DNA of 64,000 bases from Nitrosophilus kaiyonis. GTDB lineage: Bacteria > Campylobacterota > Campylobacteria > Campylobacterales > Nitratiruptoraceae. The notes under the pieces were generated by a model, which was not told the origin of the DNA, ran no database searches, and saw only the letters and a list, made by a program, of their open reading frames with translations. The stretch lies in contig NZ_AP025696.1 in assembly GCF_027943725.1 (NCBI RefSeq), forward strand, positions 1,031,501-1,095,500. Reading direction: 5' to 3'. Shown one piece after another: positions 1 to 64,000 of this stretch (within the stretch, counting starts at the first letter, position 1; every line of letters begins with the position of its first letter). The translations under genes were made by a program, and so were the position numbers.

Positions 1-238
1 GTATAAAAATTGTACTTTTATCTGGATCAATGCCTGCTGCAATCCAATCTTTTACTAACTCTTTACTCAAATTTTTGAGATTTAGCTTATCTTCATAACT
101 TGTAGATAGTGCATGCCAATCAGCAACAAAGAAAAAGCATTCATTCTCTTTTTGAAGATCTATCCAATTTTTTAATACTCCAAGATAGTGGCCAAGATGA
201 AGTTTACCCGTGGGTCTCATACCGCTAACAATTCGCAT
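1..238 (-). CDS. trpS: Tryptophanyl-tRNA synthetase, N-terminal part (cut by window edge)
   Basis: Charges tRNA-Trp with tryptophan in the cytosol. The 79 visible codons begin MRIVSGMRPTGKLHLGHYLG, with the class I synthetase signature region (PTGKLHLGH, the HIGH-like motif) at residues 9-17, followed by the typical FFVADWHAL segment. The rest of the gene lies outside the window. The ATG is preceded on the minus strand by an AAGGAG-like Shine-Dalgarno sequence. It reads in the same direction as der and the MscS gene, but a 393-bp repeat-filled gap separates it from der. Identification is firm from motif order. Confidence 0.93.
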   Translation of the reverse strand, partial: MRIVSGMRPTGKLHLGHYLGVLKNWIDLQKENECFFFVADWHALSTSYEDKLNLKNLSKELVKDWIAAGIDPDKSTIFI

Positions 239-244
239 TTTTCT

Positions 245-420
245 CCTTTGTTTTGTAGTTCGTAATTCGTGATTCGTAAATCGTAAACCGTGAATCGTAA
301 TTCGTGAATCGTGATTAAACATTTGACATTGGGAATTAGTGTTAGTATTAGTATTAAATTATCACTATCCACTATCCCGTTATGTCCCTATTTCACTTTC
401 TTACTTTCTCACTCAACTTA
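245..420. repeat. Degenerate short-word repeat array (type A)
   Basis: The first half of the trpS-der gap. It consists of variants of a 7-8 base word (attcgtg, atcgtaa) followed by gttagtattagtatt and tatcactatccactatcc words. The same vocabulary recurs in most intergenic gaps of the window up to 23 kb and again near 36-39, 47 and 61 kb. No ORF is seen. Confidence 0.75.
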
Positions 421-428
421 CATAATAT

Positions 429-608
429 TTAACCGAAAATCTTCGCTTGCTTCGCTCACTTTATTTTCATTAATGTAAACCAGCTGTTCGTATGCTCAGA
501 CACGAAATTCCTTGAATTTCGGCTTCGCATATACTCACAGCTTTCGCTTCGGGACGCAAGCAAAGCAGTTTGCTTGCTCAAAGCTTCGCTTTGCCCTTGC
601 TCACTTAA
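429..608 (-). repeat. Structured interspersed element, type B, copy 1
   Basis: A 180-bp element homologous, in reverse complement, to 14314-14491 and 20926-21100. It contains hairpin I (9-bp arms at 556-564 and 569-577 around loop gcag, which is CTGC on the minus strand) and hairpin II (8-bp arms at 503-510 and 514-521 around a 3-base loop). It also holds an outer GAAAATC/GATTTTC-type pair flanking a gagcgaagcaagcgaa block. No protein is encoded. Confidence 0.85.
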
Positions 609-631
609 ATCTTAACTCCAATAACCAATGA

Positions 632-2017
632 CTAATGACTATTGACTGACGACTCCTCATCCCTTTCCCCTCTTTTGCGAGGAGTTAATATAACAGGTGT
701 TCCCTCAAGGTCAAAATTTTCTCTTAGTTTATTTATAAGATATCTTTTGTAACTAAAATGAAGTCCTTCAGGTCTATTCATAATTAGAGCAATTTTTGGT
801 GGTTTTGTTTCATATTGTGTTGCAAATAGTATATTTACTGGTTTGCCATAATATGATGGAATTGCATGTCTTTGAGTTGCCTCTTTTATAATTTTATTTA
901 ATTTAGAAGTTGGTATCCAACTTGAATAGTTTTTATAAACTTTTAGTATTAAATCATATATTTTGTCAACTCTTTTTTTTGTTTTTGCACTAACTGTTAT
1001 CACTGGGGCAAAATTTAAAAATCTAAATCTATCTCTAACTTTTTTTATAGCCTCTTCATAGCTCATTTTAGCTTCATCCCATTTATTTAAAACGATTATG
1101 CATCCAAGATTGTATCTATCTACAAGTCCTGCAATTTTTTCATCTTGTTCGCTAAATCCTTCGCTTGCATCAAGTACGACCAAAGCTATATCGCTTCTTT
1201 GAAGCATTTTTTCTGTTCTGTTGAGCGCAAATTTTTCTAATCCTTTAATTTTTCCTCTTCGTCTAATACCTGCAGTATCAACAAATGTAATAACTTTATC
1301 TTTATATAGATATGTTTCATCAACTACATCAATAGTAGTCCCTGCAACGTCACTAACAATAGAGCGCTCTTCTTTCAAAAGAGCATTTAAAAGTGAGCTT
1401 TTCCCAACATTTACTCTCCCAATTATTGCAACATTTATCTCATTTGATTCCTCTTCTTTTTTCTCTTCAATTTCTTCTAAAAAAGAGTCAATATCAAGTT
1501 CCTCATCCTCTTCTATAACTAAAAATTCTTTTTTTGGAAGTCTTGATTCTATCCAATCAATCAGTTTTTTAACTTTTCTATTATGAGAAACTGAAATAGG
1601 AAAAATATTTTGAGTACCGAAAGAGTAAAACTCCCAAACATTCTCTTCTAATTTGTCATTATCTATTTTATTAACAACTAAAGCAACATCTTTATTAAGT
1701 TTTAAAAGATCTAAAAAAATTTTTTTGTCTTCATCATCAGGGAGTTTTTGTCCATCAACCATATAAAGAACAATATCTGCTTCTTTTGCAGCTTCCAAAG
1801 CTTTTTCTTTTACTTTATTGAAAAGTTCATCTCTGTCTTCAAGTCCACCAGTATCAATTAAAATAGCCTCTTTTTCTCCAATTTTTATAGGCTTTTTTTT
1901 AATATCCCTTGTGGTACCGGCCACTTCGCTTGTTATAGCAACTCTTTGTTTTAAGAGTCTATTAAATAGAGAGCTTTTTCCAACATTTGGTTTTCCTAAA
2001 ATTACAATTTTTTTCAT
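632..2017 (-). CDS. der: Ribosome-assembly GTPase Der (EngA)
   Basis: Tandem-GTPase needed for 50S subunit maturation. Two P-loops are visible, GKPNVGKS at residues 8-15 and GRVNVGKS at about 200-207. NKID (116-119) gives the guanine-specificity motif of the first domain and NKWD that of the second. An acidic linker (about 168-190) joins the G domains, and a KH-like domain ends the protein. At 461 residues the length is normal. The ATG overlaps the stop of the upstream MscS gene by 4 bases, so the two are translationally coupled. The last codons (about ESSVNSH) lie in type A repeat sequence, so the C-terminus appears to have been extended or replaced by the repeat. Confidence 0.97.
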   Translation of the reverse strand: MKKIVILGKPNVGKSSLFNRLLKQRVAITSEVAGTTRDIKKKPIKIGEKEAILIDTGGLEDRDELFNKVKEKALEAAKEADIVLYMVDGQKLPDDEDKKIFLDLLKLNKDVALVVNKIDNDKLEENVWEFYSFGTQNIFPISVSHNRKVKKLIDWIESRLPKKEFLVIEEDEELDIDSFLEEIEEKKEEESNEINVAIIGRVNVGKSSLLNALLKEERSIVSDVAGTTIDVVDETYLYKDKVITFVDTAGIRRRGKIKGLEKFALNRTEKMLQRSDIALVVLDASEGFSEQDEKIAGLVDRYNLGCIIVLNKWDEAKMSYEEAIKKVRDRFRFLNFAPVITVSAKTKKRVDKIYDLILKVYKNYSSWIPTSKLNKIIKEATQRHAIPSYYGKPVNILFATQYETKPPKIALIMNRPEGLHFSYKRYLINKLRENFDLEGTPVILTPRKRGERDEESSVNSH

Positions 2018-4002
2018 TTTTCCTCTATTTTAGGTAATTTTTCTACATAAATTGATTGACTTGGAAATGCAAATTCAGCTCCAGCTTTTTCTACAATATC
2101 CATTATTTTTAGATTAATATCTTCTTTAATTTCTAAATATTTTTGCCAGTTTGCAGTATTTGTAAAACAGTATATAAATATACTCAAACTGCTATCTTCA
2201 AAATTGTCAAAATTTACAATAATTGTACTATTTTTGTCAATTTGAGGATGAGATTTTAGCAAATTTCTAATATTTTTAAGTATATCATCCATCTGTGATT
2301 TAGTAGTAGAATAGGTAACGCCTATTCTCATTTTTATACGTCTAATATCTCTTCTTGAAAAGTTTTCAATAGGGTTATTTGCAACAATTTGATTTGGAAC
2401 TGTTACAAGCGATTTTTCAAAAGTTCTTACCTTTATTGTTCTAAGCCCTATATCTTCAACTGTTCCTTCAACATCTCCAACTTTTATCCAATCATCAATT
2501 TTTAATGATTTATCAGCTAATATAGTTAATCCTCCAAAAAGATTTGATGCTGTATCTTTTGCAGCTAATGCAAATGCCAAACCACCAAGACCAAGTGAAG
2601 CGATAAATGCACTAACATTTATATTCCATTCTTGAAGTATTGCAACTAGACCTACTGCAAAAATAAAGATTTTTAAAGTTTTTATAAAAAAGTTTCCAAT
2701 TTCTCTGTATAACTCTTTTCCAAATTTTTTAGCAAAATTATAAATAGAGCCTTCTAGTACGGCTATCGCATCATAAAAGAGCCAAAAAATAGTCAAAATT
2801 ATCATAGATCTTACAATTTTATCTACTATTTCATTTTCAAGATCCATTACTACAACTGCCAAATAAAAACCAACAATTATAAAAGAAAATTTTAAAGGGT
2901 CTTCAACTATTGCTAAAACAGCATCATCAACATGAGTTTTAGTTTTTGAAGCCATTTTTTTAAGCATTTTTAAAATGATTAATGCAAATAGCTTTCTAAA
3001 AAATAGAAAAAGTAAAAATATTCCAAGAGCAGCAGCAAATTTATATAAAGGAATATTAAAAAATGTATTTGTTTTTAAAAAAGAGAAAGTATTTTCTTTA
3101 AATTTATAAAAAATAGTTTTTGTCTTTCCAAACTCTTTTTCTATAAAAAAATCTATGCCTTTTTTGATTCCATCTTTTAAAAATATATTCTCTTTTGATA
3201 AATTATTTGCTAATGTATCTATCTCTTTTAATAGTTCAAAAACTTTTTCATCTCTATTTTTTAATAGATAAAAAAACTTATTTAATTTTAGTTCAATTTT
3301 TGTGATAAGATATGAATCTTTTAAATTTTTTACTCTTTTAATCTCTTTTTCTATGTTTTTAACATATTTTTCTTTTTCAAGTATTTCCCATCGCTCTTTT
3401 TGAGCATTTAATTTTTTTATTTTTTTATCTAATAAAATTATTTTTTTATCTATATCTTTTATTTGTTTATCTAAATTTTTTATATTAAATTTTATTTTTT
3501 TTAAATGTGGGTACAGATTGCTAAGCCATGTATAAAAGTTTTTTTCTATATAATCTATATCTTTTTTATATTTTTCTATTTTTTTATAATAATATGCATA
3601 TTCAAGTTGCAAAGTTAAAACATTTGTTGCATTTTCATCAAGGTTTGATAACTCTTTTTCAATATCATCGAGTTGCTCTTGCAAAACATCTAAAGATATT
3701 TTGTGTTTTTGAGCATCAGCATATTTTTTTGCAACTTTTATAAAAGTATCAATAAAATCTTTTTGATTTTTGATAGCAATTTTTTCTAGGTCTAAAGGTT
3801 TTATTTTTTCTTTTGAAATATTTAATATTTTATAAATTATTGTTTTTTGAAGATTTGATTGAGGGTCATTTTTAGATTGTAAATCTTTCAATATGTTTTT
3901 AAAGATAGTAGTTGCATTTTTATCTTTAATAAAGGATTCATTAATTTGAGCAGAAAATAAAATAGAGCAAAATAGAGTAAAAACTAATAATATTTTTTTC
4001 AA
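2014..4002 (-). CDS. MscS-family mechanosensitive channel with long periplasmic coiled-coil N-terminus
   Basis: Probable inner-membrane channel that opens on membrane tension. A signal peptide (about 1-18) precedes a Lys/Glu-rich coiled-coil region to about residue 270. Several membrane segments follow between about 305 and 480. The pore helix and beta domain of MscS come next (AFIASLGLGGLAFALAAKD, then NLFGGLTILADKSLKIDD and VPNQIVANNPIEN). At 662 residues it belongs to the larger MscS-like group rather than to small MscS. The start is TTG, chosen because AAAGGTG lies at good spacing upstream. It is the first gene of a pair with der. Confidence 0.9.
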   Translation of the reverse strand: MKKILLVFTLFCSILFSAQINESFIKDKNATTIFKNILKDLQSKNDPQSNLQKTIIYKILNISKEKIKPLDLEKIAIKNQKDFIDTFIKVAKKYADAQKHKISLDVLQEQLDDIEKELSNLDENATNVLTLQLEYAYYYKKIEKYKKDIDYIEKNFYTWLSNLYPHLKKIKFNIKNLDKQIKDIDKKIILLDKKIKKLNAQKERWEILEKEKYVKNIEKEIKRVKNLKDSYLITKIELKLNKFFYLLKNRDEKVFELLKEIDTLANNLSKENIFLKDGIKKGIDFFIEKEFGKTKTIFYKFKENTFSFLKTNTFFNIPLYKFAAALGIFLLFLFFRKLFALIILKMLKKMASKTKTHVDDAVLAIVEDPLKFSFIIVGFYLAVVVMDLENEIVDKIVRSMIILTIFWLFYDAIAVLEGSIYNFAKKFGKELYREIGNFFIKTLKIFIFAVGLVAILQEWNINVSAFIASLGLGGLAFALAAKDTASNLFGGLTILADKSLKIDDWIKVGDVEGTVEDIGLRTIKVRTFEKSLVTVPNQIVANNPIENFSRRDIRRIKMRIGVTYSTTKSQMDDILKNIRNLLKSHPQIDKNSTIIVNFDNFEDSSLSIFIYCFTNTANWQKYLEIKEDINLKIMDIVEKAGAEFAFPSQSIYVEKLPKIEEK

Positions 4003-4031
4003 TTTTTCACCTTTTCTTCACAAATAGTTGA

Positions 4032-4037
4032 TATAAT
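4032..4037 (+). promoter_or_regulatory. Sigma70 -10 box for the DUF3108 gene
   Basis: A perfect TATAAT, preceded by G-A, lies about 45 bases before the ATG at 4081, with AAAGG as ribosome-binding site. No clear -35 box is visible, which is usual for Campylobacterota promoters. Confidence 0.6.
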
Positions 4038-4080
4038 TGCTTAAATTTTATCTAAAAAACGATTAAAGAAAGGTATTTTA

Positions 4081-4827
4081 ATGAAGTATTTTCTTTTTAT
4101 TTTAATATTTATAGTCTCTTTGCATTCTGAGATTATAAAAGCAAAATATGATGTGTCTTATGGACTATTTGGTAAAGTAGGCAAATCAGAAGCAATTTTA
4201 GTAAAAAAAGAAAATAGATACAAAATTGAAATAAGTGCAAAAGCTGAAGGCTTAGCAAAAATATTAAGTAATAATAGAAAAGAGTCTTATATTAGTGAAG
4301 GAATTATTGAAAATGGCAGACTTGTTCCTTTAGTCTATAAAAAAGTTAGACAATCAAGTAAAAAAAAGGATATAAAAATTTACAAATTTGATCATAAAAA
4401 TAGAAAGATTTATGTGCATGTTGAGAGATATAAAAATGGAAAATTAGATAAAAGGAAAGATGAAACATTAAAATATTATGCAAAAGATGATCTGTTATCT
4501 TTATATTTTAATATTAATAAATATATCGATTTTAAAAAAAGCGGAAAAAAAAGATATACATTTTATGCAGTTGGAGGAAATAGAAAAGATGGGAAAATTG
4601 ATATTGAAATACCTTCTGGACATACACTTAAAGAGTTAAAAGAACTATTAAATGAGGATGGAAAGTATTTGGTTGTAACTATATATCAAAAAATTTTTGC
4701 ATCAAAAGAGGGAAAATTATATATAGTAATGAATGATAATGGTTTTACTAAAAAAGCAATGCTTAAAGATGTTATTTTATTTGGTGATATTGTAGGAAAG
4801 TTGAAAAGACTGGAAGTTAGAGAATAA
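4081..4827 (+). CDS. DUF3108-family exported protein
   Basis: Predicted periplasmic or outer-membrane-associated protein of unknown role. A short signal peptide (MKYFLFILIFIVSLHS) leads into KAKYDVSYGLFGKVGKSEA, the opening beta-strand pattern of DUF3108 proteins (YxVxYGxxxKVG). The remainder is rich in Lys and predicted strands, consistent with a single beta-rich domain of 230 residues. It is a monocistronic unit, divergent from the MscS-der pair with its own -10 box, and is followed by a repeat-filled gap. The family assignment comes from the N-terminal pattern and length; no reaction can be assigned. Confidence 0.7.
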   Translation: MKYFLFILIFIVSLHSEIIKAKYDVSYGLFGKVGKSEAILVKKENRYKIEISAKAEGLAKILSNNRKESYISEGIIENGRLVPLVYKKVRQSSKKKDIKIYKFDHKNRKIYVHVERYKNGKLDKRKDETLKYYAKDDLLSLYFNINKYIDFKKSGKKRYTFYAVGGNRKDGKIDIEIPSGHTLKELKELLNEDGKYLVVTIYQKIFASKEGKLYIVMNDNGFTKKAMLKDVILFGDIVGKLKRLEVRE

Positions 4828-4920
4828 GTAGTGGAGTTAGAAAGTTTGAAAGTCATTGGTCATTAAGTCATTAGTCATTAGTATAAAATAGTGATAGCCA
4901 AAAACTAATTCCTAATTGAA
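4828..4920. repeat. Type A palindromic word array
   Basis: Directly follows the DUF3108 stop. Words of the form gtcattggtcattaagtcattag lead to a central tataaaatagtgatag and then aaaaactaattcctaat. The left arm is roughly complementary to the right. The same centre recurs near 21150. Confidence 0.7.
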
Positions 4921-4924
4921 TGTT

Positions 4925-5106
4925 CTGAAAATTACCAAATTTCACTCAGGCGAGTTGAAATTTTTAGTTAACTAACGCTTAAAAATTTTATTAAAAAGTG
5001 CAAACGCAAGCGCCCTTACGGGTGAGTGCACTTTTTTGGCCTAAAGGCCAACATAAAATTTTTAAGCTAAAATTTCAAAGTCTTCGTTCAATTTGTAATT
5101 TTTCAG
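4925..5106. repeat. 182-bp long inverted-repeat element (type C)
   Basis: The element reads as one long imperfect palindrome. It opens with ctgaaaattac and closes with gtaatttttcag. Its inner arms include AAAAAGTGCA near 4996 and TGCACTTTTTT near 5025, around a GC-richer apex (gcgcccttacggg). It has no coding potential and resembles a MITE or a large cruciform-forming repeat. Only one copy was noticed here. Bases 5107-5180 are again type A words. Confidence 0.75.
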
Positions 5107-5196
5107 AGGTTTTAATTACCAATGCCAAATATTTAATGTCTAATATCTAATATCTAATGTCCAATGACTAACGACTATTATCAAAAAAGGGGGAGT

Positions 5197-6078
5197 GTGT
5201 TAAAAAGAGTTGAAATAGGCATATGGTATATGCTTTTTGCATCGCTTTTATTTGCTGGTATGGGAGTATTTGCTAAGTTACTTAGCCAAAAATTGCCATC
5301 TTTGGAGGTTGTATTTTTTAGAAATATTTTTGGTGTTATTTTTGTAGGTTTCTCTTTGTTTATAAAACCAATGAAGCATAAAGGAGGAAAACCACTACTT
5401 CTTTTATTTAGAGGTTTAATGGGATTTTTGGCGCTTTTATTTTTTTTTTATGATATTGCTCATATTCCTTTAGGTGAAGCGATGACATACTCAAAAACTT
5501 CTCCTATTTTTACTGCTCTATTTGCATTTTTGTTTTTAAAAGAGGCTCTGGGCAAAAGAGGGTGGATTGCACTATTTATTGGTTTTATTGGGATAATATT
5601 TATAACTGATCCTTTTTACACTCCTTTTGATAAATATGATCTTTTAGGAATTTTAAGTGGTATTGGCGCAGCTTTAGCGTATACAAGTGTAAAGGAGTTG
5701 AAAAAATATTATGATACAAGAGCAATAGTACTATCTTTTATGGGTGTAGGCACTATAGGACCTATTATTTTAATGGCAATTTCAGAATATATAAATATAA
5801 AAGAGCTTGATTTTATGTTTAGCCAATTTGTAATGCCAAATGGATATATGTGGATATATATTTTTTTTATGGGTCTTTTTGCAACTTTAGCTCAAATATA
5901 TATGACAAAAGCATATGGTGCAAGTAAAGCTGGAATTGTTGGAACCATCAGTTATTCGAATATAATTTTTTCTATTATTTTAGGTGTAATTTTTTTAGGG
6001 GACTCTTTCCCAGAATTTATAAAGATTTTGGGTATAATCTTAATAATAATTAGTGGAATTTTAGTAGCTAGGAGATAA
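5197..6078 (+). CDS. EamA/DMT-superfamily permease
   Basis: Inner-membrane transporter of the drug/metabolite superfamily; the substrate is unknown. Ten hydrophobic helices form two EamA repeats, with the typical RGLMGFLALLFFFYDIAHIPLGEA segment in repeat 1 and LGVIFLGDSFPEFIKILGIILI in repeat 2. The start is placed at GTG 5197 (product begins with Met-Leu-Lys-Arg-Val-Glu-Ile-Gly-Ile-Trp) because aagggggag sits just upstream. An in-frame ATG at 5164 lies inside a type A repeat and would add 11 unlikely residues. A Uma2 gene starts 2 bases after the stop, so the two are probably cotranscribed. Confidence 0.85.
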   Translation: MLKRVEIGIWYMLFASLLFAGMGVFAKLLSQKLPSLEVVFFRNIFGVIFVGFSLFIKPMKHKGGKPLLLLFRGLMGFLALLFFFYDIAHIPLGEAMTYSKTSPIFTALFAFLFLKEALGKRGWIALFIGFIGIIFITDPFYTPFDKYDLLGILSGIGAALAYTSVKELKKYYDTRAIVLSFMGVGTIGPIILMAISEYINIKELDFMFSQFVMPNGYMWIYIFFMGLFATLAQIYMTKAYGASKAGIVGTISYSNIIFSIILGVIFLGDSFPEFIKILGIILIIISGILVARR

Positions 6079-6080
6079 TA

Positions 6081-6623
6081 ATGGCAGCTTTGGACCTGTT
6101 GGAAAAATATACATATGAAGATTATAAAAAATGGGAAGGTAGATGGGAATTAATTGATGGTATTGCTTATTCTATGAGTCCTGCGCCATATCCAAAACAT
6201 CAAGAGATTGTATTAAAAATAGCAAAAGAGTTAGATGAAAATTTAGATTGTGAAGGATGTAAAGTATATATTTCCCCAATTGATTGGGTAATAAATGATG
6301 AAAATGTTGTTCAGCCGGATGTTTTAGTTACTTGTGAAAATATAGATGATGAAACTAAGTTTTTGACTCAAACTCCAAAATTGATTGTTGAAGTTTTGTC
6401 ACTATCTACAGCTTTAAAAGATTTGACTACAAAATTTAGTTTATATGAAAAACAAAAAGTTAAATATTATGTTGTAATCAACCCAACAACAGAAGAGTTG
6501 GAAATTTTTGAGATTGAAAATGATAAATATAAGATGATTAAAAAATTTAAAAGTGAAGGTGTTTTTGAGTTTTTTTGGGATAATTGTAAAACAAAAATAG
6601 ATTTTAAAAAGGTTTTTAAATGA
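6081..6623 (+). CDS. Uma2-family (DUF820) PD-(D/E)XK nuclease-like protein, copy 1
   Basis: A 180-residue protein of the Uma2 family, whose fold is that of restriction-like endonucleases; its biological role is unknown. The N-terminal [18 protein letters not shown] and the core VQPDVLV followed by LIVEVLS (the D ... ExV/K catalytic pattern) support this. It sits 2 bases after the EamA gene and overlaps kdsA by 4 bases (ATGA). A paralogue of the same length lies at 8758-9300. It carries no toxin- or restriction-like neighbour. Confidence 0.85.
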
Positions 6624-7426
6624 TTTTAATTGCAGGTCCATGTGTAATAGAAAGTAGTGAGCAGTTAGAGAAAATTGCAAAAGAGTTAAGAGAATATCAT
6701 GAAAATCCAAAAATTGATTTTTATTTTAAAGCAAGTTTTGATAAGGCTAATAGAACAAGTTTAGATAGTTATAGAGGACCAGGTCTTGAAAAAGGTCTTG
6801 AAATGCTATCCGATATAAAAGAGAGATTTGGATATAAGATATTAACAGATGTTCATGAAACATATCAAATAAAGCCAGTTAGTGAAGTTGCAGATGTTAT
6901 ACAAATACCAGCCTTTTTATGTAGGCAAACTGACCTATTAGTTGAAGCTGCAAAAACAGATAGAGTAATTAATATTAAAAAGGGCCAATTTATGAACCCT
7001 GAAGATATGAAATATAGTGTTTTAAAAGTTTTAAAAACAAGAGATAAAAATATAAATGAAGCAACATATGAGATAAGCAGAAAAAATGGAGTTTGGTTAA
7101 CTGAGAGAGGTACAACTTTTGGATATGGAAATTTAGTTGTTGATATGAGAAGTTTAGTTATTATGAGAAAATTTGCTCCTGTAATTTTTGATGCAACTCA
7201 TTCAGTGCAGATGCCAGGAGGAGCAGGAGGAAAAAGTAGCGGAAAAAGAGAGTTTGTAGCTCCACTAAGTAGAGCTGCAGCGGCAGTTGGTGTCGATGGA
7301 TATTTTTTTGAGACACATTTCAATCCAGATATTGCATTGAGTGATGGACCAAATATGCTAAAAATAGAGTCTTTAAAAAAAGTAGTTAAAGATATAGAAA
7401 AAATTGGAGAATGTCTTGAGTATTAG
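6620..7426 (+). CDS. kdsA: 3-deoxy-D-manno-octulosonate 8-phosphate synthase
   Basis: Condenses phosphoenolpyruvate with arabinose 5-phosphate to make KDO-8-phosphate for lipopolysaccharide inner core. The 268 residues show AGPCVIES at 5-12, [12 protein letters not shown], and [16 protein letters not shown]. Cys8 in the AGPC motif indicates the metal-dependent class, whereas the E. coli type has Asn at this position. The start overlaps the preceding Uma2 stop (ATGA) with AAAGG upstream. It is followed without a gap by a small gene, then ribH and nusB, an order conserved in Campylobacter and Helicobacter. Confidence 0.97.
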
Positions 7427-7586
7427 TAAAATAAGAGGCTATTTTTATAAAGTAGCTAAATACTTAGGAGATATTCAAGCAATTCAAAAAGCATTGAAAA
7501 AAGGTGATTTAAGACCTATAATAACAAGAATATTAAGAAGGATTTATGGTAAAATCGCTTCAAAAGGTATGGGAAAGATAAAATAA
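7416..7586 (+). CDS. Small basic protein between kdsA and ribH
   Basis: A 56-residue, Lys/Arg-rich, soluble-looking protein with no recognised domain. It contains [19 protein letters not shown] and a basic C-terminal helix ([21 protein letters not shown]). I place the start at TTG 7416, 5 bases after GGAG; a TTG at 7404 lacks such a site. It overlaps the end of kdsA by 11 bases, pointing to coupled translation. The pattern LGDxxAI plus a basic tail occurs in many small uncharacterised prokaryotic proteins; no function is assigned. Confidence 0.7.
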
Positions 7587-7615
7587 TTTAAAAATAATAA
7601 AAAATAGGAGAATAT

Positions 7616-8083
7616 ATGAATATAATAGAAGGAAAATTAAGATTAAGTGGCGAAGAGAGAGTTGCGATAATTGCTAGCAGATTTAATCATATTATAACTG
7701 ATAGACTTGTTGAGGGAGCTAAAGACGCTTTTTTAAGACATGGAGGAAATGAGGATAATCTTGATTTAATACTTGTTCCTGGAGCTTTTGAACTTCCTTT
7801 TGCTTTAGATAAGATACTAAAAGAGGGTGATTATAGTGGCGTATGCTGTTTAGGTGCTATTATAAGAGGTTCAACTCCACATTTTGATTATGTTGCTGCT
7901 GAAGCTACAAAAGGTATAGCAAATACTACTCTAAAATATCAAAAGCCGGTTACATTTGGTGTTTTGACAACTGATACAATAGAACAAGCTATTGAGAGAG
8001 CCGGAAGTAAAGCTGGAAATAAAGGTTTTGAAGCTATGACTGGTTTGATTGAACTTATTGATCTATATAAAAATTTTGATTAG
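7616..8083 (+). CDS. ribH: 6,7-dimethyl-8-ribityllumazine synthase
   Basis: Catalyses the penultimate step of riboflavin synthesis, joining the ribityl-pyrimidine with dihydroxybutanone phosphate, usually in a large icosahedral shell. The 155 residues include [11 protein letters not shown] and [16 protein letters not shown], the phosphate- and pyrimidine-binding segments with the catalytic His. A good AGGAG lies 6 bases before the ATG. It is in the kdsA-ribH-nusB cluster. No FMN riboswitch was seen upstream. Confidence 0.97.
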
Positions 8084-8222
8084 ATATTGGTAAATTAGGG
8101 ATTTGGAATTAGGATTTTTGGATGAGTGGTTGACTGGTTGAGTGGGACTATTTGGGAATTTAGAATTCTTGTCCCCTGTTACTAATTACGATTCACGATT
8201 TACGAATTACGAATTACGAAAA
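8084..8222. repeat. Type A word array, ribH-nusB gap
   Basis: Starts with G/T-rich words (ggaattagg, gagtggttgactggttgagtgg) and ends with acgattcacg/atttacgaattacg repeats that run up to the nusB ribosome-binding site. The open frame from 8142 through this array is an artefact that fuses to nusB. Confidence 0.75.
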
Positions 8223-8234
8223 CGAAAGGAAAAA

Positions 8235-8633
8235 ATGGCAACTAGACATCAAGCAAGAGAAGCAGTTGTGGGATTATTGTATGCATATGATCTTGGAAAT
8301 CCTGAAATAAAAAAATTTGCAGAGAGTATTTTAGAAGAGAAAAAGATAAGAAACAAACAGAGAGAATTTGCGCTAAATCTTTTTAAAGGTACAGTTGAAA
8401 ATCTTGAAAAAATAGATGAAGAGATAAAAAAGCATCTTGAATCTTGGGATATTGAAAGAGTAGGGCATATAGAAAAAGCGATCCTTAGACTTGGAGTATA
8501 TGAGCTACTGTTTACTGATTTAGATAAAGCAATAGCTATAAATGAAGCAATAGAGCTAGCCAAAAAGCTTGGTACTGATCAATCACCAAAATTTATAAAT
8601 GGTGTTTTAGATGCAATAGCTAAGGAGAGGTAG
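8235..8633 (+). CDS. nusB: Transcription antitermination factor NusB
   Basis: An RNA-binding antitermination protein acting with NusE at boxA of rRNA operons. The 132 residues begin MATRHQAREAVVGLLYAYD, the classical NusB opening, and include VGHIEKAILRLGVYELLF and INEAIELAKKLGTDQSPKFINGVLD. The start at 8235 is chosen for family length and for AAAGGA just upstream. A longer in-frame opening at 8142 would translate repeat sequence. It ends the kdsA-ribH-nusB cluster. Confidence 0.96.
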   Translation: MATRHQAREAVVGLLYAYDLGNPEIKKFAESILEEKKIRNKQREFALNLFKGTVENLEKIDEEIKKHLESWDIERVGHIEKAILRLGVYELLFTDLDKAIAINEAIELAKKLGTDQSPKFINGVLDAIAKER

Positions 8634-8745
8634 GGAAGCGGGATAGTGGAATAGGTGGTAAGGTGGTAAGGAAAGCTGCCAATTCCCAATTCCCAATGCC
8701 AAATGTCTAATCACGATTCACGAATTACGAATCACGATTTACTGA
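8634..8745. repeat. Type A word array, nusB-Uma2 gap
   Basis: The left part is purine-rich (ggtggtaaggtggtaagg). The right part has caattcccaattcccaatgcc words and acgattcacgaattacg words, the same right-hand end as the ribH-nusB gap and the 10.4 kb gap. The ribosome-binding site of the next gene follows immediately. Confidence 0.75.
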
Positions 8746-8757
8746 AAAAGGTAAAAA

Positions 8758-9300
8758 ATGGAAGCTATAAAGCTTGAAAATTATACATATGAAGATTATT
8801 TAAAGATAAGTAAATCTACAGAAAAAAGAGTAGAGCTTATTTTTGGAAAAATATATATGATGGCAGGAGCTAGTGCAAAGCATCAAGATGTTGTATTAAA
8901 TATTGCTATAACTTTGCGTAATGAAAGTGAGTGTAAACCCCGAGTGGCTCCTTATGATTTGAAACTTAAATGCAGTTTTGATGCAAATATAGAATCAACA
9001 AATGTAGTGCAACCAGATATTATGCTTTTTTGTGAAGATATAAATCTTCCTTGTGCCATTTTTGAAGTATTGAGTCCCTCAACTGCTTCAAAAGATAAAA
9101 CAGATAAGCTATCTTTATATGAGTGCGCGGGTATTAAAGAGTATTTTATTGTAGAGCCTGAATATAAAGTAGTTGAGAGATTTATATTAAAAGATAATAA
9201 ATATCAATTTGCAGGAAATTTTACACAATCTATGAAAATGCCAATTGATTGTATAGGAAAAGAGGTAGATGTAGCCTATTTTTTTGAAGGAGTAGAATGA
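8758..9300 (+). CDS. Uma2-family (DUF820) PD-(D/E)XK nuclease-like protein, copy 2
   Basis: A 180-residue paralogue of the gene at 6081. It shares the NYTYEDY opening, a VVQPDIMLFCEDI strand and the AIFEVLSPSTASKDKTDKLSLYE block typical of Uma2. The D ... E-V pattern of the nuclease-like core is present (PDIML, FEVLS). It overlaps mqnC by 4 bases (ATGA), as copy 1 overlaps kdsA. Both paralogues are thus inserted directly in front of a conserved metabolic gene. The function is unknown. Confidence 0.85.
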   Translation: MEAIKLENYTYEDYLKISKSTEKRVELIFGKIYMMAGASAKHQDVVLNIAITLRNESECKPRVAPYDLKLKCSFDANIESTNVVQPDIMLFCEDINLPCAIFEVLSPSTASKDKTDKLSLYECAGIKEYFIVEPEYKVVERFILKDNKYQFAGNFTQSMKMPIDCIGKEVDVAYFFEGVE

Positions 9301-10343
9301 GATTATCAAAAAAAGATGCTCTTGATTTAATACAAAATGCAGACTTAAAAGAGCTAGGCCAAATGGCGCTTGCAAAAAAAAGAGAGCTTCATCCAAAAAA
9401 GATTACAACTTTTATAGTAGATAGAAATATTAATTATACAAATGTTTGTTGGGTTGATTGTAATTTTTGTGCATTTTATAGACATGCAAAAGAGGATGAT
9501 GCATATATATTAAGTTATGAAGAGATTGATAAAAAAATAGATGAGCTTTTAGAAATTGGAGGTACTCAAATACTTTTTCAAGGTGGTGTTCATCCAAAAT
9601 TAAAGATTGATTATTATGAAGATTTGGTTGAACATATTCATAAAAAATATCCACAAATTACTATCCATGGATTTAGTGCTGTTGAGATTGATTATATCTC
9701 AAAAGTCAGCAGAATTTCATATGAAGAGACCCTAATTAGACTTAAAGAGAAGGGCTTAAGTTCAATTCCTGGAGCCGGGGCTGAGATACTTAGTGATAGA
9801 GTAAGAGATATAATAAGTCCAAAAAAGCTTAGTTCTCAAGTTTGGCTTGATATACATAGAACTGCACATAAGATTGGGATGAAAACTACTGCAACAATGA
9901 TGTACGGAACTGTTGAGAGTGATGAGGAGATTGTTGAGCATTGGGAAAAAATTAGAGATTTGCAAGATGAAACTGGCGGTTTTAGAGCTTTTATAATGTG
10001 GTCTTTTCAGCCATACAATACAAAACTTCAAAAAGAGGGTATTGTAAAATATAAAACCTCTTCAAATAGGTATTTAAGATTATTGGCTGTTAGCAGACTC
10101 TTTTTAGATAATTTTAAAAATATTCAATCCTCTTGGGTAACTCAAGGAAGCTATATAGGTCAACTTGCACTTTTGTTTGGTGCAAATGATTTAGGCTCAA
10201 CAATGATGGAAGAAAATGTTGTAAAAGCTGCTGGTGCACAAAATAGAATGAATCAAGAGGAGATGATAAGACTTATAAAAGATGTAGGTGAGATTCCTGC
10301 AAAAAGAAATACTGCATATGAGATATTGGAAATTTATAGTTAA
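9297..10343 (+). CDS. mqnC: Cyclic dehypoxanthinyl futalosine synthase (radical SAM)
   Basis: A radical SAM enzyme of the futalosine route to menaquinone. The 348 residues carry Cys51, Cys55 and Cys58 in CWVDCNFC, the CX3CX2C [4Fe-4S] motif, after FIVDRNINYTNV, which is characteristic of MqnC. MMYGTVES, the IMWSFQPYNT stretch and the ANDLGSTMMEENVVKAAG stretch are also family-typical. The MqnE alternative is less likely given the N-terminal context. It overlaps the upstream Uma2 gene. Menaquinone by this route is usual for Campylobacterota. Confidence 0.92.
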   Translation: MRLSKKDALDLIQNADLKELGQMALAKKRELHPKKITTFIVDRNINYTNVCWVDCNFCAFYRHAKEDDAYILSYEEIDKKIDELLEIGGTQILFQGGVHPKLKIDYYEDLVEHIHKKYPQITIHGFSAVEIDYISKVSRISYEETLIRLKEKGLSSIPGAGAEILSDRVRDIISPKKLSSQVWLDIHRTAHKIGMKTTATMMYGTVESDEEIVEHWEKIRDLQDETGGFRAFIMWSFQPYNTKLQKEGIVKYKTSSNRYLRLLAVSRLFLDNFKNIQSSWVTQGSYIGQLALLFGANDLGSTMMEENVVKAAGAQNRMNQEEMIRLIKDVGEIPAKRNTAYEILEIYS

Positions 10344-10515
10344 ATAGGTTAGTATGGTTAGTGAGGTGAGTGAGAAAGTTAGAAAATGAGGGGATAAGGA
10401 TTAAAGGTAGAAGGGTGAAGGGAAACTAATTCCCAATTCTTAATTACTAATGTCAAATGTCAAATGACCAATTTACTTATCACAATTCACGAATTACGAA
10501 TTACGAAATACGATT
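10344..10515. repeat. Type A word array after mqnC
   Basis: Words ggttagtatggttagtgagg and gtgagtgagaaagttag on the left; aattcccaattcttaatt, gtcaaatgtcaaatgacc and cacgaattacgaattacg on the right. The left vocabulary reappears in the greA leader near 61460. No gene or clear promoter was seen. Confidence 0.75.
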
Positions 10516-10536
10516 CATGAAATTAAGAGGTAAAAA

Positions 10537-11820
10537 ATGAAAAAATTGATACTGATTTTAATATTTATTCAAGGGGTTATTATGGGGGCAAAGCTTGATT
10601 TTGTAGAGATAAACAATACAAAAATTCCATTTATTTTTGAAAATGAGACAAATCTTCCTATTATATCTTTGCAAATCGTTTTTCAAAAAAGTGGAAGCAT
10701 TGAAGATAAAAATCTTCCAGGACTTGCAAGATTTAGTGCAAGAATATTAAACCAAGGAACAAAAAAGCTTGGAAATGTGGGTTTTGCAAAGAAACTTGAA
10801 GAGAGAGCAATTCATTTTGGAGTAAGCACAGGTATTGAAACAATGGTTTTTGAGATGAGTGCATTAAAGAGCGAATTTAAAAAGGGCGCAAAACTTCTAA
10901 AAGAGCTTTTTGATGGACCAAATATCACTGAAGAAGCATATGAAAAAGTGAAAACAAACACTCTTGGAATGCTATTAAAAAAGGAGAGCGATTATGATTA
11001 TATTGCAAGTGTAAATCTAAAAAAGATACTTTTTAAAAACACTCCTTTAGAAAATCCGAGTGATGGAACAATAGAGAGTATAAAAAAGATAAAACTTGAA
11101 GATATAAAAGATTTTATAAATAGACATATTGCATTAAAAAGAGCTATCATTGTTATGGGTGGCGATATTGAAATAGATGATGCAAAAAAATTAATAAAAG
11201 ATATTTTGAAAGATATTCCAGTAGGTGAAATGGAAAAGCTTGGATTTTATAATGCAAGTGATAAAAAAGAAAATGTTATTATAAAAAAAGATACAAAACA
11301 ATCATATATATATTTTGGTGCTCCTTTTTATATGAATATTGATGATGAAGAAAATTATATAGCAAGGGTAGCTTCATATATTTTAGGAGCAGGAGGATTT
11401 GGCAGCAGGCTTATGGAAGAGATTAGGGTAAAAAGAGGGCTTGCATATTCAGCTTATTCAAGAATGATAGTTAATAAATCGCATAGCTATTTTAGCGGCT
11501 ATTTGCAAACAAAACTAGAATCTCAAGATGAGGCTATAAAAGTTGTAAAAGAGGTTATTAAAGATTTTGTAAAAAATGGGGCAACACAAAAAGAGCTTGA
11601 CTCAGCTAAAAAATTTCTATTAGGAAGCGAGCCACTTAGAAATGAGACACTTTCTCAAAGACTCTCACGCGCATTTAATGAATATTATAGGGGTAAACCT
11701 TTAGGATATAGTAAAAAAGAGCTTGAGAAGATAGAAAAATTAAATCTAAAAGATTTAAACAGATTTATAAAATCTCATCCTGAAATTACAAACTTATCAT
11801 TTTCAATTGTTACTAAGTAA
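10537..11820 (+). CDS. M16-family (insulinase-like) peptidase homologue, probably non-catalytic
   Basis: Exported member of the M16 zinc-peptidase family, with a signal peptide at about residues 1-17. Both M16 halves are present, and the C-terminal half keeps RLMEEIRVKRGLAYSAYS, the Arg/Tyr region that binds substrate. The zinc motif HxxEH of the N-terminal half is absent; its place is taken by ARFSARILNQGT (residues 64-75), where Arg65, Ala68 and Arg69 replace the ligands. At 427 residues it has the normal length of a one-subunit M16B protein. It may be the inactive partner of a catalytic subunit encoded elsewhere. The stop overlaps the recG start (TAATG). Confidence 0.88.
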   Translation: MKKLILILIFIQGVIMGAKLDFVEINNTKIPFIFENETNLPIISLQIVFQKSGSIEDKNLPGLARFSARILNQGTKKLGNVGFAKKLEERAIHFGVSTGIETMVFEMSALKSEFKKGAKLLKELFDGPNITEEAYEKVKTNTLGMLLKKESDYDYIASVNLKKILFKNTPLENPSDGTIESIKKIKLEDIKDFINRHIALKRAIIVMGGDIEIDDAKKLIKDILKDIPVGEMEKLGFYNASDKKENVIIKKDTKQSYIYFGAPFYMNIDDEENYIARVASYILGAGGFGSRLMEEIRVKRGLAYSAYSRMIVNKSHSYFSGYLQTKLESQDEAIKVVKEVIKDFVKNGATQKELDSAKKFLLGSEPLRNETLSQRLSRAFNEYYRGKPLGYSKKELEKIEKLNLKDLNRFIKSHPEITNLSFSIVTK

Positions 11821-13643
11821 TGAATAGTTTAATTGAAGAAAAAGATTTAGAAAAATTTAAAAAATTAAAAATTTCAAATATTTTGGAGCTATCTATCATA
11901 GCTCCAATAAAATATTATGATTATCGACTAAAATCAAATATTATAGAAAATGAAGAGTCTCTTTTTTTTATTGATATTAAAAATCTTCAAAAAACGCCAA
12001 AATATTTAAAAATTGATTCATTTTGTATAAATTTAAATAGAAATATTGAACTACTATTTTTTAGGTATAACTCTTATCATTTAAAAGAGTTTTCAATAGG
12101 CAAAAAAATATATATTTTTGGGAAAATTCAAAAAAATTTTCACAAACTACAAATTATTCAGCCAAAAAAAGTAAACGAAAAGTATATAGGAGAGATTTTT
12201 CCTGTTTATAAAACAAATTTGAGAGCAGATATTTTTAAGAATCTGATAAAAAAATATATAAAAGAGGAAAATTTTTTAGATTACAAAATTCCTCAAAAAT
12301 ATGTAAAAAATATATTTTTACTTCATAATCCCAATGAAAATTTACTTCAATATTATTTTAGATACAAGAGTTTTCCAAAAGAGATAAATAATTCTCTAAA
12401 ATTTATTGAGATTTATAATTATATGAATAAACTTGCAAAAAAGAAAAAAACAGTACCTTCTATAATGCAGTGCAATAAAGAGATAGATGGTTTTTTAAAA
12501 AATATACCCTTTAAGCTTACCCATGATCAGTTAAAAGCTATAAAAGATATTAAAAATGATTTATCAAAAAAAGTTGCTGCTAGAAGAGTAGTAATAGGTG
12601 ATGTTGGAAGTGGAAAAAGTATGGTTATGTTTGCTACTGCATATTTAGCCTATCCAAATAGAGCTATTTTGATGGCTCCAACAACAATTTTAGCAAATCA
12701 GCTTTATGAAGAGGCTAAAAAATATCTGCCAAATTTAAAAATAGCTCTTGTTACCTCTTCCTCAAAAGAGAAAAATTTAGAAAATTTTGATTTTATTATA
12801 GGTACCCATGCTCTTTTATATAAAAATCTTCCAAAAGCTTGTGTAATCATGGTAGATGAGCAGCATAGATTTGGTACAAATCAAAGAGATTTGCTAAATA
12901 GATTGATTTCATCTAAAAATGGATCACCTCACTATTTTCAATTTTCGGCAACTCCTATACCAAGAACAAAAGCATTGATAGATTCAAGTTTAGTTGATTT
13001 TAGTTTTATAAAAGAGACTCCTTTTAAAAAAGATATAACTACAAAGGTTATATCAAAAGAGGATTTTAAAGATTTGATAGTGCATATAAAAAATGAGATA
13101 AACAAAAATCATCAAATATTGATAGTCTATCCATTGATAGAATCAAGTGAAAATTATAAATATAAATCATTAGAAGAGGCAGCATCTTTTTGGAGAAAAT
13201 ATTTCAAAAATGTATATATAACCCATGGAAAAGATAAAGATAAAGAGGAAATTTTACTCGAATTTAGAGATAAGGGAGATATATTACTTGCAACTACTGT
13301 TATAGAAGTTGGGATATCTTTGCCAAGATTATCTACAGTTGTTATTGTTGGAGCTGAGAATTTAGGGCTTGCTACACTTCATCAATTAAGAGGAAGAGTA
13401 AGTAGGACTGGAATAAAAGGGTATTGCTATTTATACACTGAGGATAAAGAAAATAAAAGATTAAATGAATTTAGCAAAATATCAAGTGGATTTGATATTG
13501 CTGAGCTTGATTTAAAATATAGGCAAAGTGGAGATATATTAAGTGGGACTGAGCAAAGTGGAAAAACTTTTAAATGGATTGATTTGAGTGAAGATAAAGA
13601 GATAATTGAAAGTGCAAAAAGATTGTTGATAAACAGTAATTAG
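11820..13643 (+). CDS. recG: ATP-dependent DNA helicase RecG
   Basis: Branch-migration helicase that remodels stalled forks and Holliday junctions. It has an OB-fold-like wedge region in the N-terminal third, Walker A GDVGSGKS near residue 258, motif II as DEQHRFG, SATPIPRT, and the motif VI region HQLRGRVSRTGIKGYCYL. At 607 residues it is shorter than E. coli RecG (about 690), mainly in the N-terminal part. The start codon overlaps the stop of the M16 gene by 1 base. The helicase core leaves little doubt. Confidence 0.95.
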   Translation: MNSLIEEKDLEKFKKLKISNILELSIIAPIKYYDYRLKSNIIENEESLFFIDIKNLQKTPKYLKIDSFCINLNRNIELLFFRYNSYHLKEFSIGKKIYIFGKIQKNFHKLQIIQPKKVNEKYIGEIFPVYKTNLRADIFKNLIKKYIKEENFLDYKIPQKYVKNIFLLHNPNENLLQYYFRYKSFPKEINNSLKFIEIYNYMNKLAKKKKTVPSIMQCNKEIDGFLKNIPFKLTHDQLKAIKDIKNDLSKKVAARRVVIGDVGSGKSMVMFATAYLAYPNRAILMAPTTILANQLYEEAKKYLPNLKIALVTSSSKEKNLENFDFIIGTHALLYKNLPKACVIMVDEQHRFGTNQRDLLNRLISSKNGSPHYFQFSATPIPRTKALIDSSLVDFSFIKETPFKKDITTKVISKEDFKDLIVHIKNEINKNHQILIVYPLIESSENYKYKSLEEAASFWRKYFKNVYITHGKDKDKEEILLEFRDKGDILLATTVIEVGISLPRLSTVVIVGAENLGLATLHQLRGRVSRTGIKGYCYLYTEDKENKRLNEFSKISSGFDIAELDLKYRQSGDILSGTEQSGKTFKWIDLSEDKEIIESAKRLLINSN

Positions 13644-13712
13644 TAGTAATAAATAGTGATGAGTGATCAGTTTATTTATTCCTGCTCACTGTTTACTGAT
13701 CACTCATTACTC
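13644..13712. terminator. Hairpin between convergent recG and hpf
   Basis: 13-bp perfect arms at 13659-13671 (ATGAGTGATCAGT) and 13695-13707 (ACTGATCACTCAT) around a 23-base loop. No T-run follows on either strand, so it may be a factor-dependent or weak bidirectional stop. Its words are those of the type A arrays. Confidence 0.5.
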
Positions 13713-13714
13713 TA

Positions 13715-14257
13715 TTAATAAAGTCCAAATCTTCCATCAGTTCTTTTATAAAGAACTCTAATTTTTCCATCTCTATCTTCAAAAACTATAAAATATTTAT
13801 CACTATTTTTAAGATATTCTATCGCTTCTTCAATTTCTACTGGTTTGTCTATATCAAGATTGTGAGGAACTACCTCTTCACTATATTTTAAAGCTTCTTG
13901 AATCTCTTCTTCTAGCATAGGAGCTGCCATAATCTCTTCTAAAGAGATATTTTTATGACTTTTAACTTTATCAGCATATCTTCTAAGAACTTTACTTGCT
14001 CTATTAAGAGCTAAATCTATAGCAGCATATACATCTTTATCTCTTTGTTTTATAATGACATTTCCTTTTTTTGCTAAATGAATATCAAATTCTACTGTAT
14101 AACCTTTCCAACCTTTTCTCTCGTCTGCAGAAACAGTTACATTAACTCCAGTTATATCAAGGTTATATTTTTTAAGGCTTTCTATTGCCTTGTTTATATA
14201 ATCTTTTATGGTATCAGTTAAATCAAATGATTTTCCATAAATGTGAACATAATCCAT
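13715..14257 (-). CDS. hpf: Long-form ribosome hibernation-promoting factor
   Basis: Binds the 30S decoding region and pairs ribosomes into inactive 100S dimers in stationary phase. The N-terminal S30AE/YfiA domain is at about 1-100 (MDYVHIYGKSFDLTDTIKDY ... ADKVKSH). A linker leads to a C-terminal dimerisation domain at about 130-180 (YFIVFEDRDGKIRVLYKRTD). Having the C-terminal domain makes it the long form. It is transcribed alone, convergent with recG. Confidence 0.93.
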   Translation of the reverse strand: MDYVHIYGKSFDLTDTIKDYINKAIESLKKYNLDITGVNVTVSADERKGWKGYTVEFDIHLAKKGNVIIKQRDKDVYAAIDLALNRASKVLRRYADKVKSHKNISLEEIMAAPMLEEEIQEALKYSEEVVPHNLDIDKPVEIEEAIEYLKNSDKYFIVFEDRDGKIRVLYKRTDGRFGLY

Positions 14258-14313
14258 TTATCCATCCTTATTTTAATTTTTTCAAATTTTAACAAAATAA
14301 GACTTAAGAAGCC

Positions 14314-14491
14314 TTAAGAGAGCGAAGGCAAAGCGAAGCTTTAGCAAAACAACTGCTTGTTTTGCGTACCTGAGCGATAGTTGTGAGTATATGCGAGTCC
14401 TAAATTTAAGAAATTTAGTGACGAGCATACGAACATCTGGTTTACCTTGAAGAAAATCGAGTGAGCGAAGCAAGCGAGGATTTTCGGTTAA
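14314..14491 (+). repeat. Structured interspersed element, type B, copy 2
   Basis: A 178-bp copy in the hpf-pilin gap (14258-14675). Hairpin I has arms 14344-14352 (GCAAAACAA) and 14357-14365 around CTGC, all nine pairs intact. Hairpin II has arms 14400-14407 (CTAAATTT) and 14411-14418 around AAG, all eight pairs intact. It ends with GATTTTCGGTTAA. The short open frame at 14282-14473 on the other strand is an artefact of this element. Confidence 0.85.
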
Positions 14492-14494
14492 TTT

Positions 14495-14670
14495 TAGGTG
14501 AGTTAGGTGAGTAAGGTGAGTTAGAATTAAGAATTAAGATTTAAGAGCTAAGAGAGTAAGATTTAGTGATAATTTAAAAACTTAGCACTTAACTCTTAAC
14601 ACTAATTTCCAATGTCAAATGTCTTATGCCCTGTGTCAAATTAACCCACCACTGATTACTCATCGCTATC
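14495..14670. repeat. Type A word array, downstream of the pilin operon
   Basis: Words ggtgagtaaggtgagttag, then aagatttaagagctaagag, a central tttagtgataatttaaaaac, and then gcacttaactcttaac and ccaatgtcaaatgtc. The centre and flanks match the array at 22905-23070 closely, although the flanking genes are unrelated. Confidence 0.75.
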
Positions 14671-14675
14671 ACGTA

Positions 14676-15107
14676 TCAAGGTTTTTGTATTGTTCTTCTA
14701 TGATATCTTATAGGTTCATCAGATTGAAGATTTGTAACAATTGTGTCAATAATAACGGTCCCATTAGAATCAGATGTTGCAATATTATTAGCTAATATAT
14801 GATCAGAATCGCAAGGAAGATTGTTTCCAATATAATAGATACTAACATTTATATCATATTGAGGATTAGTTGAAACAGGGTATTTTATATTTATACTGTT
14901 TATACAACTATTTTTATTGTCATGTCCTTGTATAGCAAGTATTGCATATTCAGTAGCACTTTTTGCCAATAATTCTACCTGTTCTTTTAGATATATATCC
15001 CCTGTTTGCTTTGCAGTTTGAGTAGATAGTGATAGCATAACTACCATTAAAGTTGAAATAATAACTAAAATTATTATTGCCGTTATTAAACTAAAACTTT
15101 TTCTCAT
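14676..15107 (-). CDS. Minor prepilin-like protein lacking Glu5 (GspK/PilX-like)
   Basis: Predicted pseudopilin of a type IV pilus or type II secretion-like machine. The start at 15107 gives MRKSFSLITAIIILVIISTL, a basic tip and a hydrophobic helix. A putative cleavage site lies after Ser4, and residue +5 is Thr rather than the Glu of ordinary pilins. Absence of Glu5 is a property of tip subunits such as GspK. The mature part (about 120 residues) has two Cys. The ATG overlaps the stop of the preceding prepilin gene by 1 base. It is last in a four-gene operon. Confidence 0.75.
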   Translation of the reverse strand: MRKSFSLITAIIILVIISTLMVVMLSLSTQTAKQTGDIYLKEQVELLAKSATEYAILAIQGHDNKNSCINSINIKYPVSTNPQYDINVSIYYIGNNLPCDSDHILANNIATSDSNGTVIIDTIVTNLQSDEPIRYHRRTIQKP

Positions 15108-16033
15108 CAGTATATCACTTTCTCTTTGCAAAAAGATATATTAAAATCATTTGTAATTATTTTATAAACACAAAGTTTCATTCTTATAACTTGATCCACT
15201 TGTTTAAATTTGAATGTAGATACATTATCTAGAAGAAGGCTCTCTTTACCATTAATATAGGTTTCCCCAAGCCATGGCCTGTAATCATAATAAAAAGTAA
15301 GAGAATGATTATTTTTATCTGGAACAATTGCATATGCAGAATATGTTAAATAGTATTGTTCAAAAACAGTTTTATTTGTATCTTTATTAGTTCCATCAAA
15401 TGCTAAAACATCATCAGAAATTGCATGTGCAGTATATATATCTTTTGCCTGTGAAGTGTTACCATCATAACCTTTATTCCATCCATAGCTATTTATAACA
15501 TCAAAATCGATAGGGAGTGTTCTAAAAATTATTGCACATCCATTATTAGAACTATTTAAATCAATTAAATGATTAGTTTTTTCATATATTATATCTCTTG
15601 CTATTGATAGTTTACTTCCTAGTGTTTTTATCTGAGTTTTATTTGTTTCATTACTATCAAGATCTATAAAACCGCTCCATCCAGGATAATATATACTACT
15701 ATTAGAATCTATACTACTCCAAGAACCTCTAAAGCTATCGTTATCATAGCCTATCCATTCAAGGATTTCATAACTGCTATTTGCATCATTTAATGGCTTG
15801 ATATCTTGTTTATTTTCTAAATCTCTTGCAATAACAGATGGTTTAATTCTATATGATAATCTTTTTGCTATCTGTGTTAGAGTCAATTCAGTTTTTGTTT
15901 CAAGCTCATTTATAGCTCTTGTCATAATATATTGTTCATAAATTTTTGTTATTATTTGAGCACTTATTACTCCTATGATAGAAAGAATTACTATGACAAA
16001 GATTAATTCTATTAATGTAAATGCCTTTTTCAC
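15107..16033 (-). CDS. Prepilin-type N-terminal cleavage/methylation protein (minor pilin)
   Basis: 308 residues with a class III signal, MKKAFTLIELIFVIVILSII. Cleavage is expected between Ala4 and Phe5, and Glu is at mature position 5. The Ala at -1 instead of Gly is common in Campylobacterota prepilins. The large globular part after the helix, with several aromatic residues and about three Cys, suits a minor pilin (PilW-like) rather than a major pilin. It overlaps both neighbours by 1 base, so it is in a tight operon. Confidence 0.82.
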   Translation of the reverse strand: MKKAFTLIELIFVIVILSIIGVISAQIITKIYEQYIMTRAINELETKTELTLTQIAKRLSYRIKPSVIARDLENKQDIKPLNDANSSYEILEWIGYDNDSFRGSWSSIDSNSSIYYPGWSGFIDLDSNETNKTQIKTLGSKLSIARDIIYEKTNHLIDLNSSNNGCAIIFRTLPIDFDVINSYGWNKGYDGNTSQAKDIYTAHAISDDVLAFDGTNKDTNKTVFEQYYLTYSAYAIVPDKNNHSLTFYYDYRPWLGETYINGKESLLLDNVSTFKFKQVDQVIRMKLCVYKIITNDFNISFCKEKVIY

Positions 16034-16695
16034 TAAAAATCCCTGCTTAATAGTTTATATTCGCCTATGTTTAAAGCATATGATCTAAAAACTGCGATTA
16101 TATTATTGTTTAGTTTATCTATAACTTTTACTTCAATTAATTTTATATTTGTTGAAGCCCCAGCACTATTAATATCAAAAGTAAAATTTAAATTTTTTTG
16201 ATTATATGCTGTTTTATCGTTCACATAATATACATTTGTTACTAAATCTATATCTTTAACATAGTCATAATTTGAATTTGAAACTATCGTCAATGATTTT
16301 GTTCCTATAAAATCATCAATATCATCACTATCATTTGTATCATTTCCTAAAACAGTTGAGGCATATAGTATAGTATTATAAAATTTTCTTCTATTAGTTC
16401 CTTTAAAGCTTCCTTTTCTCCAAGTTGTATTGGTTTCTCTATCTAGTTCATCATCACCATTTGTAACATCTAATATTGGAGATAATGTTATATTTAAATC
16501 TGTACTTTTTTCATCCCAATTATATGTAAGAATATTGCCAATTGTTGTAGCCCCAGCCAAAAGAGCTTCTTGATTTAAACTAAACTCATCACTCTTTGAT
16601 ACACTAGAAAGGATTACAGGAATTGTAGTCATGGCAAGACCTAAAACTATAATGGTGATAATAAGCTCTATCATTGTGGCAGCTTTTCTCACCAT
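16033..16695 (-). CDS. Prepilin-like minor pilin
   Basis: 220 residues starting MVRKAATMIELIITIIVLGL. The class III signal would be cut between Ala5 and Ala6, leaving Glu at +5. The globular part is Asp/Asn-rich and contains no obvious known domain. It starts 7 bases inside the end of the large surface-protein gene and is followed by two further prepilin-like genes. This suggests that the surface protein and three minor pilins assemble together. Confidence 0.8.
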   Translation of the reverse strand: MVRKAATMIELIITIIVLGLAMTTIPVILSSVSKSDEFSLNQEALLAGATTIGNILTYNWDEKSTDLNITLSPILDVTNGDDELDRETNTTWRKGSFKGTNRRKFYNTILYASTVLGNDTNDSDDIDDFIGTKSLTIVSNSNYDYVKDIDLVTNVYYVNDKTAYNQKNLNFTFDINSAGASTNIKLIEVKVIDKLNNNIIAVFRSYALNIGEYKLLSRDF

Positions 16696-19600
16696 TCAAT
16701 CCTTTTTTCATTTTCCTGGCTTATATTTACATCTACAACTTTTCCTGTATCACCGATTCCTGCCCAGTCACCCGTTTTTGTAAATTCTATATAGTAATGG
16801 TTAGTTTTTGCATTAGAATCAAATTTATTATAAATTAGCCAAGATGATGCGTTTATATCCATTCTATCTTTATAAGGGTAAGTTGAACCTGTGTAAGTAT
16901 GATCCCAAATTTCTATTCCATTAGATACTGCGCTGTTTTGAACAGTATTTATTTTTCCGTGTTCAGCTGAAATATTATATATTTGACCAGCAGAGTTTAC
17001 ATGTACTGGATTAATATACCAGTAGATATCATCAACGCTCTCTTTTGGATTTGTTCCTAAAATATGAGCAGGGTCAGATAAATTTTCATCATATACTTCA
17101 AAATAAATATTTGCACTTAAAAAATTTCCTTGAGTTTTATAATCTGGCGCATGAACTCTTGCAAAATAAAAAGTTGCGTTTTGGTCGTTTGTCCTATCAA
17201 AATCTGAGCCAAAGGTTGGACCTGTGGTTTCTCTTACTGTGATATTAAAATCATTTTTATTTATTATAAAAGGATTATCAGGTATGCTGAGATTTCTATC
17301 AAAATTGAATTTAACTGTAATATTTGCTGTTCCTGATGAAAAATTTCCCTCTGTTGTTTTAAATGTTGCATATCCGTTATTAATAGTTAAAATATTTGAA
17401 GTTGTATCATCATCAAAAAATTTTATTCTTTGTATAGCTGTTGACCAAGTTAAATTTTTATCATTTATCAAGCGAACAGTATAGTTTATATCTTTAGCAA
17501 AACATCCCGCAGTATAATTTGTTGCAGTTGCGTTATTATCTAATATAGCTGTAATAGCAAAATCAAGATCCGCACTCATATTTCCGTCATTAGAGATATA
17601 TGTAAAATTACCATTGTTAAAATTTTTCAATGTAAGATTATTGTCAAACTCTTTAGGAACAAATTTAAAAGTTTTGCTTCCTTTTATAAGACATCCAATT
17701 TTTCCATTTACTGAAATATTACTATCACTATTGGCAATACAGTCTATTGAGCCATCACTTTTTGTTTGTTGGTCTACTTGTGTCCATTCATTATCAGATA
17801 TAGTTATATTTATATCTCCAACATTGTTATATCTAAAATAAGTAGGATCATTTGACTTTCCATCATTAAATGCAATGCTTGTCGAAAACATTTCTGTTGA
17901 ATCTGGTAAGGTACATCCAGGAGGTTTGATAAGAGTTATTGTTCCATTTTTATCAATGCTATTATCAATAGTTTGATTATATCCTGTTGTATTTTCATCT
18001 AAATTGTATTTTGTAGCATTAACTTCAAGATTATAAAATCGCCCACCTATTAATGGCGAAGCATTCATATCCATAGAGAACCTGTCTGGGCGAATTGCAA
18101 AATTGTCTCTTGCACATACATAAAATGGATGATAATCCATTAAACATTCAGCACATCCATATTGATGATCATAAGGAGTATCACCTACGCCATGATTATT
18201 TGGTAAACAAGGTCCACCAAAGTCTGTTCTACATGGATTGCCAGGAAATACTAAATCTAATTGATTTCCACTGTCTAAACAAGCTGGTACGCCTGGAAGA
18301 TTTGAACTCATATTACTAACATCTGCACAAACTACACCACTATCATGAACAACTTTACTCCAATCCATATATTTAATTCTAAATGTTGCATTTTTATGAG
18401 CTATTGGTATAGTTACATTCGATAAAGTTTGAATAGAAGTTTGAGTATTTGGATTACTATCTCCAAAAAATATAGCATAATCTTTTCCAGGTAATCTATA
18501 CAATAAATTTGCATTAACACATGAATTATTATCTTGATTGATTGAACTTGCATCTACAATATCAAAAAAGACAACCCCACTTGTAGGAGATAGTGTAATT
18601 TTATCATCATCTAAATGTAAAACTTTTACATTAAAAGGCTTATTTGCTATTTGGGTATATAAAGAATTTTTTGAATCATTGCTATCTTCGGGATCAATAT
18701 TTCCACTAAAATTTTCATTTACTACATTAAATGTACCTAAAGCTGGTCTATACGGTAGAATAGTATTATTAAAATCAACACATTTAGGCAATGGACCATC
18801 AAATGTAAAGGTTTGTCCTGCGATATTAAATACATAAAAGGCCTTATAATCTAAAGAAATAGGTTGATCTGTTTGAATAGTAAAATTATAATCTAAATAT
18901 GCTATATGATCAGGATTTGAAGAATAGGGTTTAAAAAGTGTTGATGTTGTTCCTTCCCCTAAAGGTCCAATTGAGAGATTATTATCATCAAAAGTTACAT
19001 TTACACCATTGATTGTTTGATTATCATCAAAACTTTCATAATCATTCCAATCTACATCTTTTACTTTTGTGCTATTTTGCACATATTTTGTTGTATTTTC
19101 ATCAAAAATTTTTATAACTTTTACATTTTCAGCTGTTTCGTTATCATCATTTCTTATCAACAAATGGGCTCTTATCATATCACCAACTTGTACATTGGAA
19201 GATGCATTTAGTTCATTATTATTTTGATCATAAAGAGTCTCTTCATAACATATTTTTGGCTGATATAATTGAATTGAAATACCATACATAGATAAAAATA
19301 CCCTATCATCTTTAGAAGTAACAGTTATTGTAGTTTCAGTTTGTCCGTTACCAAATATAGAGCTTACATCAAATTCATCAATGTCTGTTCCTAATGTATT
19401 ATTAAAATTTGGATTTCTATCAGTAACATATACTCCATCTCTACTAATTGTACCGTTAATTACATTGTTTTGTGGATTAATACTATTTTGAAGCTTAATC
19501 GGATTACTATTTATATCAGTAATAGTGATTTCATCTTCCAGTCCATTATCTGATTCGTTGGCAAAAAATATAAAATTTGCTTCTACATCACCACTTTGAG

Positions 19601-20699
19601 GGGTATAAAAACCTGATAATGTAGAAGAAACACTTTCTTGATAAACATCAGTATGATAGTTATAAACACCAATTAAACCATCATATATTGTGATATTTTT
19701 GAAAGAATAATTAGAGTTTTTGACAACTACAACCAAAGACCAACCAGCACCTCTATTATATCCTTCAGATGATTGTAAATCTGCTACATAATAATCGCCT
19801 GAAGAAGTTATTAGTTCTGTTACTGGAGCCATGCAAGCATAGTCCCATACATCATCACTAGAGTCATAATACCAGTTAAATTTTTCTTTACTACAATTTA
19901 TATCAACATATCCATTTGATGTTGGTGTTTTAAATTTTACTATGTTAGCATTAGAGACCTTAGCATCGCTATTTGGATTACTTGTAGATATTCTTGCTTG
20001 CCAAAAGAGTCCAGCCCAAATAACCTCATCATCAGGATTTAAGGTTAATGTAGCCATAGAGGAGTTTAAATATGATGATGCATCGCTATCTACATTAGCA
20101 TAATATTGATATACTGAGTTATTCGTTGCACTGCTTCCTGGGTCTTGACATTGGGCATTTCGGTTTGTTTTATAGCAAATATTATGATTTCCTATTACTT
20201 TTAATATTCCATTAATATTTGTTTGATATGCTATATCAAAATCTCTAGGGTTATTTTCACTTTTATCTAAATTATCTGTAAATTCAACATGTAACTCATA
20301 ATCTCCAATTCCATAATATTCACCCCACCTTGACCAATTAAAGCTTGATATTTTAATATAATAAATTCCAGCTTGAACATTTTTTTCTATATAAAAATTA
20401 TAATATTCTCCACTATCATCATCAGTTGCAATAGTATTGCATGAACTATCTTTTAGTTCTCCATAAGTATCAACTCTATCATTAGTTGGCCAAGTAGTAT
20501 AAACTTTCAATGTTCCATTAGTTGGAATATTAATTTTTAAAACATCAATATCATCATCAGGATCTATTCTTCCATCTATAGTAGTATTAATATCTATACT
20601 AATAGAAGAAGGACAAGAATTTGGGTAATCTGGTGATTCTGCATATAATAAAGTTATTAAGAAAAGAATTATAGTTAATATAAATTTTATAAATTTCAT
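16689..20699 (-). CDS. Large exported surface protein (MshQ/PilY1-like candidate adhesin)
   Basis: A 1336-residue secreted protein. The start at 20699 gives the signal peptide MKFIKFILTIILFLITLLYA with AAAGG upstream; an in-frame ATG at 20777 adds 26 residues ahead of it and is rejected. At about 25-145 it resembles a PPC beta domain, with DPDDDIDVLKI and DDDSGEYYNFYI. A DUF11-like repeat is near 500-600 (SNVQVGDMIRAHLLIRNDD). A Cys-rich stretch spans about 770-860, followed by FAIRPDRF near 866, a phrase typical of the DUF6701 region of MshQ. Asn/Asp/Thr richness and beta-structure suggest an adhesive pilus-associated protein. It heads the prepilin operon. Confidence 0.75.
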   Translation of the reverse strand: MKFIKFILTIILFLITLLYAESPDYPNSCPSSISIDINTTIDGRIDPDDDIDVLKINIPTNGTLKVYTTWPTNDRVDTYGELKDSSCNTIATDDDSGEYYNFYIEKNVQAGIYYIKISSFNWSRWGEYYGIGDYELHVEFTDNLDKSENNPRDFDIAYQTNINGILKVIGNHNICYKTNRNAQCQDPGSSATNNSVYQYYANVDSDASSYLNSSMATLTLNPDDEVIWAGLFWQARISTSNPNSDAKVSNANIVKFKTPTSNGYVDINCSKEKFNWYYDSSDDVWDYACMAPVTELITSSGDYYVADLQSSEGYNRGAGWSLVVVVKNSNYSFKNITIYDGLIGVYNYHTDVYQESVSSTLSGFYTPQSGDVEANFIFFANESDNGLEDEITITDINSNPIKLQNSINPQNNVINGTISRDGVYVTDRNPNFNNTLGTDIDEFDVSSIFGNGQTETTITVTSKDDRVFLSMYGISIQLYQPKICYEETLYDQNNNELNASSNVQVGDMIRAHLLIRNDDNETAENVKVIKIFDENTTKYVQNSTKVKDVDWNDYESFDDNQTINGVNVTFDDNNLSIGPLGEGTTSTLFKPYSSNPDHIAYLDYNFTIQTDQPISLDYKAFYVFNIAGQTFTFDGPLPKCVDFNNTILPYRPALGTFNVVNENFSGNIDPEDSNDSKNSLYTQIANKPFNVKVLHLDDDKITLSPTSGVVFFDIVDASSINQDNNSCVNANLLYRLPGKDYAIFFGDSNPNTQTSIQTLSNVTIPIAHKNATFRIKYMDWSKVVHDSGVVCADVSNMSSNLPGVPACLDSGNQLDLVFPGNPCRTDFGGPCLPNNHGVGDTPYDHQYGCAECLMDYHPFYVCARDNFAIRPDRFSMDMNASPLIGGRFYNLEVNATKYNLDENTTGYNQTIDNSIDKNGTITLIKPPGCTLPDSTEMFSTSIAFNDGKSNDPTYFRYNNVGDINITISDNEWTQVDQQTKSDGSIDCIANSDSNISVNGKIGCLIKGSKTFKFVPKEFDNNLTLKNFNNGNFTYISNDGNMSADLDFAITAILDNNATATNYTAGCFAKDINYTVRLINDKNLTWSTAIQRIKFFDDDTTSNILTINNGYATFKTTEGNFSSGTANITVKFNFDRNLSIPDNPFIINKNDFNITVRETTGPTFGSDFDRTNDQNATFYFARVHAPDYKTQGNFLSANIYFEVYDENLSDPAHILGTNPKESVDDIYWYINPVHVNSAGQIYNISAEHGKINTVQNSAVSNGIEIWDHTYTGSTYPYKDRMDINASSWLIYNKFDSNAKTNHYYIEFTKTGDWAGIGDTGKVVDVNISQENEKRIEW

Positions 20700-20768
20700 T
20701 TTTAAACCTTTGGAGTTTTGAAAAATAGAGTGATGAGAAGCAAACCTAAAACAAGCGAAGATTTGCAA

Positions 20769-20782
20769 CCCAACCACCCACC
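20769..20782 (-). promoter_or_regulatory. G-rich tract in the leader of the surface-protein operon
   Basis: On the minus strand the leader reads GGTGGGTGGTTGGG. These four closely spaced G-runs could form a two-layer quadruplex about 70 bases before the start codon. In this AT-rich genome such a tract is conspicuous; its function is unproven. Confidence 0.3.
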
Positions 20783-20859
20783 ATTTTATTATCGGAAAAA
20801 TTTCTATATAGTTTAAGTATAGAACTAAATAGTTTTAAAAAAGCTTAAAAAAGTTTTAT

Positions 20860-20925
20860 TATTGTTAGAGTGGTGAAATAGAGGCATAGCTGGATAGCAG
20901 AACAGGAGGTAAGGTGATAAGGTGG
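20860..20925. repeat. Type A words before type B copy 3
   Basis: Words gtggtgaaatagaggcatagc and ggaggtaaggtgataaggtgg abut the type B element. Together with 20926-21262 they fill the 572-bp gap between the surface-protein start and proC. The stretch next to the gene (20700-20850) holds the probable leader with TATA-like sequences but no firm promoter. Confidence 0.6.
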
Positions 20926-21100
20926 TAAGTGAGCGAGGGCAAAGCGAAGCTTTAAGACAACAACTGCTTGCTGTCTGTGCCCGAGCGAAAGCCTTGAGTA
21001 TATGTGAGTCCTAAAAACAAGGTTTTTCGTGACGACATACGAACAGCTGGTTTACCTTGAAGAAAATCAAGTGAGCGAAGCAAGCGAAGATTTTCGGTTA
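20926..21100 (+). repeat. Structured interspersed element, type B, copy 3
   Basis: A 175-bp copy. Hairpin I has arms 20955-20963 and 20968-20976 around CTGC (8 of 9 pairs). Hairpin II has arms 21011-21018 and 21022-21029 around AAG (7 of 8 pairs). The conserved tail is aagtgagcgaagcaagcg with flanking GAAAATC and GATTTTC. It is in the same orientation as copy 2 and opposite to the adjacent genes. Confidence 0.85.
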
Positions 21101-21104
21101 GTTT

Positions 21105-21262
21105 TAAGTGAGAAAGTTAGAAGTTTGAGATTCATTGGTCAATAGTATAAAATAGTGATAGTGGATAGTGATGGCTAAAAACTAATTCCCTATTACTAAT
21201 AACCAATTACCAATAACCAATGACTAATTCCTAATGTTCAATTAACTCATAACTTATCACTT
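21105..21262. repeat. Type A word array downstream of proC
   Basis: Words gagattcattggtcaatag, a central tataaaatagtgatagtgg, then aaaaactaattccc, ccaattaccaataacc and gactaattcctaatg. The centre matches 4870-4910. The array runs to within a few bases of the proC stop. Confidence 0.75.
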
Positions 21263-21271
21263 ATCGCGTTT

Positions 21272-22021
21272 CTATTTTTGTGTTTTCTCAAAAGCTTTTT
21301 GAACCGCTTTTATAAAAGCATCTCTTATCCCCTTTTCTTCCAGTGCAGCTATACCTTCAGCAGTAGTACCAGCTGGGCTCATAACTTCATCTTTTAAAAG
21401 TGCTGGATGGCGATTTTTTAAAAGAGGGCTAAATCCATCAAAGAGGCCTTCGACTAATTTTTTTGAATTTTGTCTTGAAAGGCCACATTTTACCCCGCCA
21501 TCCATTAAGCTTTCAGCAACTAAAGCCAAAAAAGCTGGGCCGCTTCCTGCTATTGCAGTAGCAATGTCGAGCTCTTTTTCACTTGTCGCCCATAAAACTT
21601 CGCCAATATTTTCAAATATTTTAATGCTTTCTATTTTTACTTTTTCATCTCCTGTGAGTGTAGTCATGGATTTTTGATAGATTGCTGAAAGATTTGGCAT
21701 AGCTCTTAGATAACTTTTTGCTTTTATATATTTTTTTAATCTCTCTATAGTAACTCCGGCTAATACAGAAATCAAAATATCTACTTCATTTTTGAAATAT
21801 TTGCTTATATCTTCAATAGCATAAGGTTTAACGGCTAATATTACTATTTTATTTAGAGAGTTGAAATCTTTTAAATTTGTTGTCTTAAATCCAGCAATTT
21901 TAAGATTTTCAAGTTTTTCTTCATCTCTTCCAACAACTTCAATATCAAAGCTATTTTTCAATCCATCTATCAAAGCAAATGCCATTTTTCCAGTACCGAT
22001 AATAGAAATTTCTTTTTTCAT
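21272..22021 (-). CDS. proC: Pyrroline-5-carboxylate reductase
   Basis: Last step of proline synthesis, reducing pyrroline-5-carboxylate with NAD(P)H. The 249 residues open with the Rossmann motif IIGTGKMAFALIDGL. They contain AVKPYAIEDI, GSGPAFLALVAESLMDGG and the SPAGTTAEGIAALEE signature near the C-terminus. A good AAAGGA lies before the ATG. It stands alone between two repeat-filled gaps. Confidence 0.95.
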   Translation of the reverse strand: MKKEISIIGTGKMAFALIDGLKNSFDIEVVGRDEEKLENLKIAGFKTTNLKDFNSLNKIVILAVKPYAIEDISKYFKNEVDILISVLAGVTIERLKKYIKAKSYLRAMPNLSAIYQKSMTTLTGDEKVKIESIKIFENIGEVLWATSEKELDIATAIAGSGPAFLALVAESLMDGGVKCGLSRQNSKKLVEGLFDGFSPLLKNRHPALLKDEVMSPAGTTAEGIAALEEKGIRDAFIKAVQKAFEKTQK

Positions 22022-22029
22022 ATAGCTTC

Positions 22030-22165
22030 CTTTATTTCGTAATTCATAATTCGTGATTCGTGACTCGTAACTCGTGATTCGTGACTCGTGATTCGTGAAT
22101 TGTGATGCGTTTCACTTTCTCACTTTCTCACTTTCTCACTTTCTAACTATTTGCCATCTTTTCCA
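22030..22165. repeat. Type A word array upstream of proC
   Basis: A near-regular run of cgtgattcgtgactcgtaactcg words followed by four tandem ctttctcactttctcac units. The gap is otherwise empty apart from the bamD promoter. Confidence 0.8.
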
Positions 22166-22228
22166 CTATACCTTTTACTAAATAACTTTATTTATAACAA
22201 TTTTACTGCTATTATACAAAATATTTGA

Positions 22229-22234
22229 TATAAT
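22229..22234 (+). promoter_or_regulatory. Sigma70 -10 box for bamD
   Basis: A perfect TATAAT preceded by G-A, about 27 bases before the ATG. GAGGG before the ATG is the ribosome-binding site. No clear -35 box is seen. Confidence 0.6.
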
Positions 22235-22260
22235 TTTTCCAAAACAAAAAGCGAGGGATT

Positions 22261-22902
22261 ATGAGAAAATTAGGTATATTTTTAATGATAATATTTATTG
22301 TTATGATAAGTGGATGTTCATCAAAAAAAGAGACAGAATATAATAAACCTGCTATATATTGGTATGAAAAGATTATAAAATCTGTAAGTAGTAGCAATTT
22401 AGATAGAGCAGATGAGTATTTTACATCTTTAGAGAGCGAACATATAAGCTCACCTCTGATTCCAGAAGCTATGCTAATTTTGGCTCAAGCTCATATGGAT
22501 AATGAAGAGTATTTAATGGCATCTTTTTATCTTGATGAGTATATAAAAAGATATTCAACCGCAAAGAAAAGAGAATTTGCTGAATATCTTAAAATAAAGT
22601 CATCATTTTTGGGATTTAAAAATATAAATAGAGATCAAAAACTCTTAAATGATACTATACAAAATGCACTAAATTATAAAAAAATGTATCCAAATTCAGA
22701 ATTTATCCCTTTAGTGGATACAATTTTGACAAAACTTTATATGACTGAATATATTTTAAATAAAAATATTATGCTTTTATATCAAAGAAGGGATAAACCA
22801 AAAGCTGCAAAAATATATGAAGAAAAATTAAAAAAATCTTGGCTTAATGAGACAGAGATTATAAAACCAGAAAACTGGTATGATGTTTTAATTGAATGGT
22901 AA
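22261..22902 (+). CDS. bamD: Outer-membrane assembly lipoprotein BamD
   Basis: Lipoprotein of the Bam complex that inserts beta-barrel proteins. The signal peptide ends in the lipobox ISGC, with lipidated Cys19. TPR-like helices follow (EYFTSLESEHISSPLIPEA, ILAQAHMDNEEYLMASFYL), with YIKRY/KMYPNSEFIP elements typical of BamD. The 213-residue length fits. It lies directly upstream of lon, as in Campylobacter. Confidence 0.9.
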   Translation: MRKLGIFLMIIFIVMISGCSSKKETEYNKPAIYWYEKIIKSVSSSNLDRADEYFTSLESEHISSPLIPEAMLILAQAHMDNEEYLMASFYLDEYIKRYSTAKKREFAEYLKIKSSFLGFKNINRDQKLLNDTIQNALNYKKMYPNSEFIPLVDTILTKLYMTEYILNKNIMLLYQRRDKPKAAKIYEEKLKKSWLNETEIIKPENWYDVLIEW

Positions 22903-22904
22903 AT

Positions 22905-23070
22905 AATAACTGAGAAGTAGAAAAGAAGAAAGAGCGAAAGTGAGCAAGATTTAAGATTTAAGAGCTAAGAGTTAAGATTTGAGTATTAGAATTTAGTGAT
23001 TATTTAAAAACTTAACACTTAACTCTTAGCGCTTAGAACTAATTCCCAATGACTAATGTCAAATTAAATT
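22905..23070. repeat. Type A word array between bamD and lon
   Basis: Words aagatttaagagctaagag, gttaagatttgagtattag, a central tttagtgattatttaaaaac, then acacttaactcttagcgc and ccaatgactaatgtc. Left and right arms are roughly complementary. The fragment gagcgaaagtgagcaag at about 22932 resembles a piece of type B. Confidence 0.75.
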
Positions 23071-23086
23071 TTAAAGGAAAAATTAT

Positions 23087-25510
23087 ATGAAACTTAGCGA
23101 TTATAAAGAGTTTCCAACGACATTGCCGATAATAGTAGAAGATGAACTATTTTTATATCCATTTATGATATCTCCAATATTTTTAAGTGATGAAGAAAAT
23201 ATTTTAGCGGCTCAAAAAGCTTTAGAAGAAAATTCATTAATATTGGTATGTCCTTCAAAAGAGGGTAAAGAGGGGGATAGAGATTTTGAATCAATCTATC
23301 CAGCCGGAGTAATTGGCTCTATTATGAGAAAGGTAACTTTGCCAGATGGAAGGATAAAAATACTGTTTCAAGGCTTAGCAAGAGGTAAAATTTTAGAAAA
23401 TGCAGGTGAGCATCCACTAAGAGCAGTTGTGGATATAATCGAATCCAAGCCATTTAATGAGATAAAAGTTGAAGCTCTTTTAGAGGTATTAAGAGAGAAA
23501 ATAAGAACACTTGCAACAATAAGCACTCAATTTCCACAAGACCTTGTAAAAACAATTGAAGAAAATCATGAACCAAATAGAATTGCTGATTTAGTTAGCA
23601 GTTCTATAAAGCTTAAAAAAAGCGATGCATATGAACTTTTTACAGAACCTGATATAGAAAAAAGAATAATGCTTCTAATAGACTTTGTAACTGAAGAGAT
23701 TGAGCAGAGTAAGCTACAAAGAGAGATAAAAAGTAAAGTTCATAGCAGACTTGAAAAAATAAATAAAGAGTATTTTTTAAAAGAGCAGTTAAAGCAGATA
23801 CAAAAAGAGTTAGGAGTTGATACACAAAGAGAAGAGGAGATTGAAGAGTATCGCAAAAAACTTGAAAAATTAAAGCCTTTTATGAGCGAGGAGGCTTTCA
23901 AAGAGGTTAAAAAGCAGATCGATAGATTTTCGCGTATGCATCCAGATAGCGCTGAAGCAACAGTTATACAAACTTATCTAGATTGGGTATTGGAGATTCC
24001 TTTTGGAAAATATTCAAAGAAAAAGCTAAATATTTTTGATGTAAAAAGAGAGCTCGATAAAGACCATTACGGATTAAAAAAACCAAAAGAGAGAATTGTT
24101 GAATATTTTGCTGTTAAAGAGCTAATGGAGTTAAGAGGGATAAAAAAAGAAAAAGGAAGTGGAGCGATTTTATGTTTTGCAGGACCTCCAGGAATAGGAA
24201 AAACTTCACTTGCAAACTCAATAGCAACAGCTCTAAAGAGACCTCTTGTTAGGATTGCTTTAGGTGGGCTTGAAGATGTTAGCGAATTAAGAGGTCATAG
24301 AAGAACATATATAGGGGCAATGCCAGGTAGAATTGTACAGGGCTTAATTGAAGCAAAAGAGATGGATCCTGTTATGGTATTAGATGAGATAGATAAAGTT
24401 GGAAGAAGCTTTAAAGGGGATCCAACATCTGTTCTTTTAGAGATATTGGACCCTGAACAAAATACACATTTTAGAGATTATTATCTAAATTTTAGTATTG
24501 ATTTGAGTAATGTTATATTTATAGCTACTGCAAATGATATAAGCTATATTCCAGCTCCTTTAAGAGATAGAATGGAGTTTATATTTTTAAGCAGTTATAC
24601 GCCAAATGAGAAATTTGAAATAGCAAAAAGATATCTTATTCCTCAAGAACTAAAAAAACATGGACTTAAAAGAAGCGAGTTAAATATTACTCCTAAGGCT
24701 CTTGAGGAGATAATAGAAAAATATACAAGAGAAGCCGGAGTTAGAAATCTTAGAAGAAGAATTGCTGATATTGTAAGAAAAGCAGCCAAAGAGCTTTTGG
24801 AAAATCCTGAAATTAAAAAAATCTCAGTTACTGCAAAAAATTTGAAAAGATATTTAGAAAAACCAATTTTTGAGATAGAACTTGCAGAAGAAGAGCCTCA
24901 AGTAGGTATTGTAAATGGGCTTGCTTGGACAGCAGTTGGTGGAGATGTTTTAAAAATTGAAGCTATAAAGATAAAAGGAAAAGGATCACTGCAACTTACA
25001 GGCAGTCTTGGGGATGTAATGAAAGAGTCTGCAAGAATTGCATATAGTGTAGTAAAAGTATTAATAGATAAAAAAGTTATAAAAATTGATCAAAATGTGA
25101 TTCCAAAAACAGTAAAAGAGATAGAAGAAAAAATAGCTGTTGATCCTAGTGAAGTATATAGAAGATACGATATACATCTTCATATTCCTGAAGGTGCTAC
25201 TCCAAAAGATGGACCAAGTGCTGGTATAACGATGGCAACAGCAATTGCTTCAATACTTTCAGAAAAAAAGGTTAGAAGTGAAGTTGCTATGACAGGAGAG
25301 CTTACATTAAGCGGAAAAGTTTTGCCAATAGGTGGATTGAAAGAAAAACTCATTGCAGCATATAAAGCTGGAGTAAAAAAAGTTTTAATTCCACAGAAAA
25401 ACTATGAAAGAGATTTAGATGATATGCCAAAAGAAGTTATAGGTTCTTTGAAAATTGTTCCTGTTAAAAAGATAGATGAAGTTTTAAAAGAAGCAATTAT
25501 TTGGAAATAA
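23087..25510 (+). CDS. lon: ATP-dependent protease Lon
   Basis: AAA+ Ser-Lys protease that degrades misfolded and regulatory proteins. The 807 residues comprise the LON substrate-binding domain (1 to about 200), a coiled-coil linker, the AAA+ module with Walker A GPPGIGKTS near 362 and Walker B VMVLDEIDKV, and the protease domain. The last shows the catalytic Ser in PKDGPSAGITMA and the Lys in the GLKEKLIAAYKAGVKKVLIP region. ATG is preceded by AAAGGA. The stop codon lies inside a terminator stem. Confidence 0.97.
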   Translation: MKLSDYKEFPTTLPIIVEDELFLYPFMISPIFLSDEENILAAQKALEENSLILVCPSKEGKEGDRDFESIYPAGVIGSIMRKVTLPDGRIKILFQGLARGKILENAGEHPLRAVVDIIESKPFNEIKVEALLEVLREKIRTLATISTQFPQDLVKTIEENHEPNRIADLVSSSIKLKKSDAYELFTEPDIEKRIMLLIDFVTEEIEQSKLQREIKSKVHSRLEKINKEYFLKEQLKQIQKELGVDTQREEEIEEYRKKLEKLKPFMSEEAFKEVKKQIDRFSRMHPDSAEATVIQTYLDWVLEIPFGKYSKKKLNIFDVKRELDKDHYGLKKPKERIVEYFAVKELMELRGIKKEKGSGAILCFAGPPGIGKTSLANSIATALKRPLVRIALGGLEDVSELRGHRRTYIGAMPGRIVQGLIEAKEMDPVMVLDEIDKVGRSFKGDPTSVLLEILDPEQNTHFRDYYLNFSIDLSNVIFIATANDISYIPAPLRDRMEFIFLSSYTPNEKFEIAKRYLIPQELKKHGLKRSELNITPKALEEIIEKYTREAGVRNLRRRIADIVRKAAKELLENPEIKKISVTAKNLKRYLEKPIFEIELAEEEPQVGIVNGLAWTAVGGDVLKIEAIKIKGKGSLQLTGSLGDVMKESARIAYSVVKVLIDKKVIKIDQNVIPKTVKEIEEKIAVDPSEVYRRYDIHLHIPEGATPKDGPSAGITMATAIASILSEKKVRSEVAMTGELTLSGKVLPIGGLKEKLIAAYKAGVKKVLIPQKNYERDLDDMPKEVIGSLKIVPVKKIDEVLKEAIIWK

Positions 25511-25532
25511 GCTCTTTGGCTTATTTCCTTTT
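25503..25532 (+). terminator. Intrinsic terminator of lon
   Basis: Ten-pair perfect stem, GGAAATAAGC (25503-25512) with GCTTATTTCC (25519-25528), followed by TTTT. The lon stop codon (25508-25510) is inside the left arm. The convergent regulator gene ends at 25531. Confidence 0.75.
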
Positions 25533-25905
25533 ATAAAAAGGCGTAAGTTTTTATCTTTTCAGTTAATATATTCTCTCTAATAGGTTTATTTATAAAATCA
25601 TTAGCTCCATTATCTAAAGCTTCGGTTCTTTTTGTCTCATCAGTACTTAAAACAATGACTGGAATATCTTTCAATGATTCGTCACTTTTTATTATTTTTA
25701 GCATTTCTATACCATTCATAACTGGCATAATTATATCTAATAAAATCAGATCAATATCTTTTCTATTTTTTAAAATTTCTATTGCCTCTACTCCATTTTT
25801 TGCCTCTATTACTTCATCTACCATTCCATTTTTCAATAGCATTGTTTTTAGAAGTTTTAAGTTTATAAAATCATCATCAACAGCAAGAACTTTTATTTTT
25901 TTCAT
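25531..25905 (-). CDS. Single-domain CheY-like response regulator
   Basis: A 124-residue receiver domain with no output domain. Acidic residues VDDD at 9-12, the phosphorylation Asp in LILLDIIMP, Thr in LSTDET and Lys in INKPIRE are all present, so it should be phosphorylatable. Its ATG overlaps the stop of the hybrid kinase by 4 bases. It is therefore probably the terminal acceptor of the phosphorelay encoded by this operon. Confidence 0.93.
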
Positions 25906-28900
25906 ACGGTTACACCTTTAGTTATATATTTTTCTATGATAAGTTTTAAAATCTCTTTATTGATAATATTTTTATGTATTTCGTCAAATATGTTTTTTTC
26001 TTCATCAGTTGCTTCTACATTTGGATCAATAAAAAGAATAAATTTTGTTTCATTATCTATTTTTTCTTTTATATTTTTTATTTTTTCTAAATCAAATCCA
26101 TCACTCTCCTTATCAATAAAAACAAGTTTATATTTATTGTTTTCAAGCTTATTGATAACATCATCAAAACTATTTGCTATTTCTGATGAATATCCTAAAG
26201 AGTCTGCAAGCTGTTTGAAAAGTTTTGATTCAAGCAAAGTTTTTTTACCAATCAAAATATCGCTAGTAAACGCTTTTTCTTCCTTTTCTTTCATTTCTGA
26301 TGATGTTGTTTGATTAGTTTCTATTTTAGTTTCAATTTCTGTTTCGCTCTCACTATCAACAATTTTATCAGCAAGAAATTTTTTAAGAATTGCTACAAGT
26401 TCATCTCTAACAATTGGTTTGGTAATATATTCATCAAGCCCTTCATTTAAATATTTTTCTCTATCGCCTTTTAATGCATGAGCAGTTAAAGCTACAATTG
26501 GAACATGAGGTTGATGATAATCTTGTTCATAATCTAAAATCTCATGTGTTGCCTCAATACCATCCATTATCGGCATTTGAATATCCATAAAAATAATATC
26601 ATAATTGCCATTTTTTCTCTTTTCAAATCCCTCTAATCCATTATTTGCGATATCAACATTTAATCCTAAATCTTCTAGTGTCTTTTTAATAAGCTTTTGA
26701 TTTATTACATTATCTTCTACAACAAGAGCTTTAGCTTTAAATTTTGCTTTTGAAATGTCAATTGGTTTGGAAGTTTTTTCTTTTAATTTTTTATATTCGC
26801 CGATATAAAACTGTACTAGTTGCTTAGATTTTGTATAATTAACAGGCTCATACAATATTTTCATCAATTTATCTGTAAATGTTTCTACTCTTTTTTTATA
26901 AGAAATTTTTGAAACAAGAGCCACTGGAATACTTCTAACAAAGAAATTTTTTAGATTGCTATCTTCAATATAATCATAATCAAGTATGCAAAAATCATAT
27001 TTTTTATGATTATCAACCATTTCTGTTAAATCATTGAATTGATTAAATTTAATTCCTAAAAAGTTTAAATACTCTTTTATAAATTCATTTTGATCTTTTG
27101 GTTGATCATCTTTTACATAAAAACCAACTTTTAAGCCTTCAAATTTATTTTTTAGAGATTCAGTTAAAGTTGGTACCTCTTCAAGTTCGAGTGTAAAGAA
27201 AAATTTTGAGCCTTTGCCAACTTCACTTTCAAGTCCTAACTGTCCTCCCATAAGTTTTACAAATTCACTTGAAATTGTAAGTCCAAGTCCAGTTCCACCA
27301 TATTTTCTAGTTACACTAATATCTGCTTGACTAAAAGCCTCAAATATTTGAGCTTTCTTTTCTGCTGGGATACCTATACCTGTATCTTTAACTTCAAAAT
27401 ATACTTTTGCTTTTCCATCAATATTGCCAAGTTTTTTAATCTCAACAGTTACATTACCACCTGTTTCTGTAAATTTTATGGCGTTACTAACAAGATTAAT
27501 AAGAACCTCTTTTATTTTTGTAGGATCACCTTTTAAAGGTTTTTCCATATTTGGATCTACAAAAAGTGCTAAATTTATATCTTTTTCTGCAGCTTTTGGA
27601 GCATAAACTTCTATAGCATTTTCAAATTCAGTAATAGGGTCAAAAACAATGTTCTCAATTTCAATTTTATTACTTTCTATTTTTGAAAGATCCAAGATAG
27701 AGTTAATAATTTCTAGTAAGTTTTCAGAACTTTTCTCAATAATAGATACAAACTCTTTTTGCTCTTCATTTAATTCTGTGTTTTTAAGAAGTTCTGTAAA
27801 ACCAACGATACCATTTAGTGGTGTTCTTATCTCATGTGACATATTAGCTAAAAACATACTTTTAGCTTTACTTGCCTCTTCTGCAGACTCTTTAGCAACT
27901 TCGGCTTTTTTCAGTGCAGTTTCTAAAATCTCATATGCTGCACTAATACCTTCAGTTGTATCAAGATTGATTTTTGATTCAATATCTCCTTTTTCTTGTT
28001 TAATTGTTTCTGATTCAGCAACTTTTTTCAAAATAGCTTCAAGTTTTTTGATGTTTTGAGTCAAATCTCTTGCCAATAGATATCCAACTATTGCAAGTAG
28101 GATTGATAATATCCATACAATTGCTGAAGCAATTAATGTATAAAATTTTATATTTGCTATTTTTTCAACTTTGAGATTAAGATCGTTTTTCAGTATTTTT
28201 TCTGCTTCTAAAATAATATCTATCTTTTCAGTTTGAAGATTAAACCATAATGTAGGATCAACAGGATACATTCCATCATTTATGGCTCTTTGAATATCAA
28301 CCCTTGTTTGAGAAACTTCGTCAAATATCTCTTTTGAGTCTTCATCTTTTATAATTTTGTCAATTTTTCTTTTAGTATCTGGTACTGATAACGCATAGTT
28401 AATAAAACTATCAGCCTTACCAATAAGCTGGTTCCAAATTTTAAGCTCTTCATCACTCATAGGCGTATATCTTGCAAGAATATATGAAATAAATCCTCTT
28501 TCGACTCCAGAATACTCTTTTGATCTAATAAATTGAATAATTGTAGAAGATAGAGAAGTAATATCTGGATCAATAGTATAAAGTTCAATTTTTGACATTT
28601 CATCAATTAAAGATTTATTAATAGTATCAGTATAATATGTAAAAAAAACATCTTTAAATTTAATATTTAAATTATCAACTTTTTTTCTAATATTTGGCAG
28701 TTCTCTTAGATTAGTCATATAAAATTTTGAAATTTTACTATATTGTGGGTTTTGTTTTAAAAATGAGTATAATCTATTTACAGCATTATTAACAACTTTT
28801 CTCTGCTTTTGCAAAGACTCTTTTATAAGTTTTCCTTTACTTCCTATATAGATAGAGGTCATACCTCTCTCTTTCGCAATTTGCGTTATAACTTCATTTA

Positions 28901-29045
28901 ATCTATCATTTAAAGCTATTCTATTTTTAAGCTCTTCAGCTTTTTTATATCCATCATATGATGTGTAAAGAAAATAACCTGATAAGAAAAACAGTAAAAT
29001 TATTGGAAATAAACTAATCAGTCTCAATCTTCCTTTTAAACCCAT
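25902..29045 (-). CDS. NIT-domain hybrid sensor histidine kinase
   Basis: 1047-residue membrane kinase. TM1 is at about 8-30. A periplasmic NIT (nitrate/nitrite-sensing type) domain spans about 45-285, with the family phrase [18 protein letters not shown]2 is near 302-325. HisKA has its His in [13 protein letters not shown] at about 405, and the HATPase domain carries [11 protein letters not shown] and [10 protein letters not shown]. Three receiver-like modules follow. The first and third lack a proper phosphorylation site; the middle one is canonical ([26 protein letters not shown]). Nitrate as ligand is only suggested by the domain name. It is cotranscribed with HPt, Sel1 and regulator genes. 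Confidence 0.9.
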
Positions 29046-29056
29046 AATATTTCCTT

Positions 29057-29449
29057 TTAAAGATTTATGTTATATTTTTTTGCAATTTGATTGCACTCAT
29101 ATGCGCCATTTTCTATACCATTTTGTAAAAGCTTTTTTGCTTTTATTGGATTGTTATATTTAATTATATAAATTTCTCCAAGATAGCATTTTGCTCTTAC
29201 ATTTCCTTTTGCTTCCGCGCTTTTTAAATATGTTTCTGCTTTACCCAAGTCTTTTTTTACACCTTTTCCATAGAGATACATTATCCCCAAAAAATAGTTT
29301 GCATTGTTTGCTTTATCTTCAATTAACGCTTTATCAAAATACTCTTTTGCTGTTTTGAAATCTTTTTGTTTATATGCTTTTACGGCATAACTAAAATTTG
29401 ATCCAAAAACAAAGGAGAAAATTCCAATAAACAAAATAATTTTTTTCAC
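29057..29449 (-). CDS. Exported Sel1/TPR-repeat protein
   Basis: A 130-residue protein with a signal peptide ([20 protein letters not shown]) and about three Sel1-like helical repeats, for example [20 protein letters not shown] and [16 protein letters not shown]. Such repeats mediate protein-protein contacts. It lies between the HPt gene and the hybrid kinase with gaps of about 10 bases. It may act as a periplasmic partner of the NIT sensor, but this is inference from position. Confidence 0.8.
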
Positions 29450-29458
29450 TTTTTCCCT

Positions 29459-31078
29459 TTAAATATCTTTTAATTTATTTATAATATTTTTAAGTTCATT
29501 TATTTGCTTTTCTATTTCTAAATTATCGGATGATGCTGTAATTTTATTTAAAATTTCACTAATTTTATTTAATCTTAAATTTTCTGACATACTTTTTAAA
29601 TTTTTAGCAATTTTTTTTATAGTTTCAAGGTTTTCTGTCATATAGATTTTTTCTAGATCTTTAATAAATTCATTTAAAAACTCTTTATATATATCTTCTT
29701 CAATACCCAAATCTTTTGATGCTTCTTGGATTACTTTTTCTATTTCATTTTTTTTCAAAGATTCTTCAGTTTTAGTTATAGGTTTTATATCAAAATTAAA
29801 CTCTTTTGCAATTTCATCTAAAAGTTTGTAAAAATTGTCTATTAATGTTTTTAAATATTGAATATCATTTGATTTTAATATTTTTGTTAAAATCTCATCA
29901 GCTTTTTCTATTCTAAGATTTGTTGCTGAACCTTTAAGTTTGTGGGCTAGATTTTTTATATTTTCTAAGTCATTTTTTTCAATATAATCTTCAAAATTTT
30001 TCTTAAATTCTAAACTCTGTGTTATATACTCTTTTAAAAATTCAATAACAATATCTTCAGACAATCCAAGCTCTTGTGATGCAATATTTGGATTGTATAT
30101 TTTATATATTGGTTTTTGAGGTTCAATTATTTGAGGTTGCTCTTTTTGAATCTCTTTTTTCTCAATTTTTGGTTTTTCAACAAAGAGCATTAATTCAGCA
30201 TTTAATTTTTCAATAAAATCATAAAATTGATCCATATACTCTTTTAAAATATTTTTATCATTTATACCGGAAGTATTAGATAAAATATCATTTGCTACAT
30301 TAACTCTTAAATTTGCAGCGGCTCCTTTTATTTTATGAATAAGATTATGTGCTAACTCATAATCTTCATTTTCAAGAGCCTCTTCTATTTGTGGCTGTAA
30401 TTCATAAGCTTGAGCAATAAATTCTACTAGAAGTTCTTTGATAAGAGATTCATCTAAACCTAACTCTTTTGCTACTTCTTTTGTATCATAAAGTGGTTTT
30501 ACTATCTCTTTTTCTTCTTTTAATGCTTTATCTAATATTGTTGTCTCTTTAGTAGCAGGTTCCTCAATGCTTAATTCGTCAAAATTAACCGATAAAGGCT
30601 CTTCAGTTTTGATTGTTTCAGCAGTTATCTCTTCTACAGGTTTTGGAGCCTCTTCTTTTATTTCTATTTCAGGGATTTCAGTTTCAAAGCTCTCTTTGAA
30701 ACCTTCTTCTTCAAAACCTTTAAAAGGTATCTCTTCATTTTTTTCAAAACTCTCTTTTTGCTCAGATAAGGTTTTAAAATCAATACAATACATTTTTCCT
30801 TGGTTATCAATTTTTAACAGCTCTTTTACAATCAGTTCAGTTTCTACTTCATTAGTTAATGTTTTTATGATAACTTTAGGTTTTTTTAAATGATTTAAAA
30901 CTACATAATCTATCCATGAAAAGTTTTTAAAATTGTAAATATATCCTGGCTTATTAATAAAAAGATCTGCAATATCTTCTATTTTTTCATTCATTTCTTC
31001 AATTGATGAAAAGCCTAAAAAATCTATTGTATCTATACTTATAGCTACCATCTCTTTTTTAGAGTTGTATAGTATCAA
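29459..31078 (-). CDS. Triple-HPt phosphotransfer protein
   Basis: A 539-residue cytosolic protein. An N-terminal unknown domain (about 1-105) is followed by a Glu/Pro-rich linker and three HPt-like domains at about 200-300, 330-430 and 440-539. His248 (HKIKGAAANL) and His379 (HKLKGSATNL) are intact phosphoacceptors. In the third domain the equivalent residue is Lys492 and the Gly is Ser, so that copy should be inert. The start is TTG within ATTGA, overlapping the upstream PAS gene stop, with AAAAGGA upstream. It probably relays phosphate between the downstream hybrid kinase and the CheY-like regulator. Confidence 0.85.
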   Translation of the reverse strand: MILYNSKKEMVAISIDTIDFLGFSSIEEMNEKIEDIADLFINKPGYIYNFKNFSWIDYVVLNHLKKPKVIIKTLTNEVETELIVKELLKIDNQGKMYCIDFKTLSEQKESFEKNEEIPFKGFEEEGFKESFETEIPEIEIKEEAPKPVEEITAETIKTEEPLSVNFDELSIEEPATKETTILDKALKEEKEIVKPLYDTKEVAKELGLDESLIKELLVEFIAQAYELQPQIEEALENEDYELAHNLIHKIKGAAANLRVNVANDILSNTSGINDKNILKEYMDQFYDFIEKLNAELMLFVEKPKIEKKEIQKEQPQIIEPQKPIYKIYNPNIASQELGLSEDIVIEFLKEYITQSLEFKKNFEDYIEKNDLENIKNLAHKLKGSATNLRIEKADEILTKILKSNDIQYLKTLIDNFYKLLDEIAKEFNFDIKPITKTEESLKKNEIEKVIQEASKDLGIEEDIYKEFLNEFIKDLEKIYMTENLETIKKIAKNLKSMSENLRLNKISEILNKITASSDNLEIEKQINELKNIINKLKDI

Positions 31079-31488
31079 TTTTGTTCCTTTTCTCTCATCA
31101 TTTTATATTTTAGTTCAGCTTCTTCTTTATCTTCTTTGCTCACAGGTTTTCTTGCTGCTATATATCCTACTTTTACTCCATCTTTAAAGACTGGTTTTAT
31201 ATATGTTTTTACCCAATAATATCTACCATCTTTTCTAAGATTTTTTACAAGTCCTATCCACTCTTTATCTTTTTTTATAGTTTCCCACATATCTTTAAAA
31301 GCAGCTTTAGGCATATCAGGATGTCTAATAATATTATGAGGCTTTCCTAAAAGTTCTTCTTTATCATATCCAGCTATTTTACAAAATGTTCTATTTGCAT
31401 ATGTTATGACGCCTTTTAGGTCTGTTTCACTAACAATTACTCCATCTTCAAAAGTATATTCTTCATCAATTGGTGTAGGTTTTTTCAC
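31075..31488 (-). CDS. Aer/CetB-like PAS-domain protein
   Basis: A 137-residue cytosolic PAS protein. The phrases ITYANRTFCKIAGYDKEELLGKP and NIIRHPDMPKAAFKDMW are typical of the Aer/CetB redox-sensing PAS group, which binds FAD. There is no transmembrane or signalling domain. I place the start at GTG 31488 because GGAG stands 6 bases before it; a GTG at 31500 has no Shine-Dalgarno. It is the first gene of the five-gene signalling operon and may feed redox or energy status to it. Confidence 0.85.
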   Translation of the reverse strand: MKKPTPIDEEYTFEDGVIVSETDLKGVITYANRTFCKIAGYDKEELLGKPHNIIRHPDMPKAAFKDMWETIKKDKEWIGLVKNLRKDGRYYWVKTYIKPVFKDGVKVGYIAARKPVSKEDKEEAELKYKMMREKEQN

Positions 31489-31574
31489 AAAATACTCCAC
31501 TATTTAAAGAATTTCTTACAACAAAAGCAAAAATTTGAAACCTGTATACTAAACTATAACATAATTTTTTATAA

Positions 31575-33392
31575 CTAATTCTTAGATAAAAAACTTTTTA
31601 TATTTTTAGCATCTTTTTTATTTAAAACAGTAGCAATTTCTTCAATAGTAGCACTTTTTATATTTTCAAAAGAGCCAAAATAATTAAGAAGTTTTTTAAT
31701 TTTTGCCTCACCTATACCAGTTGCATTTAATAAAGAGATCTCTTTATCATGTTTAATCTTTTGATGTTTGTGGAATTTTATAGCAAATCTGTGAGCCTCA
31801 TCACGAAGATATTGGATAAATTGCAATCTTTTGTCATTTGGTAAAAGATCAAAGACTTCTTTTTCACTATAGATGATATCTCTGGCTCTTCCTTTACTTC
31901 TTACAGCTTTAAAATCAGCCTTTTCTTTTGCTATTGCTATGACATCTATATCAACACCTACACTTTTCAAAATATCTTTTGCAAGTTTTCTAAGAGTCTC
32001 CCCTCCATCTATTACCCATAAATCAGGAGGAGGATTTTTTTCAAAACTATCTGCTCTTTTTGATAAAAGCTCTTTCATTTGTGAATATTCATCTTTTGAT
32101 GTTAGATTGTAATGTCTATAATCATCTTTTTTTAATTTTTCATTTTCATAAACTACCATAGCTCCAACTGGCTGTTTTCCTTTTATATGTGAATTATCAA
32201 AAATCTCTATTCTAAAAGGAGTTGTTTTTAAATCAAAAAGCTCTTTAATTTTATATAAAATTTCATCATTTTTATTTTTTTGATTTTTGCTTAAAATCTC
32301 TTTGGCATTTATTTGAGCAAGTTTTATAAGCTTTACCTTTTCTCCTTTTTTTGGATTGATAATTGAAATATTTTTTTTAAACTTTTTTCTTAAAAGCTCT
32401 TCAATCTCTCCTTTTTGCTCAAAATCTTTCCCTACTATAATCTTTTTTGATATAAAGATTGAGTCATTTCTATAAAAATCTAAAATAGCTCTTTTGTAAG
32501 CTTCATCAATATCAAATCCTTTATCAATATCATATTTTATAATTTTAGAGCTACTTGAGATCACCTTTCCCTCTCTCATAAAGATTCTAATAATAACGGC
32601 TTCATTTTTTTTCTCATGGATATATAAAACATCCAAATCTTCAAGTTTTGCAAAATCTATGTTACTTTGTATATTGCTTTTTTTAATTTTTTCTATTCTA
32701 TCTCTAATGATTGCTGCTTCTTCAAATCTTAGATTTTTCGATAAATCAAGCATTTTTGATTCAAGTTTTTTTATAAGAAGATTTTTGTCTAAAATATGTT
32801 TTATTGCATCTTCTACTACTTTTTTATATTCATCTTTTGATATTTTCCCTTCACAAGGTGCAAGACATCTTTTCATTTGATAAAAGAGACATGCTTTTTT
32901 ACCATTTATACAGCTCTTTTTTTGAACAAGCGGAAATATTTCATAAATAGAGTCAAGTATATCTTTTGCAGCTACTGAAAATGGTCCATAATATTTTATC
33001 TTTTTCCCTTTTACAACCTTTCTTGTTATTTCAAATCTTGGAAAATCTTGTGATAAATCTATATATATGTATGGATAGGTTTTATCATCTCTTAATAAGA
33101 TATTATATTTTGGCTTGAGCTGCTTTATTAGAGAGTTTTCTAAAATAAGGGCGTCATTTTCATTTTCTACCAAAATGTATTCTAAATCATATATTTCATG
33201 AACCATTTTATATATTCTTGGACTTAAATTTGCCGCAGGCATAAATTTTGGTGAAAATCTAAAATAACTTTTTACTCTATTTTTTAAACTTTTTGCTTTC
33301 CCAACATATAAAAGTGATCCATTTTTATCAAAATATTGGTAAACCCCTGGAGCATCTGGAAGATTTTTTAACTTTTCAAGCAGTTTCATCAT
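31575..33392 (-). CDS. uvrC: Excinuclease ABC subunit C
   Basis: Makes both incisions in nucleotide excision repair. The 605 residues carry the GIY-YIG nuclease (DAPGVYQYFDKNGSLLYVGK, start to about 95), a Cys cluster near 155-180, and a UVR motif in the LRFEEAAIIRDRIEKI segment. An RNase H-like nuclease half (DNSHIKGKQPVGAMVVYE, VIDGG) and C-terminal helix-hairpin-helix (GIGEAKIKKLLNYFGS) complete it. Two successive ATGs could start it; the first overlaps the TGA of the upstream DUF721-like gene. Confidence 0.97.
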   Translation of the reverse strand: MMKLLEKLKNLPDAPGVYQYFDKNGSLLYVGKAKSLKNRVKSYFRFSPKFMPAANLSPRIYKMVHEIYDLEYILVENENDALILENSLIKQLKPKYNILLRDDKTYPYIYIDLSQDFPRFEITRKVVKGKKIKYYGPFSVAAKDILDSIYEIFPLVQKKSCINGKKACLFYQMKRCLAPCEGKISKDEYKKVVEDAIKHILDKNLLIKKLESKMLDLSKNLRFEEAAIIRDRIEKIKKSNIQSNIDFAKLEDLDVLYIHEKKNEAVIIRIFMREGKVISSSSKIIKYDIDKGFDIDEAYKRAILDFYRNDSIFISKKIIVGKDFEQKGEIEELLRKKFKKNISIINPKKGEKVKLIKLAQINAKEILSKNQKNKNDEILYKIKELFDLKTTPFRIEIFDNSHIKGKQPVGAMVVYENEKLKKDDYRHYNLTSKDEYSQMKELLSKRADSFEKNPPPDLWVIDGGETLRKLAKDILKSVGVDIDVIAIAKEKADFKAVRSKGRARDIIYSEKEVFDLLPNDKRLQFIQYLRDEAHRFAIKFHKHQKIKHDKEISLLNATGIGEAKIKKLLNYFGSFENIKSATIEEIATVLNKKDAKNIKSFLSKN

Positions 33393-33829
33393 TTTTTTTT
33401 ATTCTCTTTTATTTTTGATTTTATTTTTTCAAAAATATCTTTTAACTCTTTAAAATTTGTACTAATTATAAAATCTCCATTGGATTTTTCACTATAATAA
33501 AGAATAGGTTTTGTTTCTTTTTTATTTTGAACTATTTTGTTACTAACAAAGACTTTAAACTCTCTTATATCTAACTCTTTGCATTCAGAAAAATTTTTTT
33601 TTGCAATATTTAATAGTTCATTTATAAGTTTTTTATTATAATTTATCTCCATTTTAATTGCAGGATGGTCTGTTACAAAAAAGATAATTTGGTTTTTTAT
33701 ATAACAAAAAAGTATGTGATTTTTTAAATTTTTTGGAAATAGTGATAAAATTTTATTAAAACATCTATGTTCATTTAATTTTTTTGTATTAGGAAAGATA
33801 TGATTCAAAATAGATTTAACATTTTTCAT
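33389..33829 (-). CDS. DUF721/DciA-like protein
   Basis: 146 residues, Lys/Asn-rich, with no signal peptide. The central part (LSLFPKNLKNHILFCYIKNQ ... TDHPAIKMEINYNKKLINEL) matches the helix-strand pattern of DUF721, the domain of DciA helicase loaders. The match is by pattern only and no catalytic residues exist to confirm it. It overlaps uvrC by 4 bases. Its 5' end overlaps, head to head, a small lipoprotein gene on the other strand. A clear ribosome-binding site was not found. Confidence 0.5.
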   Translation of the reverse strand: MKNVKSILNHIFPNTKKLNEHRCFNKILSLFPKNLKNHILFCYIKNQIIFFVTDHPAIKMEINYNKKLINELLNIAKKNFSECKELDIREFKVFVSNKIVQNKKETKPILYYSEKSNGDFIISTNFKELKDIFEKIKSKIKENKKK

Positions 33830-33919
33830 GCTGTAATTATAGCAGCTTTGTTATTTTTTGTTTGGGGATGTGGACATAAAGCTCCACCATACTATCCCAA
33901 AAAAGAGAGAAGCAAATAA
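33800..33919 (+). CDS. lptM: LptM-like small lipoprotein
   Basis: A 39-residue lipoprotein. The signal helix AVIIAALLFFVW is followed by the lipobox V-W-G-Cys24, and the mature part GCGHKAPPYYPKKERSK matches the LptM (YifL) pattern GCGxKxPxYxP. In E. coli, LptM binds the LptD/LptE translocon and helps LptD oxidation. An AGGAAAG ribosome-binding site lies 5 bases before the ATG. The stop overlaps the nadB start (TAATG), so the two are coupled. The first 30 bases overlap the opposite-strand DUF721-like gene. The frame was found by reading around the conserved Cys. Confidence 0.8.
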   Translation: MIQNRFNIFHAVIIAALLFFVWGCGHKAPPYYPKKERSK

Positions 33920-35355
33920 TGAAATATGATTATATAATTGTGGGTGCTGGTGTTGCTGGATTATATGCTGCTTTGAACATCCCCGAAAATAAAAAAGTTT
34001 TAATTCTTTCAAAAGATCCTTTATGGGAATGCAATACTTTTTATGCTCAAGGTGGGATTTCTACTGCAAAAGATGAATATGATATCCCTGTGCATATAGA
34101 AGATACATTAAAAGCTGGAGCTGGGCTTTGTGATAAAAAAGCTGTAGAGATATTAAGCAGAAATAGCATTAATGTAATAAATGATTTAATTGAAAGAGGC
34201 TTTGAGTTTGATAAAGATGAAAATGGAAATCTTCTATTTACAAGGGAAGCTGCACATTCTACTGCTAGAATTCTTCATGCTGGTGGTGATGCAACAGGTA
34301 GAAAACTTCATCTTTTTTTAATGCAAAATATAAAACATAAAGTTTTAGAAGGAGCAGTTGTAACAGATATCTTATGTGAAGATGGAATAGTATATGGAGT
34401 TACAATAAGATTTAAAGGTATTTTACAAAATATTTATGCCAATTATGTTTTTTTAACAAGTGGTGGCATTGGTTCACTTTATGAGTATCATACAAATGCA
34501 AAAACGATAAGTGCAGATATTCAAGGAATAGCTCTTGAAAAAGGTATAGAGTTAAAAGATATGGAGTTTACTCAGTTTCATCCAACAGTTTTTATAAAAA
34601 GTAAAAAAGCAAGAAAGCTTTTATTAACTGAAGCTTTAAGAGGGGAAGGTGCAACAGTTGTAGATGAAAATGGTAAAAGATTTTTGTTTGATTTTGATGA
34701 TAGAGGAGAGCTTGCCCCAAGAGATATAGTAAGTAGAGCTATATACAGATATAAACAGGAGGGACATCAAGTATATCTATCTTTTGAAAATTTTGAAGAG
34801 AGTTTTTTTAAACATAGATTTCCAACAATTTATAAAAATTTCCAAGAGCTTGGATTTGATGTACCAAAACAGAAAGTTCCAATTTCACCAGCCTTTCATT
34901 TTATGATGGGTGGTATAAAGACTGATTATTATGCAAAAGTGAAAAATTTTGAAAATTTATATGCTATTGGAGAAGTTGCTTGCAGTGGTGTTCACGGAGC
35001 AAATAGACTTGCTAGTAACTCTTTGCTTGAGGGCCTTGTTTTTTCAAAAAGAGCAGTTGAAGATACTCTAATAAATGAAAAAGAGTATAAAAATAAAGAG
35101 TTTTTAATAAATAGGGCTCCTCTTGTAAAAAATATCGATAAAAAAATGAAAAATCTTCTAAGAAAAACAATGTGGGATAAGGTTGGTATCATTAGAAAAA
35201 CTAAAGATTTAAAAGAAGCTGCCGATATTATAGAAGATATTGAAAAAAAAGATATAGGTAGATTTTTAAAATTAAGAGTATTGAGTGCAAAAGAGATAGT
35301 AAAAAGTGCTATTAATAGAAAAAAATCGGTTGGGGCACACTATATTGAAGAATAA
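33919..35355 (+). CDS. nadB: L-aspartate oxidase
   Basis: FAD enzyme oxidising L-aspartate to iminoaspartate, the first step of de novo NAD synthesis. The FAD-binding VGAGVAGLYAAL is at the N-terminus. STAKDEYD, EAAHSTARILHAGGDATG, DMEFTQFHPT, the RGEGATVVDENGKRF stretch and HFMMGGIKTD are succinate dehydrogenase/NadB family motifs. At 478 residues it lacks part of the C-terminal helical region of E. coli NadB (about 540). It is translationally coupled to the LptM-like gene. Confidence 0.92.
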   Translation: MKYDYIIVGAGVAGLYAALNIPENKKVLILSKDPLWECNTFYAQGGISTAKDEYDIPVHIEDTLKAGAGLCDKKAVEILSRNSINVINDLIERGFEFDKDENGNLLFTREAAHSTARILHAGGDATGRKLHLFLMQNIKHKVLEGAVVTDILCEDGIVYGVTIRFKGILQNIYANYVFLTSGGIGSLYEYHTNAKTISADIQGIALEKGIELKDMEFTQFHPTVFIKSKKARKLLLTEALRGEGATVVDENGKRFLFDFDDRGELAPRDIVSRAIYRYKQEGHQVYLSFENFEESFFKHRFPTIYKNFQELGFDVPKQKVPISPAFHFMMGGIKTDYYAKVKNFENLYAIGEVACSGVHGANRLASNSLLEGLVFSKRAVEDTLINEKEYKNKEFLINRAPLVKNIDKKMKNLLRKTMWDKVGIIRKTKDLKEAADIIEDIEKKDIGRFLKLRVLSAKEIVKSAINRKKSVGAHYIEE

Positions 35356-35375
35356 TATTTATTGAAAGGATAAAA

Positions 35376-36674
35376 ATGCATGGGTTAGATTTAACACATA
35401 CTTGGGTTGGATATCTCTCTTTAGCTATATTTGTGATAGGCTACTATTTTATTGCTGCTGAAGAGAAATTTCATATGAATAAAGCAAAACCAGCTTTATT
35501 AATTGGAACTTTAATGTTTATGCTTTTAGGTATATATTTTTCTATAAATGGATTAGAACCTGAACCATTACATGAGGAGATGGAAAAACTCATTTTAGAA
35601 ATTGCAGAGATTTTCTTTTTCCTTTTTGTTGCAATGACCTATATAGAAACTTTAATAGAAAGAAAAGTATTTGATGTATTAAAGTATAAATTAACTTCAA
35701 GAGGTTATAGCTATAAAAAACTTTTTTGGTTAACTGGGACTTTATCTTTTTGGATTTCACCAGTTGCTGATAACTTAACAACTGCATTAATTTTATCTAC
35801 TGTTTTATTTACGATAGATAAAACAAAAAATGAGTTTTTAGTTCCAGGTGCTATAAATATTGTAGTAGCTGCAAATGCAGGTGGTGCATGGAGCCCATTT
35901 GGTGATATTACTACTTTAATGGCTTGGACAGCTGGAAAAGGCGAGTTTGTTGATTTTCTATATCTATTTGTTCCAAGTTTTGGTGGATGGCTTTTAACAG
36001 CTTGGTTACTATCTCGTGTTGTTCCAGAGGGTGAGCCACATTTTGATGCATCTCTTCCAAAGGCTGAGTTAAAACCAGGTGCTAAAGTAGTAATAGGTTT
36101 AGGTGTTTTTACTATTTTTACAGCAGTTATGGGACATCAGTTTTTCCATTTTCCTGCAATGTGGGGAATGATGTTTGGTTTGGCTCTATTAAAAATTTAT
36201 TCATACTATTTAAAAAAGAAAAATCAAGACCATTTTGATATCTTTGTAAATATGAAGCATGTTGAAAATGATACTTTAATGTTTTTCTTTGGAATATTAA
36301 GTGCAGTTGGTGCATTACACTTTTTAGGATATCTTGAATATATAGTTAAACTTTATGATATTATTGGACCAACAGCAGGAAATATAGGAGTTGGATTTAT
36401 ATCTGCGATTGTAGATAATGTTCCTGTAATGAGCGCAATATTAAAAGCTGATCCAAATATGGGAATAGATCAATGGCTTTTAGTAACTTTAACTGCTGGA
36501 ATCGGTGGAAGTTTGATTAGTTTTGGTAGTGCAGCAGGTGTTGGTGTTATGGGAAGACTTAGAGGAATATATACATTTGGTTCTCATATGAAACATGCAT
36601 GGACAGTTCTTGCTGGATATATATTATCAATGATTTTATGGTATATTCAATTTGAGATAATGGGACTTTATTGA
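35376..36674 (+). CDS. nhaD: NhaD-type sodium/proton antiporter
   Basis: Inner-membrane Na+/H+ antiporter of the ion transporter superfamily, about 12 helices. Diagnostic stretches are the SPVADNLTTALILSTVLFTI segment, AANAGGAWSPFGDITTLM and FISAIVDNVPVMSAILKADP, whose Asp and Asn residues form the cation path. The 432-residue length fits. AAAGGA precedes the ATG at 35376. It follows nadB by 20 bases. A sodium-handling role suits a marine organism. Confidence 0.92.
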   Translation: MHGLDLTHTWVGYLSLAIFVIGYYFIAAEEKFHMNKAKPALLIGTLMFMLLGIYFSINGLEPEPLHEEMEKLILEIAEIFFFLFVAMTYIETLIERKVFDVLKYKLTSRGYSYKKLFWLTGTLSFWISPVADNLTTALILSTVLFTIDKTKNEFLVPGAINIVVAANAGGAWSPFGDITTLMAWTAGKGEFVDFLYLFVPSFGGWLLTAWLLSRVVPEGEPHFDASLPKAELKPGAKVVIGLGVFTIFTAVMGHQFFHFPAMWGMMFGLALLKIYSYYLKKKNQDHFDIFVNMKHVENDTLMFFFGILSAVGALHFLGYLEYIVKLYDIIGPTAGNIGVGFISAIVDNVPVMSAILKADPNMGIDQWLLVTLTAGIGGSLISFGSAAGVGVMGRLRGIYTFGSHMKHAWTVLAGYILSMILWYIQFEIMGLY

Positions 36675-36860
36675 GTAGATTAGAAAGAAGTCATTAGTCA
36701 TTAAGTCATTAGTAATTGGATATTAGAGTTAATAGTTAAGAATTAAGAGCTAAGAATTTTGTGATAGTGATAGTTTATAATAAAAACTTAATTCTTAACG
36801 CTATTTCCTAATGACTAATGACTAATTACTAATTACTAATAACCAATGTCTAACGACTAA
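36675..36860. repeat. Type A palindromic array between nhaD and guaA
   Basis: One of the clearest palindromes of the family. The left arm (gtcattagtcattaagtc, attaagagctaag) mirrors the right arm (cttaattcttaacgc, gactaatgactaattac) around a centre of gtgatagtgatagtttat. It runs to within 20 bases of the guaA start. Confidence 0.8.
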
Positions 36861-36878
36861 AATAAGGAGTTTTAAAAT

Positions 36879-38429
36879 ATGCAAAATGTGCCGATAGTAA
36901 TTCTTGATTTTGGCTCACAATATACACAATTAATCGCAAGAAGATTAAGAGAAGAAAAGGTATATTGTGAGATTTATCCATATTTTACAGATATTGAAGA
37001 GATAAAGAAGAAAAACCCAAAAGGTATTATTTTTAGTGGTGGACCATCAAGTGTTTATGAAAAGGATGCTCCAAGAGTTGATAAAAAGATTTATGAGCTT
37101 GGTCTTCCTATACTTGGAATCTGTTATGGAATGCAGTTAATTACAGTTGATTTTAACGGAGATGTAGTTAGAGCAGATCATCATGAGTATGGAAAGGCAA
37201 GACTTATATTTGATGAGATTCATGGAGGTTTTTCTCCTCTTTTTAAAGATACAAAAGATGGCCAGATTGTATGGATGAGTCATGCAGATAAAGTTGAAAG
37301 ACTACCCTATGGATTTAAAAGGATAGCTCATACCAATAACTCTTCATATGCAGCAATTGCTAATGAAGAAAAAAATATCTATGCATTGCAGTTTCATCCT
37401 GAAGTTTCTCATTCTGAGGAAGGTAGCAAAATATTAAAGAATTTTGCAAGAGAGATCTGTAAAATTGAAGAAAAATGGGATATGGGTCATTTTGCAAAAG
37501 AACAGATTGAAAAAATAAGAAAAATTGTTGGTAAAGATAAGGTTTTATGTGCATTAAGTGGTGGAGTTGATAGTTCTGTTGTTACTGCACTTTTATATGA
37601 AGCGATTGGAAACCAACTTATACCTGTGTTTGTTGATAATGGATTACTAAGAGCAGGTGAGAGAGAAAAAGTTGAACATGTTTTTAAAAATATGTTAAAA
37701 GTTCCTTTGATTGTAGTGGATGCCAGTGAAAAATTTTTAAATGCTTTAAAAGGTGTAACAGACCCCGAGCAAAAAAGAAAAATAATAGGTCACACTTTTA
37801 TAGAGGTATTTGAAGAAGAGGCTAAAAAACATACAGATGTTAAGTATCTTGCTCAAGGGACTTTATACCCAGATGTTATTGAGTCTGTTTCTGTAAAAGG
37901 CCCAAGCGAGACAATCAAATCTCATCATAATGTTGGAGGGCTTCCTGAGTGGATGAAGTTTGAGTTAATTGAGCCACTGAGAGAACTTTTCAAAGATGAG
38001 GTAAGAAAACTTGGACTTGAACTTGGACTTCCAAAAGAGATGGTTATTAGACATCCTTTTCCAGGACCAGGCCTTGCTATTAGAATACTTGGTGAGGTAA
38101 ATAAAGAGAGTTTAGAGGTTTTAAGAAAGGCTGATACGATACTATTAGAAGAGATAAAAGCGGCTGGTTATTATGAAAAACTTTGGCAAGCTTTTGCAGT
38201 TTTATTAAATGTCAAAAGTGTTGGAGTTATGGGTGATAAAAGAACTTATGAAAATACAGTTGCTATAAGATGTGTAGAGAGTAGCGATGGTATGACTGCA
38301 ACATTTGCACATCTTCCTCACGATTTATTAGAAAATATAAGCAATAGAATCATAAATGAAGTAGATGGAATAAATAGAGTAGTTTATGATATAACTTCAA
38401 AACCACCTGGCACAATAGAGTGGGAGTAA
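36879..38429 (+). CDS. guaA: GMP synthase (glutamine-hydrolysing)
   Basis: Converts XMP to GMP using glutamine. The 516 residues hold the class I amidotransferase domain with the catalytic Cys in GICYGMQ and the His-Glu pair in FHPEVSHS. The ATP pyrophosphatase domain has the PP-loop LSGGVDSSV near 225. The C-terminal dimerisation domain ends [17 protein letters not shown], the invariant GuaA end. TAAGGAG precedes the ATG. Confidence 0.98.
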
Positions 38430-38442
38430 ACAGGACAAAATA

Positions 38443-39096
38443 TTGAAAAATAGAAAAATATATGTTTTGTCAGATAGTGATATTAAGGGAGCAATAAAGC
38501 TCCCTGTTATTGAGCAAAATTTTTTTAATATTAATATAGATTTTAAAAAATATGATTATTTGGTTTTTACTTCTAAAAATGGCGTAATTGCAGTTGATAG
38601 AATATCAAGTGAGTGGAAAAAAATTGATTCAATTGCTATAGGAAAGGCAACTGCTAAAAAAATTGAAGAGCTTGGCGGTAAAGTTGCATATGTTGCAAAA
38701 AAATTTTATGGAGATGAATTAGCTAAAGAAATCTCTCAAAATTTTGATAAAAGCAAAAAATTTTTATATTTAAGAGCAAAAAAAGTTTTGTCAAATTTAA
38801 GTGAAATTTTAAGAAAAAGAGAGTTTTTATTAGAAGAAATTATTGTATATGAAACTGTATGTAAAAAAATAGAAAATAAAAGAGTTGAAAAAGGCTCTTT
38901 TATCATTTTTTCTTCTCCTTCCACAATTGAGTGTTTTTTGAAAAATTTTCAATGGGATAAAAGTTATAAAGCCATAGCAATTGGTAAAAAAACCGCTTCT
39001 TATATACCAAAAGATATAGAATTTATCATTTCGCCAGTTCAAACTCTTCAAGGCACTATTAATTTTATAAAAGAATCATTAGACATTAATAATTAG
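38443..39096 (+). CDS. hemD: Uroporphyrinogen-III synthase
   Basis: Cyclises hydroxymethylbilane to uroporphyrinogen III in haem synthesis. The 217 residues form two Rossmann-like halves: YDYLVFTSKNGVIAVDRI and IAIGKATAKKIEELGG in the first, SFIIFSSPSTIECFLKNF and AIAIGKKTASYI in the second. Low overall conservation is normal for HemD. The start is TTG with AGGA 7 bases upstream, 13 bases after guaA, so it is probably cotranscribed with it. Confidence 0.85.
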   Translation: MKNRKIYVLSDSDIKGAIKLPVIEQNFFNINIDFKKYDYLVFTSKNGVIAVDRISSEWKKIDSIAIGKATAKKIEELGGKVAYVAKKFYGDELAKEISQNFDKSKKFLYLRAKKVLSNLSEILRKREFLLEEIIVYETVCKKIENKRVEKGSFIIFSSPSTIECFLKNFQWDKSYKAIAIGKKTASYIPKDIEFIISPVQTLQGTINFIKESLDINN

Positions 39097-39300
39097 TATA
39101 TTGGTAATTGGTTATTAGTATATTAAAGTTAAAATTTAAGATTTAAGAATGAATTAAGTGAATAAATAATTAAGAATTGAGAATTTAGTTTTCAGTGTTA
39201 GTGCTAGTTAAAAACTTAACACTTAACACTTAGTGCTTAGCACTAATTCCTAATTTCTAATATACCAATATACCAATGACTAATGACTAATTTCTTACTA
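39097..39300. repeat. Type A palindromic array between hemD and the 6S RNA
   Basis: Words aatttaagatttaagaatg, a centre ttagtgctagttaaaaac, then ttaacacttaacacttagtg, ctaatataccaatatacc and gactaatgactaattt. It stops just before the promoter of the 6S RNA gene. Confidence 0.75.
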
Positions 39301-39327
39301 TCTATATTTATTTAAGTTAAAAAATTG

Positions 39328-39333
39328 TATAAT
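39328..39333 (+). promoter_or_regulatory. -10 box of the 6S RNA gene
   Basis: Perfect TATAAT, placing transcription start close to 39340, where the structured RNA begins. No strong -35 is evident. Confidence 0.65.
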
Positions 39334-39339
39334 AAATAT

Positions 39340-39540
39340 AAACCTGAGCGGTGCGCTACCCGCGATATGGGGGTCCGACAATCCACGTTTGAGGGAGGCC
39401 TGTAGATTTTGGTGTGTGTCGGTGACTTCGTTTGAGCCAGGGAGACTTGGCGAGAAGCCGCCGCCTAATCCAAAACTCGCTCCCTCTTATTTTGGTCTTA
39501 GGGACCATTGCATAGCGTGAACGCCCGCTCGGGTTTTTTT
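39340..39540 (+). ncRNA. ssrS: 6S RNA (SsrS), RNA polymerase regulator, with terminator
   Basis: A GC-rich, roughly 195-nt transcript that folds as one long rod. ACCTGAGCGG at the 5' end pairs with CCGCTCGGGT at the 3' end. Then TGCGCTA pairs with TAGCGTG, GGTCC with GGACC, GAGGGAG with CTCCCTC and TTTTGG with CCAAAA; the apical hairpin is GCCAGG with CTTGGC. CGAGAAGCC beside the apex matches a conserved E. coli 6S stretch. 6S RNA mimics an open promoter and binds the housekeeping holoenzyme. CCCG/CGGG followed by TTTTTTT (39524-39540) ends it. SRP RNA is excluded because GGAAGCAGCC is missing; tmRNA and RNase P signatures are absent. Confidence 0.75.
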
Positions 39541-39655
39541 ATTTTAGTATTAAGAGTTAAATGTTAAGAATGAAATTTTCATAAATTAATTTTGTTTCTT
39601 TTGTAAATATCAATAAATACTCTTAATACTTAACTCTTAATACTTAGCTCTAAAG
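39541..39655. repeat. Type A words between the 6S RNA and purD
   Basis: agtattaagagttaaatg on the left and tcttaatacttaactc, ttaatacttagctc on the right, forming a loose palindrome that ends at the AAAGGA of purD. Confidence 0.65.
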
Positions 39656-39662
39656 GATTTCA

Positions 39663-40934
39663 ATGAATGTTTTAGTTGTTGGAAGTGGCGGTAGAGAATA
39701 TTCAATAGGTCTTGCTTTAAAAAAAGATGATAATGTAAAAGAATTATATTTTGCTCCAGGCAATGGTGCAACATTTAATCTTGGTAAAAATATTGAAGTT
39801 TCAAATTGGGAAGATTTAGCAGATTTTGCAAAAGAAAACAATATCGATTTAACAATAGTTGGACCTGAAGCTCCACTAGTTGAAGGAATAGTAGATATTT
39901 TTAGAGATAAAGGATTAACTATATTTGGTCCAACTCAAAAAGCAGCACTACTTGAAGGCTCTAAAATATATATGAAAAATTTTTTAAAAAAATATAATAT
40001 TCCAACAGCAAAATTTTTAGAAACTTCATCTATAGAAGAAGCGAATGAATTTATAAATACCTTACCTGAACCTATAGTGGTAAAAGCTGATGGTCTTTGT
40101 GCAGGCAAAGGTGTAATAATTGCACAAAGCAAAGAAGAAGCAAGAAAAGCTGCTGATGAAATGCTTAGTGGAAAAGCTTTTGGAGAGGCTGGTAAGAAAA
40201 TTGTTATTGAAGAGTTTTTAAATGGCTATGAACTATCGGTTTTTGCAATTAGTGATGGGAAAAAATATGTAATACTTCCAGCTGCGCAAGACCATAAAAG
40301 GCTGCTTGATGGAGATAAAGGACCAAATACTGGCGGAATGGGAGCATATGCGCCAACACCTTTAATTAATGATGAGCTTTCAAAAAAAATTGAAGAAAAA
40401 ATTATTGCTCCAACGATTAAAGGAATGAATGATGAAGGTGTTCCTTTTGAAGGAGTTTTATTTGCTGGGCTTATGATTGTAAATAATGAACCTTATGTTT
40501 TAGAGTTTAATGTAAGATTTGGTGACCCTGAATGTGAAGTATTGATGCCACTTTTGAAAACTCCTGCAAGTGAACTATTTTATAAAGCAGCTACAAAGGA
40601 TTTAGACAGTTTAAATATTGAATTTTATAAAAAATATGCAGTTGGTGTAGTTTTAGCAAGTGAAAATTATCCATATGGTAAGAGCAAACCTGCTGAAATT
40701 ATTGTTGATGAGATTGTTCATAAAGATTTGGCTGAGCATGCACATATCTCTTATGCAGGAGTGAGTTTAATAGAGGGAAAACTATATGCGACTGGCGGTA
40801 GGGTTCTTGTATGTGTGGGAATTGGAGATAGTATAAAAGAGGCGAGAGAATATGCCTATTTGCTAACGGGTCAAGTTCATTTTGCTGGAAAAAAATATAG
40901 AAGCGATATTGCATATCAGGCATTAAAGAGCTAA
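39663..40934 (+). CDS. purD: Phosphoribosylamine-glycine ligase
   Basis: Second step of purine synthesis, an ATP-grasp ligase making glycinamide ribonucleotide. The 423 residues open [19 protein letters not shown] and include [25 protein letters not shown] (ATP-grasp loop), [20 protein letters not shown] and NVRFGDPE (metal ligands). AAAGGA precedes the ATG. The RDD gene follows after 4 bases, and lptD and mlaD are in the same run. Confidence 0.97.
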
Positions 40935-40938
40935 ACTT

Positions 40939-41355
40939 ATGGAAAACAGAAGTTTAGCATCTCTTAATAAAAGAGCTATAGCTTTTTTAATTGATGATAT
41001 ATTAGTTTCATTAATATATCTTATAATTATTTGGGAATATATTCCAAAAAGTGGCTCTTTTGTAGAATTGTCCATAGTTATAAATCAGTTTATGCTACTT
41101 TTAGTGATGATAAAGATTTTTTACCATACATATTTTGTTTACAAATTTAGAGCAACATTAGGAAAAATGGCACTAAAAATTGAGGTTTTAAGTTTAGATT
41201 ATGAAAATGTAAATTTTTTGCAAGCGTTTAATAGAGCAATTTTTAGAGTAATAAGCGAAATAATTTTTTATTTTGGCTTTTTACTTGCTTTTTTTGATAA
41301 AAAAAGACAGACTCTACATGATAAAACTGCAAAAACTTTGGTGGTAAATGTATAG
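40939..41355 (+). CDS. RDD-family membrane protein
   Basis: A 138-residue inner-membrane protein with about three membrane helices. The RDD signature is seen as LNKRAIAFLIDDILVSLIYL and, after the second helix, RATLGKMALKIEVLSLDYE, ending DKKRQTLHDKTAKTLVVNV. Its transport or other role is unknown; some RDD proteins are Na+/H+ antiporters. It overlaps lptD by 8 bases. Confidence 0.88.
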   Translation: MENRSLASLNKRAIAFLIDDILVSLIYLIIIWEYIPKSGSFVELSIVINQFMLLLVMIKIFYHTYFVYKFRATLGKMALKIEVLSLDYENVNFLQAFNRAIFRVISEIIFYFGFLLAFFDKKRQTLHDKTAKTLVVNV

Positions 41356-43423
41356 AATAATCTTTTTATATCTTTTAATTTTTGGATTTATATATGCTAA
41401 AGAGTTGCCACTTGATATATATGCTAAAAATGTTGTAGCCCAAGATGGAAAGATTATAGCTACTGGAGATGTTGTATTAATATATGATGGCTACTATATT
41501 GAGACTAATAAAGCAATATATGATAAAAAATCCCAAATTATAGAACTTTTTGGAGATGTAAATTTTATAAAAGATTCACTCTATACCGTACTTAGTGAAT
41601 ATGCTATGTTTGATATGGCAAATAAAAAGATTTTATCCTCTCCTTTTTTCTTTATCGAACATACAAATGGAGTTTGGATAAGTGCAAAAAAATCTTGTGG
41701 AGAAAACTATATTTTTAAACTTGAAAACTCTTTAGTTTCAAGTTGTGATCCATCTAATCCAGATTGGAAGCTTGCATTTTCATCTGGTAACTATGATGAA
41801 AAAAAGAAGTGGATTAATCTTTATAATGTAAGATTATATGCAAAAGATATTCCAATTTTATACTCTCCATATATTGGCTTTTCTACATCAAAAGAGAGAA
41901 AAAGTGGGCTTTTAATACCTAGTTTTGGTATCTCAAATAAAGAGGGTTTTGTATATATTCAACCTATATATATTGCAGTAGATCCACAATGGGATTTAGA
42001 ATTTGACCCACAATTAAGAGCTAAAAGGGGAAAAGGTCTTTATTTAACATATAGGTTTGTAGATACTCCTTATTCTGAGGGGTATTTTAAAACTGGAATA
42101 TTTAAAGAAAAAGAGAGTTATGCAGAAAAAGAGAATCTTAAAAATGATAAGCATAAAGGTTATGAAATATTTTATCAAAGAGAGGCTCTTTTTACAAAAA
42201 TCAATGAAGAAGATAAAAAAGATGGTATTTATCTTGATTTTAAATATTTAAATGATATAGACTATTTGAACCTTCAAAAAGAGGGTTCACATGAGGATTT
42301 TGATTCTATAGTTACATCTAGATTAAATTATTATTATAATAAATATGACCATTATATAGGTTTCTACTCAAGATATTTTATAGATACCACAAAGACTGAT
42401 AACGAGGATACACTACAAATTTTACCAAAACTTCAATATCATAAATATGTAAATTCTCTATTTTTTGATAATCTTTTATATTCTCTTGATTATAAAGTTT
42501 CAAATTTTACAAGAAAAGAGGGAACTAGAGCTATACAGCATGAGGCAAATATTCCTGTTGGAATATATTTTTCTTTTTTAAACGACTATATTGGAATTTC
42601 TGCTTCAGAAAATATATATTTTACATATGTTGATTATTCAAATACCACTCATTGGATAGAAAACGCCTATATTATAAGGAATTATCATAAATTTTCACTC
42701 TATTCAGATCTTATTAAAAATTATGAAAATTTTTTACATACGCTTCATTTAAATGCAACTTTATATGTTCCAAGTTATGAGAAGACTAAAGGTGATAAAG
42801 AGGATTTTATAACAATAAATACAGAATCTAAAAGGTTAGAACTTAGTTTAAAAGAGTATTTTTATGATTTAGAGGGAAGTGAATTTTTATATCATAGAAT
42901 AATACAGCCAATTTTTTATGATAAAGATTATAAATATGGAGATCTTGAAAATGAAATAGGTGTAAAATTTAATAAAAATCTCTATTTTACAAATGATATT
43001 TTCTTTTCCCATGAGTATAGTGATATTAGTTCAGTTACAACAAGTTTAAACTATAAAGATGATGTATATAATATTGCAATTTCTCATTTTTATAAAAATA
43101 GTAAAAAAGAAGAAGATTCAAATTATATAACTTTTGATATTTCCAAATATTTATCTGAAAAATATAAACTATTTGGTAAAATTGATTATGATTTTAAAGA
43201 TGAATATGTTAGAGAGTGGCAATTAGGATATATATTTAATAAAAAATGTTGGAACTATACTTTGAGTTATAAAGAAGAGATTAGACCAATATTAACTTCT
43301 GCTGGTAGTTCATCAATTAAAAATAAAATTGTATATTTTAAGATTGAACTTGTACCACTGGGTGGTGTTGAACACTCTTTTGAGCAAAGAATAGAGAGTA
43401 AAACTACTAAAGGTGAATTATGA
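41348..43423 (+). CDS. lptD: LPS-assembly protein LptD (OstA/Imp)
   Basis: Outer-membrane barrel that delivers LPS to the cell surface. A signal peptide ends at about residue 17 (FGFIYAKELPL). The LptA-like beta-jellyroll (IYAKNVVAQDGKIIATGDV ... GDVNFIKDS) is followed by a large barrel rich in alternating aromatic residues. Cys residues near 117 and 131 (SCGENYIF, SSCDPSNPDW) could form a disulphide. It is 691 residues. It overlaps RDD at its start and mlaD at its stop (ATGA). Confidence 0.92.
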   Translation: MYRIIFLYLLIFGFIYAKELPLDIYAKNVVAQDGKIIATGDVVLIYDGYYIETNKAIYDKKSQIIELFGDVNFIKDSLYTVLSEYAMFDMANKKILSSPFFFIEHTNGVWISAKKSCGENYIFKLENSLVSSCDPSNPDWKLAFSSGNYDEKKKWINLYNVRLYAKDIPILYSPYIGFSTSKERKSGLLIPSFGISNKEGFVYIQPIYIAVDPQWDLEFDPQLRAKRGKGLYLTYRFVDTPYSEGYFKTGIFKEKESYAEKENLKNDKHKGYEIFYQREALFTKINEEDKKDGIYLDFKYLNDIDYLNLQKEGSHEDFDSIVTSRLNYYYNKYDHYIGFYSRYFIDTTKTDNEDTLQILPKLQYHKYVNSLFFDNLLYSLDYKVSNFTRKEGTRAIQHEANIPVGIYFSFLNDYIGISASENIYFTYVDYSNTTHWIENAYIIRNYHKFSLYSDLIKNYENFLHTLHLNATLYVPSYEKTKGDKEDFITINTESKRLELSLKEYFYDLEGSEFLYHRIIQPIFYDKDYKYGDLENEIGVKFNKNLYFTNDIFFSHEYSDISSVTTSLNYKDDVYNIAISHFYKNSKKEEDSNYITFDISKYLSEKYKLFGKIDYDFKDEYVREWQLGYIFNKKCWNYTLSYKEEIRPILTSAGSSSIKNKIVYFKIELVPLGGVEHSFEQRIESKTTKGEL

Positions 43424-44886
43424 AAACTGAGGCAAAAGTAGGTATATTTGTTGCAATTGGACTTGTCTTTTTATTTTTGTTAAGTACTCAAGTAAACAGA
43501 TTTTCTCATTTTGGTAAAAAAGGTTATATAATAGATGCATATCTTGATGATGTATCAGGTTTAGAAAAAAATGTAAAAGTAAAAATTAAAGGGGTTGAAG
43601 TAGGTTATGTAAAAGATATAAATCTTGATGGAAATAAGGTAAAAACGAAGCTTTTTATTTATGAAGGTGTTAAAATACCAAAAGATTCAATAATACAAAT
43701 AAATCAAGAAAGCATGCTTGGTTCTAAATATTTAAATATAATTCCTGGAAGTTCAAAAGAGTATATTTCAGAAAATGAGGCTTTACAAAAACAGAAAAAA
43801 ACATATACATTTGAAGAGACTACAGGATCAATAGATGAAGCTGCAAAAGAGTTTAAAGAGTTTATTAAAGAGCTAAGAGAAGATCTAAAGGGAGAAAATG
43901 GAAATGATTTAAAAAAATCTATTTCAAATTTAAGAAAAATTACTGAATCTATTCAAGATATGATAAAAGATAATAAAGAAAATTTAAAACAGTCAATAAT
44001 AAATTTAAAAATTATGGCAAAAGAACTAGCTAAAGCTGGAGATAAATTTGGAAATATGTCTTCAAAATTTTCTTATACTGCTGATACTATAAATGAAAAA
44101 CTTCCAAATATTATGAATAAAATCGATTCTTTAGTTGCTGATTTATCTGTTACTAGTAAAGAATTAAAAAGTAAACTTCCTCAAATTATGGATAAATTTT
44201 CCTCGTTGGAAAATGATTTACAAGAAATTGTAAGTGAAAATAAAAAACCTCTAAATAGAGCGATAAAGTCTGCAGATACATTTTTTACATCTGGCGGTGA
44301 GACATTTAAAAAAGTTGATAACTATCTAAATGCGGTGGCAAAATCACAAATAGAGGTTGCTTTTAGAAGTGAATATATGAGTAGTGATAAATTTGCTAAA
44401 AATTATGCATCGTTTTATTATATTCCTTCTCCTGAAAAATATTATATGTTAGATATAATTTCAACTGATGATTATTCAAAAATGGATGAAAATGGAAATG
44501 TAATCAAACCAGATGATCATGAAGATTCTAAACTTCTCTTTTCTGCCCAATATGGAAGAAGGTATAATGATATTTTATTTAGAATAGGTGTAATTGAAAG
44601 TACAGGAGGTGTTGGAGTAGACTATTTTATGTTTAATGATAAAGCAAAACTCTCTTTTGAAGCATTTGATTTCAATGCTGTAAATGATGTTAGAGGAGAT
44701 AAAGCGCATTTGAAACTTTTAGCAAGATATAGATTTTTAAAACATTTAGATACATTTATAGGTATAGATAACTTTTTAAATGATGATGCAAGAAATTTCT
44801 TTTTTGGATTGGGATTTGATTTTGTAGATCAAGATTTAAAATCAATTCTTGGTGCTGCAAGTGGTGCTGGCACTTTTATAAAGTGA
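43420..44886 (+). CDS. mlaD: MCE-domain protein, MlaD-like lipid-transport subunit
   Basis: Membrane-anchored periplasmic lipid-binding protein. One TM helix (about 8-22) is followed by the MCE domain (about 35-115: IIDAYLDDVSGLEKNVKVKI, GVEVGYVKDI, SMLGSKYLNIIPG). A long helical region with SIDEAAKEF and several amphipathic repeats follows, and then an extra C-terminal beta-rich region (about 330-488). At 488 residues it is much longer than E. coli MlaD (183), as is common in Campylobacterota. MlaE/MlaF partners are not in the window. Confidence 0.85.
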   Translation: MKTEAKVGIFVAIGLVFLFLLSTQVNRFSHFGKKGYIIDAYLDDVSGLEKNVKVKIKGVEVGYVKDINLDGNKVKTKLFIYEGVKIPKDSIIQINQESMLGSKYLNIIPGSSKEYISENEALQKQKKTYTFEETTGSIDEAAKEFKEFIKELREDLKGENGNDLKKSISNLRKITESIQDMIKDNKENLKQSIINLKIMAKELAKAGDKFGNMSSKFSYTADTINEKLPNIMNKIDSLVADLSVTSKELKSKLPQIMDKFSSLENDLQEIVSENKKPLNRAIKSADTFFTSGGETFKKVDNYLNAVAKSQIEVAFRSEYMSSDKFAKNYASFYYIPSPEKYYMLDIISTDDYSKMDENGNVIKPDDHEDSKLLFSAQYGRRYNDILFRIGVIESTGGVGVDYFMFNDKAKLSFEAFDFNAVNDVRGDKAHLKLLARYRFLKHLDTFIGIDNFLNDDARNFFFGLGFDFVDQDLKSILGAASGAGTFIK

Positions 44887-44890
44887 TTAG

Positions 44891-45166
44891 ATGGAAGAAG
44901 AAAAAATAGTTAAAAAAATTCAAAATGCACTTAATGTTTTAGGACTTCCTCCGCTTGTTTCATTAAAAGATATAAAACATAGATATTATCTACTTGCAAA
45001 AAAGTATCATCCAGATGTTGGGGGAAATAAAGAAGAGATGGAAAGGATAAATAGGGCATATAAATTATTAAAAGAGTATATAGAAAATTATAAATTCAGT
45101 TTTAGTGAAGAGGAAATATTAAAACAGTTTCCTACAAAAAATCATGCAAATAAATTTAGATTTTAA
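44891..45166 (+). CDS. Short J-domain (DnaJ-like) protein
   Basis: A 91-residue protein consisting of a single J domain: HRYYLLAKKYHPDVGGNKEE has the HPD motif at residues 37-39 that stimulates Hsp70 ATPase, and INRAYKLLKEYIE forms the last helix. There is no zinc-finger or C-terminal domain. It lies between mlaD (4-base gap) and pnp (10-base gap), so it is cotranscribed. The Hsp70 partner is unknown. Confidence 0.9.
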   Translation: MEEEKIVKKIQNALNVLGLPPLVSLKDIKHRYYLLAKKYHPDVGGNKEEMERINRAYKLLKEYIENYKFSFSEEEILKQFPTKNHANKFRF

Positions 45167-45176
45167 AGGAAGGTAA

Positions 45177-47372
45177 ATGCATTGTACATTTGAATTTGAT
45201 ATGAATAACAATAAAGAGATATATGAATTTGGAAAGGTAGCAAAACAAGCTAATGGAGCAGTTTTATTAAAAAGTGGTAAAACTGTAATGCTTGCTACTG
45301 TAGTAATGGATAAAAATCCTGTTGAAGAGGATTTTTTACCATTAACCGTTCAATATATAGAAAAATCTTATGCGGCTGGTAAGATTCCAGGAGGATTTGT
45401 TAAAAGAGAACAAAAACCAGGAGATTTTGAGACATTAACTGCAAGGATTGTTGATAGGGCAATTAGACCACTTTTTCCAAAAGGCTTTTTATATCCAGTA
45501 GTAATTACAGTAATGGTTTTAAGTGCTGATGAAGAGGCTGATTTACAAGTTTTAGCTTTAAATGCAGCAAGTGCAGCTTTATATGTAAGTGATATTCCAA
45601 TCAGGACAGCTGTTTGTGGGATAAGAGTGGCAAAAATTGATGGAGAAATAGTAATAAATCCAAAGCTTTCACAACTTGAAAATAGTACTTTAGATCTATA
45701 TTTAGCAGGTACAAAAGATGATCTTTTAATGATTGAAATGAGATCTATTGGAACATATGAACCTGAAATTTTACCACCTTCAATGGTTGACCCAATGCTA
45801 GATCCTACTTTGGCTGAAGAGGTGGTAATGATAAAAAATCCAAATGCATTTGATGAAGAAGAGCTTTCAAATATCATTTTACAAGGCAAAGAAGCAATAA
45901 ATAGTGCATGTAGTGAATATGAAAAATATTTTATTGAAGTTGCTAAAGAAGAGTTAGAAGTAGAGATCAAACCAGAAAAGATTGATGAAAATATCTGGAC
46001 ATATGTTGATGAGATTTATAAAGATGATATTTATAAAGCTATAAATGCAATGGCTAAAAGCGAAAGAGCTCAACATCTTGAAGAGATAGTAAAAAAGATT
46101 GCTGAAGATGAAATTGCAAAAGAGCAAGGTTGGGAAGAAGATACAATTTTTAAAGTGGTAGATAAATATAAAAGAAAAATTGTTAGAGATATGATTTTAA
46201 ATGAGAGAAAAAGAGCAGATGGAAGGGGATTAAAAGATGTTAGGAAAATAGATATTGAAACAAATATTTTACCTTCTGCACATGGATCATGCCTTTTTAC
46301 AAGGGGACAAACTCAAGCACTTGTAGTTTGTACAATTGGAGAAAAAAGTGCTGCTCAAATGTATGAACTTTTAACAAGTAAAGGACCAGAATATGAGCAT
46401 TTTATGGTTCATTACAATTTTCCACCTTTTAGTGTTGGAGAAGCTAGGCCTATTGGGGCTCCTGGAAGAAGAGAACTTGGACATGGAAATCTTGCAAAAA
46501 GAGCTTTAGAACCAGTTGTAGATGTTCCTGAAGATAAAACAATAAGACTTGTATCAGAAATTTTAGAATCAAATGGTTCATCATCAATGGCTACTGTATG
46601 TGGGGGAGCTTTAGCTTTAAAAGCAGCAAATATAGAGATAAAAGATCTTGTTGCTGGTGTTGCTATGGGGCTAGTTATAGAAAATGATAAATATGCAATT
46701 TTAACCGATATTATGGGACTCGAAGATCATGATGGAGATATGGATTTTAAAGTTGCAGGAACTAAAGATGGAATAACTGCATTACAAATGGATATTAAGC
46801 TTGGTGGAATTGAGGCAAATATATTAAAAGAAGCCCTTATTCAAGCTAAAGAAGCAAGAGAGCATATTTTAAATATTATGGAAGATGCTGCAAAAAAAAT
46901 TGAGATAAACGAAGAAAATCTTCCAACATCAAAAACCATAACAGTTCATCCAAGTAAAATTGCACAAATAATAGGTCAAGCTGGGAAAACAATAAAAGAG
47001 ATTATTGAAAAATTTGAAGTTAATATAGATATAGAAAGAGAAAAAGGAAAAGTAAAAGTTACTGGAAAAAACAAGCCAAAAGTTATAGCTGCATGTGAAC
47101 ATATTAAAACGATAGCGCAAAAAGAGGAAGAGAAAATTCCGCAGTTTAAAGAGGGCGAAATTTTAAAAGGAAAAGTAAAAAGAATAGCAAATTTTGGTGC
47201 CTTTGTTGAGCTTCCTGGTGGCATTGATGGACTTCTTCATATATCAAAACTTTCATCTGGTAGAGTTGAAAAAGTTGAAGATGTGGTAAATATTGGTGAT
47301 GAAGTAGAAGTTGAAGTTTTAAATCAAAAAGGACATAAAATAGAGCTTGCTTTGAGGCAAGTTTTTAAATAA
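45177..47372 (+). CDS. pnp: Polyribonucleotide nucleotidyltransferase (PNPase)
   Basis: Phosphorolytic 3'-5' exoribonuclease. The 731 residues comprise two RNase PH domains ([10 protein letters not shown] and [15 protein letters not shown] ... [13 protein letters not shown] ... [16 protein letters not shown]) separated by an alpha domain. A KH domain ([20 protein letters not shown]) and an S1 domain ([20 protein letters not shown]) end the protein. The ATG is preceded by AAGGAAGG. It is last in the purD-to-pnp run. Confidence 0.97.
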
Positions 47373-47384
47373 TAATTTAGGTTA

Positions 47385-47497
47385 GATAAATAAGTATAGT
47401 GAGTTAAAAAATAGTAATTGGTATATTGGTTATTAGTTATTGGTAAAAAAATCAAATATCTAATATACCAATTACCAATATACTAATAACCAAAATA
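47385..47497. repeat. Type A palindromic array between pnp and atpE
   Basis: attggtatattggttattag words on the left and tataccaattaccaatatac, ctaataaccaaaatag on the right form an imperfect hairpin about 100 bp long. Confidence 0.75.
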
Positions 47498-47527
47498 GCT
47501 AATTTATCTATTTTTAACAATTTTTTT

Positions 47528-47535
47528 TATAAAAT
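47528..47535 (+). promoter_or_regulatory. -10 region of atpE
   Basis: TATAAAAT after a run of eight T, giving a predicted start near 47541 and a leader of about 80 bases. Confidence 0.5.
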
Positions 47536-47540
47536 CACAT

Positions 47541-47605
47541 TTGCAAAGTGATAAGTAGGGATACGCAAGCCGAACGGACTTTGCATTAGGGATTTTCCCA
47601 AAATT
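47541..47605 (+). promoter_or_regulatory. Structured leader hairpin of atpE
   Basis: Perfect 8-bp arms TGCAAAGT (47542-47549) and ACTTTGCA (47578-47585) enclose a GC-richer 28-base loop containing agggatacgcaagccgaacgg. Then comes ttagggattttccc and a strong TTAGGAGG before the ATG. The hairpin leaves the ribosome-binding site free. I do not recognise it as a known riboswitch. Confidence 0.5.
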
Positions 47606-47619
47606 TTTAGGAGGTTTTT

Positions 47620-47925
47620 ATGAAAAAGCTTTTTTTACTTATGATTGCATTTGTTGGTTTTGCTTTTGCTGGCGAAGGTGAAAGCATGATTCAAGCATAC
47701 AGTGTTATAGCTGCTGGTGTTGGTCTTGGTATTGCTGCTGCTGGTGGTGGTCTTGGTATGGGACATACTGCAGCTGCAACTATTGCAGGAACTGCAAGAA
47801 ACCCGGGTCTTGGTGGTAAACTAATGACTACAATGTTCATTGCTCTTGCAATGATCGAAGCACAAGTTATCTATACACTTGTTATTGCTCTAATAGCTCT
47901 TTATGCTAACCCATTCTTAGGATAA
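47620..47925 (+). CDS. atpE: F-type ATP synthase subunit c
   Basis: Forms the rotary c-ring in the inner membrane. The 101 residues have an N-terminal signal-like helix (MKKLFLLMIAFVGFAFA), then helix 1 with a Gly-rich face, the polar loop Arg60-Asn61-Pro62, and helix 2 with the ion-binding Glu80 in AMIEAQVIYTL. Ser/Thr after Glu80 and the Gln of Na+-type rings are absent, so proton specificity is expected. It stands alone, away from other atp genes, as in other Campylobacterota. AGGAGG gives strong translation. Confidence 0.96.
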   Translation: MKKLFLLMIAFVGFAFAGEGESMIQAYSVIAAGVGLGIAAAGGGLGMGHTAAATIAGTARNPGLGGKLMTTMFIALAMIEAQVIYTLVIALIALYANPFLG

Positions 47926-47954
47926 TTTGTCAAAGGCTTTAAGCCTTTGACAAA
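47926..47954 (+). terminator. Terminator hairpin of atpE
   Basis: Perfect 14-bp arms, TTTGTCAAAGGCTT and AAGCCTTTGACAAA, around a single base, directly after the stop. The following cttcttctctttt is only moderately T-rich. The right arm contains the -35 box of the tRNA gene. Confidence 0.7.
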
Positions 47955-47975
47955 CTTCTTCTCTTTTGATAAAAT
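47947..47975 (+). promoter_or_regulatory. Promoter of tRNA-Leu
   Basis: TTGACA (47947-47952), 17-base spacer, TAAAAT (47970-47975); the start would be near 47982, 12 bases before the tRNA. This is the only clear consensus -35 noticed in the window. Confidence 0.6.
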
Positions 47976-47993
47976 TCCTTAAATATTTCTTAA

Positions 47994-48080
<87 letters not shown>

Positions 48081-49028
48081 CTATTTTAGATTTTGAATTG
48101 TTTTAAAGCTTTTTTTGGGATTTCCATACTTATCAATAACTCCAAAGAATTTTTCAGCTTTTTTAAAGTATCCTTTTTGTGATGGTTGATCTATCAAATG
48201 AAAATAGTTTATTCCTATTAAGTTTGCCTCTTTTTTTATACATGGAAGAAGTTCGTTGAAAGTTTCTAATACTTTGTTTTGTAAATTATTATCTTTATAT
48301 GAAGATATTGCTAAATATGCTAAAAAAGTTGGCTTTTTATATCTTTTATAAAGAAATTTAGCAAATGCGAAAGCTCGATATGGAGTATTTAAAATTTGAT
48401 ATTTTTTATTTCTTGTTAATGCTCTCATTTCTTGAAAAGCGATAAAATCAATATATTTTATAGCTTTTATATATGATTTTTCATACATTTTCCAATTTAG
48501 TTCATCTTCTATTAAATCATAATCTCCAAAATCTCCCAAGCAAAATCCAATAAGAGTATTTTTATTATCTTCTTTTAAAATTTTTATACTTTTTATTAAA
48601 ATAGTATTAAATTTTTTACTTTTATAGATATCATTTTGATTAAATTCTGGGTTTAATATAACAATTTTTTTCCCTTTTATTTTTTTTAAAAAATTTGAAA
48701 ATTTTTTAAGATGTAAAAAATATTTTTTTCTATTTTTTTTAACAAAATCATTACATATTTCATCTTCAAACCAATAAAATATAAAGATCGGTGTTAATCC
48801 TTGTTTTATTGAACTATTAATTTTTTCAATCGAATACCAATTTTCATTCCAATCTTTTGTAATCCATAAAGAATATGAATTAAAATTTGATAGATTTTTA
48901 TTTAAAAAATTAGATATTAAAAATTTTTTGTTTTTAAATATGATATTTTCATATCCTCCAATACTAAGATAAAAATCTTGGGCAAAAATAGATGATATAA
49001 AAAAGAGAATCAATACTATTTTTTTCAT
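48081..49028 (-). CDS. Exported TIM-barrel-like glycoside hydrolase candidate
   Basis: A 315-residue protein with signal peptide MKKIVLILFFISSIFAQ. Features fit a hydrolase barrel: strands ending in acidic residues (IFIFYWFEDE, KIVILNPEFN, TLIGFCLGDFGDYD, YIDFIAFQEMRAL, and LIGINYFHLIDQ near the end). No family can be named with certainty. By context it would cut the polysaccharide made by this operon, as the C-terminal hydrolase domain of PgaB or the N-terminal one of PelA does, but here as a separate protein. The start overlaps the deacetylase stop (ATGA), and its stop lies directly next to the tRNA 3' end. Confidence 0.6.
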   Translation of the reverse strand: MKKIVLILFFISSIFAQDFYLSIGGYENIIFKNKKFLISNFLNKNLSNFNSYSLWITKDWNENWYSIEKINSSIKQGLTPIFIFYWFEDEICNDFVKKNRKKYFLHLKKFSNFLKKIKGKKIVILNPEFNQNDIYKSKKFNTILIKSIKILKEDNKNTLIGFCLGDFGDYDLIEDELNWKMYEKSYIKAIKYIDFIAFQEMRALTRNKKYQILNTPYRAFAFAKFLYKRYKKPTFLAYLAISSYKDNNLQNKVLETFNELLPCIKKEANLIGINYFHLIDQPSQKGYFKKAEKFFGVIDKYGNPKKSFKTIQNLK

Positions 49029-50875
49029 GATTCAAAAGGTATAGTTATATTTATAGTCGTTTTTGGAGGTAGTTTTTTAATTGTAATATCACTATATCTT
49101 TCTTTATTAAAGTTTTTTATGTAAATTTTAATACCTGAAAATTGAGAGTATGGTTTTTTAATTTTTGAAAATTTATTCCAATAGAGTCTGAATTTGAAAT
49201 TTTCAACATCTTTCGTATTTAAATTTGACACAGTTACAATAAAATTTTTTTCTGCCTTTTTAATATCTAAATTTATATTATAAAACTGTTTTATAATATT
49301 ATAAATCTGTTCTCCATTTGCTACATTTTTTTTATTTATTTTAAGATAATTAAAAAATTTAGCCAAAGTAATAATATTATCTTTATATGTAAAAAGATGT
49401 GTATGGACACTTAAAGTATATATTCCATTTAATGATGTTATGAATTTCATCTCTTCAATAATATTTTCAAAAATCTCTTTTTTTGTCATATCTGTTTCAG
49501 CCATATATGCATAATCATCTGTGCCGACACGAGGTATAGTCAGTAGTGTATCATTGTAAAAAAATGGAAATAGTTGGTCTTTGTTTTTTTCCAATACATA
49601 TCTATATCCACTATTTGTTAACCATTTTATAACATTTTTATCTACCTCTTCTCTTGGTGGTCTAAAACCTATTACTTTTCTTTTTGATAATTTTTCCAAT
49701 ATTTCTTTTGAATATTTTATCTCTTTTTCTAATTTTTTTTCACTTTCATTTAATAAATTTGTATGTGAATAGCTATGTGATGCAATCTCTAAATATATAT
49801 TTTTACTTGATTGAATAAAAATATCCCTATTCTTTTCTGCTAAATTTGCTACACAAAAAGCTGTAGTATAAAGTTTATATTTTTTTGATAAATTGGAAAA
49901 ATTTTTCAAATTTTCAAATTTATATTCTGTATCTTCAGAAATAAATACTAAATCTTTTTTATCAATGTAAGGGAATTTTGCAATGCTATATCCATTATAA
50001 GCAAAGTTTATAATATCTAATAATAAATTATCATAATAGTTGCTATTTTCTTTTGAAGAGAAAAATGAATAAAATGGAAAAGAGAAATATATCCACATAC
50101 CTTTTTTATAATTTCCATGCCATAATACACCAGATTCATTTATAGAAAGTCTTTTATTAAATTGATCAAGTGGTGGAGAAGTTAAAGACCAGTTGGTTAG
50201 TGTAATATCTGGAATAGAAGAAGATTTAAAATAGGGAATATTATCATAAAGTACTAAATCAGCTCTTTTACCATTTTTTGAACTATTGTGAAAAGGGGAT
50301 AATATTTTTGGTACTATAAATATATCACTGTTTTTTGTATTTAAATGAGAATATTTTTTGTTATTTTTAAAATTAGTTATTTTCTTTACAAAATTATCTC
50401 CTAAAAAATTGCCTTTTTCATCACTATAAGCACAATTAAAATTAAAAATTAAACTTCCTCCATTTTCTAAAAATTTCAATATATTTTTTTGTATTTTTTT
50501 AGGTAAGGATATTGCATCAATTAAAAGTAAGGTAGATTTTTCTGGCATTTTTTTTATCTCATTTTCTTTAATAACAACCGGTTTATATCCATTTTTATTA
50601 AGAACATTTTTTATTGTCTCAATATTCCATAAATAATTTTTTTCTCCAACTCCTATATCATTAAATCTTTTAATGGTTGAATTTGATTTTAAAATATAAA
50701 TCTTTTTCTCTTTTTTTGAAATAGGAGCAAATACATTTATATCAGTAAAATTTTGAAAAATTTTTATAGTTAAATATGAAGATAAAAAGAGTAAAAAAAT
50801 AGCAATTAAAAATATTTTCAATATATAAGGAAATAAAAAAATATTTTTTTGAGGCACATTATTTTTCAAAATCAT
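49025..50875 (-). CDS. Membrane-anchored polysaccharide deacetylase
   Basis: 616 residues. One TM helix lies near 15-40. A periplasmic glutamine-amidotransferase-like Rossmann region (about 60-295) follows, then a NodB-type deacetylase domain. The metal site is formed by Glu314-Asp315 (SEDTE) and HSYSH at 367-371, with the RPP motif in GFRPPREE at 405-411. A C-terminal beta-sandwich begins near 535. The layout recalls PelA/PgaB rather than simple chitin deacetylases. I start at ATG 50875, which has GAGG at proper spacing; an upstream in-frame TTG at 50887 is less likely. It overlaps the small membrane gene upstream. Confidence 0.82.
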   Translation of the reverse strand: MILKNNVPQKNIFLFPYILKIFLIAIFLLFLSSYLTIKIFQNFTDINVFAPISKKEKKIYILKSNSTIKRFNDIGVGEKNYLWNIETIKNVLNKNGYKPVVIKENEIKKMPEKSTLLLIDAISLPKKIQKNILKFLENGGSLIFNFNCAYSDEKGNFLGDNFVKKITNFKNNKKYSHLNTKNSDIFIVPKILSPFHNSSKNGKRADLVLYDNIPYFKSSSIPDITLTNWSLTSPPLDQFNKRLSINESGVLWHGNYKKGMWIYFSFPFYSFFSSKENSNYYDNLLLDIINFAYNGYSIAKFPYIDKKDLVFISEDTEYKFENLKNFSNLSKKYKLYTTAFCVANLAEKNRDIFIQSSKNIYLEIASHSYSHTNLLNESEKKLEKEIKYSKEILEKLSKRKVIGFRPPREEVDKNVIKWLTNSGYRYVLEKNKDQLFPFFYNDTLLTIPRVGTDDYAYMAETDMTKKEIFENIIEEMKFITSLNGIYTLSVHTHLFTYKDNIITLAKFFNYLKINKKNVANGEQIYNIIKQFYNINLDIKKAEKNFIVTVSNLNTKDVENFKFRLYWNKFSKIKKPYSQFSGIKIYIKNFNKERYSDITIKKLPPKTTINITIPFES

Positions 50876-51077
50876 TTTTTTCCTCAAATTCTATTTTCTT
50901 AAAGAAAAGATAATTGCTATTTTCTATTTTTAAAGCTTCTTCATAAGGAATGATTCTATTTTTTAATTTTGATTTTTTTTCTCTAGCTTTATAAAGGAAA
51001 TAGGCAATAATTCCAAAAATTAGAGTCAAAATAGTAATAATTAAAATTACAAAAGATAATAAAGCTATAAAATTCAT
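50859..51077 (-). CDS. Small single-helix membrane protein of the exopolysaccharide operon
   Basis: 72 residues with one strong membrane helix (about 5-30) and a charged cytosolic tail. No domain is recognised. Its position directly after the synthase gene (1-base overlap) and before the deacetylase suggests a PgaD-like accessory subunit of the synthase. PgaD, however, has two helices, so this is positional inference. Confidence 0.7.
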   Translation of the reverse strand: MNFIALLSFVILIITILTLIFGIIAYFLYKAREKKSKLKNRIIPYEEALKIENSNYLFFKKIEFEEKNDFEK

Positions 51078-52372
51078 TACAATTTTCCTTTTCTTTCAAG
51101 TTTTCCCCAATTCATTTCTATATTGAACCACTCTTCAAGAGTTGCAAAAACTTTTGAAATATTTATAATTGATATAAAATATAGTCTGTAAAATATAGCA
51201 TAAAGAGCTAATTTTAGATTGTCTTTTGTGACCATTATACAGTAAAAAGCACCTGCTACATCCAATATTGTAAAAAAAAGCCACCAATAAATCAATAAAA
51301 TATCTGCTCCATACTTTAATGAAATAAATATTAAAAACATATTTGCCCAGGTATCCATAAATGGCCAAAGTACAGCTTCAAATAGCATATACCACAAAAC
51401 AAAAAACATTGAAGGCTTTTTAAAGGAGAAAAGGCGTTTTTTATGTTTTTTGATAGATTGTAAAATACCTCTTGTCCATCTATATCTCTGTTTTAAAAGA
51501 TCTAAAAGATGTTCAGGGGCTTCTGTGTATGCAACAGCATCCGATTCAAACTCTATTTTATATCCATTATCTAAAAGTTTTAGAGTTAAATCACAATCTT
51601 CTGCAAATGTATCGCTATCATATCCTCCAACTTCTTTAACACTTTTTTTTCTAAACATTCCTATTGGGCCAGGTATGATATTTACCAACTTTAAAAAAGC
51701 TTGGCCATTTCTAGCCATATTTAAGCCTTCTACATATTCTAATGCTTGGAGTTTTGTTAATATATTATTTTGATTTGCAACAAAAACAGAACCGGCAACT
51801 GCAGATATTTCCTCATCATTAAAATATTCAACCATTTTTTCTACCGCATATTTATCAAGTCTGGAATCAGCATCTATACATAAAATTAACTCACCTGTTG
51901 ATCTTTCAATACCAAAATTTAATGCTTTTGCTTTACCTTCGTTTCTTTTTTTATAAACTTTTACATTATTAGATAAATTTTCAAAAAATTTTGCCTGTTT
52001 ATATGTGTCATCAGTTGAACCATCATCGACAACAATGATTTCTAAATTTTTATATGTTTGTTGTAATAAAGAGCGGATTGGTGCTTTTATAATAACTCCT
52101 TCATTGTATGCAGGAATAATTGCAGATACTTTAAAATTTTTATAACTGATTGGTTTTTCTTCTGCACTTTTAAAAACAGTTTTAAGAATAGAAAAAATTA
52201 TCAAAGATAGATATCTAAGAATAATAATGAAAGTAAAAGCAATGATTAAAATTACACCAAATCTAATAAAAGTTGATTCAAAATTAATATAGTAATCAAT
52301 AAGATTTGCCGAATGATATAAACTAAAAGTTATTAAAAATATTATAAAAAAAATAAATAAAATCTCTTTCAT
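51077..52372 (-). CDS. PgaC/IcaA-like family 2 glycosyltransferase (exopolysaccharide synthase)
   Basis: A processive inner-membrane synthase of 431 residues. Two N-terminal helices (to about 62) precede a GT2 domain with DDGST at 116-120, DAD at 167-169, the catalytic Asp in AED 257-259 and QRYRW at 295-299. Three or four C-terminal helices and the ending EEWFNIEMNWGKLERKGK follow. These are the motifs of beta-1,6-GlcNAc and related synthases. The sugar cannot be fixed from sequence, though the adjacent deacetylase argues for an N-acetylated one. ATG comes one base after the upstream TAA. Confidence 0.92.
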   Translation of the reverse strand: MKEILFIFFIIFLITFSLYHSANLIDYYINFESTFIRFGVILIIAFTFIIILRYLSLIIFSILKTVFKSAEEKPISYKNFKVSAIIPAYNEGVIIKAPIRSLLQQTYKNLEIIVVDDGSTDDTYKQAKFFENLSNNVKVYKKRNEGKAKALNFGIERSTGELILCIDADSRLDKYAVEKMVEYFNDEEISAVAGSVFVANQNNILTKLQALEYVEGLNMARNGQAFLKLVNIIPGPIGMFRKKSVKEVGGYDSDTFAEDCDLTLKLLDNGYKIEFESDAVAYTEAPEHLLDLLKQRYRWTRGILQSIKKHKKRLFSFKKPSMFFVLWYMLFEAVLWPFMDTWANMFLIFISLKYGADILLIYWWLFFTILDVAGAFYCIMVTKDNLKLALYAIFYRLYFISIINISKVFATLEEWFNIEMNWGKLERKGKL

Positions 52373-52373
52373 T

Positions 52374-54563
52374 TTACCATCTATATAATAGCTTGAAGTT
52401 TACTTCTCTATACCAGTAATTTTGATTATTAGAGCTTTTTGATAAAGAATTTCCTTGTATAAAAGATAATTTTATACTTGAATGTTGATCAAATCGATAC
52501 TCTAACCAAGATGAAATTTGATATAAAAAGCTACTTTCTTTAAAACTATATCCAATTTCAGGCTTAAATAAGAAAGAATAGTTGTTTTTTATTTTTTTTG
52601 TCTCTATACCTAAAAATGTACTATCATAAAATTTAGGAGAATAGTAATAATCACTTGTTTTTGAATTAAGATGATACCAGCCAGAAACAATAAAACCATT
52701 TTCAAAAGAGTAATATTTTTTAAATAGATATTGATAAACAAATTGAGCAGTCAAAGCTTTATTCCCATCATCAACTTTATCAAATTCAATAGATGCCCAT
52801 ATATATTTTTTCTTTTTTAGATCTATATCTTTATAAAAATCAAAATCTAAAGAGATTGCATCAATTCTTTCATCAAAAAGATATTTTCTATATTTTAAAA
52901 ATCCATAATTTCTTTTTTTGATAGTAGTTCTTATTGAGACTTTTTTATATGTAGTTTCATATTGAAAATATGGGCTAAAATCAGTTTTTGAATTAAATTT
53001 GTCAAAATTAATTCCAAAATTATAGTTTGAATATTTTAAAGATGTCTGTAAAGTTTTTCCCTTTAGACTTTCATCATCAATAAGTTTCCAAATTTGTGGT
53101 GATATATGTAGATTAACTTTGTCGTTAAATATCTTAGAAAAAACTATTTTTTTATTATAAAAGTTAATATGATCTTTATCACTATAATGATAAAAATCAA
53201 ACTCTAAAGTTTTATCGTTTTTTAGTATATTTTCTTCTATATCAATTTTATCTTCTATATTATCTTTTGAAAGCAATTGAGATGTATTTTTTATTTTAAT
53301 TTTTTTTAATTTATAAAGATCCAATACACTATATTTTGGTTTGATATCTTTTTTGATTCCTTCAGCTACTTTTACTTTTGTTAGATTCTCTTCTAAAGAT
53401 TTTATCTTTTGTATTAATTTTTTTTCATTTTTACATTGGATTTTAAACTCTTTAATATTTTTTTCAAGTGATTCGTATATATTTAATATTTGAAGTAAAT
53501 TAATATATTCATAAAAATATTGGCAATTAACAAATTTTATTTTTTCTAAATATTTAATAGCTTTTTTATACTCTTTTCTTTCATTAAAAATTTTGTACAT
53601 TTTATAATAATGTTTTTCTCTAAAAATAATAAATTCTTTATTATTTTTAAATTTTTGTGACATATATAAAAAAAGATTTTGAGCTTCATGAATTTTATTA
53701 AACCATATATAATGATTATATAGCTCCTTATATGCCAAAAAAGTTTGTGTTATTTGTGCATATTTTTTTAAATAATTAAATCCAACATCTTCATTTTTCA
53801 ATCTTAAATATAAAATTCCTAACTCTCTTAAAACAGATATATCTAAAGGATTTTTCCCATAATAAACTTCATAAAATTTAATTGCTTTTTTTATATTTCC
53901 TGCTTTTTGATTATAAAGTGCGAGTTTATAAATGTATTGAATATTATCTGGATTTGATTTATATAATTTTTCATATTTTTTAATTAAATATTGATATTTT
54001 TTTTCGATTACCATTAAAGCTTCATTTACTTCATCACTTTTGTAAAATTTCAGATATTCATTGAAATATTTTTTTGCTTTTTTATAATCTCCATTCCAAT
54101 AATATATAAATCCCATATATTTAAAAGATTTTATTTTAAGTTTTTTATTTTTACTATTTTTGATTATTTTTAAAAATATTTTTTTGCTTAATTCAAAGTC
54201 ACCATTCCATGCAAGATATTTAGCAATTTCAAAATCTATCTCTTCATCTTTTAAACCAATTTTTTTTAAAGATTTTCTAGCATCTTTTATATTATGAATG
54301 TAGACTTGATACATTGCAAGTACTTTATATGCATATTTATAGAAAGGATATTTTGAAATAAATTTTTTTAAAAAATTAATTGTTTTCTTTTTTGATTTAA
54401 ATATATATAGGTATTGTGCATATTTTTCTATAGGAGAGAAATCATAATCTTTCTTAAAATTTATAATAATCTCTTTCTCAGATTTATTAAATAGATTTTG
54501 TTTTAAATTTTCATTTGCAAAGAGAGATAAAAGAAGCAAAATTAAAATGAAAATCATTTTCAT
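52374..54563 (-). CDS. TPR and beta-barrel outer-membrane exporter (PgaA-like)
   Basis: 729 residues. The signal peptide is MKMIFILILLLLSLFA. An alpha-helical TPR superhelix follows to about residue 400 (for example AGNIKKAIKFYEVYYGKNPL and KAKKYFNEYLKFYKSDE). The last 250 residues consist of alternating strands and end in an aromatic residue (EVNFKLLYRW), the outer-membrane barrel signature. This is the layout of PgaA and PelB, which carry and modify the polymer through the outer membrane. It overlaps the upstream gene by 4 bases (ATGA). Confidence 0.85.
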   Translation of the reverse strand: MKMIFILILLLLSLFANENLKQNLFNKSEKEIIINFKKDYDFSPIEKYAQYLYIFKSKKKTINFLKKFISKYPFYKYAYKVLAMYQVYIHNIKDARKSLKKIGLKDEEIDFEIAKYLAWNGDFELSKKIFLKIIKNSKNKKLKIKSFKYMGFIYYWNGDYKKAKKYFNEYLKFYKSDEVNEALMVIEKKYQYLIKKYEKLYKSNPDNIQYIYKLALYNQKAGNIKKAIKFYEVYYGKNPLDISVLRELGILYLRLKNEDVGFNYLKKYAQITQTFLAYKELYNHYIWFNKIHEAQNLFLYMSQKFKNNKEFIIFREKHYYKMYKIFNERKEYKKAIKYLEKIKFVNCQYFYEYINLLQILNIYESLEKNIKEFKIQCKNEKKLIQKIKSLEENLTKVKVAEGIKKDIKPKYSVLDLYKLKKIKIKNTSQLLSKDNIEDKIDIEENILKNDKTLEFDFYHYSDKDHINFYNKKIVFSKIFNDKVNLHISPQIWKLIDDESLKGKTLQTSLKYSNYNFGINFDKFNSKTDFSPYFQYETTYKKVSIRTTIKKRNYGFLKYRKYLFDERIDAISLDFDFYKDIDLKKKKYIWASIEFDKVDDGNKALTAQFVYQYLFKKYYSFENGFIVSGWYHLNSKTSDYYYSPKFYDSTFLGIETKKIKNNYSFLFKPEIGYSFKESSFLYQISSWLEYRFDQHSSIKLSFIQGNSLSKSSNNQNYWYREVNFKLLYRW

Positions 54564-55909
54564 GAGAAGATATATGCCTTTTGATAAAAGATATCAAGAG
54601 AATCAAAAGATTTTCCCAATAAAAGATAATCTTTAAAATCGCTAAATTTATTTTCTAAAATTTCATAATTATTTTTTTGAAAATTTAACATTAAAAGATA
54701 CAATTTTTTCTCTTTTTTATCAAAAAAGACTCTATCATACTTTCTTAGTCTATTTATTAAATCATCTATATGAAGATTTTGATTGTATTTAAATTGAAAT
54801 ATAGTAAAAAATAGCCTTTTTTTTATTAATAGGTTAATAACCTCTAAAAAATCCTTTTTTTCTTTAAAATAGTTCACATTTATTTCTATCTTTTTATTAC
54901 TGTAAAAACTATTTTCAAGACTTTTTTCTAATAAAAAGATATAATCACTTAGATTATAATAGGTTGTAATATCACTACATCCATTATTTATAGCATTTAT
55001 TTTATCTTCTGTTCTTATAAACTTTTTCTCTAAAAGTAATAAAATTTGAGTATTAAGAGGACTTTCCTTTAAAAATTTACATGATTGAACATCTATATCT
55101 TCACTATGATAAATTGTAATATCTGGATTTTTTAAAAATTCTTCTAAAATTTTTAAAGGATCATTTTCTATAGTAAGATTTATAAAATTATTATTATCAA
55201 ATATGTAACTATGAAGCTTTGAAAGATACTCATCTTTTGTAAAAACTAGTATATTTTTTTTGGTAACTATTTTTTCATTCTTTTTTGTAATTAACTTAAA
55301 TCTATTTTTATCTATTTTAAAATAAAACTCATTTTCTTTCAATGGAAATAGAGAGTATTTAATAGAAATATTTTTTGAAAAATTATCAAAATTTTTAACA
55401 TCAAAATTTATATCAATGAATTGGTATAAGTTTTCCTCAATCATTTCATATAGTGGATTTTCTTTATTTAATAAAACAAATACTCTTTTTTGATATTTTT
55501 GAATTATATCTGTTAGATTTTTTATAAAAAATTCAATATCATTAAGATCCATATTCTCAAAAAATTGTGAAAATCTATGAAAAATAATATTTTTTGCACT
55601 ACTTTCTTTTATTATTTTTTCAATCTCTTCTATAAATAGCAAAAAAGAGTATTTTTCTTTTATATCTTTCCAATCTGGCTTAATTGTGAAAATATCAAGA
55701 TGATTATATAAATCTTTAAAATTATCAAAATTTTTATGTAAAATATTTATCTTCTTTATTAAAATATTTTCATATTGAGATGAAAAAATAATAGCTTTTT
55801 CATCAAAAGCATTTTTAATTAACCAGGAAGCAAAAGTGAGTTTGCCTGTACCAGAATTTCCAGATATAGCTATATATGAAGAATCATTCAATATTTTATA
55901 AAGTTCCAT
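54560..55909 (-). CDS. RecA-like ATPase / REC-like / degenerate GGDEF protein (BcsE/PelD-like c-di-GMP receptor candidate)
   Basis: 449 residues, cytosolic, first gene of the exopolysaccharide operon. Residues 1-205 look like a KaiC/RecA-type ATPase with P-loop GNSGTGK at 17-23. Residues 217-333 follow a receiver fold (ILVFTKDEYL, TQILLLLEKKF, INNGCSDI) but lack the phosphorylation Asp. Residues 350-449 resemble a GGDEF domain: Arg389-Lys-Tyr-Asp392, then five residues, then KKEKK where GGDEF would stand. So the active site is lost, but an RxxD with I-site spacing remains. BcsE has a similar domain series. The role as c-di-GMP sensor is inferred. Confidence 0.65.
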   Translation of the reverse strand: MELYKILNDSSYIAISGNSGTGKLTFASWLIKNAFDEKAIIFSSQYENILIKKINILHKNFDNFKDLYNHLDIFTIKPDWKDIKEKYSFLLFIEEIEKIIKESSAKNIIFHRFSQFFENMDLNDIEFFIKNLTDIIQKYQKRVFVLLNKENPLYEMIEENLYQFIDINFDVKNFDNFSKNISIKYSLFPLKENEFYFKIDKNRFKLITKKNEKIVTKKNILVFTKDEYLSKLHSYIFDNNNFINLTIENDPLKILEEFLKNPDITIYHSEDIDVQSCKFLKESPLNTQILLLLEKKFIRTEDKINAINNGCSDITTYYNLSDYIFLLEKSLENSFYSNKKIEINVNYFKEKKDFLEVINLLIKKRLFFTIFQFKYNQNLHIDDLINRLRKYDRVFFDKKEKKLYLLMLNFQKNNYEILENKFSDFKDYLLLGKSFDSLDIFYQKAYIFS

Positions 55910-55959
55910 AAATTGTCCTGGTTTGCATATAAATTAAATTTATATTAAATAGATAAAAT

Positions 55960-55965
55960 ATTATA
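55960..55965 (-). promoter_or_regulatory. -10 box of the exopolysaccharide operon
   Basis: The minus strand reads TATAAT about 50 bases before the first start codon, followed by an AT-rich leader and AGGA. It is the only promoter-like site upstream of the six overlapping genes. Confidence 0.5.
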
Positions 55966-55993
55966 TAAAAAAAGCTTAAATAAGAATGATAAT

Positions 55994-56638
55994 TTATTGT
56001 TTTATTGAAATAAATTTTATAGCTTCACTACATAACACAAGTCCAAAAGAACCAGTGACTCCAACAAAGCTTCCTAAATCTTTACATTTGGCCTCTTCAG
56101 GCGAAAACACAGCTAAAAAATCTCCTTTAAATCCAGCTTTTTTAAGCTCATATCTAAACTTTTTTGCAAAAGCATCTCCATATGTTTTCCAAATAGATGC
56201 ACTTTTTATAAGAGTTGGATCACACTTTTTTGCACTTCCCATAGATGAGATTAGTTTATTTGAACACTTTTTTGCAATAGCAACTTTTGCATTGATATCA
56301 TCAATAGCATCTATAACAATATCAAAAGGCTCAAAATCAAAATTTTCTACCCAATTTTGATCGATTTTTACCTCTATTGCTTTTATATTTGGATAAAGCT
56401 TTTTTAAAACTTCAACCTTTTTTTCTCCTATATGCTCACTTCCTATCTGCCTATTTTGATTTGTAATTTCATATACATCATAATCCACAATAGTAATATT
56501 TAAAACACCGCTTCTATATAAACAATCTAAACAAAAACTTCCAACTCCACCAACTCCAAGAATTAAAATTTTTGCATTTTGCAATCTTTCAAAATCTTTG
56601 CCAAACAGAGTTCTACATCTTTCAAATCTCAAATCCAC
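55994..56638 (-). CDS. tcdA: ThiF/MoeB-family E1-like enzyme, TcdA type
   Basis: Probable tRNA threonylcarbamoyladenosine dehydratase, cyclising t6A37. The nucleotide-binding GVGGVGSFCLDCLYRSG lies near residue 32, followed by VDYDVYEITNQNRQIGSEHIGEKK, the E1-like ATP site with Asn/Arg residues. DAIDDINAKVAIAKKC and the LISSMGSAKKCDPT stretch are typical of the CsdL/TcdA branch. It is 214 residues. The start is GTG 56638 or TTG 56632, both inside the end of surE. A neighbouring surE is also seen in Campylobacter. Confidence 0.85.
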   Translation of the reverse strand: MDLRFERCRTLFGKDFERLQNAKILILGVGGVGSFCLDCLYRSGVLNITIVDYDVYEITNQNRQIGSEHIGEKKVEVLKKLYPNIKAIEVKIDQNWVENFDFEPFDIVIDAIDDINAKVAIAKKCSNKLISSMGSAKKCDPTLIKSASIWKTYGDAFAKKFRYELKKAGFKGDFLAVFSPEEAKCKDLGSFVGVTGSFGLVLCSEAIKFISIKQ

Positions 56639-57420
56639 TTCCTTAACTTTTCTATCTCTTCATAAGCTGTTAAATCAGCTTTAATAGGCGTAATAGAGAC
56701 ATATCCATCTTTTATTGCTTCAAAATCACAAGATCTATCTTCACTTCTTTTCCACTCTAATGGATGAAGTCCAAGCCACCAATACTCTATCCCTCTTGGA
56801 TTTCTATGAAGATGGGCATCATTTGCATAAAGTCTATATCCAGCTTTTGTAATTCTGTATCCTTTTAAATCTTTTGGTTTTAATGGGGGTACATTAATGT
56901 TTAAAAGTCTTCTATCACTTAATGGATTTTTTTCATTTAAAAATTTTATTGCTATCTTTCTAGCAACCTCTTTAGCAAGATCATATCCTATCTCAATTTC
57001 AGTCTCTTCGCAGTTATTATTACATACCTGACTTATTGCAAAAGAAGGAATTCCATAAATCGCACCTTCCATTGCTCCTGCTACAGTTCCAGAATATGTA
57101 ATATCTTCTCCCATATTTGCGCCTCTGTTTATACCGCTGATAATCAAATCTGGTTTACTGTTTTCACTGTATAATGCATTTAAAGCAAGATACACACAAT
57201 CAGTTGGCGTTCCATCTTCAAGTTTATAAAAATTATCGTCAATTTCTACAAATCTTAAAGGCCTTGTTAATGTTAAACTATGTCCGCATGCACTCTTTTC
57301 ATTTACTGGAACAACTACTGTTACTTCAGCTAAATCTTTAACAGCATCAATCAAAGCCTTTAATCCTAAAGATTCAAATCCATCATCATTTGTTATTAAA
57401 ATTCTTTTTTTCAATCTCAA
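56629..57420 (-). CDS. surE: 5'/3'-nucleotidase SurE
   Basis: Metal-dependent nucleoside monophosphatase linked to stationary-phase survival. The 263 residues open RILITNDDGFESLGLKALI, where the Asp pair binds metal. They carry KSACGHSLTLTRPLR, GTPTDCVYLAL, SGINRGANMGEDITYSGTVA and AISQV, all SurE signatures. It overlaps tcdA by 10 bases. Confidence 0.96.
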   Translation of the reverse strand: MRLKKRILITNDDGFESLGLKALIDAVKDLAEVTVVVPVNEKSACGHSLTLTRPLRFVEIDDNFYKLEDGTPTDCVYLALNALYSENSKPDLIISGINRGANMGEDITYSGTVAGAMEGAIYGIPSFAISQVCNNNCEETEIEIGYDLAKEVARKIAIKFLNEKNPLSDRRLLNINVPPLKPKDLKGYRITKAGYRLYANDAHLHRNPRGIEYWWLGLHPLEWKRSEDRSCDFEAIKDGYVSITPIKADLTAYEEIEKLRKWI

Positions 57421-57451
57421 TCCTTAAATTTTTTTGAAATTATAACCAATT

Positions 57452-58369
57452 TCAGTTTTGCATAAGTTTTTGAATAAATGGAAGATATAAAAAAATTAGT
57501 ATTAAAAATAGAATTGATGTACTAAAAACAGCAGCTGTAACATCTTTTGGTCTACAGTTATACAAAGCAGAAAGATTTACATTAGTTACAGCAAGAGGCA
57601 TTATTGTTTCCATAAAAAGAACAGCTTTTGAAAAATTCTCAATTGGAAGAAATTTTATTATTAAAAATGAAATTATAGGAACTGTTATAAATTTTGTTAT
57701 ATTTATAAAACTTAAAAGTTTTAAATCAAGCTCTTTTATTTTTACAGAATTCAGATATATTCCAAATATCATTAGCTGAATCACAATACTTGCATAGGCT
57801 CCCATCTCAAGAGATTTTTCCAAAGAGCTATTTATTGGAATATGATAAATATTAAAAATTATTGCAAGAATTGCAAACCATAATATTGGAAGTTTTATTA
57901 TATTTAAAAGAGAGCTTTTTATATCAAACTCTCCTCTTGAATAAAAATATACTCCAAATGTATACACAATAAAAACATTAGCAAGATTTATCATAGTTGT
58001 ATAAGCAATTGAGTTTTCTCCAAAAATAGCAATACCAAGAGGAATACCAAGATTTCCAGTATTTCCTATGATTCCTGCAATAGTTGAAATTGATTTTTTC
58101 TTTTTATCTTCAAATAAAAAAGATGATAAAAAAATATTTAAAAAGATCAATGAAATTGAAATAAATATAAAGAAAATTGGAGTAAAAATCAGATCAAAAT
58201 CTATATCTTTTTTTAAAAGTCCCCAAAATGTCAAAAAAGGCTGAAGAATATAGACTGATAAAATTACAAGAGTTTTTTCATTGAGTTTTTCTTTAAAAAA
58301 TAGTTTTGAAAAAAAACCAATGACAATAAAAATATATACTGATATCAAAGATAAGGCAGTTTGCATCAT
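57452..58369 (-). CDS. AEC-family (auxin efflux carrier-like) permease
   Basis: Inner-membrane transporter with about ten helices, 305 residues. It shows the AEC pattern in SVYILQPFLTFWGLLKKDI and IIGNTGNLGIPLGIAIFGENS, and METIMPLAVTNVNLSALYNCR in the second half. The substrate is unknown; relatives move carboxylates or amino-acid-like anions. ATG overlaps the stop of the upstream oxidoreductase by 4 bases. Confidence 0.85.
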   Translation of the reverse strand: MMQTALSLISVYIFIVIGFFSKLFFKEKLNEKTLVILSVYILQPFLTFWGLLKKDIDFDLIFTPIFFIFISISLIFLNIFLSSFLFEDKKKKSISTIAGIIGNTGNLGIPLGIAIFGENSIAYTTMINLANVFIVYTFGVYFYSRGEFDIKSSLLNIIKLPILWFAILAIIFNIYHIPINSSLEKSLEMGAYASIVIQLMIFGIYLNSVKIKELDLKLLSFINITKFITVPIISFLIIKFLPIENFSKAVLFMETIMPLAVTNVNLSALYNCRPKDVTAAVFSTSILFLILIFLYLPFIQKLMQN

Positions 58370-59262
58370 TTAGGCAGTGCAACCTTTAATGTTTCAATAC
58401 TATCTTCAATAGATGCTAAGTTTCCTCTATCTCCACTTTTTAAATACTTTATGAATGCTTCTAACTCTTTTAACAAAGGCTCATCTTTTTTTATATGAAA
58501 ATCTCTAACTCTATAAGAGTTGTCTGTTTGATAATCATAAAATCCCTGCAATGTTTGTGCAATTAGGTCAGCTTCATAATAGATTTTTTCACAAGCCACT
58601 TCTACTTTTCTTCTTTTAAAAGGAGTTAGCCAGTTAGTAGTTATGCTTGCAATTATTTCATCTTCAAGCAAAAAACTTAAAACTGCATTATCTTCATAAT
58701 GGTTATGGATTTTTTGAGATTTAAATATCGATTTTTCTAAAATATTTTTTCCTGTTATATATCTAATAAGATCAATATCATGAACAGCCAAATCAGTTAG
58801 AACACCAACATCACTTATTCTTGGTGGGAATGGTCCAACTCTTGTTATTTCTATAGTATAGATTGTTCTTTTTTTTAACTCATTTTTAATATTTAATATT
58901 GCAGGATTAAATCTTTCAACATGACCTATACAGCTTTTAAGATTTTTTTTCTCTACAATTTCAAGTATCTCTTTAGCATCTTCAATTGTTGAAGCTGCAG
59001 GCTTTTCAATAAACATATCTTTATTATATTGTGCAACTTTTAAAGCGATATTTTTGTGTAAAAAAGTAGGTACTGCGATAATAACTGCATCTATATTTTC
59101 ATTTTTAAGCATTTCATCAATATCAATATAAAAAGGCTCATTATAACAGCTATTTTTTTCTATATCACATAAAGCAGTTATATTTACATTTGACATATTT
59201 TTTAATATTCTATAATGGTTTTTCCCCATTGAGCCTAAGCCAATTATTGCAATATTTACCAT
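58366..59262 (-). CDS. Gfo/Idh/MocA-family oxidoreductase
   Basis: NAD(P)-dependent sugar dehydrogenase of 298 residues. The Rossmann motif is AIIGLGSMGKNHYRIL at the N-terminus. IDAVIIAVPTFLHKNIA and DMFIEKPAASTIEDA contain the EKP catalytic Lys, and DVGVLTDLAVHDIDLIRYIT is the HDIDL signature. Together with the adjacent aminotransferase it probably modifies a nucleotide sugar (oxidation then amination) for a surface glycan. It lies in the lpxB-led operon. Confidence 0.88.
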   Translation of the reverse strand: MVNIAIIGLGSMGKNHYRILKNMSNVNITALCDIEKNSCYNEPFYIDIDEMLKNENIDAVIIAVPTFLHKNIALKVAQYNKDMFIEKPAASTIEDAKEILEIVEKKNLKSCIGHVERFNPAILNIKNELKKRTIYTIEITRVGPFPPRISDVGVLTDLAVHDIDLIRYITGKNILEKSIFKSQKIHNHYEDNAVLSFLLEDEIIASITTNWLTPFKRRKVEVACEKIYYEADLIAQTLQGFYDYQTDNSYRVRDFHIKKDEPLLKELEAFIKYLKSGDRGNLASIEDSIETLKVALPK

Positions 59263-59270
59263 ATCAATTC

Positions 59271-60365
59271 CTACAATGCTTTAATTAGAGTATTTATAAC
59301 ATAGTCTTGGTCATCTATTTTTAAAAAAGGACTCATAGGTAAAGATAAAATCTCTTGAGATATTTTTTCTGAAACTGGAAAATCACCTTTTTTATATCCT
59401 AAATATTCAAAAGCTTTTTGTAGATGTAAAGGTTTAGGATAATGAATAGCAGTTGGAATACCAGCGGTATTTAATTTATTGATAATCTCTTTTCTTCTAT
59501 CTACCCTTATTGAATATTGTGCATAAACTGATGTTCTATCCTCTTTAACATAAGGAGTAGTTACATAATCAGATAAAAATTTTGTATATCTTTGTCCAAT
59601 TTCTATTCTTTTTTCAATTTCATAAGGAAAATATTTTAATTTCACAAGCAAAATTGCAGCTTGAATTGCATCAAGTCTTGCATTTAAACCTATAATATCA
59701 TGTTCATATCTCTTTGATTGTCCATGGTTTTTAAGCATTGCTATTTTTTTTGCAATTTTTTCATCATTGGTAAAAACTGCTCCACCATCTCCATAACATC
59801 CAAGAGGTTTAGAAGGGAAAAAGCTTGTACATCCAATATGGCTTAAATTACAACTCTTTTTTCCTTTATATTCAGCACCAAAACTTTGTGCTCCATCTTC
59901 TATAACTGTTAAATTATATTTTTTTGCTATATTGTTTATCTCATCCATATCTGCAGGCTGACCATATAAGCTAACAGGAATAATTGCTTTTGTTTTATCT
60001 GTGATTTTTTCTTCTATTTTAGATGGGTCAATATTATATGTTTTTTCATCTATATCTACAAAAACCGGCTTTGCTTTTAAAAAAGCAATAACTTCTGCAG
60101 TTGCAATAAATGTAAAAGGAGTTGTTATAACCTCATCACCCTCTTTTATATCTATAGCCATTAAAGCTAAAAGCAAAGCATCTGTTCCACTGCTACAAGT
60201 TAGAGTATATTTTGCCTTTGTAAATTCAGAGAGATTTTTTTCAAGTTCACTTATTTTTGGCCCACCAATAAATGCAGCACTGTTTAAAACTTCACTTATC
60301 TCTTTATCTATTTCATTTTTATAATCTTGATATTGTGTTTTTAAATCTATAAAATCCATTTTCAT
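59271..60365 (-). CDS. DegT/DnrJ/EryC1/StrS-family sugar aminotransferase
   Basis: PLP-dependent aminotransferase that adds an amino group to a nucleotide-linked keto-sugar. The 364 residues begin MDFIDLKTQYQDYKNEID. They contain TCSSGTDALLLALMAID, VIPVSLYGQPADM, EDGAQSFGAEYKGKK and the internal aldimine Lys in SFFPSKPLGCYGDGG. KNHGQSKRYEHDIIGLNARL is also WecE/WbpE-like. It is next to the Gfo/Idh gene and 3 bases after lpxB, so it likely belongs to lipid A or glycan modification. Confidence 0.92.
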   Translation of the reverse strand: MKMDFIDLKTQYQDYKNEIDKEISEVLNSAAFIGGPKISELEKNLSEFTKAKYTLTCSSGTDALLLALMAIDIKEGDEVITTPFTFIATAEVIAFLKAKPVFVDIDEKTYNIDPSKIEEKITDKTKAIIPVSLYGQPADMDEINNIAKKYNLTVIEDGAQSFGAEYKGKKSCNLSHIGCTSFFPSKPLGCYGDGGAVFTNDEKIAKKIAMLKNHGQSKRYEHDIIGLNARLDAIQAAILLVKLKYFPYEIEKRIEIGQRYTKFLSDYVTTPYVKEDRTSVYAQYSIRVDRRKEIINKLNTAGIPTAIHYPKPLHLQKAFEYLGYKKGDFPVSEKISQEILSLPMSPFLKIDDQDYVINTLIKAL

Positions 60366-60368
60366 TTT

Positions 60369-61403
60369 TTACCCTTTGATAATTTGCGCAACTCTTTTTG
60401 CGCTTCCATGTTTTAGATATTCTCTTATTTTTAAAGAGTTTTCGAAAAACTCTTCTTTATTAAAGTTTTTATAACACTCAATTAGATTATGTGATGTTAC
60501 ACTATTTTGTATAAATTCTGGATGAATTTTTTCAATGTTTATCTCTTTTGCAAATATGTTTGCAAGGCCAACATATTCAAGATTTACAAGATTTTTTGCT
60601 ATAAAATAGTCTATCGGTTTTGCAATATAGGTTAAAGCTAAAGGGGTTCCAATAAGGGTACTCTCTAATGTTGCAGTACCACTGCATATAAATGCAAATT
60701 CTGCCTCAAACAGAGTTTTATGAGCATTATGTGAAATCTTAAAATCTTTTATATCACCATATATATTTTCAATCTCATCTTTATTAAAATGTTTTGGAAT
60801 TACAAGGATAGCTTTTTTGTCAATATTTTCTCTTACTCTTTTAAAAATTGGCATTAGTTTTTTTATCTCACTTTTTCTGCTACCTGGTAAAAATGCGATA
60901 ATATCAGATTTTGTTGGCTTTTCTTTAAAATATTTTATCTCATCTAATAAAGGATGTCCTACATACTCAATTGGAGCATTTTTTGAGTAATAATTTTTCT
61001 CAAAAGGCAAAATTGAGCAGAGTTTATCTATATTTTTTTCTAATATTTTTATTCTATTTTTTCTCCAAGCCCATGCTTGAGGGAGAATATAATAGATAAT
61101 CTCCTTATTTGGGTATCTTTTTTTTATCTTTTTTGCTAACGGAAGATTAAATCCAGATGAATCTATTAGTAAAACTTTATCTGCATATTTTGCTAAAGAC
61201 AACATCTCATTTTGCAGTTCCAAAAAAAGAGGGATTTTTTTTAGAACATCTAAAAAACCCATAATTGATAAAGATTGAAGATCAATGAGAGGATTTCCTA
61301 AAGTTTTATCAAAAATTCCAATAGGCTCAATTTTTATATGTTTTAAAATTTCTGCTAAGTGAATATTCGCAGATCTCTCAAAAGCGCTGATCAAAACTTT
61401 CAT
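60369..61403 (-). CDS. lpxB: Lipid-A-disaccharide synthase
   Basis: Joins UDP-2,3-diacylglucosamine and lipid X to form the lipid A backbone. The 344 residues open MKVLISAFERSANIHLAEIL. They include LLIDSSGFNLPLAKKIKKRY, YYILPQAWAWRKNRIKIL, YVGHPLLDEI, IAFLPGSRKSEIKKLMPIF and CSGTATLESTLIGTPLALTY, the GT19 signatures. It is slightly short compared with E. coli (382). AGGAG precedes the ATG. It heads an operon running down to tcdA. Confidence 0.95.
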   Translation of the reverse strand: MKVLISAFERSANIHLAEILKHIKIEPIGIFDKTLGNPLIDLQSLSIMGFLDVLKKIPLFLELQNEMLSLAKYADKVLLIDSSGFNLPLAKKIKKRYPNKEIIYYILPQAWAWRKNRIKILEKNIDKLCSILPFEKNYYSKNAPIEYVGHPLLDEIKYFKEKPTKSDIIAFLPGSRKSEIKKLMPIFKRVRENIDKKAILVIPKHFNKDEIENIYGDIKDFKISHNAHKTLFEAEFAFICSGTATLESTLIGTPLALTYIAKPIDYFIAKNLVNLEYVGLANIFAKEINIEKIHPEFIQNSVTSHNLIECYKNFNKEEFFENSLKIREYLKHGSAKRVAQIIKG

Positions 61404-61422
61404 TACTTCTCCTAAAAGTTGA

Positions 61423-61432
61423 TATAATTATA
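61423..61432. promoter_or_regulatory. Overlapping divergent -10 boxes for greA and lpxB
   Basis: The palindrome TATAATTATA contains TATAAT on the plus strand (61423-61428, toward greA) and on the minus strand (61427-61432, toward lpxB). The two polymerases could not bind at once, suggesting mutually exclusive use. Confidence 0.55.
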
Positions 61433-61461
61433 CTAAAAATTGTGAAATAGTTGAGTAAGTT

Positions 61462-61526
61462 GAGTGAGGTTAGTATGGAAGTGAGGAATTATCTTACTTA
61501 CCTTACTCTCCATACTAACCTCACTC
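61462..61526 (+). repeat. Long hairpin in the greA leader
   Basis: Perfect 18-bp arms (61462-61479 and 61509-61526), extended inward by a near-complementary gtgagg/ccttac segment. Words gttagtatgg and ccatactaac are shared with the type A array at 10344. No T-run follows, and the ribosome-binding site is 15 bases downstream. Confidence 0.7.
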
Positions 61527-61550
61527 ACCTAAATTAAAAAAGGAGTAGAT

Positions 61551-62039
61551 GTGCAAAAAGAGCCTATGACGGAGTTTGGATATAAAAAATTGCAAGAGGA
61601 GCTAGAAACTTTAAAAGAGGAAAGACCAAAAGTTGTTGTTGAGATTGAAAAAGCAAAAGAGCATGGAGATTTAAGAGAAAATGCTGAATATCATGCAGCA
61701 AAAGAGAGACTTGCATTTATTGATGCAAGATTGGCTGAACTTAGTGACCTTTTATCAAGAGCCCAAGTAATTGACCCTTCAAAACTCTCTCATGAAAAGG
61801 TAAGTTTTGGATCAACTGTTAAACTTCTTGATATAGAAGAGGATGAAGAGATTGAATATACAATTGTTGGAGCAACTGAAAGTAATCCTGAGCATGGATT
61901 AATATCATATCATACACCTTTAGCAAGGCAGCTTCTTGGAAAAGAAGAGGGTGATGAGATAACAGTAAAACTTCCTAAAGGTGAAATCGATTTTGAAATT
62001 TTAGAGGTCTATTATAAACCAATAAAATTTGGTGAGTAA
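61551..62039 (+). CDS. greA: Transcription elongation factor GreA
   Basis: Rescues backtracked RNA polymerase by stimulating transcript cleavage. The 162 residues comprise the N-terminal coiled-coil (EFGYKKLQEELETLKEERPK) with the tip acidic residues in HGDLRENAEYHAAKE, and the C-terminal FKBP-like domain (VKLLDIEEDEEIEYTIVGA ... ISYHTPLARQLLGKEEGD). Start is GTG with AGGAG 5 bases before it. The stop codon is inside a 9-bp stem (GGTGAGTAA with TTACTCACC, 62031-62039 and 62059-62067). Confidence 0.97.
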   Translation: MQKEPMTEFGYKKLQEELETLKEERPKVVVEIEKAKEHGDLRENAEYHAAKERLAFIDARLAELSDLLSRAQVIDPSKLSHEKVSFGSTVKLLDIEEDEEIEYTIVGATESNPEHGLISYHTPLARQLLGKEEGDEITVKLPKGEIDFEILEVYYKPIKFGE

Positions 62040-62095
62040 TATACTTACCATACTCAACTTACTCACCTGACTTAACTAAATAAAAAGGATATATT

Positions 62096-63103
62096 TTGAA
62101 AATTAAATGTGGAGTTATAGGGGCAAGTGGATATACGGGACTTGAACTTATAAAGATACTTTTAAATCATCCAAATTTTGAATTATCATATTTAGCAAGT
62201 AGTGAAGGTGGAGAAAAGATAGATGAACTTTTTCCATCTTTGAAAAATGTATTGGATATGGAAGTTAAAAAGGCCAATATTAAAGATATAGAAGAGCTTG
62301 ATTTAGTTTTTTTAGCCCTTCCACACAAAAGTGCAATGGGTTTTGCGAAAGATATTTTAGATTTAGGGATAAAAGTTGTTGATTTATCAGCAGATTATAG
62401 ATTGGATTTAAAAAATTATGAAAAATATTATTGTGAACATGAGGATAAAGAGCATTTAAAATATGCAGTTTATGGTCTTCCCGAAATCTATAGAAAAGAT
62501 ATAGAAAATTGCTTTCTTGTTGCAAATCCAGGATGCTATCCAACAGCCACGCTTTTATCAATAATTCCATTTTTACCTTTTATAGATGAAAATTTCCCAA
62601 TATTTATAGATGCAAAAAGTGGTGTGAGTGGGGCTGGCAAAAAATGTTCAAATAAAACACATTTTGTATCAATTAATGAAAATATACATGCATACAATCC
62701 AATAAAGCATAGACACTCAATTGAGATAAAAGAGAAATTATCAAAATTATCAAATAAAGAGTTTGATATAAATTTTGTTCCTCATCTTTTGCCTATAACA
62801 AGAGGAATGCTTGTTAGCTCTTTTTTAAGATTAAAAGATGATATAGATCCATATGAGGTATTAAATGATTTTTATGCAGATGAGCAATTTGTGCGTATAA
62901 AAAAAGAGCCAGTTGATATTAAAAATGTTAGCGGAACAAATTTTTGTGATATATTTGTATATAAAAATCAAAAAAATCTTTTTATATCAAGTGCAATTGA
63001 CAATCTTTTAAGAGGAGCAAGCTCCCAAGCTGTTGTCAATGCAAATATAATGTTTGGATTAGAAGAAAATATAGCAATACCAAGGATAGCATATGTACCG
63101 TAA
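62096..63103 (+). CDS. argC: N-acetyl-gamma-glutamyl-phosphate reductase
   Basis: Third step of arginine synthesis, NADPH reduction of N-acetylglutamyl phosphate. The 335 residues open GVIGASGYTGLELIKILLNH. They contain the catalytic Cys in ANPGCYPTATLLSI, KSGVSGAGKK, and HRHSIEIKEKL. Start TTG has AAAGGA upstream. The gene overlaps lpxH by 11 bases. Confidence 0.96.
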   Translation: MKIKCGVIGASGYTGLELIKILLNHPNFELSYLASSEGGEKIDELFPSLKNVLDMEVKKANIKDIEELDLVFLALPHKSAMGFAKDILDLGIKVVDLSADYRLDLKNYEKYYCEHEDKEHLKYAVYGLPEIYRKDIENCFLVANPGCYPTATLLSIIPFLPFIDENFPIFIDAKSGVSGAGKKCSNKTHFVSINENIHAYNPIKHRHSIEIKEKLSKLSNKEFDINFVPHLLPITRGMLVSSFLRLKDDIDPYEVLNDFYADEQFVRIKKEPVDIKNVSGTNFCDIFVYKNQKNLFISSAIDNLLRGASSQAVVNANIMFGLEENIAIPRIAYVP

Positions 63104-63812
63104 AATAAGAGAAGAAGCAATTTTTGTAAGTGATGTTCATTATCAAAAAGGATTAAGAGAGAAGTTTTTAGATTTTCTTGAAAAAATAGAGTCTCATGAA
63201 ATTATACCATCTCAAATATTTTTTATGGGAGATATATTTGATCTTTTAGTTGGAGGAATTAAAGAGAGTATTGTTGAAAATATTGATGTAATAGATAGGT
63301 TAGAAAAGATTTCAAAAAAGTATGAATGTTACTATTTTGAAGGAAATCATGATTTTAATTTGAAAGATATTTTTCCTTATATGGAAGTTTTCCCAAGAGA
63401 ATCTCAACCACAAATTTTTATGGCTAAAGATGAAAAAATTGCTCTTTCACATGGAGATTTATGGCTAAATAATGAATATGAAGTATATATAAAAACTATA
63501 AAAGAGGAAAATGTTATTAAGGTTTTGGAATTTTTAAATAAAATTACAAAAAATTATCTTTATAAAAAGATTCAAGAGTATAATGCTTCAAAAAATCTTT
63601 GTAAAGAGATAGAAAATTTCTCTCAAACTATAAAAAATAAGATAAAAAAATATAAAGAGTATGATGTAAAAATTGTTCTAGAAGGGCATTTTCATCAAAA
63701 TGTTATGGAAGTAGTAGATGAGGTTTTATATATAAATCTCCCATCACTTGAATGTAATGGAGAGATTTTTGAATACGCAGAAGAGAGATTTTATTTAAGG
63801 AAGATTATCTAA
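63093..63812 (+). CDS. lpxH: LpxH-like metallophosphoesterase (UDP-2,3-diacylglucosamine hydrolase)
   Basis: Probably forms lipid X from UDP-diacylglucosamine, feeding LpxB. The 239 residues have all calcineurin-type metal motifs: SDVH (13-16), GDIFD, GNHDF, SHGD and GHFH. The length and the GDIFDLLVGG context fit the LpxH group. The alternative, another phosphoesterase, is less likely but not excluded. It overlaps argC at the start. Its stop overlaps the convergent metF stop by 3 bases. Confidence 0.8.
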   Translation: MYRKIREEAIFVSDVHYQKGLREKFLDFLEKIESHEIIPSQIFFMGDIFDLLVGGIKESIVENIDVIDRLEKISKKYECYYFEGNHDFNLKDIFPYMEVFPRESQPQIFMAKDEKIALSHGDLWLNNEYEVYIKTIKEENVIKVLEFLNKITKNYLYKKIQEYNASKNLCKEIENFSQTIKNKIKKYKEYDVKIVLEGHFHQNVMEVVDEVLYINLPSLECNGEIFEYAEERFYLRKII

Positions 63813-64000
63813 ATATTATTTAAAATCTCATCTGCAAGTTCAAATTTGTTTGCAGTCATTATATGTATTTTTGGATGAATTTTTAAAAGCTCTTTAAAAA
63901 GATTTTTACTAAATTCTATTCCAACTTTAAACTCTTCTTCTTCTGATATTTTGTTAGCTTTATATAAAATATCAACAAGATTTGATGGTACATTTATGCC
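63809..64000 (-). CDS. metF: Methylenetetrahydrofolate reductase, C-terminal end (cut by window edge)
   Basis: The last 63 codons of a minus-strand gene. The peptide runs GINVPSNLVDIL, a helix with VGIEFSKNLFKELL, and then HPKIHIMTANKFELADEIL. This matches the end of the MTHFR barrel (GIxVP ... GxxIA ... GIHIMT), so the gene probably makes 5-methyl-THF for methionine synthesis. The main part lies outside the window, so confidence is moderate. It converges on lpxH with overlapping stop codons. Confidence 0.65.
   Translation of the reverse strand, partial: GINVPSNLVDILYKANKISEEEEFKVGIEFSKNLFKELLKIHPKIHIMTANKFELADEILNNI

Follow-up and report, generated by a model that had tools for sequence, protein, structure and literature searches.

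A conserved Nitrosophilus kaiyonis operon predicted to encode a c-di-GMP-gated exopolysaccharide secretion machine with a possibly chitosan-like product

Six neighboring genes of Nitrosophilus kaiyonis, here named A to F, form a real operon whose products very probably assemble a sticky sugar polymer, trim and de-acetylate it, and export it. Our main reading, to which we assign a probability of roughly two in three, is that they encode a synthase-dependent exopolysaccharide secretion machine that is gated by c-di-GMP and whose most likely product would be chitosan-like, a beta-1,4-GlcNAc polymer that has been partly de-acetylated. The secretion machine itself is well supported. The preliminary description is upheld in that it saw an exopolysaccharide operon combining functions for synthesis, modification, export, and control; for the polymer, which we infer, we see slightly less than an even chance. 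Somewhat more tentative still is the proposal that bacteria possess a secretion system dedicated to chitosan, with a different synthase driven by a BcsE/BcsF-type c-di-GMP module known so far from cellulose synthesis. The open-access literature searched gave no account of this operon, nor did we find an orthologous operon whose product has been proven.

Layout and conservation of the operon

The window analyzed was a stretch of 64,000 nucleotides, and a check of its sequence placed all six open reading frames on the minus strand (Table 1). Consecutive genes overlap by 4 nt (A/B and E/F), 1 nt (C/D), and 11 nt (D/E), while B and C are separated by a gap of 1 nt; the strand and coordinates first proposed for six overlapping genes therefore stand, with this junction as the exception. 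The single promoter-like site that had been placed in front of them does not, since the 70 promoter-like sites found, versus 76.6 ± 8.8 in shuffled sequences, correspond to chance level. Rfam models retrieved no c-di-GMP riboswitch upstream of the operon, a purD motif and a tRNA being the sole matches.

Table 1 Coordinates of the operon genes and of the two RxxD motifs of protein A (positions within the window)
Feature	Position	Strand	Length (aa)	Description
Gene A	54560..55909	-	449	BcsE-like putative c-di-GMP sensor: degenerate KaiC/RecA-like NTPase, receiver-like REC*, GGDEF*
A, REC* motif R299xxD302	55004..55015	-		Aligned with BcsE R306ATD (hhalign register); conserved in 32/33 relatives
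A, GGDEF* I-site motif R389xxD392	54734..54745	-		Aligned with BcsE R415TGD (hhalign register); conserved in 32/33 relatives
Gene B	52374..54563	-	729	TPR scaffold and C-terminal outer-membrane barrel (predicted exporter)
Gene C	51077..52372	-	431	Processive GT2 synthase
Gene D	50859..51077	-	72	BcsF-like layout: one TM helix, a basic segment, and a hydrophobic C-terminal tail of the YIFFE type
Gene E	49025..50869	-	614	Membrane-anchored CE4 de-N-acetylase (predicted); ATG start
Gene F	48081..49028	-	315	Secreted TIM-barrel glycoside hydrolase candidate

The order A-B-C-D-E is kept in seven relatives, six of which also have F, and about 30 further loci share the gene set in one of two orders. 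Conservation of gene order across relatives excludes a chance arrangement. The search for the same order in other Campylobacterota, proposed in the preliminary description, retrieved it from dozens of genomes (class relatives and many Campylobacterota MAGs) and also from three marine gammaproteobacteria; among the carriers of the operon are the named isolates Marinobacterium jannaschii and Pontibacterium sinense. In a sister subtype (type II), the order is B-A-C-D-E. Given that B is 729 aa long in the window versus ca. 1,130 aa in type I relatives, with about 400 residues missing, and that the GC content of the operon is unusually low (21.3% versus 28%), the window copy may be less typical. 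Relatives of E were absent from viral contigs, and neither E nor F had a plasmid match, so both a phage origin and plasmid carriage were discarded. We found no clean empty site within the genus, the flanks (atpE-tRNA and thiF-surE) lying well apart in genomes G053 and G298.

Synthase, exporter, and deacetylase

Protein C is a GT2 enzyme (PF00535, 132 bits) in which the processive motifs D116D117, D167xD169, ED259, and Q295xxRW299 are invariant across eight orthologues. Its best NCBIfam model was PgaC/IcaA, at 195.4 bits versus the cut-off of 422.3 that a Pga-type synthase exceeds. The nearest relatives were instead GH18-CE4-GT2 fusion proteins of Prevotella (33 to 36% identity), which scored 211 to 220 bits versus 137 for E. 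coli PgaC and 57 for BcsA. Hence, of the Pga-like GT2 synthase originally suggested, the GT2 assignment holds, and the likeness to Pga is confined to the superfamily level. Related CE4-GT2 or GH-CE4-GT2 proteins occur in Sulfitobacter, Sphingobium, and Deinococcus. All these fusions combine GT2 and CE4 (in Prevotella, also GH18) in one polypeptide, whereas here the proteins are separate, and no BcsE-like sensor or TPR-barrel gene was seen adjoining the fusion genes. As for cellulose, C scored 70.6 bits versus 699 for the CelA model and had no PilZ match, none of the six genes is BcsB-like, and the operon thus lacks the PilZ-bearing BcsA and the BcsB that define a Bcs cellulose system.

The TPR/beta-barrel exporter proposed for B was borne out at the domain level by TPR Pfam matches and a barrel-like C terminus, whose last residue is aromatic in nearly all relatives and whose end matches the barrel end of PgaA by profile (E value, 0.0012). 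Together with the best model of C and the CE4-type deacetylase E, the PgaA-like layout of B would fit a divergent Pga-type operon making the poly-beta-1,6-GlcNAc of PgaABCD with other control and hydrolase parts. However, a complete pgaABCD is present separately in the genome, with a true PgaC at 618 bits and with PgaA, PgaB, and PgaD all over their cut-offs, so that the operon is not a rearranged pga operon. Neither E nor D matched TIGR03938 or TIGR03940; that is, the PgaB-type hydrolase fusion and PgaD are absent here, a BcsE-like sensor is present, and the type II operons carry a chitosanase-type GH8 enzyme (see below). A Pga-type product is consequently unlikely.

Protein E is composed of a TM segment, an amidotransferase-like domain, a CE4/NodB domain, and a C-terminal beta domain, in agreement with the anchored deacetylase with amidotransferase-like and NodB domains first described. 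Its sequence places it in the CE4 (NodB fold) family, with 60.6 bits to PF01522 (Polysacc_deac_1; cut-off, 23.1) and CE4 profile matches down to 1.5e-10; the N-terminal part matched a GH42 domain (2e-4). Residues E312-D313, H365xxxH369, R403, and H489 are invariant, including the CE4 motifs HxxxH, RxP, and LxH, and the first motif is E-D, not D-D. By profile, E matched CE4 only, and neither PelA nor Agd3.

The deacetylases PelADA and Agd3 act on GalNAc polymers, GH114 is a galactosaminidase-type family, and GT2 enzymes of the PgaC/NodC/HAS group make beta linkages. A cationic GalNAc/GalN polymer of the Pel or galactosaminogalactan type, with a GT2 enzyme replacing the GT4 PelF, would be in keeping with a GH114 domain fused to one relative of F and with the architecture of E, which shares with Bacillus cereus PelADA (TM, alpha/beta/alpha domain, CE domain) the multidomain layout, the single TM, and a length of ca. 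610 aa (PMC13254593) and with Aspergillus Agd3 the three-domain layout (PMC7229062). In contrast to those systems, the catalytic domain of E is closest to CE4, and its synthase partner is a GT2 of the PgaC/NodC/HAS group, not PelF/PelG. Moreover, none of the six genes gave a PelD-, PelF-, or PelG-type match, the set (with a GT4 synthase as PelF) that characterizes Pel operons, and E keeps as R403 the CE4-type arginine absent from Pseudomonas aeruginosa PelA (PMC12022489). The layout of the deacetylase is PelA-like, as had been proposed, at the level of architecture, and by profile its nearest relatives are CE4 enzymes, not PelA. A GalNAc-type product is improbable.

A BcsE-like leader protein and its putative small membrane partner

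For the AlphaFold model of A, the best PDB match was E. coli BcsE (Foldseek E value, 8e-17). Residues 1 to 213 are KaiC-like (Z, 18) in a structure alignment whose matches were filled by KaiC and which is a poor test of the other domains, and a receiver (REC) domain was detected by profile (E value, 8e-8), confirming the domain calls made for this protein. Judged from the model and from a profile alignment in register, A has the NTPase*-REC*-GGDEF* architecture of BcsE, and its two RxxD motifs both align in register with those that in BcsE make up the composite c-di-GMP site (PMC11470070). Sequence identity is ca. 11%. The A-BcsE profile score was 36.3, whereas 40 column shuffles gave at most 17.1 and reversal gave 13.5. 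Fold, domain order, and both motifs agree with the idea of a BcsE-like leader; A is a distant BcsE homologue with both c-di-GMP motifs kept. The BcsE family models PF10995 and TIGR03369 did not match A, nor did PF10995 match its seven orthologues or any protein in 21 related genomes. In a Burkholderiaceae locus, an E-like deacetylase gene directly precedes a true PF10995 BcsE.

The small TM protein D has one TM by sequence, as predicted before, and nearly every operon encodes it, with a shared core and a conserved tail. It resembles BcsF, whose tail binds the NTPase* sheet of BcsE, in size and layout; no sequence similarity to either BcsF or PgaD was found. In layout, the A-D pair resembles the BcsE-BcsF module of the E. 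coli type II Bcs system, in which a leader with degenerate NTPase, REC*, and GGDEF* domains and two RxxD motifs shares its operon with a single-TM partner of ca. 60 aa with a cytosolic tail (PMC7439463, PMC11470070). The differences, besides the lack of a PF10995 match for A and of sequence similarity between D and BcsF, are that here the synthase is not BcsA and that BcsB, BcsQ, BcsR, and a PilZ domain are missing. The host genome has 22 GGDEF, 15 EAL, and 3 PilZ matches. The stalk-formation (sfz) clusters of Zetaproteobacteria, which also combine a c-di-GMP-linked regulator and a GT2, were set aside as made of different parts, namely, a BcsB-like Sfz1 and an EpsE-GT2 Sfz2 (PMC8250860).

Hydrolases, polymer, and proposed machine

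In its model (pLDDT, 81.8), F adopts a TIM-barrel hydrolase fold matching GH-A-type folds (best Foldseek E value, 8e-9; Z up to 22), as expected for the separate hydrolase predicted earlier, with invariant E128 (NPE, after beta-4) and E200 (FQEM, beta-6). It falls outside Pfam and NCBIfam, and its relatives carry CBM2 domains. An unrelated GH8 enzyme occupies its place in all type II loci tested (10/10). These enzymes matched the chitosanases 1v5c and 7cju end to end (E value, ca. 1e-100; 340 bits), the cellulase CelA at 1e-43, and 3qxf, a GH8 endoglucanase that we take to be BcsZ, at 2e-5 (27 bits); they are also far below the NCBIfam BcsZ cut-off. Their sequences are thus of the chitosanase type, and since type II operons carry them, the orthologous operons point indirectly to a chitosan-like polymer. 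Their top PDB match, 5xd0, is named a glucanase, so glucans may be additional substrates for this GH8 subgroup. A glucan or cellulose-like product controlled by a BcsE/BcsF-type module, with a deacetylase acting on another acetylated substrate, would suit the BcsE-like A and a hydrolase from the family of BcsZ but is as improbable as a GalNAc polymer, given the distance of C from BcsA, the missing PilZ domain and BcsB partner, the weak match to 3qxf, and the invariable presence of a CE4 deacetylase in the operon.

Under the chitosan-like reading, C would polymerize a UDP-hexosamine, most likely UDP-GlcNAc, and push the chain across the inner membrane. In the periplasm, the anchored E would strip some of the N-acetyl groups and F may trim or clear chains; the TPRs of B would then guide the polymer to release through the outer-membrane barrel of B. 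In A, the RxxD motifs of REC* and GGDEF* would jointly bind a c-di-GMP dimer in a composite site. With the dimer bound, A, presumably held at the membrane through the BcsF-like D, could activate or stabilize the PilZ-less C.

If true, BcsE-type dual-site c-di-GMP control would be a portable module able to run a PilZ-less synthase outside cellulose operons, and F would represent an unclassified hydrolase family with a predicted substrate. The idea is testable because two of the carriers, M. jannaschii and P. sinense, are named isolates. For Campylobacterota, Nautiliaceae among them, and for marine gammaproteobacteria, the operon would offer candidate genes behind a chitosan-like matrix.

Layout, surroundings and distribution of the operon

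All six minus-strand genes (A to F) were found where the preliminary description had placed them (48081-55909), overlapping by 1 to 11 nt at four of the five junctions; the exception to the overlap it had proposed is B/C, with a 1-nt spacer. Promoter-like sites, such as the one that it had put in front of the operon, occur in this region at chance level, and it is gene spacing that makes a single promoter plausible. On the side opposite to tRNA-Leu, the operon is flanked by a ThiF-like gene, and its GC content is 21.3%, versus ca. 28% in the DNA to either side. The window also holds a purD RNA motif (RF01069; 86.7 bits, above the gathering score) and, between pnp and atpE, a palindrome-like repeat of ca. 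100 bp, REP or MITE-like, with dozens of matches on both strands of the genome and others in same-genus genomes.

The same gene order, which had been proposed as something to look for in other Campylobacterota, recurs in seven relatives of the class and in many MAGs. Searching with E, we found this gene in 8 of the 298 genomes of the class (window genome included); A-B-C-D-E was kept in 7/7 relatives, six of them also having F. Among named genomes, 36 loci were detected, mainly in Campylobacterota MAGs, the other carriers being a Methylococcales MAG, Marinobacterium jannaschii, and Pontibacterium sinense. Two orders were observed, A-B-C-D-E(-F) (type I) and B-A-C-D-E (type II), the latter a single supported group in the synthase tree (98/100). 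Type I relatives are often preceded by a TPR-containing histidine kinase together with a response regulator; this pair is absent from the window copy. At one locus of an uncultured bacterium (L056), a TPR protein, a GT2 (45% identity to C), and an E-like deacetylase stand in a row, with no BcsE-like gene in view.

Coordinates of features in the window and at related loci
Feature	Sequence	Position	Remark
tRNA-Leu	window	47994-48080	flanks operon on one side
Palindrome-like repeat	window	47402-47513	
purD RNA motif	window	39402-39534	
Canonical pgaABCD	L094	2821-8852	G000:C1 (window's own genome), about 1109820-1115851
E-like deacetylase, BcsE, TPR protein	L055	3633-8452	Burkholderiaceae MAG
TPR protein, GT2, E-like deacetylase	L056	4540-10138	uncultured bacterium
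F-like domain in larger protein	L108	2240-4867	other Campylobacterota
F-like domain in larger protein	L109	4383-6539	other Campylobacterota
F-like domain in larger protein	L110	3919-6003	other Campylobacterota
F-like domain in larger protein	L111	3513-5087	other Campylobacterota

The BcsE-like putative sensor and its possible small membrane partner

The AlphaFold model of A has three domains (mean pLDDT, 83.6), and its top Foldseek match among ca. 350,000 PDB chains was full-length E. coli BcsE (E 8e-17). Residues 1-213 are KaiC-like, and the middle domain matched a receiver by profile. The A-BcsE profile alignment scored 36.3; by comparison, 40 controls with shuffled columns in the BcsE alignment reached no more than 17.1, and the reversed BcsE alignment 13.5. 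It paired R299xxD302 and R389xxD392 of A with R306ATD and R415TGD of BcsE, respectively. BcsE binds dimeric c-di-GMP with nanomolar affinity at a composite site made up of these two motifs (PMC11470070). Both motifs are present in 32 of 33 relatives; the remaining one (L036) looks damaged. Together, the structural match, the profile score, and the conserved motifs bear out the BcsE-like leader of the preliminary description. In type I the P-loop has no Ser/Thr at the customary position, and in type II the P-loop itself has disappeared, a decay that would be expected of a pseudo-ATPase such as BcsE. Given that A had no match to PF10995 (BcsE family), we call it BcsE-like, that is, homologous to BcsE but outside the curated family. 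At L055, an E-like deacetylase immediately precedes a genuine PF10995 member (199 bits), an independent link of this deacetylase type to BcsE. The deacetylase there is distant, a TPR protein also lies downstream of it, and the locus is possibly a third operon type.

D-type proteins (ca. 60 aa), found in all but a few operons, combine a single TM helix with a basic segment and a hydrophobic YIFFE-type tail at the C terminus. BcsF, which shares this layout (small, one TM helix, tail), recruits BcsE through its tail, which joins the sheet of the degenerate NTPase domain (PMC11470070). Since no sequence similarity between D and BcsF was found, we infer a BcsF-like role from layout.

Predicted synthase, exporter, deacetylase and hydrolases

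C is a GT2 in which every processive motif is invariant. The Pga-like label given to it held only at superfamily level: its best NCBIfam model, PgaC/IcaA, scored 195 bits, well under the cut-off of 422, and BLAST placed C closer to GT2 domains from fusion proteins (GH18-CE4-GT2 in Prevotella and CE4-GT2 in Sulfitobacter; 211-220 bits) than to E. coli PgaC (137) or BcsA (57). A complete canonical pgaABCD (4/4 genes over cut-off) exists in the same genome outside the window; therefore, the six-gene operon is a second system, distinct from pga. TPRs, a terminal aromatic residue kept in nearly all relatives, and a C-terminal profile match to the last part of the PgaA barrel (E 0.0012) support B as the putative exporter (729 aa in the window copy versus ca. 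1130 aa in most type I copies).

E is anchored by a TM segment. One of its domains is amidotransferase-like and by profile resembles GH42 beta-galactosidase domains (E 2e-4); another is of the CE4/NodB type (matches down to E 1.5e-10). H365xxxH369, R403, and H489 are invariant, and the first CE4 motif is E312-D313, not D-D. The PelA likeness proposed earlier stands for layout and length, which agree with B. cereus PelADA (the layout is also similar to Agd3) (PMC13254593, PMC7229062), but the profile matches are to CE4.

F had no match in Pfam or NCBIfam. Its model is a TIM barrel similar to GH-A enzymes (pLDDT, 81.8) with invariant glutamates E128 (after beta-4) and E200 (on beta-6); beta-7 does not carry the canonical GH-A nucleophile. 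Elsewhere, F-like domains come fused to CBM2 modules or, in one case, a GH114 domain; among the larger Campylobacterota proteins, two carry CBM2 and one the GH114 fusion. These domains form a predicted, unclassified hydrolase family. A GH8 enzyme followed E in all 10 type II operons tested. Its profile gave E values of about 1e-100 with chitosanases 1v5c and 7cju and with glucanase 5xd0, 1e-43 with cellulase CelA, and 2e-5 to 1e-4 with 3qxf/3qxq, GH8 endoglucanase entries that we take to be BcsZ. This GH8 subgroup may also include glucanases.

Possible product and proposed mechanism

A partly de-acetylated beta-1,4-GlcNAc polymer, to which we give slightly less than even odds, is favored as the product by the GH8 type, the kinship of C to GH18-CE4-GT2 proteins, and the CBM2 modules on relatives of F, and weakened by the likeness of E to PelADA in layout and by the GH114 fusion of an F relative. 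The parts are consistent with a synthase-dependent secretion machine in which C would polymerize, E partly de-acetylate, F trim, and B export the chain, under c-di-GMP control via A and D. The 22 GGDEF, 15 EAL, and 3 PilZ matches in the host genome make c-di-GMP signaling plausible. No prior description was found in the open-access library that the search covered, and on this basis the operon appears to be a previously undescribed form of synthase-dependent exopolysaccharide secretion.

Follow-up and report, generated by a model that had tools for sequence, protein, structure and literature searches.

A putative clan-GH-A-like glycoside hydrolase encoded beside a polysaccharide deacetylase in Nitrosophilus kaiyonis, and the exchange of its gene for GH8 in related genomes

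The DNA considered here, a stretch of 64,000 nucleotides of Nitrosophilus kaiyonis that will be called the window, carries the operon listed in Table 1. In the window and in most relatives, the order of the genes is regulator, TPR protein, GT2 synthase, small membrane protein, deacetylase, and a gene for a 315-aa protein that is labelled GHX here; at two loci (L131 and L133), the regulator and the TPR protein are swapped. The start codon of GHX (ATG) and the stop codon of the deacetylase ORF (TGA) lie in a four-base overlap (ATGA), and the coordinates and this overlap bear out an earlier note on this DNA, in which a separate 315-residue ORF coupled to the deacetylase had been described. On its other side, the GHX stop is directly adjoined by a tRNA-Leu gene (47994-48080, plus strand). 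Nested imperfect inverted repeats, with arms of 24-28 nt that are 82-83% complementary, are found at 47414-47490; the ORFs on either side of this gap are those at 45177-47372 and 47620-47925.

Table 1. Genes of the operon in the window, and HupE/UreJ-type genes at related loci (positions with an L prefix are those of the related locus)
Feature	Position	Strand	Remarks
GHX, predicted periplasmic (beta/alpha)8 glycoside hydrolase	48081..49028	-	315 aa, ATG start
Membrane-anchored CE4 deacetylase	49025..50887	-	PF01522; model corresponds to PelA domains 2-4
Small membrane protein	50859..51077	-	72 aa, against about 60 aa in most relatives; a single hydrophobic segment
GT2 processive synthase	51077..52372	-	nearest named model PgaC/IcaA
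TPR protein	52374..54563	-	729 aa; signal-like start; TPR matches and place in operon
Putative BcsE-like regulator	54560..55909	-	KaiC-like, receiver-like and degenerate C-terminal domains
HupE/UreJ-type protein (PF13795)	L033:10333-11298		inside operon, between deacetylase and hydrolase
HupE/UreJ-type protein (PF13795)	L049:8985-10112
HupE/UreJ-type protein (PF13795)	L053:8835-10154
HupE/UreJ-type protein (PF13795)	L131:5054-6178
HupE/UreJ-type protein (PF13795)	L133:4335-5450
HupE/UreJ-type protein (PF13795)	L139:9341-10501

A protein search found GHX homologues in 14 of 100 genomes, its own genome counted, and a sample of the phylum gave them in 15 of 298. Since homologues are present in 13 other genomes, in seven of which they cover at least 286 residues at 48-55% identity, the ORF does not arise by chance; it is a real gene, conserved at about 50% identity. 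The N-terminus (MKKIVLILFFISSIFAQ) consists of a hydrophobic stretch followed by A-Q, which by eye reads as a signal peptide and agrees with the earlier proposal that the protein is exported.

The deacetylase scores 60.6 bits against PF01522 (cut-off, 23.1), and its CE4 residues H371, H375, R409, H495, and H497 are invariant in 13 of 13 deacetylases. Its ORF is listed from a TTG, and an in-frame ATG four codons inward is, by eye, the likelier start. In the predicted structure (pLDDT 79.8), which has a helix at 19-47, the best fold matches are single-domain CE4 enzymes (Z up to 26.8, at most 242 residues); in addition, residues 62-618 align with residues 284-847 of a PelA chain (9cgy) at Z 20.6 and an rmsd of 11.6 over 410 residues, a high rmsd that probably reflects differing domain orientations. 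The hydrolase of PelA is placed before residue 293 in the excerpt of PMC12022489. Thus the match spans the three non-hydrolase domains only, and the deacetylase is like PelA minus its hydrolase, so that the comparison with PelA in the earlier note holds; the operon set resembles a PelA whose hydrolase is supplied as a separate and apparently unrelated protein. The deacetylase is no proof of an amino sugar, because CE4 enzymes also take O-acetyl groups; acetylxylan esterases are among the members of the family named in PMC5855634. At six loci, a HupE/UreJ-type membrane protein is encoded in, beside, or near the operon. Proteins of this type are linked to nickel/cobalt uptake, and their proximity might be relevant to a metal-dependent deacetylase.

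The GT2 synthase is nearest to the PgaC/IcaA model TIGR03937 (195.4 bits), below its cut-off of 422.3. The small membrane protein, overlooked by the first gene list at many loci, has a profile match in all 24 operon loci searched; the one at L052 has no PgaD match. The TPR protein, by its matches and its place, is likely to be the outer-membrane exporter. The barrel of PgaA (PF21197) is absent from it at E 1, versus an E of 4.7e-60 for the PgaA of the same genome. Its length here compares with about 1,120-1,150 aa in several relatives, and at four loci (L033, L053, L132, and L139) the TPR region forms two ORFs.

With regard to the regulator, a PDB search with its profile gave KaiC at E 3.8e-4 and receiver domains at E 4e-6, and two RxxD motifs are kept in 13 of 13 sequences. 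BcsE combines RecA/KaiC-like, REC-like, and degenerate GGDEF parts. In PMC7439463, it is described as KaiC-like in its N-terminal part and as carrying an RXXD that binds c-di-GMP. Both motifs of the regulator fall on R..D sites of BcsE in a profile comparison that reaches only E 0.098 and is thin because BcsE was recovered from just 2 of the 185 gammaproteobacterial genomes searched, giving two BcsE sequences; the BcsE model PF10995 itself stays below its cut-off (best E 0.131, for the regulator of L049). These features suggest that the regulator is BcsE-like.

Structure prediction, the check proposed in the earlier note, gave GHX a (beta/alpha)8 fold of eight alternating strands and helices (AlphaFold2 from an 18-row alignment; mean pLDDT 88, pTM 0.87), in agreement with the TIM-barrel-like protein claimed there. 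Among the best 50 PDB matches each by Foldseek (E down to 1.3e-9) and VIA-align (Z 21.4-22.2, rmsd 3.2-4.1, 270-285 residues aligned), nearly all are glycosidases, mainly of clan GH-A types, with GH53, GH10, GH2, GH5, and GH1 as neighbours at 10-16% identity. TIM barrels with unrelated functions also match each other. The matches in BFVD are generic phage GH5-type barrels, and the PelA hydrolase is not among the fold matches listed, a result that excludes nothing.

No glycosidase model of Pfam or NCBIfam matched GHX. When 62 members of the family were scanned singly with Pfam at E up to 1, there was no credible glycosidase among 25 of the 26 matches; NCBIfam likewise gave none for the 62, with one chance-level row for a 6-phospho-beta-glucosidase (E 0.084), and sequence searches of the PDB, for which a single sequence and then three alignments served as queries, returned nothing credible (best E 0.22). 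Thus, measured against Pfam and NCBIfam, the two libraries by which its family status is set here, the GHX family is absent from both, and the statement in the earlier note that no glycoside hydrolase family could be assigned holds for GHX and for 61 relatives. GH153 (PF14883, GHL13), whose check had been suggested, is unmatched among those 25 of 26 Pfam rows, and a profile comparison with the PgaB domain of the same genome reached only E 0.099 over 32 columns. GH114 (PF03537) is unmatched in the same rows, with an E of 0.44 by profile comparison, although PF03537 does match other domains of fused relatives. GH135 (PF12138) also has no Pfam match in the 25 of 26 rows; a single-sequence profile comparison linked it to GHX at E 2.6e-4, and this was set aside as unreliable because the alignment crosses K/N-rich helices and gaps out the region of the E128 motif. 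In these comparisons with GHL13/GH153 and GH114, GHX thus shows no relation by sequence, and they give no support to its description as "split from" the deacetylase in the sense of a displaced PgaB or PelA hydrolase domain.

An alignment of the 62 members, which leaves out identical copies and fragments shorter than about 250 residues and from which L045 and L106 were removed by hand, shows W55, D89, P127, E128, N130, D166, R218, P233, E292, and G296 to be invariant. Three stretches had been put forward as holding candidate acidic residues. D89 (in IFIFYWFEDE) and E128 (in KIVILNPEFN) stand in 62 of 62 and D194 (in YIDFIAFQEM) in 60, but E200, in the FQEM of that last stretch, is found in only 38 and is not supported as a general catalytic candidate; D166 and E292 (both 62/62) and D280 (61/62) are conserved acids that had not been named. 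In the model, D89 follows strand 3, E128 comes three residues beyond strand 4, D166 follows strand 5, and D280 follows strand 8, with E292 in the next loop. In clan GH-A, the catalytic glutamate sits at the end of strand 4 and the nucleophile glutamate on strand 7. In the 62-member alignment, however, strand 7 of GHX has no conserved acid at positions 234-244, so the clan's catalytic plan is not reproduced even though the fold is GH-A-like.

To avoid the use of GHX itself as the query, loci were collected with an alignment of the deacetylase. This recovered 15 of 100 related genomes (E 1e-30), 10 of 397 genomes of the phylum (E 1e-50), eight of them shared, and 2 of 369 genomes of the class of Pontibacterium, for 19 distinct loci, of which 17 could be scored (G032 is a lone divergent deacetylase, and G063 is cut by a contig end). 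The slot behind the deacetylase is occupied by GHX in 11 of the 17 and by GH8 in two (G061 and G086, in each directly behind the deacetylase), and it holds no same-strand gene in four (G042, G057, G073, and G615). The two GH8 proteins (L131 and L133), which are 58% identical to each other, score 94.4 and 92.3 bits against PF01270 (cut-off, 24; E 9e-27 and 4e-26). The one from G086/L131, the single one compared with the PDB, is nearest to 5xd0, a "Glucanase" (3.6e-72), followed by the chitosanases 7cju (4.3e-67) and 1v5c (6.6e-67), and is far weaker against the CelA cellulase (9.9e-26) and 5czl (0.009), which we take to be a BcsZ-type entry. In a search of 23 genomes, GHX was found in neither GH8-slot genome, and the two other GH8 matches, in G591 and G349, lie on contigs apart from the operon.

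When the labels are mapped onto the trees for the deacetylase (25 rows) and the GT2 (24 rows), taken as unrooted, GHX changes four times and GH8 once. The four changes suggest that GHX has probably been lost or replaced more than once; the exchange with GH8 itself comes from two sister genomes and has one origin on the tree. Because 4 of the 17 scorable loci have no slot hydrolase, the protein would be either dispensable or supplied elsewhere. By either search, the operon with GHX is present at 18 loci, the 11 above and seven that came from a GHX query (L048-L051 and L053-L055, with L050 and L051 cut by contig ends). At all 18, which span Campylobacterota and Gammaproteobacteria, GHX is downstream of the deacetylase, directly in 17 and with one intervening gene in L033.

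When a single genome was scanned for each species, 60 loci with GHX relatives were found, two of which (L056 and L103) have no ORF at the profile threshold used. They include Campylobacterota, Vibrio, Photobacterium, Marinobacterium, Pontibacterium, Methylococcales, Thiotrichaceae, and Aquificota. Among the 47 relatives outside the operon, accompanying domains are CBM2 (10), GH114 (6), GH9 (2), and Spherulin4/GH135 (2). At L076, L079, and L083-L085, a relative lies a few genes ahead of a second GT2-type synthase; L084 (6818-16083) comprises the relative, a STAS-like protein (by eye), a nucleotidyl transferase, a GT2, and two DUF3131 proteins. Given the fusions with CBM2 and glycosidases and this second GT2-type operon, the family keeps company with glycan-active modules. 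These are mostly of beta-glucan or amino-sugar type; for some distant relatives, the fusions with GH114 and GH135 indicate polymers of alpha-linked galactosamine. Distant relatives such as L034:8311-10461 also carry, ahead of the last strand, an insertion (W.D.N.....D..E) that looks like a calcium-binding loop and is absent from the operon form. In Vibrio and Photobacterium, the barrel lies in the middle of proteins of 777-828 aa (L057:7122-9530, L060, L061, L063, L067, and L068), and in most cases a protein of about 201-230 aa is encoded ahead of them; the one at L057 is HAMP-like. Pfam gave no domain for the barrel protein of L057, and the Vibrio relative had no match in the plasmid collection.

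These findings suggest that GHX is a periplasmic endo-hydrolase with a clan-GH-A-like barrel, acting on the polymer of its own operon within a presumed c-di-GMP-controlled, synthase-dependent exopolysaccharide system, a reading that we hold with good though not full confidence. The earlier prediction of a hydrolase is thus upheld by the fold, by the GH8 found in the same slot, and by the fusions with glycosidases and CBM2. In this mechanism, the GT2 and the small membrane protein would polymerise the chain and pass it across the inner membrane, the deacetylase, anchored in that membrane, would take off acetyl groups, GHX would cut periplasmic chains and so clear stalled polymer or set its length, as BcsZ and the PelA hydrolase are supposed to do, and the TPR protein would export what remains. 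E128 is the candidate general acid, and its partner may be D166, D89, or E292. GT2 synthases normally make beta linkages, and the fold neighbours of GHX act mostly on such linkages. The likeliest polymer is a beta-linked one based on amino sugars, possibly chitosan-like and beta-1,4; given the GT2, the fold neighbours, and the GH8 substitute, a partly deacetylated beta-1,4 polymer is a fair guess. It is no more than a guess, since CE4 enzymes act on O-acetyl groups as well and the top PDB match of the GH8 is a "Glucanase" rather than a chitosanase. A bolder proposal, which we offer tentatively and rate as somewhat improbable as a whole, is that the operon is an undescribed c-di-GMP-gated machine for the secretion of a chitosan-like polymer, made up of a BcsE-like sensor, a PgaC-like synthase and its 60-aa partner, and a PelA-like deacetylase, and that GHX founds a new endo-chitosanase-type family that is interchangeable with GH8, with its wider relatives cutting other amino- or glucan polymers.

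It could be postulated instead that GHX is a diverged GH153 or GH166 that hydrolyses PNAG or Pel and that the operon represents a pga or pel system that has diverged. The best score of the GT2 against PgaC/IcaA and the PelA-like architecture of the deacetylase are compatible with this idea, as is the weak profile match to one GH135 domain that was judged unreliable with E128 gapped out. Yet PF14883, PF03537, and PF12138 are unmatched by the 62 members among 25 of the 26 rows, the genome already has a full pgaABCD with its own GHL13, the polymerase here is a GT2 where PelF is described as a GT4, and the GH8 substitute lies outside the alpha-galactosaminidase families. This explanation is consequently thought unlikely.

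The absence of an acid on strand 7, where the GH-A nucleophile sits, together with the four of 17 scorable loci that manage without GHX, would also suit a barrel with no catalytic activity, which would bind the polymer as a chaperone and lead the deacetylated chain towards the exporter. Such a role is distinctly unlikely, as D89, E128, D166, and E292 are invariant in all 62 members, the slot can be taken by a member of a hydrolase family, and relatives are fused with other glycosidase domains. It is very unlikely that GHX, though a hydrolase, merely resides in the operon and has another target, such as peptidoglycan or other bacterial or environmental polymers. Many distant relatives (47) do lie outside the operon, with cellulose-binding or other glycosidase domains, but the position downstream of the deacetylase in 18 of 18 operon loci, across Campylobacterota and Gammaproteobacteria, and the occupation of the same slot by GH8 tie the protein to the operon.

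An endo-hydrolase of the operon's own polymer touches the question of why systems that export deacetylated polysaccharides should include a hydrolase for the very polymer that they make; the role of the hydrolase in pga is called unknown in PMC7112194. Because the hydrolase is here a separate gene, lost or exchanged for GH8 according to lineage, a single system can be compared in nature "with," "without," and "swapped." If GHX is indeed a hydrolase, it adds a family of glycosidases that is missing from current profile libraries and is seen in Campylobacterota, Vibrio, Photobacterium, other Gammaproteobacteria, and Aquificota, and the operon would give a genome already equipped with pgaABCD a further polymer system next to PNAG.

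In comparison with known systems, GHX shares with clan GH-A (GH53, GH10, GH2, GH5, and GH1) the predicted fold, and its invariant E128, just after strand 4, may correspond to the catalytic glutamate of the clan; it differs in its 10-16% identity and in the lack of a conserved acid on strand 7. Among the openly licensed PMC papers listed for the operon, for its deacetylase/hydrolase pair, for a bacterial chitosan system, and for GH114/GH135/GH166-type families, none describes the operon in its title or the beginning of its abstract, a result that leaves room for a description elsewhere; a soluble chitin/chitosan-like exopolymer of Citrobacter provides a precedent (PMC6414854). As in pgaABCD, there is a GT2 nearest PgaC, a TPR exporter, and a CE4 deacetylase with a hydrolase. 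Unlike in the PNAG system, the hydrolase is not GHL13/GH153 as in PgaB, the GT2 falls below the PgaC equivalog cut-off, and the TPR protein has no PgaA barrel. Furthermore, a canonical pgaABCD (L046:9821-15852), in which the models for the PgaA barrel, GHL13, and PgaD are all matched, lies in the same genome about 14 kb past the window end; since it is separate and complete, the window operon is not the genome's canonical PNAG system. In PelA of Pseudomonas, four domains (hydrolase, reductase-like, deacetylase, and beta-rich) form one protein, and, as there, hydrolase and deacetylase would serve one polymer. In contrast to PelA, however, the hydrolase here has a gene of its own and shows no relation by sequence to GH114-type domains, the sole glycosyltransferase of the operon is a GT2 and not a GT4 PelF, and the deacetylase keeps an arginine motif (FRPPREE) that PelA is described as lacking in the excerpt of PMC12022489. 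Finally, the operon has in common with cellulose-type systems a putative periplasmic endo-hydrolase tied to a GT2 synthase, as with BcsZ (GH8), and a putatively BcsE-like regulator with RxxD motifs, and GH8 occupies the slot in two genomes. GHX differs from BcsZ in that it is predicted to fold as a (beta/alpha)8 barrel and does not match GH8 by sequence, and the GH8 substitute that was compared is nearer to glucanase and chitosanase entries than to 5czl.

Follow-up and report, generated by a model that had tools for sequence, protein, structure and literature searches.

The first gene of a compact operon in Nitrosophilus kaiyonis is likely to encode a BcsE-type c-di-GMP receptor which activates the synthase of its own operon by proxy and which would bind its ligand with high affinity, the binding, its stoichiometry and the docking step all being modelled on BcsE. 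E. coli BcsE grips an intercalated c-di-GMP dimer with two motifs, R415TGD in a degenerate GGDEF domain and R306ATD in a degenerate receiver domain, which jointly take the Kd from about 2.5 uM to 140 nM (PMC11470070). Both have counterparts in the protein described here, and these are invariant in its family.

The DNA analysed (the window) is a stretch of 64,000 nt, positions 1,031,501-1,095,500 of the forward strand of contig NZ_AP025696.1 (assembly GCF_027943725.1). N. kaiyonis is a member of the Campylobacterota and a relative of Campylobacter. The receptor ORF is the first gene of a minus-strand operon in which it is followed by a TPR/barrel gene, a GT2 gene, a small ORF, a polysaccharide deacetylase gene and a gene for a secreted protein:

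54560..55909, minus strand: BcsE-like receptor, 449 aa, assigned from sequence, family alignment, HHalign and fold
52374..54563, minus strand: TPR and predicted beta-barrel outer-membrane export protein, second operon gene, the barrel being predicted from the sequence and by analogy with BcsC and PgaA
51077..52372, minus strand: membrane GT2 processive synthase, best NCBIfam model PgaC_IcaA, below its cut-off
50859..51077, minus strand: 72-aa single-TM protein from an unlisted ORF, assigned from profile and topology, a candidate BcsF-like anchor or synthase subunit
49025..50887, minus strand: membrane-anchored polysaccharide deacetylase, TTG start
48081..49028, minus strand: secreted 315-aa protein without a family match, the usual final operon gene

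The TTG start of the deacetylase overlaps the small ORF, so that the real start may lie further downstream. In family f7 a putative GH8 glycosidase stands in for the secreted 315-aa protein.

Within the receptor we distinguished three domains and the following motifs:

residues about 1-190: degenerate KaiC/RecA-like NTPase domain
residues about 218-335: degenerate receiver domain
residues about 345-430: degenerate GGDEF domain
55838..55861, minus strand: degenerate Walker A, G17-NSGT-G22-K23-L24, Leu replacing Ser/Thr
55004..55015, minus strand: receiver RxxD, R299-T-E-D302, equivalent to BcsE R306ATD309, invariant in 28/28 members
54902..54907, minus strand: invariant F335-Y336 at the end of the receiver domain/linker helix, from the family alignment
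54734..54745, minus strand: I-site RxxD of the GGDEF domain, R389-K-Y-D392, equivalent to BcsE R415TGD418, invariant in 27/27 members covering it
54704..54718, minus strand: KKEKK, residues 398-402, in the beta2-beta3 hairpin at the GGDEF position, catalytic signature absent

The initial annotation had reported this ORF with its GNSGTGK at residues 17-23, a receiver-like fold lacking the acceptor Asp, and R389-x-x-D392 followed by five residues and KKEKK, and all of these were found as stated. A Walker A motif requires Ser or Thr after the Lys of GxxxxGK; here the P-loop-like GNSGTGK is followed by Leu24, and the position of the Walker B Asp is occupied by His111 (His in 22 of 25 members), which together mark the P-loop as degenerate, while G22 and K23 are retained in most members. 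Judging by these residues, the NTPase-like domain has probably lost its catalytic activity, in line with what is reported for BcsE. A receiver was recognised by comparison of the family profile with the B. subtilis PhoP receiver (E=1.6e-6), and its acceptor Asp is replaced by His in the window receptor and by Asn in most relatives.

Database models gave little for the full-length protein. Searches against Pfam and NCBIfam returned weak KaiC/STAND matches only, PADLOC gave no match, the receptor was not among the 22 matches of the genome to the GGDEF model (PF00990), and sequence and profile searches against PDB chains found KaiC and response regulators and no BcsE. A defence STAND NTPase was considered as an identity and rejected. 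When the family profile was aligned with 18 GGDEF domains encoded in the genome itself, R389 and D392 fell on the I-site RxxD and KKEKK, after the intervening RVFFD, fell on GGDEF, with a score of 21.4 against a mean of 10.8 (SD 2.0, maximum 17.3) for 150 column permutations. This register and the orthologue fold described below bear out the GGDEF-like nature that had been proposed for the C-terminal region. A GGDEF-like fold with its I-site in register is also what a diverged yet active diguanylate cyclase would show, but KKEKK is not conserved, relatives are often two residues shorter at this place and the GGDEF/GGEEF signature is kept in no family member seen, which makes retained cyclase activity extremely improbable.

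In order to gather the family we searched 60 relatives, which gave seven homologues of 26-32% identity, and then 399 genomes of the order by profile, where true members were present in about 40 genomes and the weak extra matches were ordinary receiver domains. No member was found outside the order Campylobacterales in a phylum-wide search of 397 genomes, and a plasmid collection held no match to the window receptor. Conservation of R389 and D392 in orthologues had been set beforehand as a test of the I-site, and in 27-28 aligned members, whose pairwise identity has a median of 24%, no columns are fully invariant apart from R299, D302, F335, Y336, R389 and D392. Judged from the alignment, invariance of six columns at this level of identity is beyond chance. 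The receiver-like domain thus carries a second invariant motif, R299-x-x-D302, of which the initial annotation made no mention.

The family falls into two subgroups, of which the first is close to the window sequence and the second belongs to family f7. In f7 the operon copies have lost the P-loop and kept all four RxxD residues, and there are extra copies outside the operon, lying between housekeeping genes, some of which consist of the REC-GGDEF part only (268-284 aa). The four residues are invariant also in members that lack the NTPase domain altogether. Loss of the P-loop with retention of the RxxD motifs indicates that selection acts on both motifs.

BcsE, which belongs to the Type II cellulose secretion system of E. 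coli, has a three-domain architecture (PMC7439463), and the receptor resembles it in the order of degenerate NTPase, receiver and GGDEF domains, in having an RxxD motif in both of the latter, in the linkage of its gene to a synthase-dependent polysaccharide system and in the presence of a small single-TM protein among the operon products. We compared the 25-member receptor alignment with an alignment of nine BcsE sequences from Enterobacterales, Vibrionales, Alteromonadales and Burkholderiales, and unguided HHalign placed R299 on R306, D302 on D309, R389 on R415 and D392 on D418. The E-value between the two families is modest to marginal (0.013-0.022) and the link was therefore rested on the register and on a permutation null, in which the C-terminal half scored 23.6 against a mean of 11.8 (SD 1.9, maximum 18.7) for 200 column permutations and 10.0 for the reversed profile. 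Because the receiver RxxD completes the composite site of BcsE, the case for a BcsE-like protein is stronger than when only the I-site was recognised. The shared receiver RxxD and the NTPase-like domain lead us to favour common descent of the receptor family and BcsE over separate degeneration from REC-GGDEF proteins, and by analogy the receptor may also work like BcsE.

Unlike BcsE the receptor has no Pfam match, is only about 13-16% identical to it in the profile alignment and is about 75 aa shorter. The BcsE model (PF10995, CBP_BcsE) did not detect the window receptor and had no hit above cut-off in 299 genomes of the order. The partner of BcsE is the cellulose system, whereas that of the receptor is a non-cellulose GT2 without PilZ together with a deacetylase; among the genes of the receptor operon bcsRQ, for the BcsR and BcsQ partners that BcsE recruits, was not seen and the cellulose synthase genes (bcsA/B, bcsF, bcsG) are absent. 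As both the Pfam match and the association with cellulose are missing, the protein should not bear the name BcsE.

A fold predicted for the window receptor from a three-sequence alignment was good for the NTPase-like domain, which matched KaiC/FlaH in Foldseek, and poor for the receiver, so the REC-GGDEF module of an orthologue (L017) was folded instead (pLDDT 80.5, pTM 0.71). The comparison with BcsE structures that the initial annotation had called for was run on this model: its best seven PDB matches were all E. coli BcsE (9fo7_E, E=4.6e-9; 6ybb_E, 9.8e-9), followed by PleD and WspR-type REC-GGDEF proteins. With Foldseek TM-scores of 0.36-0.39 and an rmsd of about 14-16 A over two domains, the match to BcsE holds for each domain and not for their relative placement or an open or closed arrangement. 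In the model the RxxD motifs are predicted to lie as in BcsE, one at the start of the fourth helix of the receiver and the other between helix and strand just ahead of the GGDEF hairpin.

The initial annotation had placed a BcsE-style receptor on a Pga-like synthase operon, and of this reading the three-domain architecture, the I-site and the GGDEF-like region stood while the Pga-like operon did not. PgaABCD/HmsHFRS, which make PNAG, likewise combine a TPR-barrel exporter with a GT2 and a deacetylase in a single operon; unlike these the receptor operon has no PgaD, and its GT2, barrel and deacetylase are all below the NCBIfam cut-offs for Pga, the GT2 reaching 195 bits on the PgaC_IcaA model against a cut-off of 422. 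A canonical pgaABCD is encoded separately in the same genome (L146, G000:C1, about 1109820-1115850), some 22 kb from the receptor operon, with every component over its cut-off (PgaA 625, PgaB 895, PgaC 618 and PgaD 68 bits). With the PgaC of that locus the window GT2 shares 35% identity, and with the GT2s of other receptor operons 57-62%, which together with the separate pgaABCD sets the receptor operon apart as a second system of separate lineage, apparently a distinct and unnamed synthase-dependent system. The deacetylase and the GH8 glycosidase of f7 suggest that its product could be a partly deacetylated amino-sugar polymer.

The receptor gene adjoins export or synthase genes in 22 loci including the window, being immediately upstream of the barrel gene in 17 (the window among them) and between barrel and GT2 in five further loci (f7 and similar). 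In a sample of 398 genomes it is present in 31 of the 34 that bear the deacetylase (Fisher p=4e-34, a value that ignores phylogeny). Two of the three exceptions are operons cut by contig ends before the expected place of the receptor (L113, L114), and in the third (G032) the deacetylase match has neither GT2 nor small ORF alongside. Genes for an OmpR-type response regulator and a histidine kinase lie immediately upstream in ten of the 22 loci, and BcsE has been reported in contact with Nus antitermination factors (PMC7439463), so that the receptor might bind c-di-GMP and act on gene expression or on the neighbouring two-component pathway, not directly on the synthase. We regard this as unlikely: the window and three further loci (L013, L055, L057) keep the receptor and its operon without the regulator/kinase pair immediately upstream, it is the synthase genes that constantly accompany the receptor, and its receiver domain no longer has an acceptor Asp.

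The small ORF, of about 57-72 aa, lies between GT2 and deacetylase in the window and in 24 other GT2/deacetylase loci (profile 52-112 bits) and is apparently translationally coupled. Its product has one N-terminal TM helix, a basic cytosolic stretch and a C-terminal Y-[ILV]-[FY]-F. In cellulose secretion BcsF anchors BcsE by strand addition to the sheet of its NTPase-like domain (PMC11470070). The small protein is like BcsF in size and topology only, with no sequence similarity in a five-sequence search (E=0.12). PgaD was rejected as its identity, given the one TM helix and the lack of similarity to PgaD. As it accompanies both receptor and synthase, the small protein is a candidate for a BcsF-like anchor or, equally, for a PgaD-like subunit of the synthase.

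A further reading makes the receptor an assembly scaffold or an ATP-dependent factor in which the RxxD motifs are structural, c-di-GMP being sensed by the GT2 and small protein together, in the manner of PgaCD, or nowhere. The PgaC/PgaD synthase does sense c-di-GMP without a known binding domain (PMC8461298), the small protein is a constant companion of the synthase, and the Walker A residues G22 and K23 persist in most members. Even so such a role is quite unlikely, since a structural function hardly accounts for two invariant RxxD motifs at both of the places used by BcsE, the subgroup without a P-loop retains both motifs, and the small protein, with its single helix, does not resemble PgaD.

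Returning to a BcsE-type receptor acting on the synthase, the GT2 has no match to PilZ in Pfam and the operon no PgaD, so the receptor is probably the c-di-GMP input of the operon; the 22 GGDEF domains of the genome imply that c-di-GMP is available. Under the proposed mechanism R299/D302 and R389/D392 would form a composite pocket and clamp c-di-GMP in it, probably as an intercalated dimer, and binding would close or compact the REC-GGDEF module. The closed receptor would then dock on the GT2 synthase in the inner membrane or stabilise it, such that high c-di-GMP would lead to polymer synthesis and export through the TPR-barrel protein. The NTPase-like domain may serve as a platform for oligomerisation or anchoring, and the small single-TM protein perhaps tethers it to the membrane. 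More tentatively, and with odds that we put somewhat short of even, the operon could represent a new class of secretion system in Campylobacterota that is controlled wholly by proxy, with a synthase devoid of a c-di-GMP site and a dual-I-site receptor with its BcsF-like anchor as the only input.

PelD, the c-di-GMP receptor of the Pel synthase, has TM helices, a GAF domain and a degenerate GGDEF domain with an RxxD I-site. The receptor shares with it the degenerate GGDEF domain and I-site beside a polysaccharide synthase, but differs in possessing an NTPase-like domain and a receiver that carries another RxxD, and in having neither TM helices nor GAF; PelD was rejected as an identity, there being no GAF match and the N-terminal domain being KaiC-like. 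PleD and WspR likewise have a receiver followed by a GGDEF fold with the I-site RxxD five residues ahead of the GGDEF position, whereas the receptor lacks both the acceptor Asp and the GGDEF signature and has the additional receiver RxxD and NTPase-like domain.

Among the titles and abstracts listed in a search of open-access literature we found no BcsE-like or GIL-domain protein outside cellulose, and a BcsE-like receptor with a non-cellulose polysaccharide machine is apparently undescribed. In cellulose systems the synthase itself contains a PilZ sensor, to which BcsE-type receptors are a supplement. A dual-I-site receptor on a PilZ-less, non-cellulose synthase, if confirmed, would mean that proxy activation is a transferable module; it would offer a less complex setting for asking whether a receptor alone can switch a synthase, and would add a further architecture to PilZ, the PgaCD interface and PelD as c-di-GMP inputs of synthases. 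It also suggests a route of control for the biofilm matrix in Campylobacterota rich in diguanylate cyclases.

A pattern scan of genome contigs returned two loci only, the pattern being the P-loop alone and little informative outside Campylobacterales. The 31 genomes in which receptor and deacetylase co-occur include two (G042, G057) where the receptor is unlinked and the operon lies elsewhere in the genome (L009/L115 and L014/L116). One relative (L053) has bcsABC-like genes immediately upstream.

Two further genes of the receptor operon lie downstream of the GT2 synthase gene:

50859-51077, minus strand, 72-aa small protein with a single transmembrane segment, between GT2 and deacetylase
48081-49028, minus strand, 315-aa secreted protein without a family match

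The former, which is conserved and missing from the gene list, was found in all complete GT2/deacetylase operons of the receptor type among those examined. The place of the latter is taken by a GH8 glycosidase in the operons of family f7, where the receptor sits between barrel and GT2, and the 315-aa protein possibly represents a new glycosidase family.

Other exopolysaccharide and signalling genes were located in the same genome and in relatives:

L146 (G000:C1:1107000-1123000), 2821-8852, plus strand, complete canonical pgaABCD in the genome of the window, ~22 kb from its receptor operon
L053, 546-9039, plus strand, homologues of bcsA (with PilZ), bcsB and bcsC directly upstream of the receptor operon in one relative (G119)
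L010, 10717-12612, minus strand, histidine kinase fused to FecR-like and TPR domains, upstream of the receptor and near an OmpR-type regulator
L013, 18463-19593, minus strand, weakly PilZ-matching protein encoded ~8 kb upstream of the receptor in G009

The kinase fusion is an uncommon domain combination, and the L013 protein stands at the head of a cluster whose products are large and apparently either secreted or located in membranes.

Receptor copies outside the operon (L059, L060, L061, L063, L064 and L066) adjoin glyS and keep both RxxD motifs, some being reduced to the receiver-like and degenerate GGDEF domains (268-284 aa). Further neighbours at L060 are class-II DAHP synthase, ARMT1-like and metallophosphatase genes.
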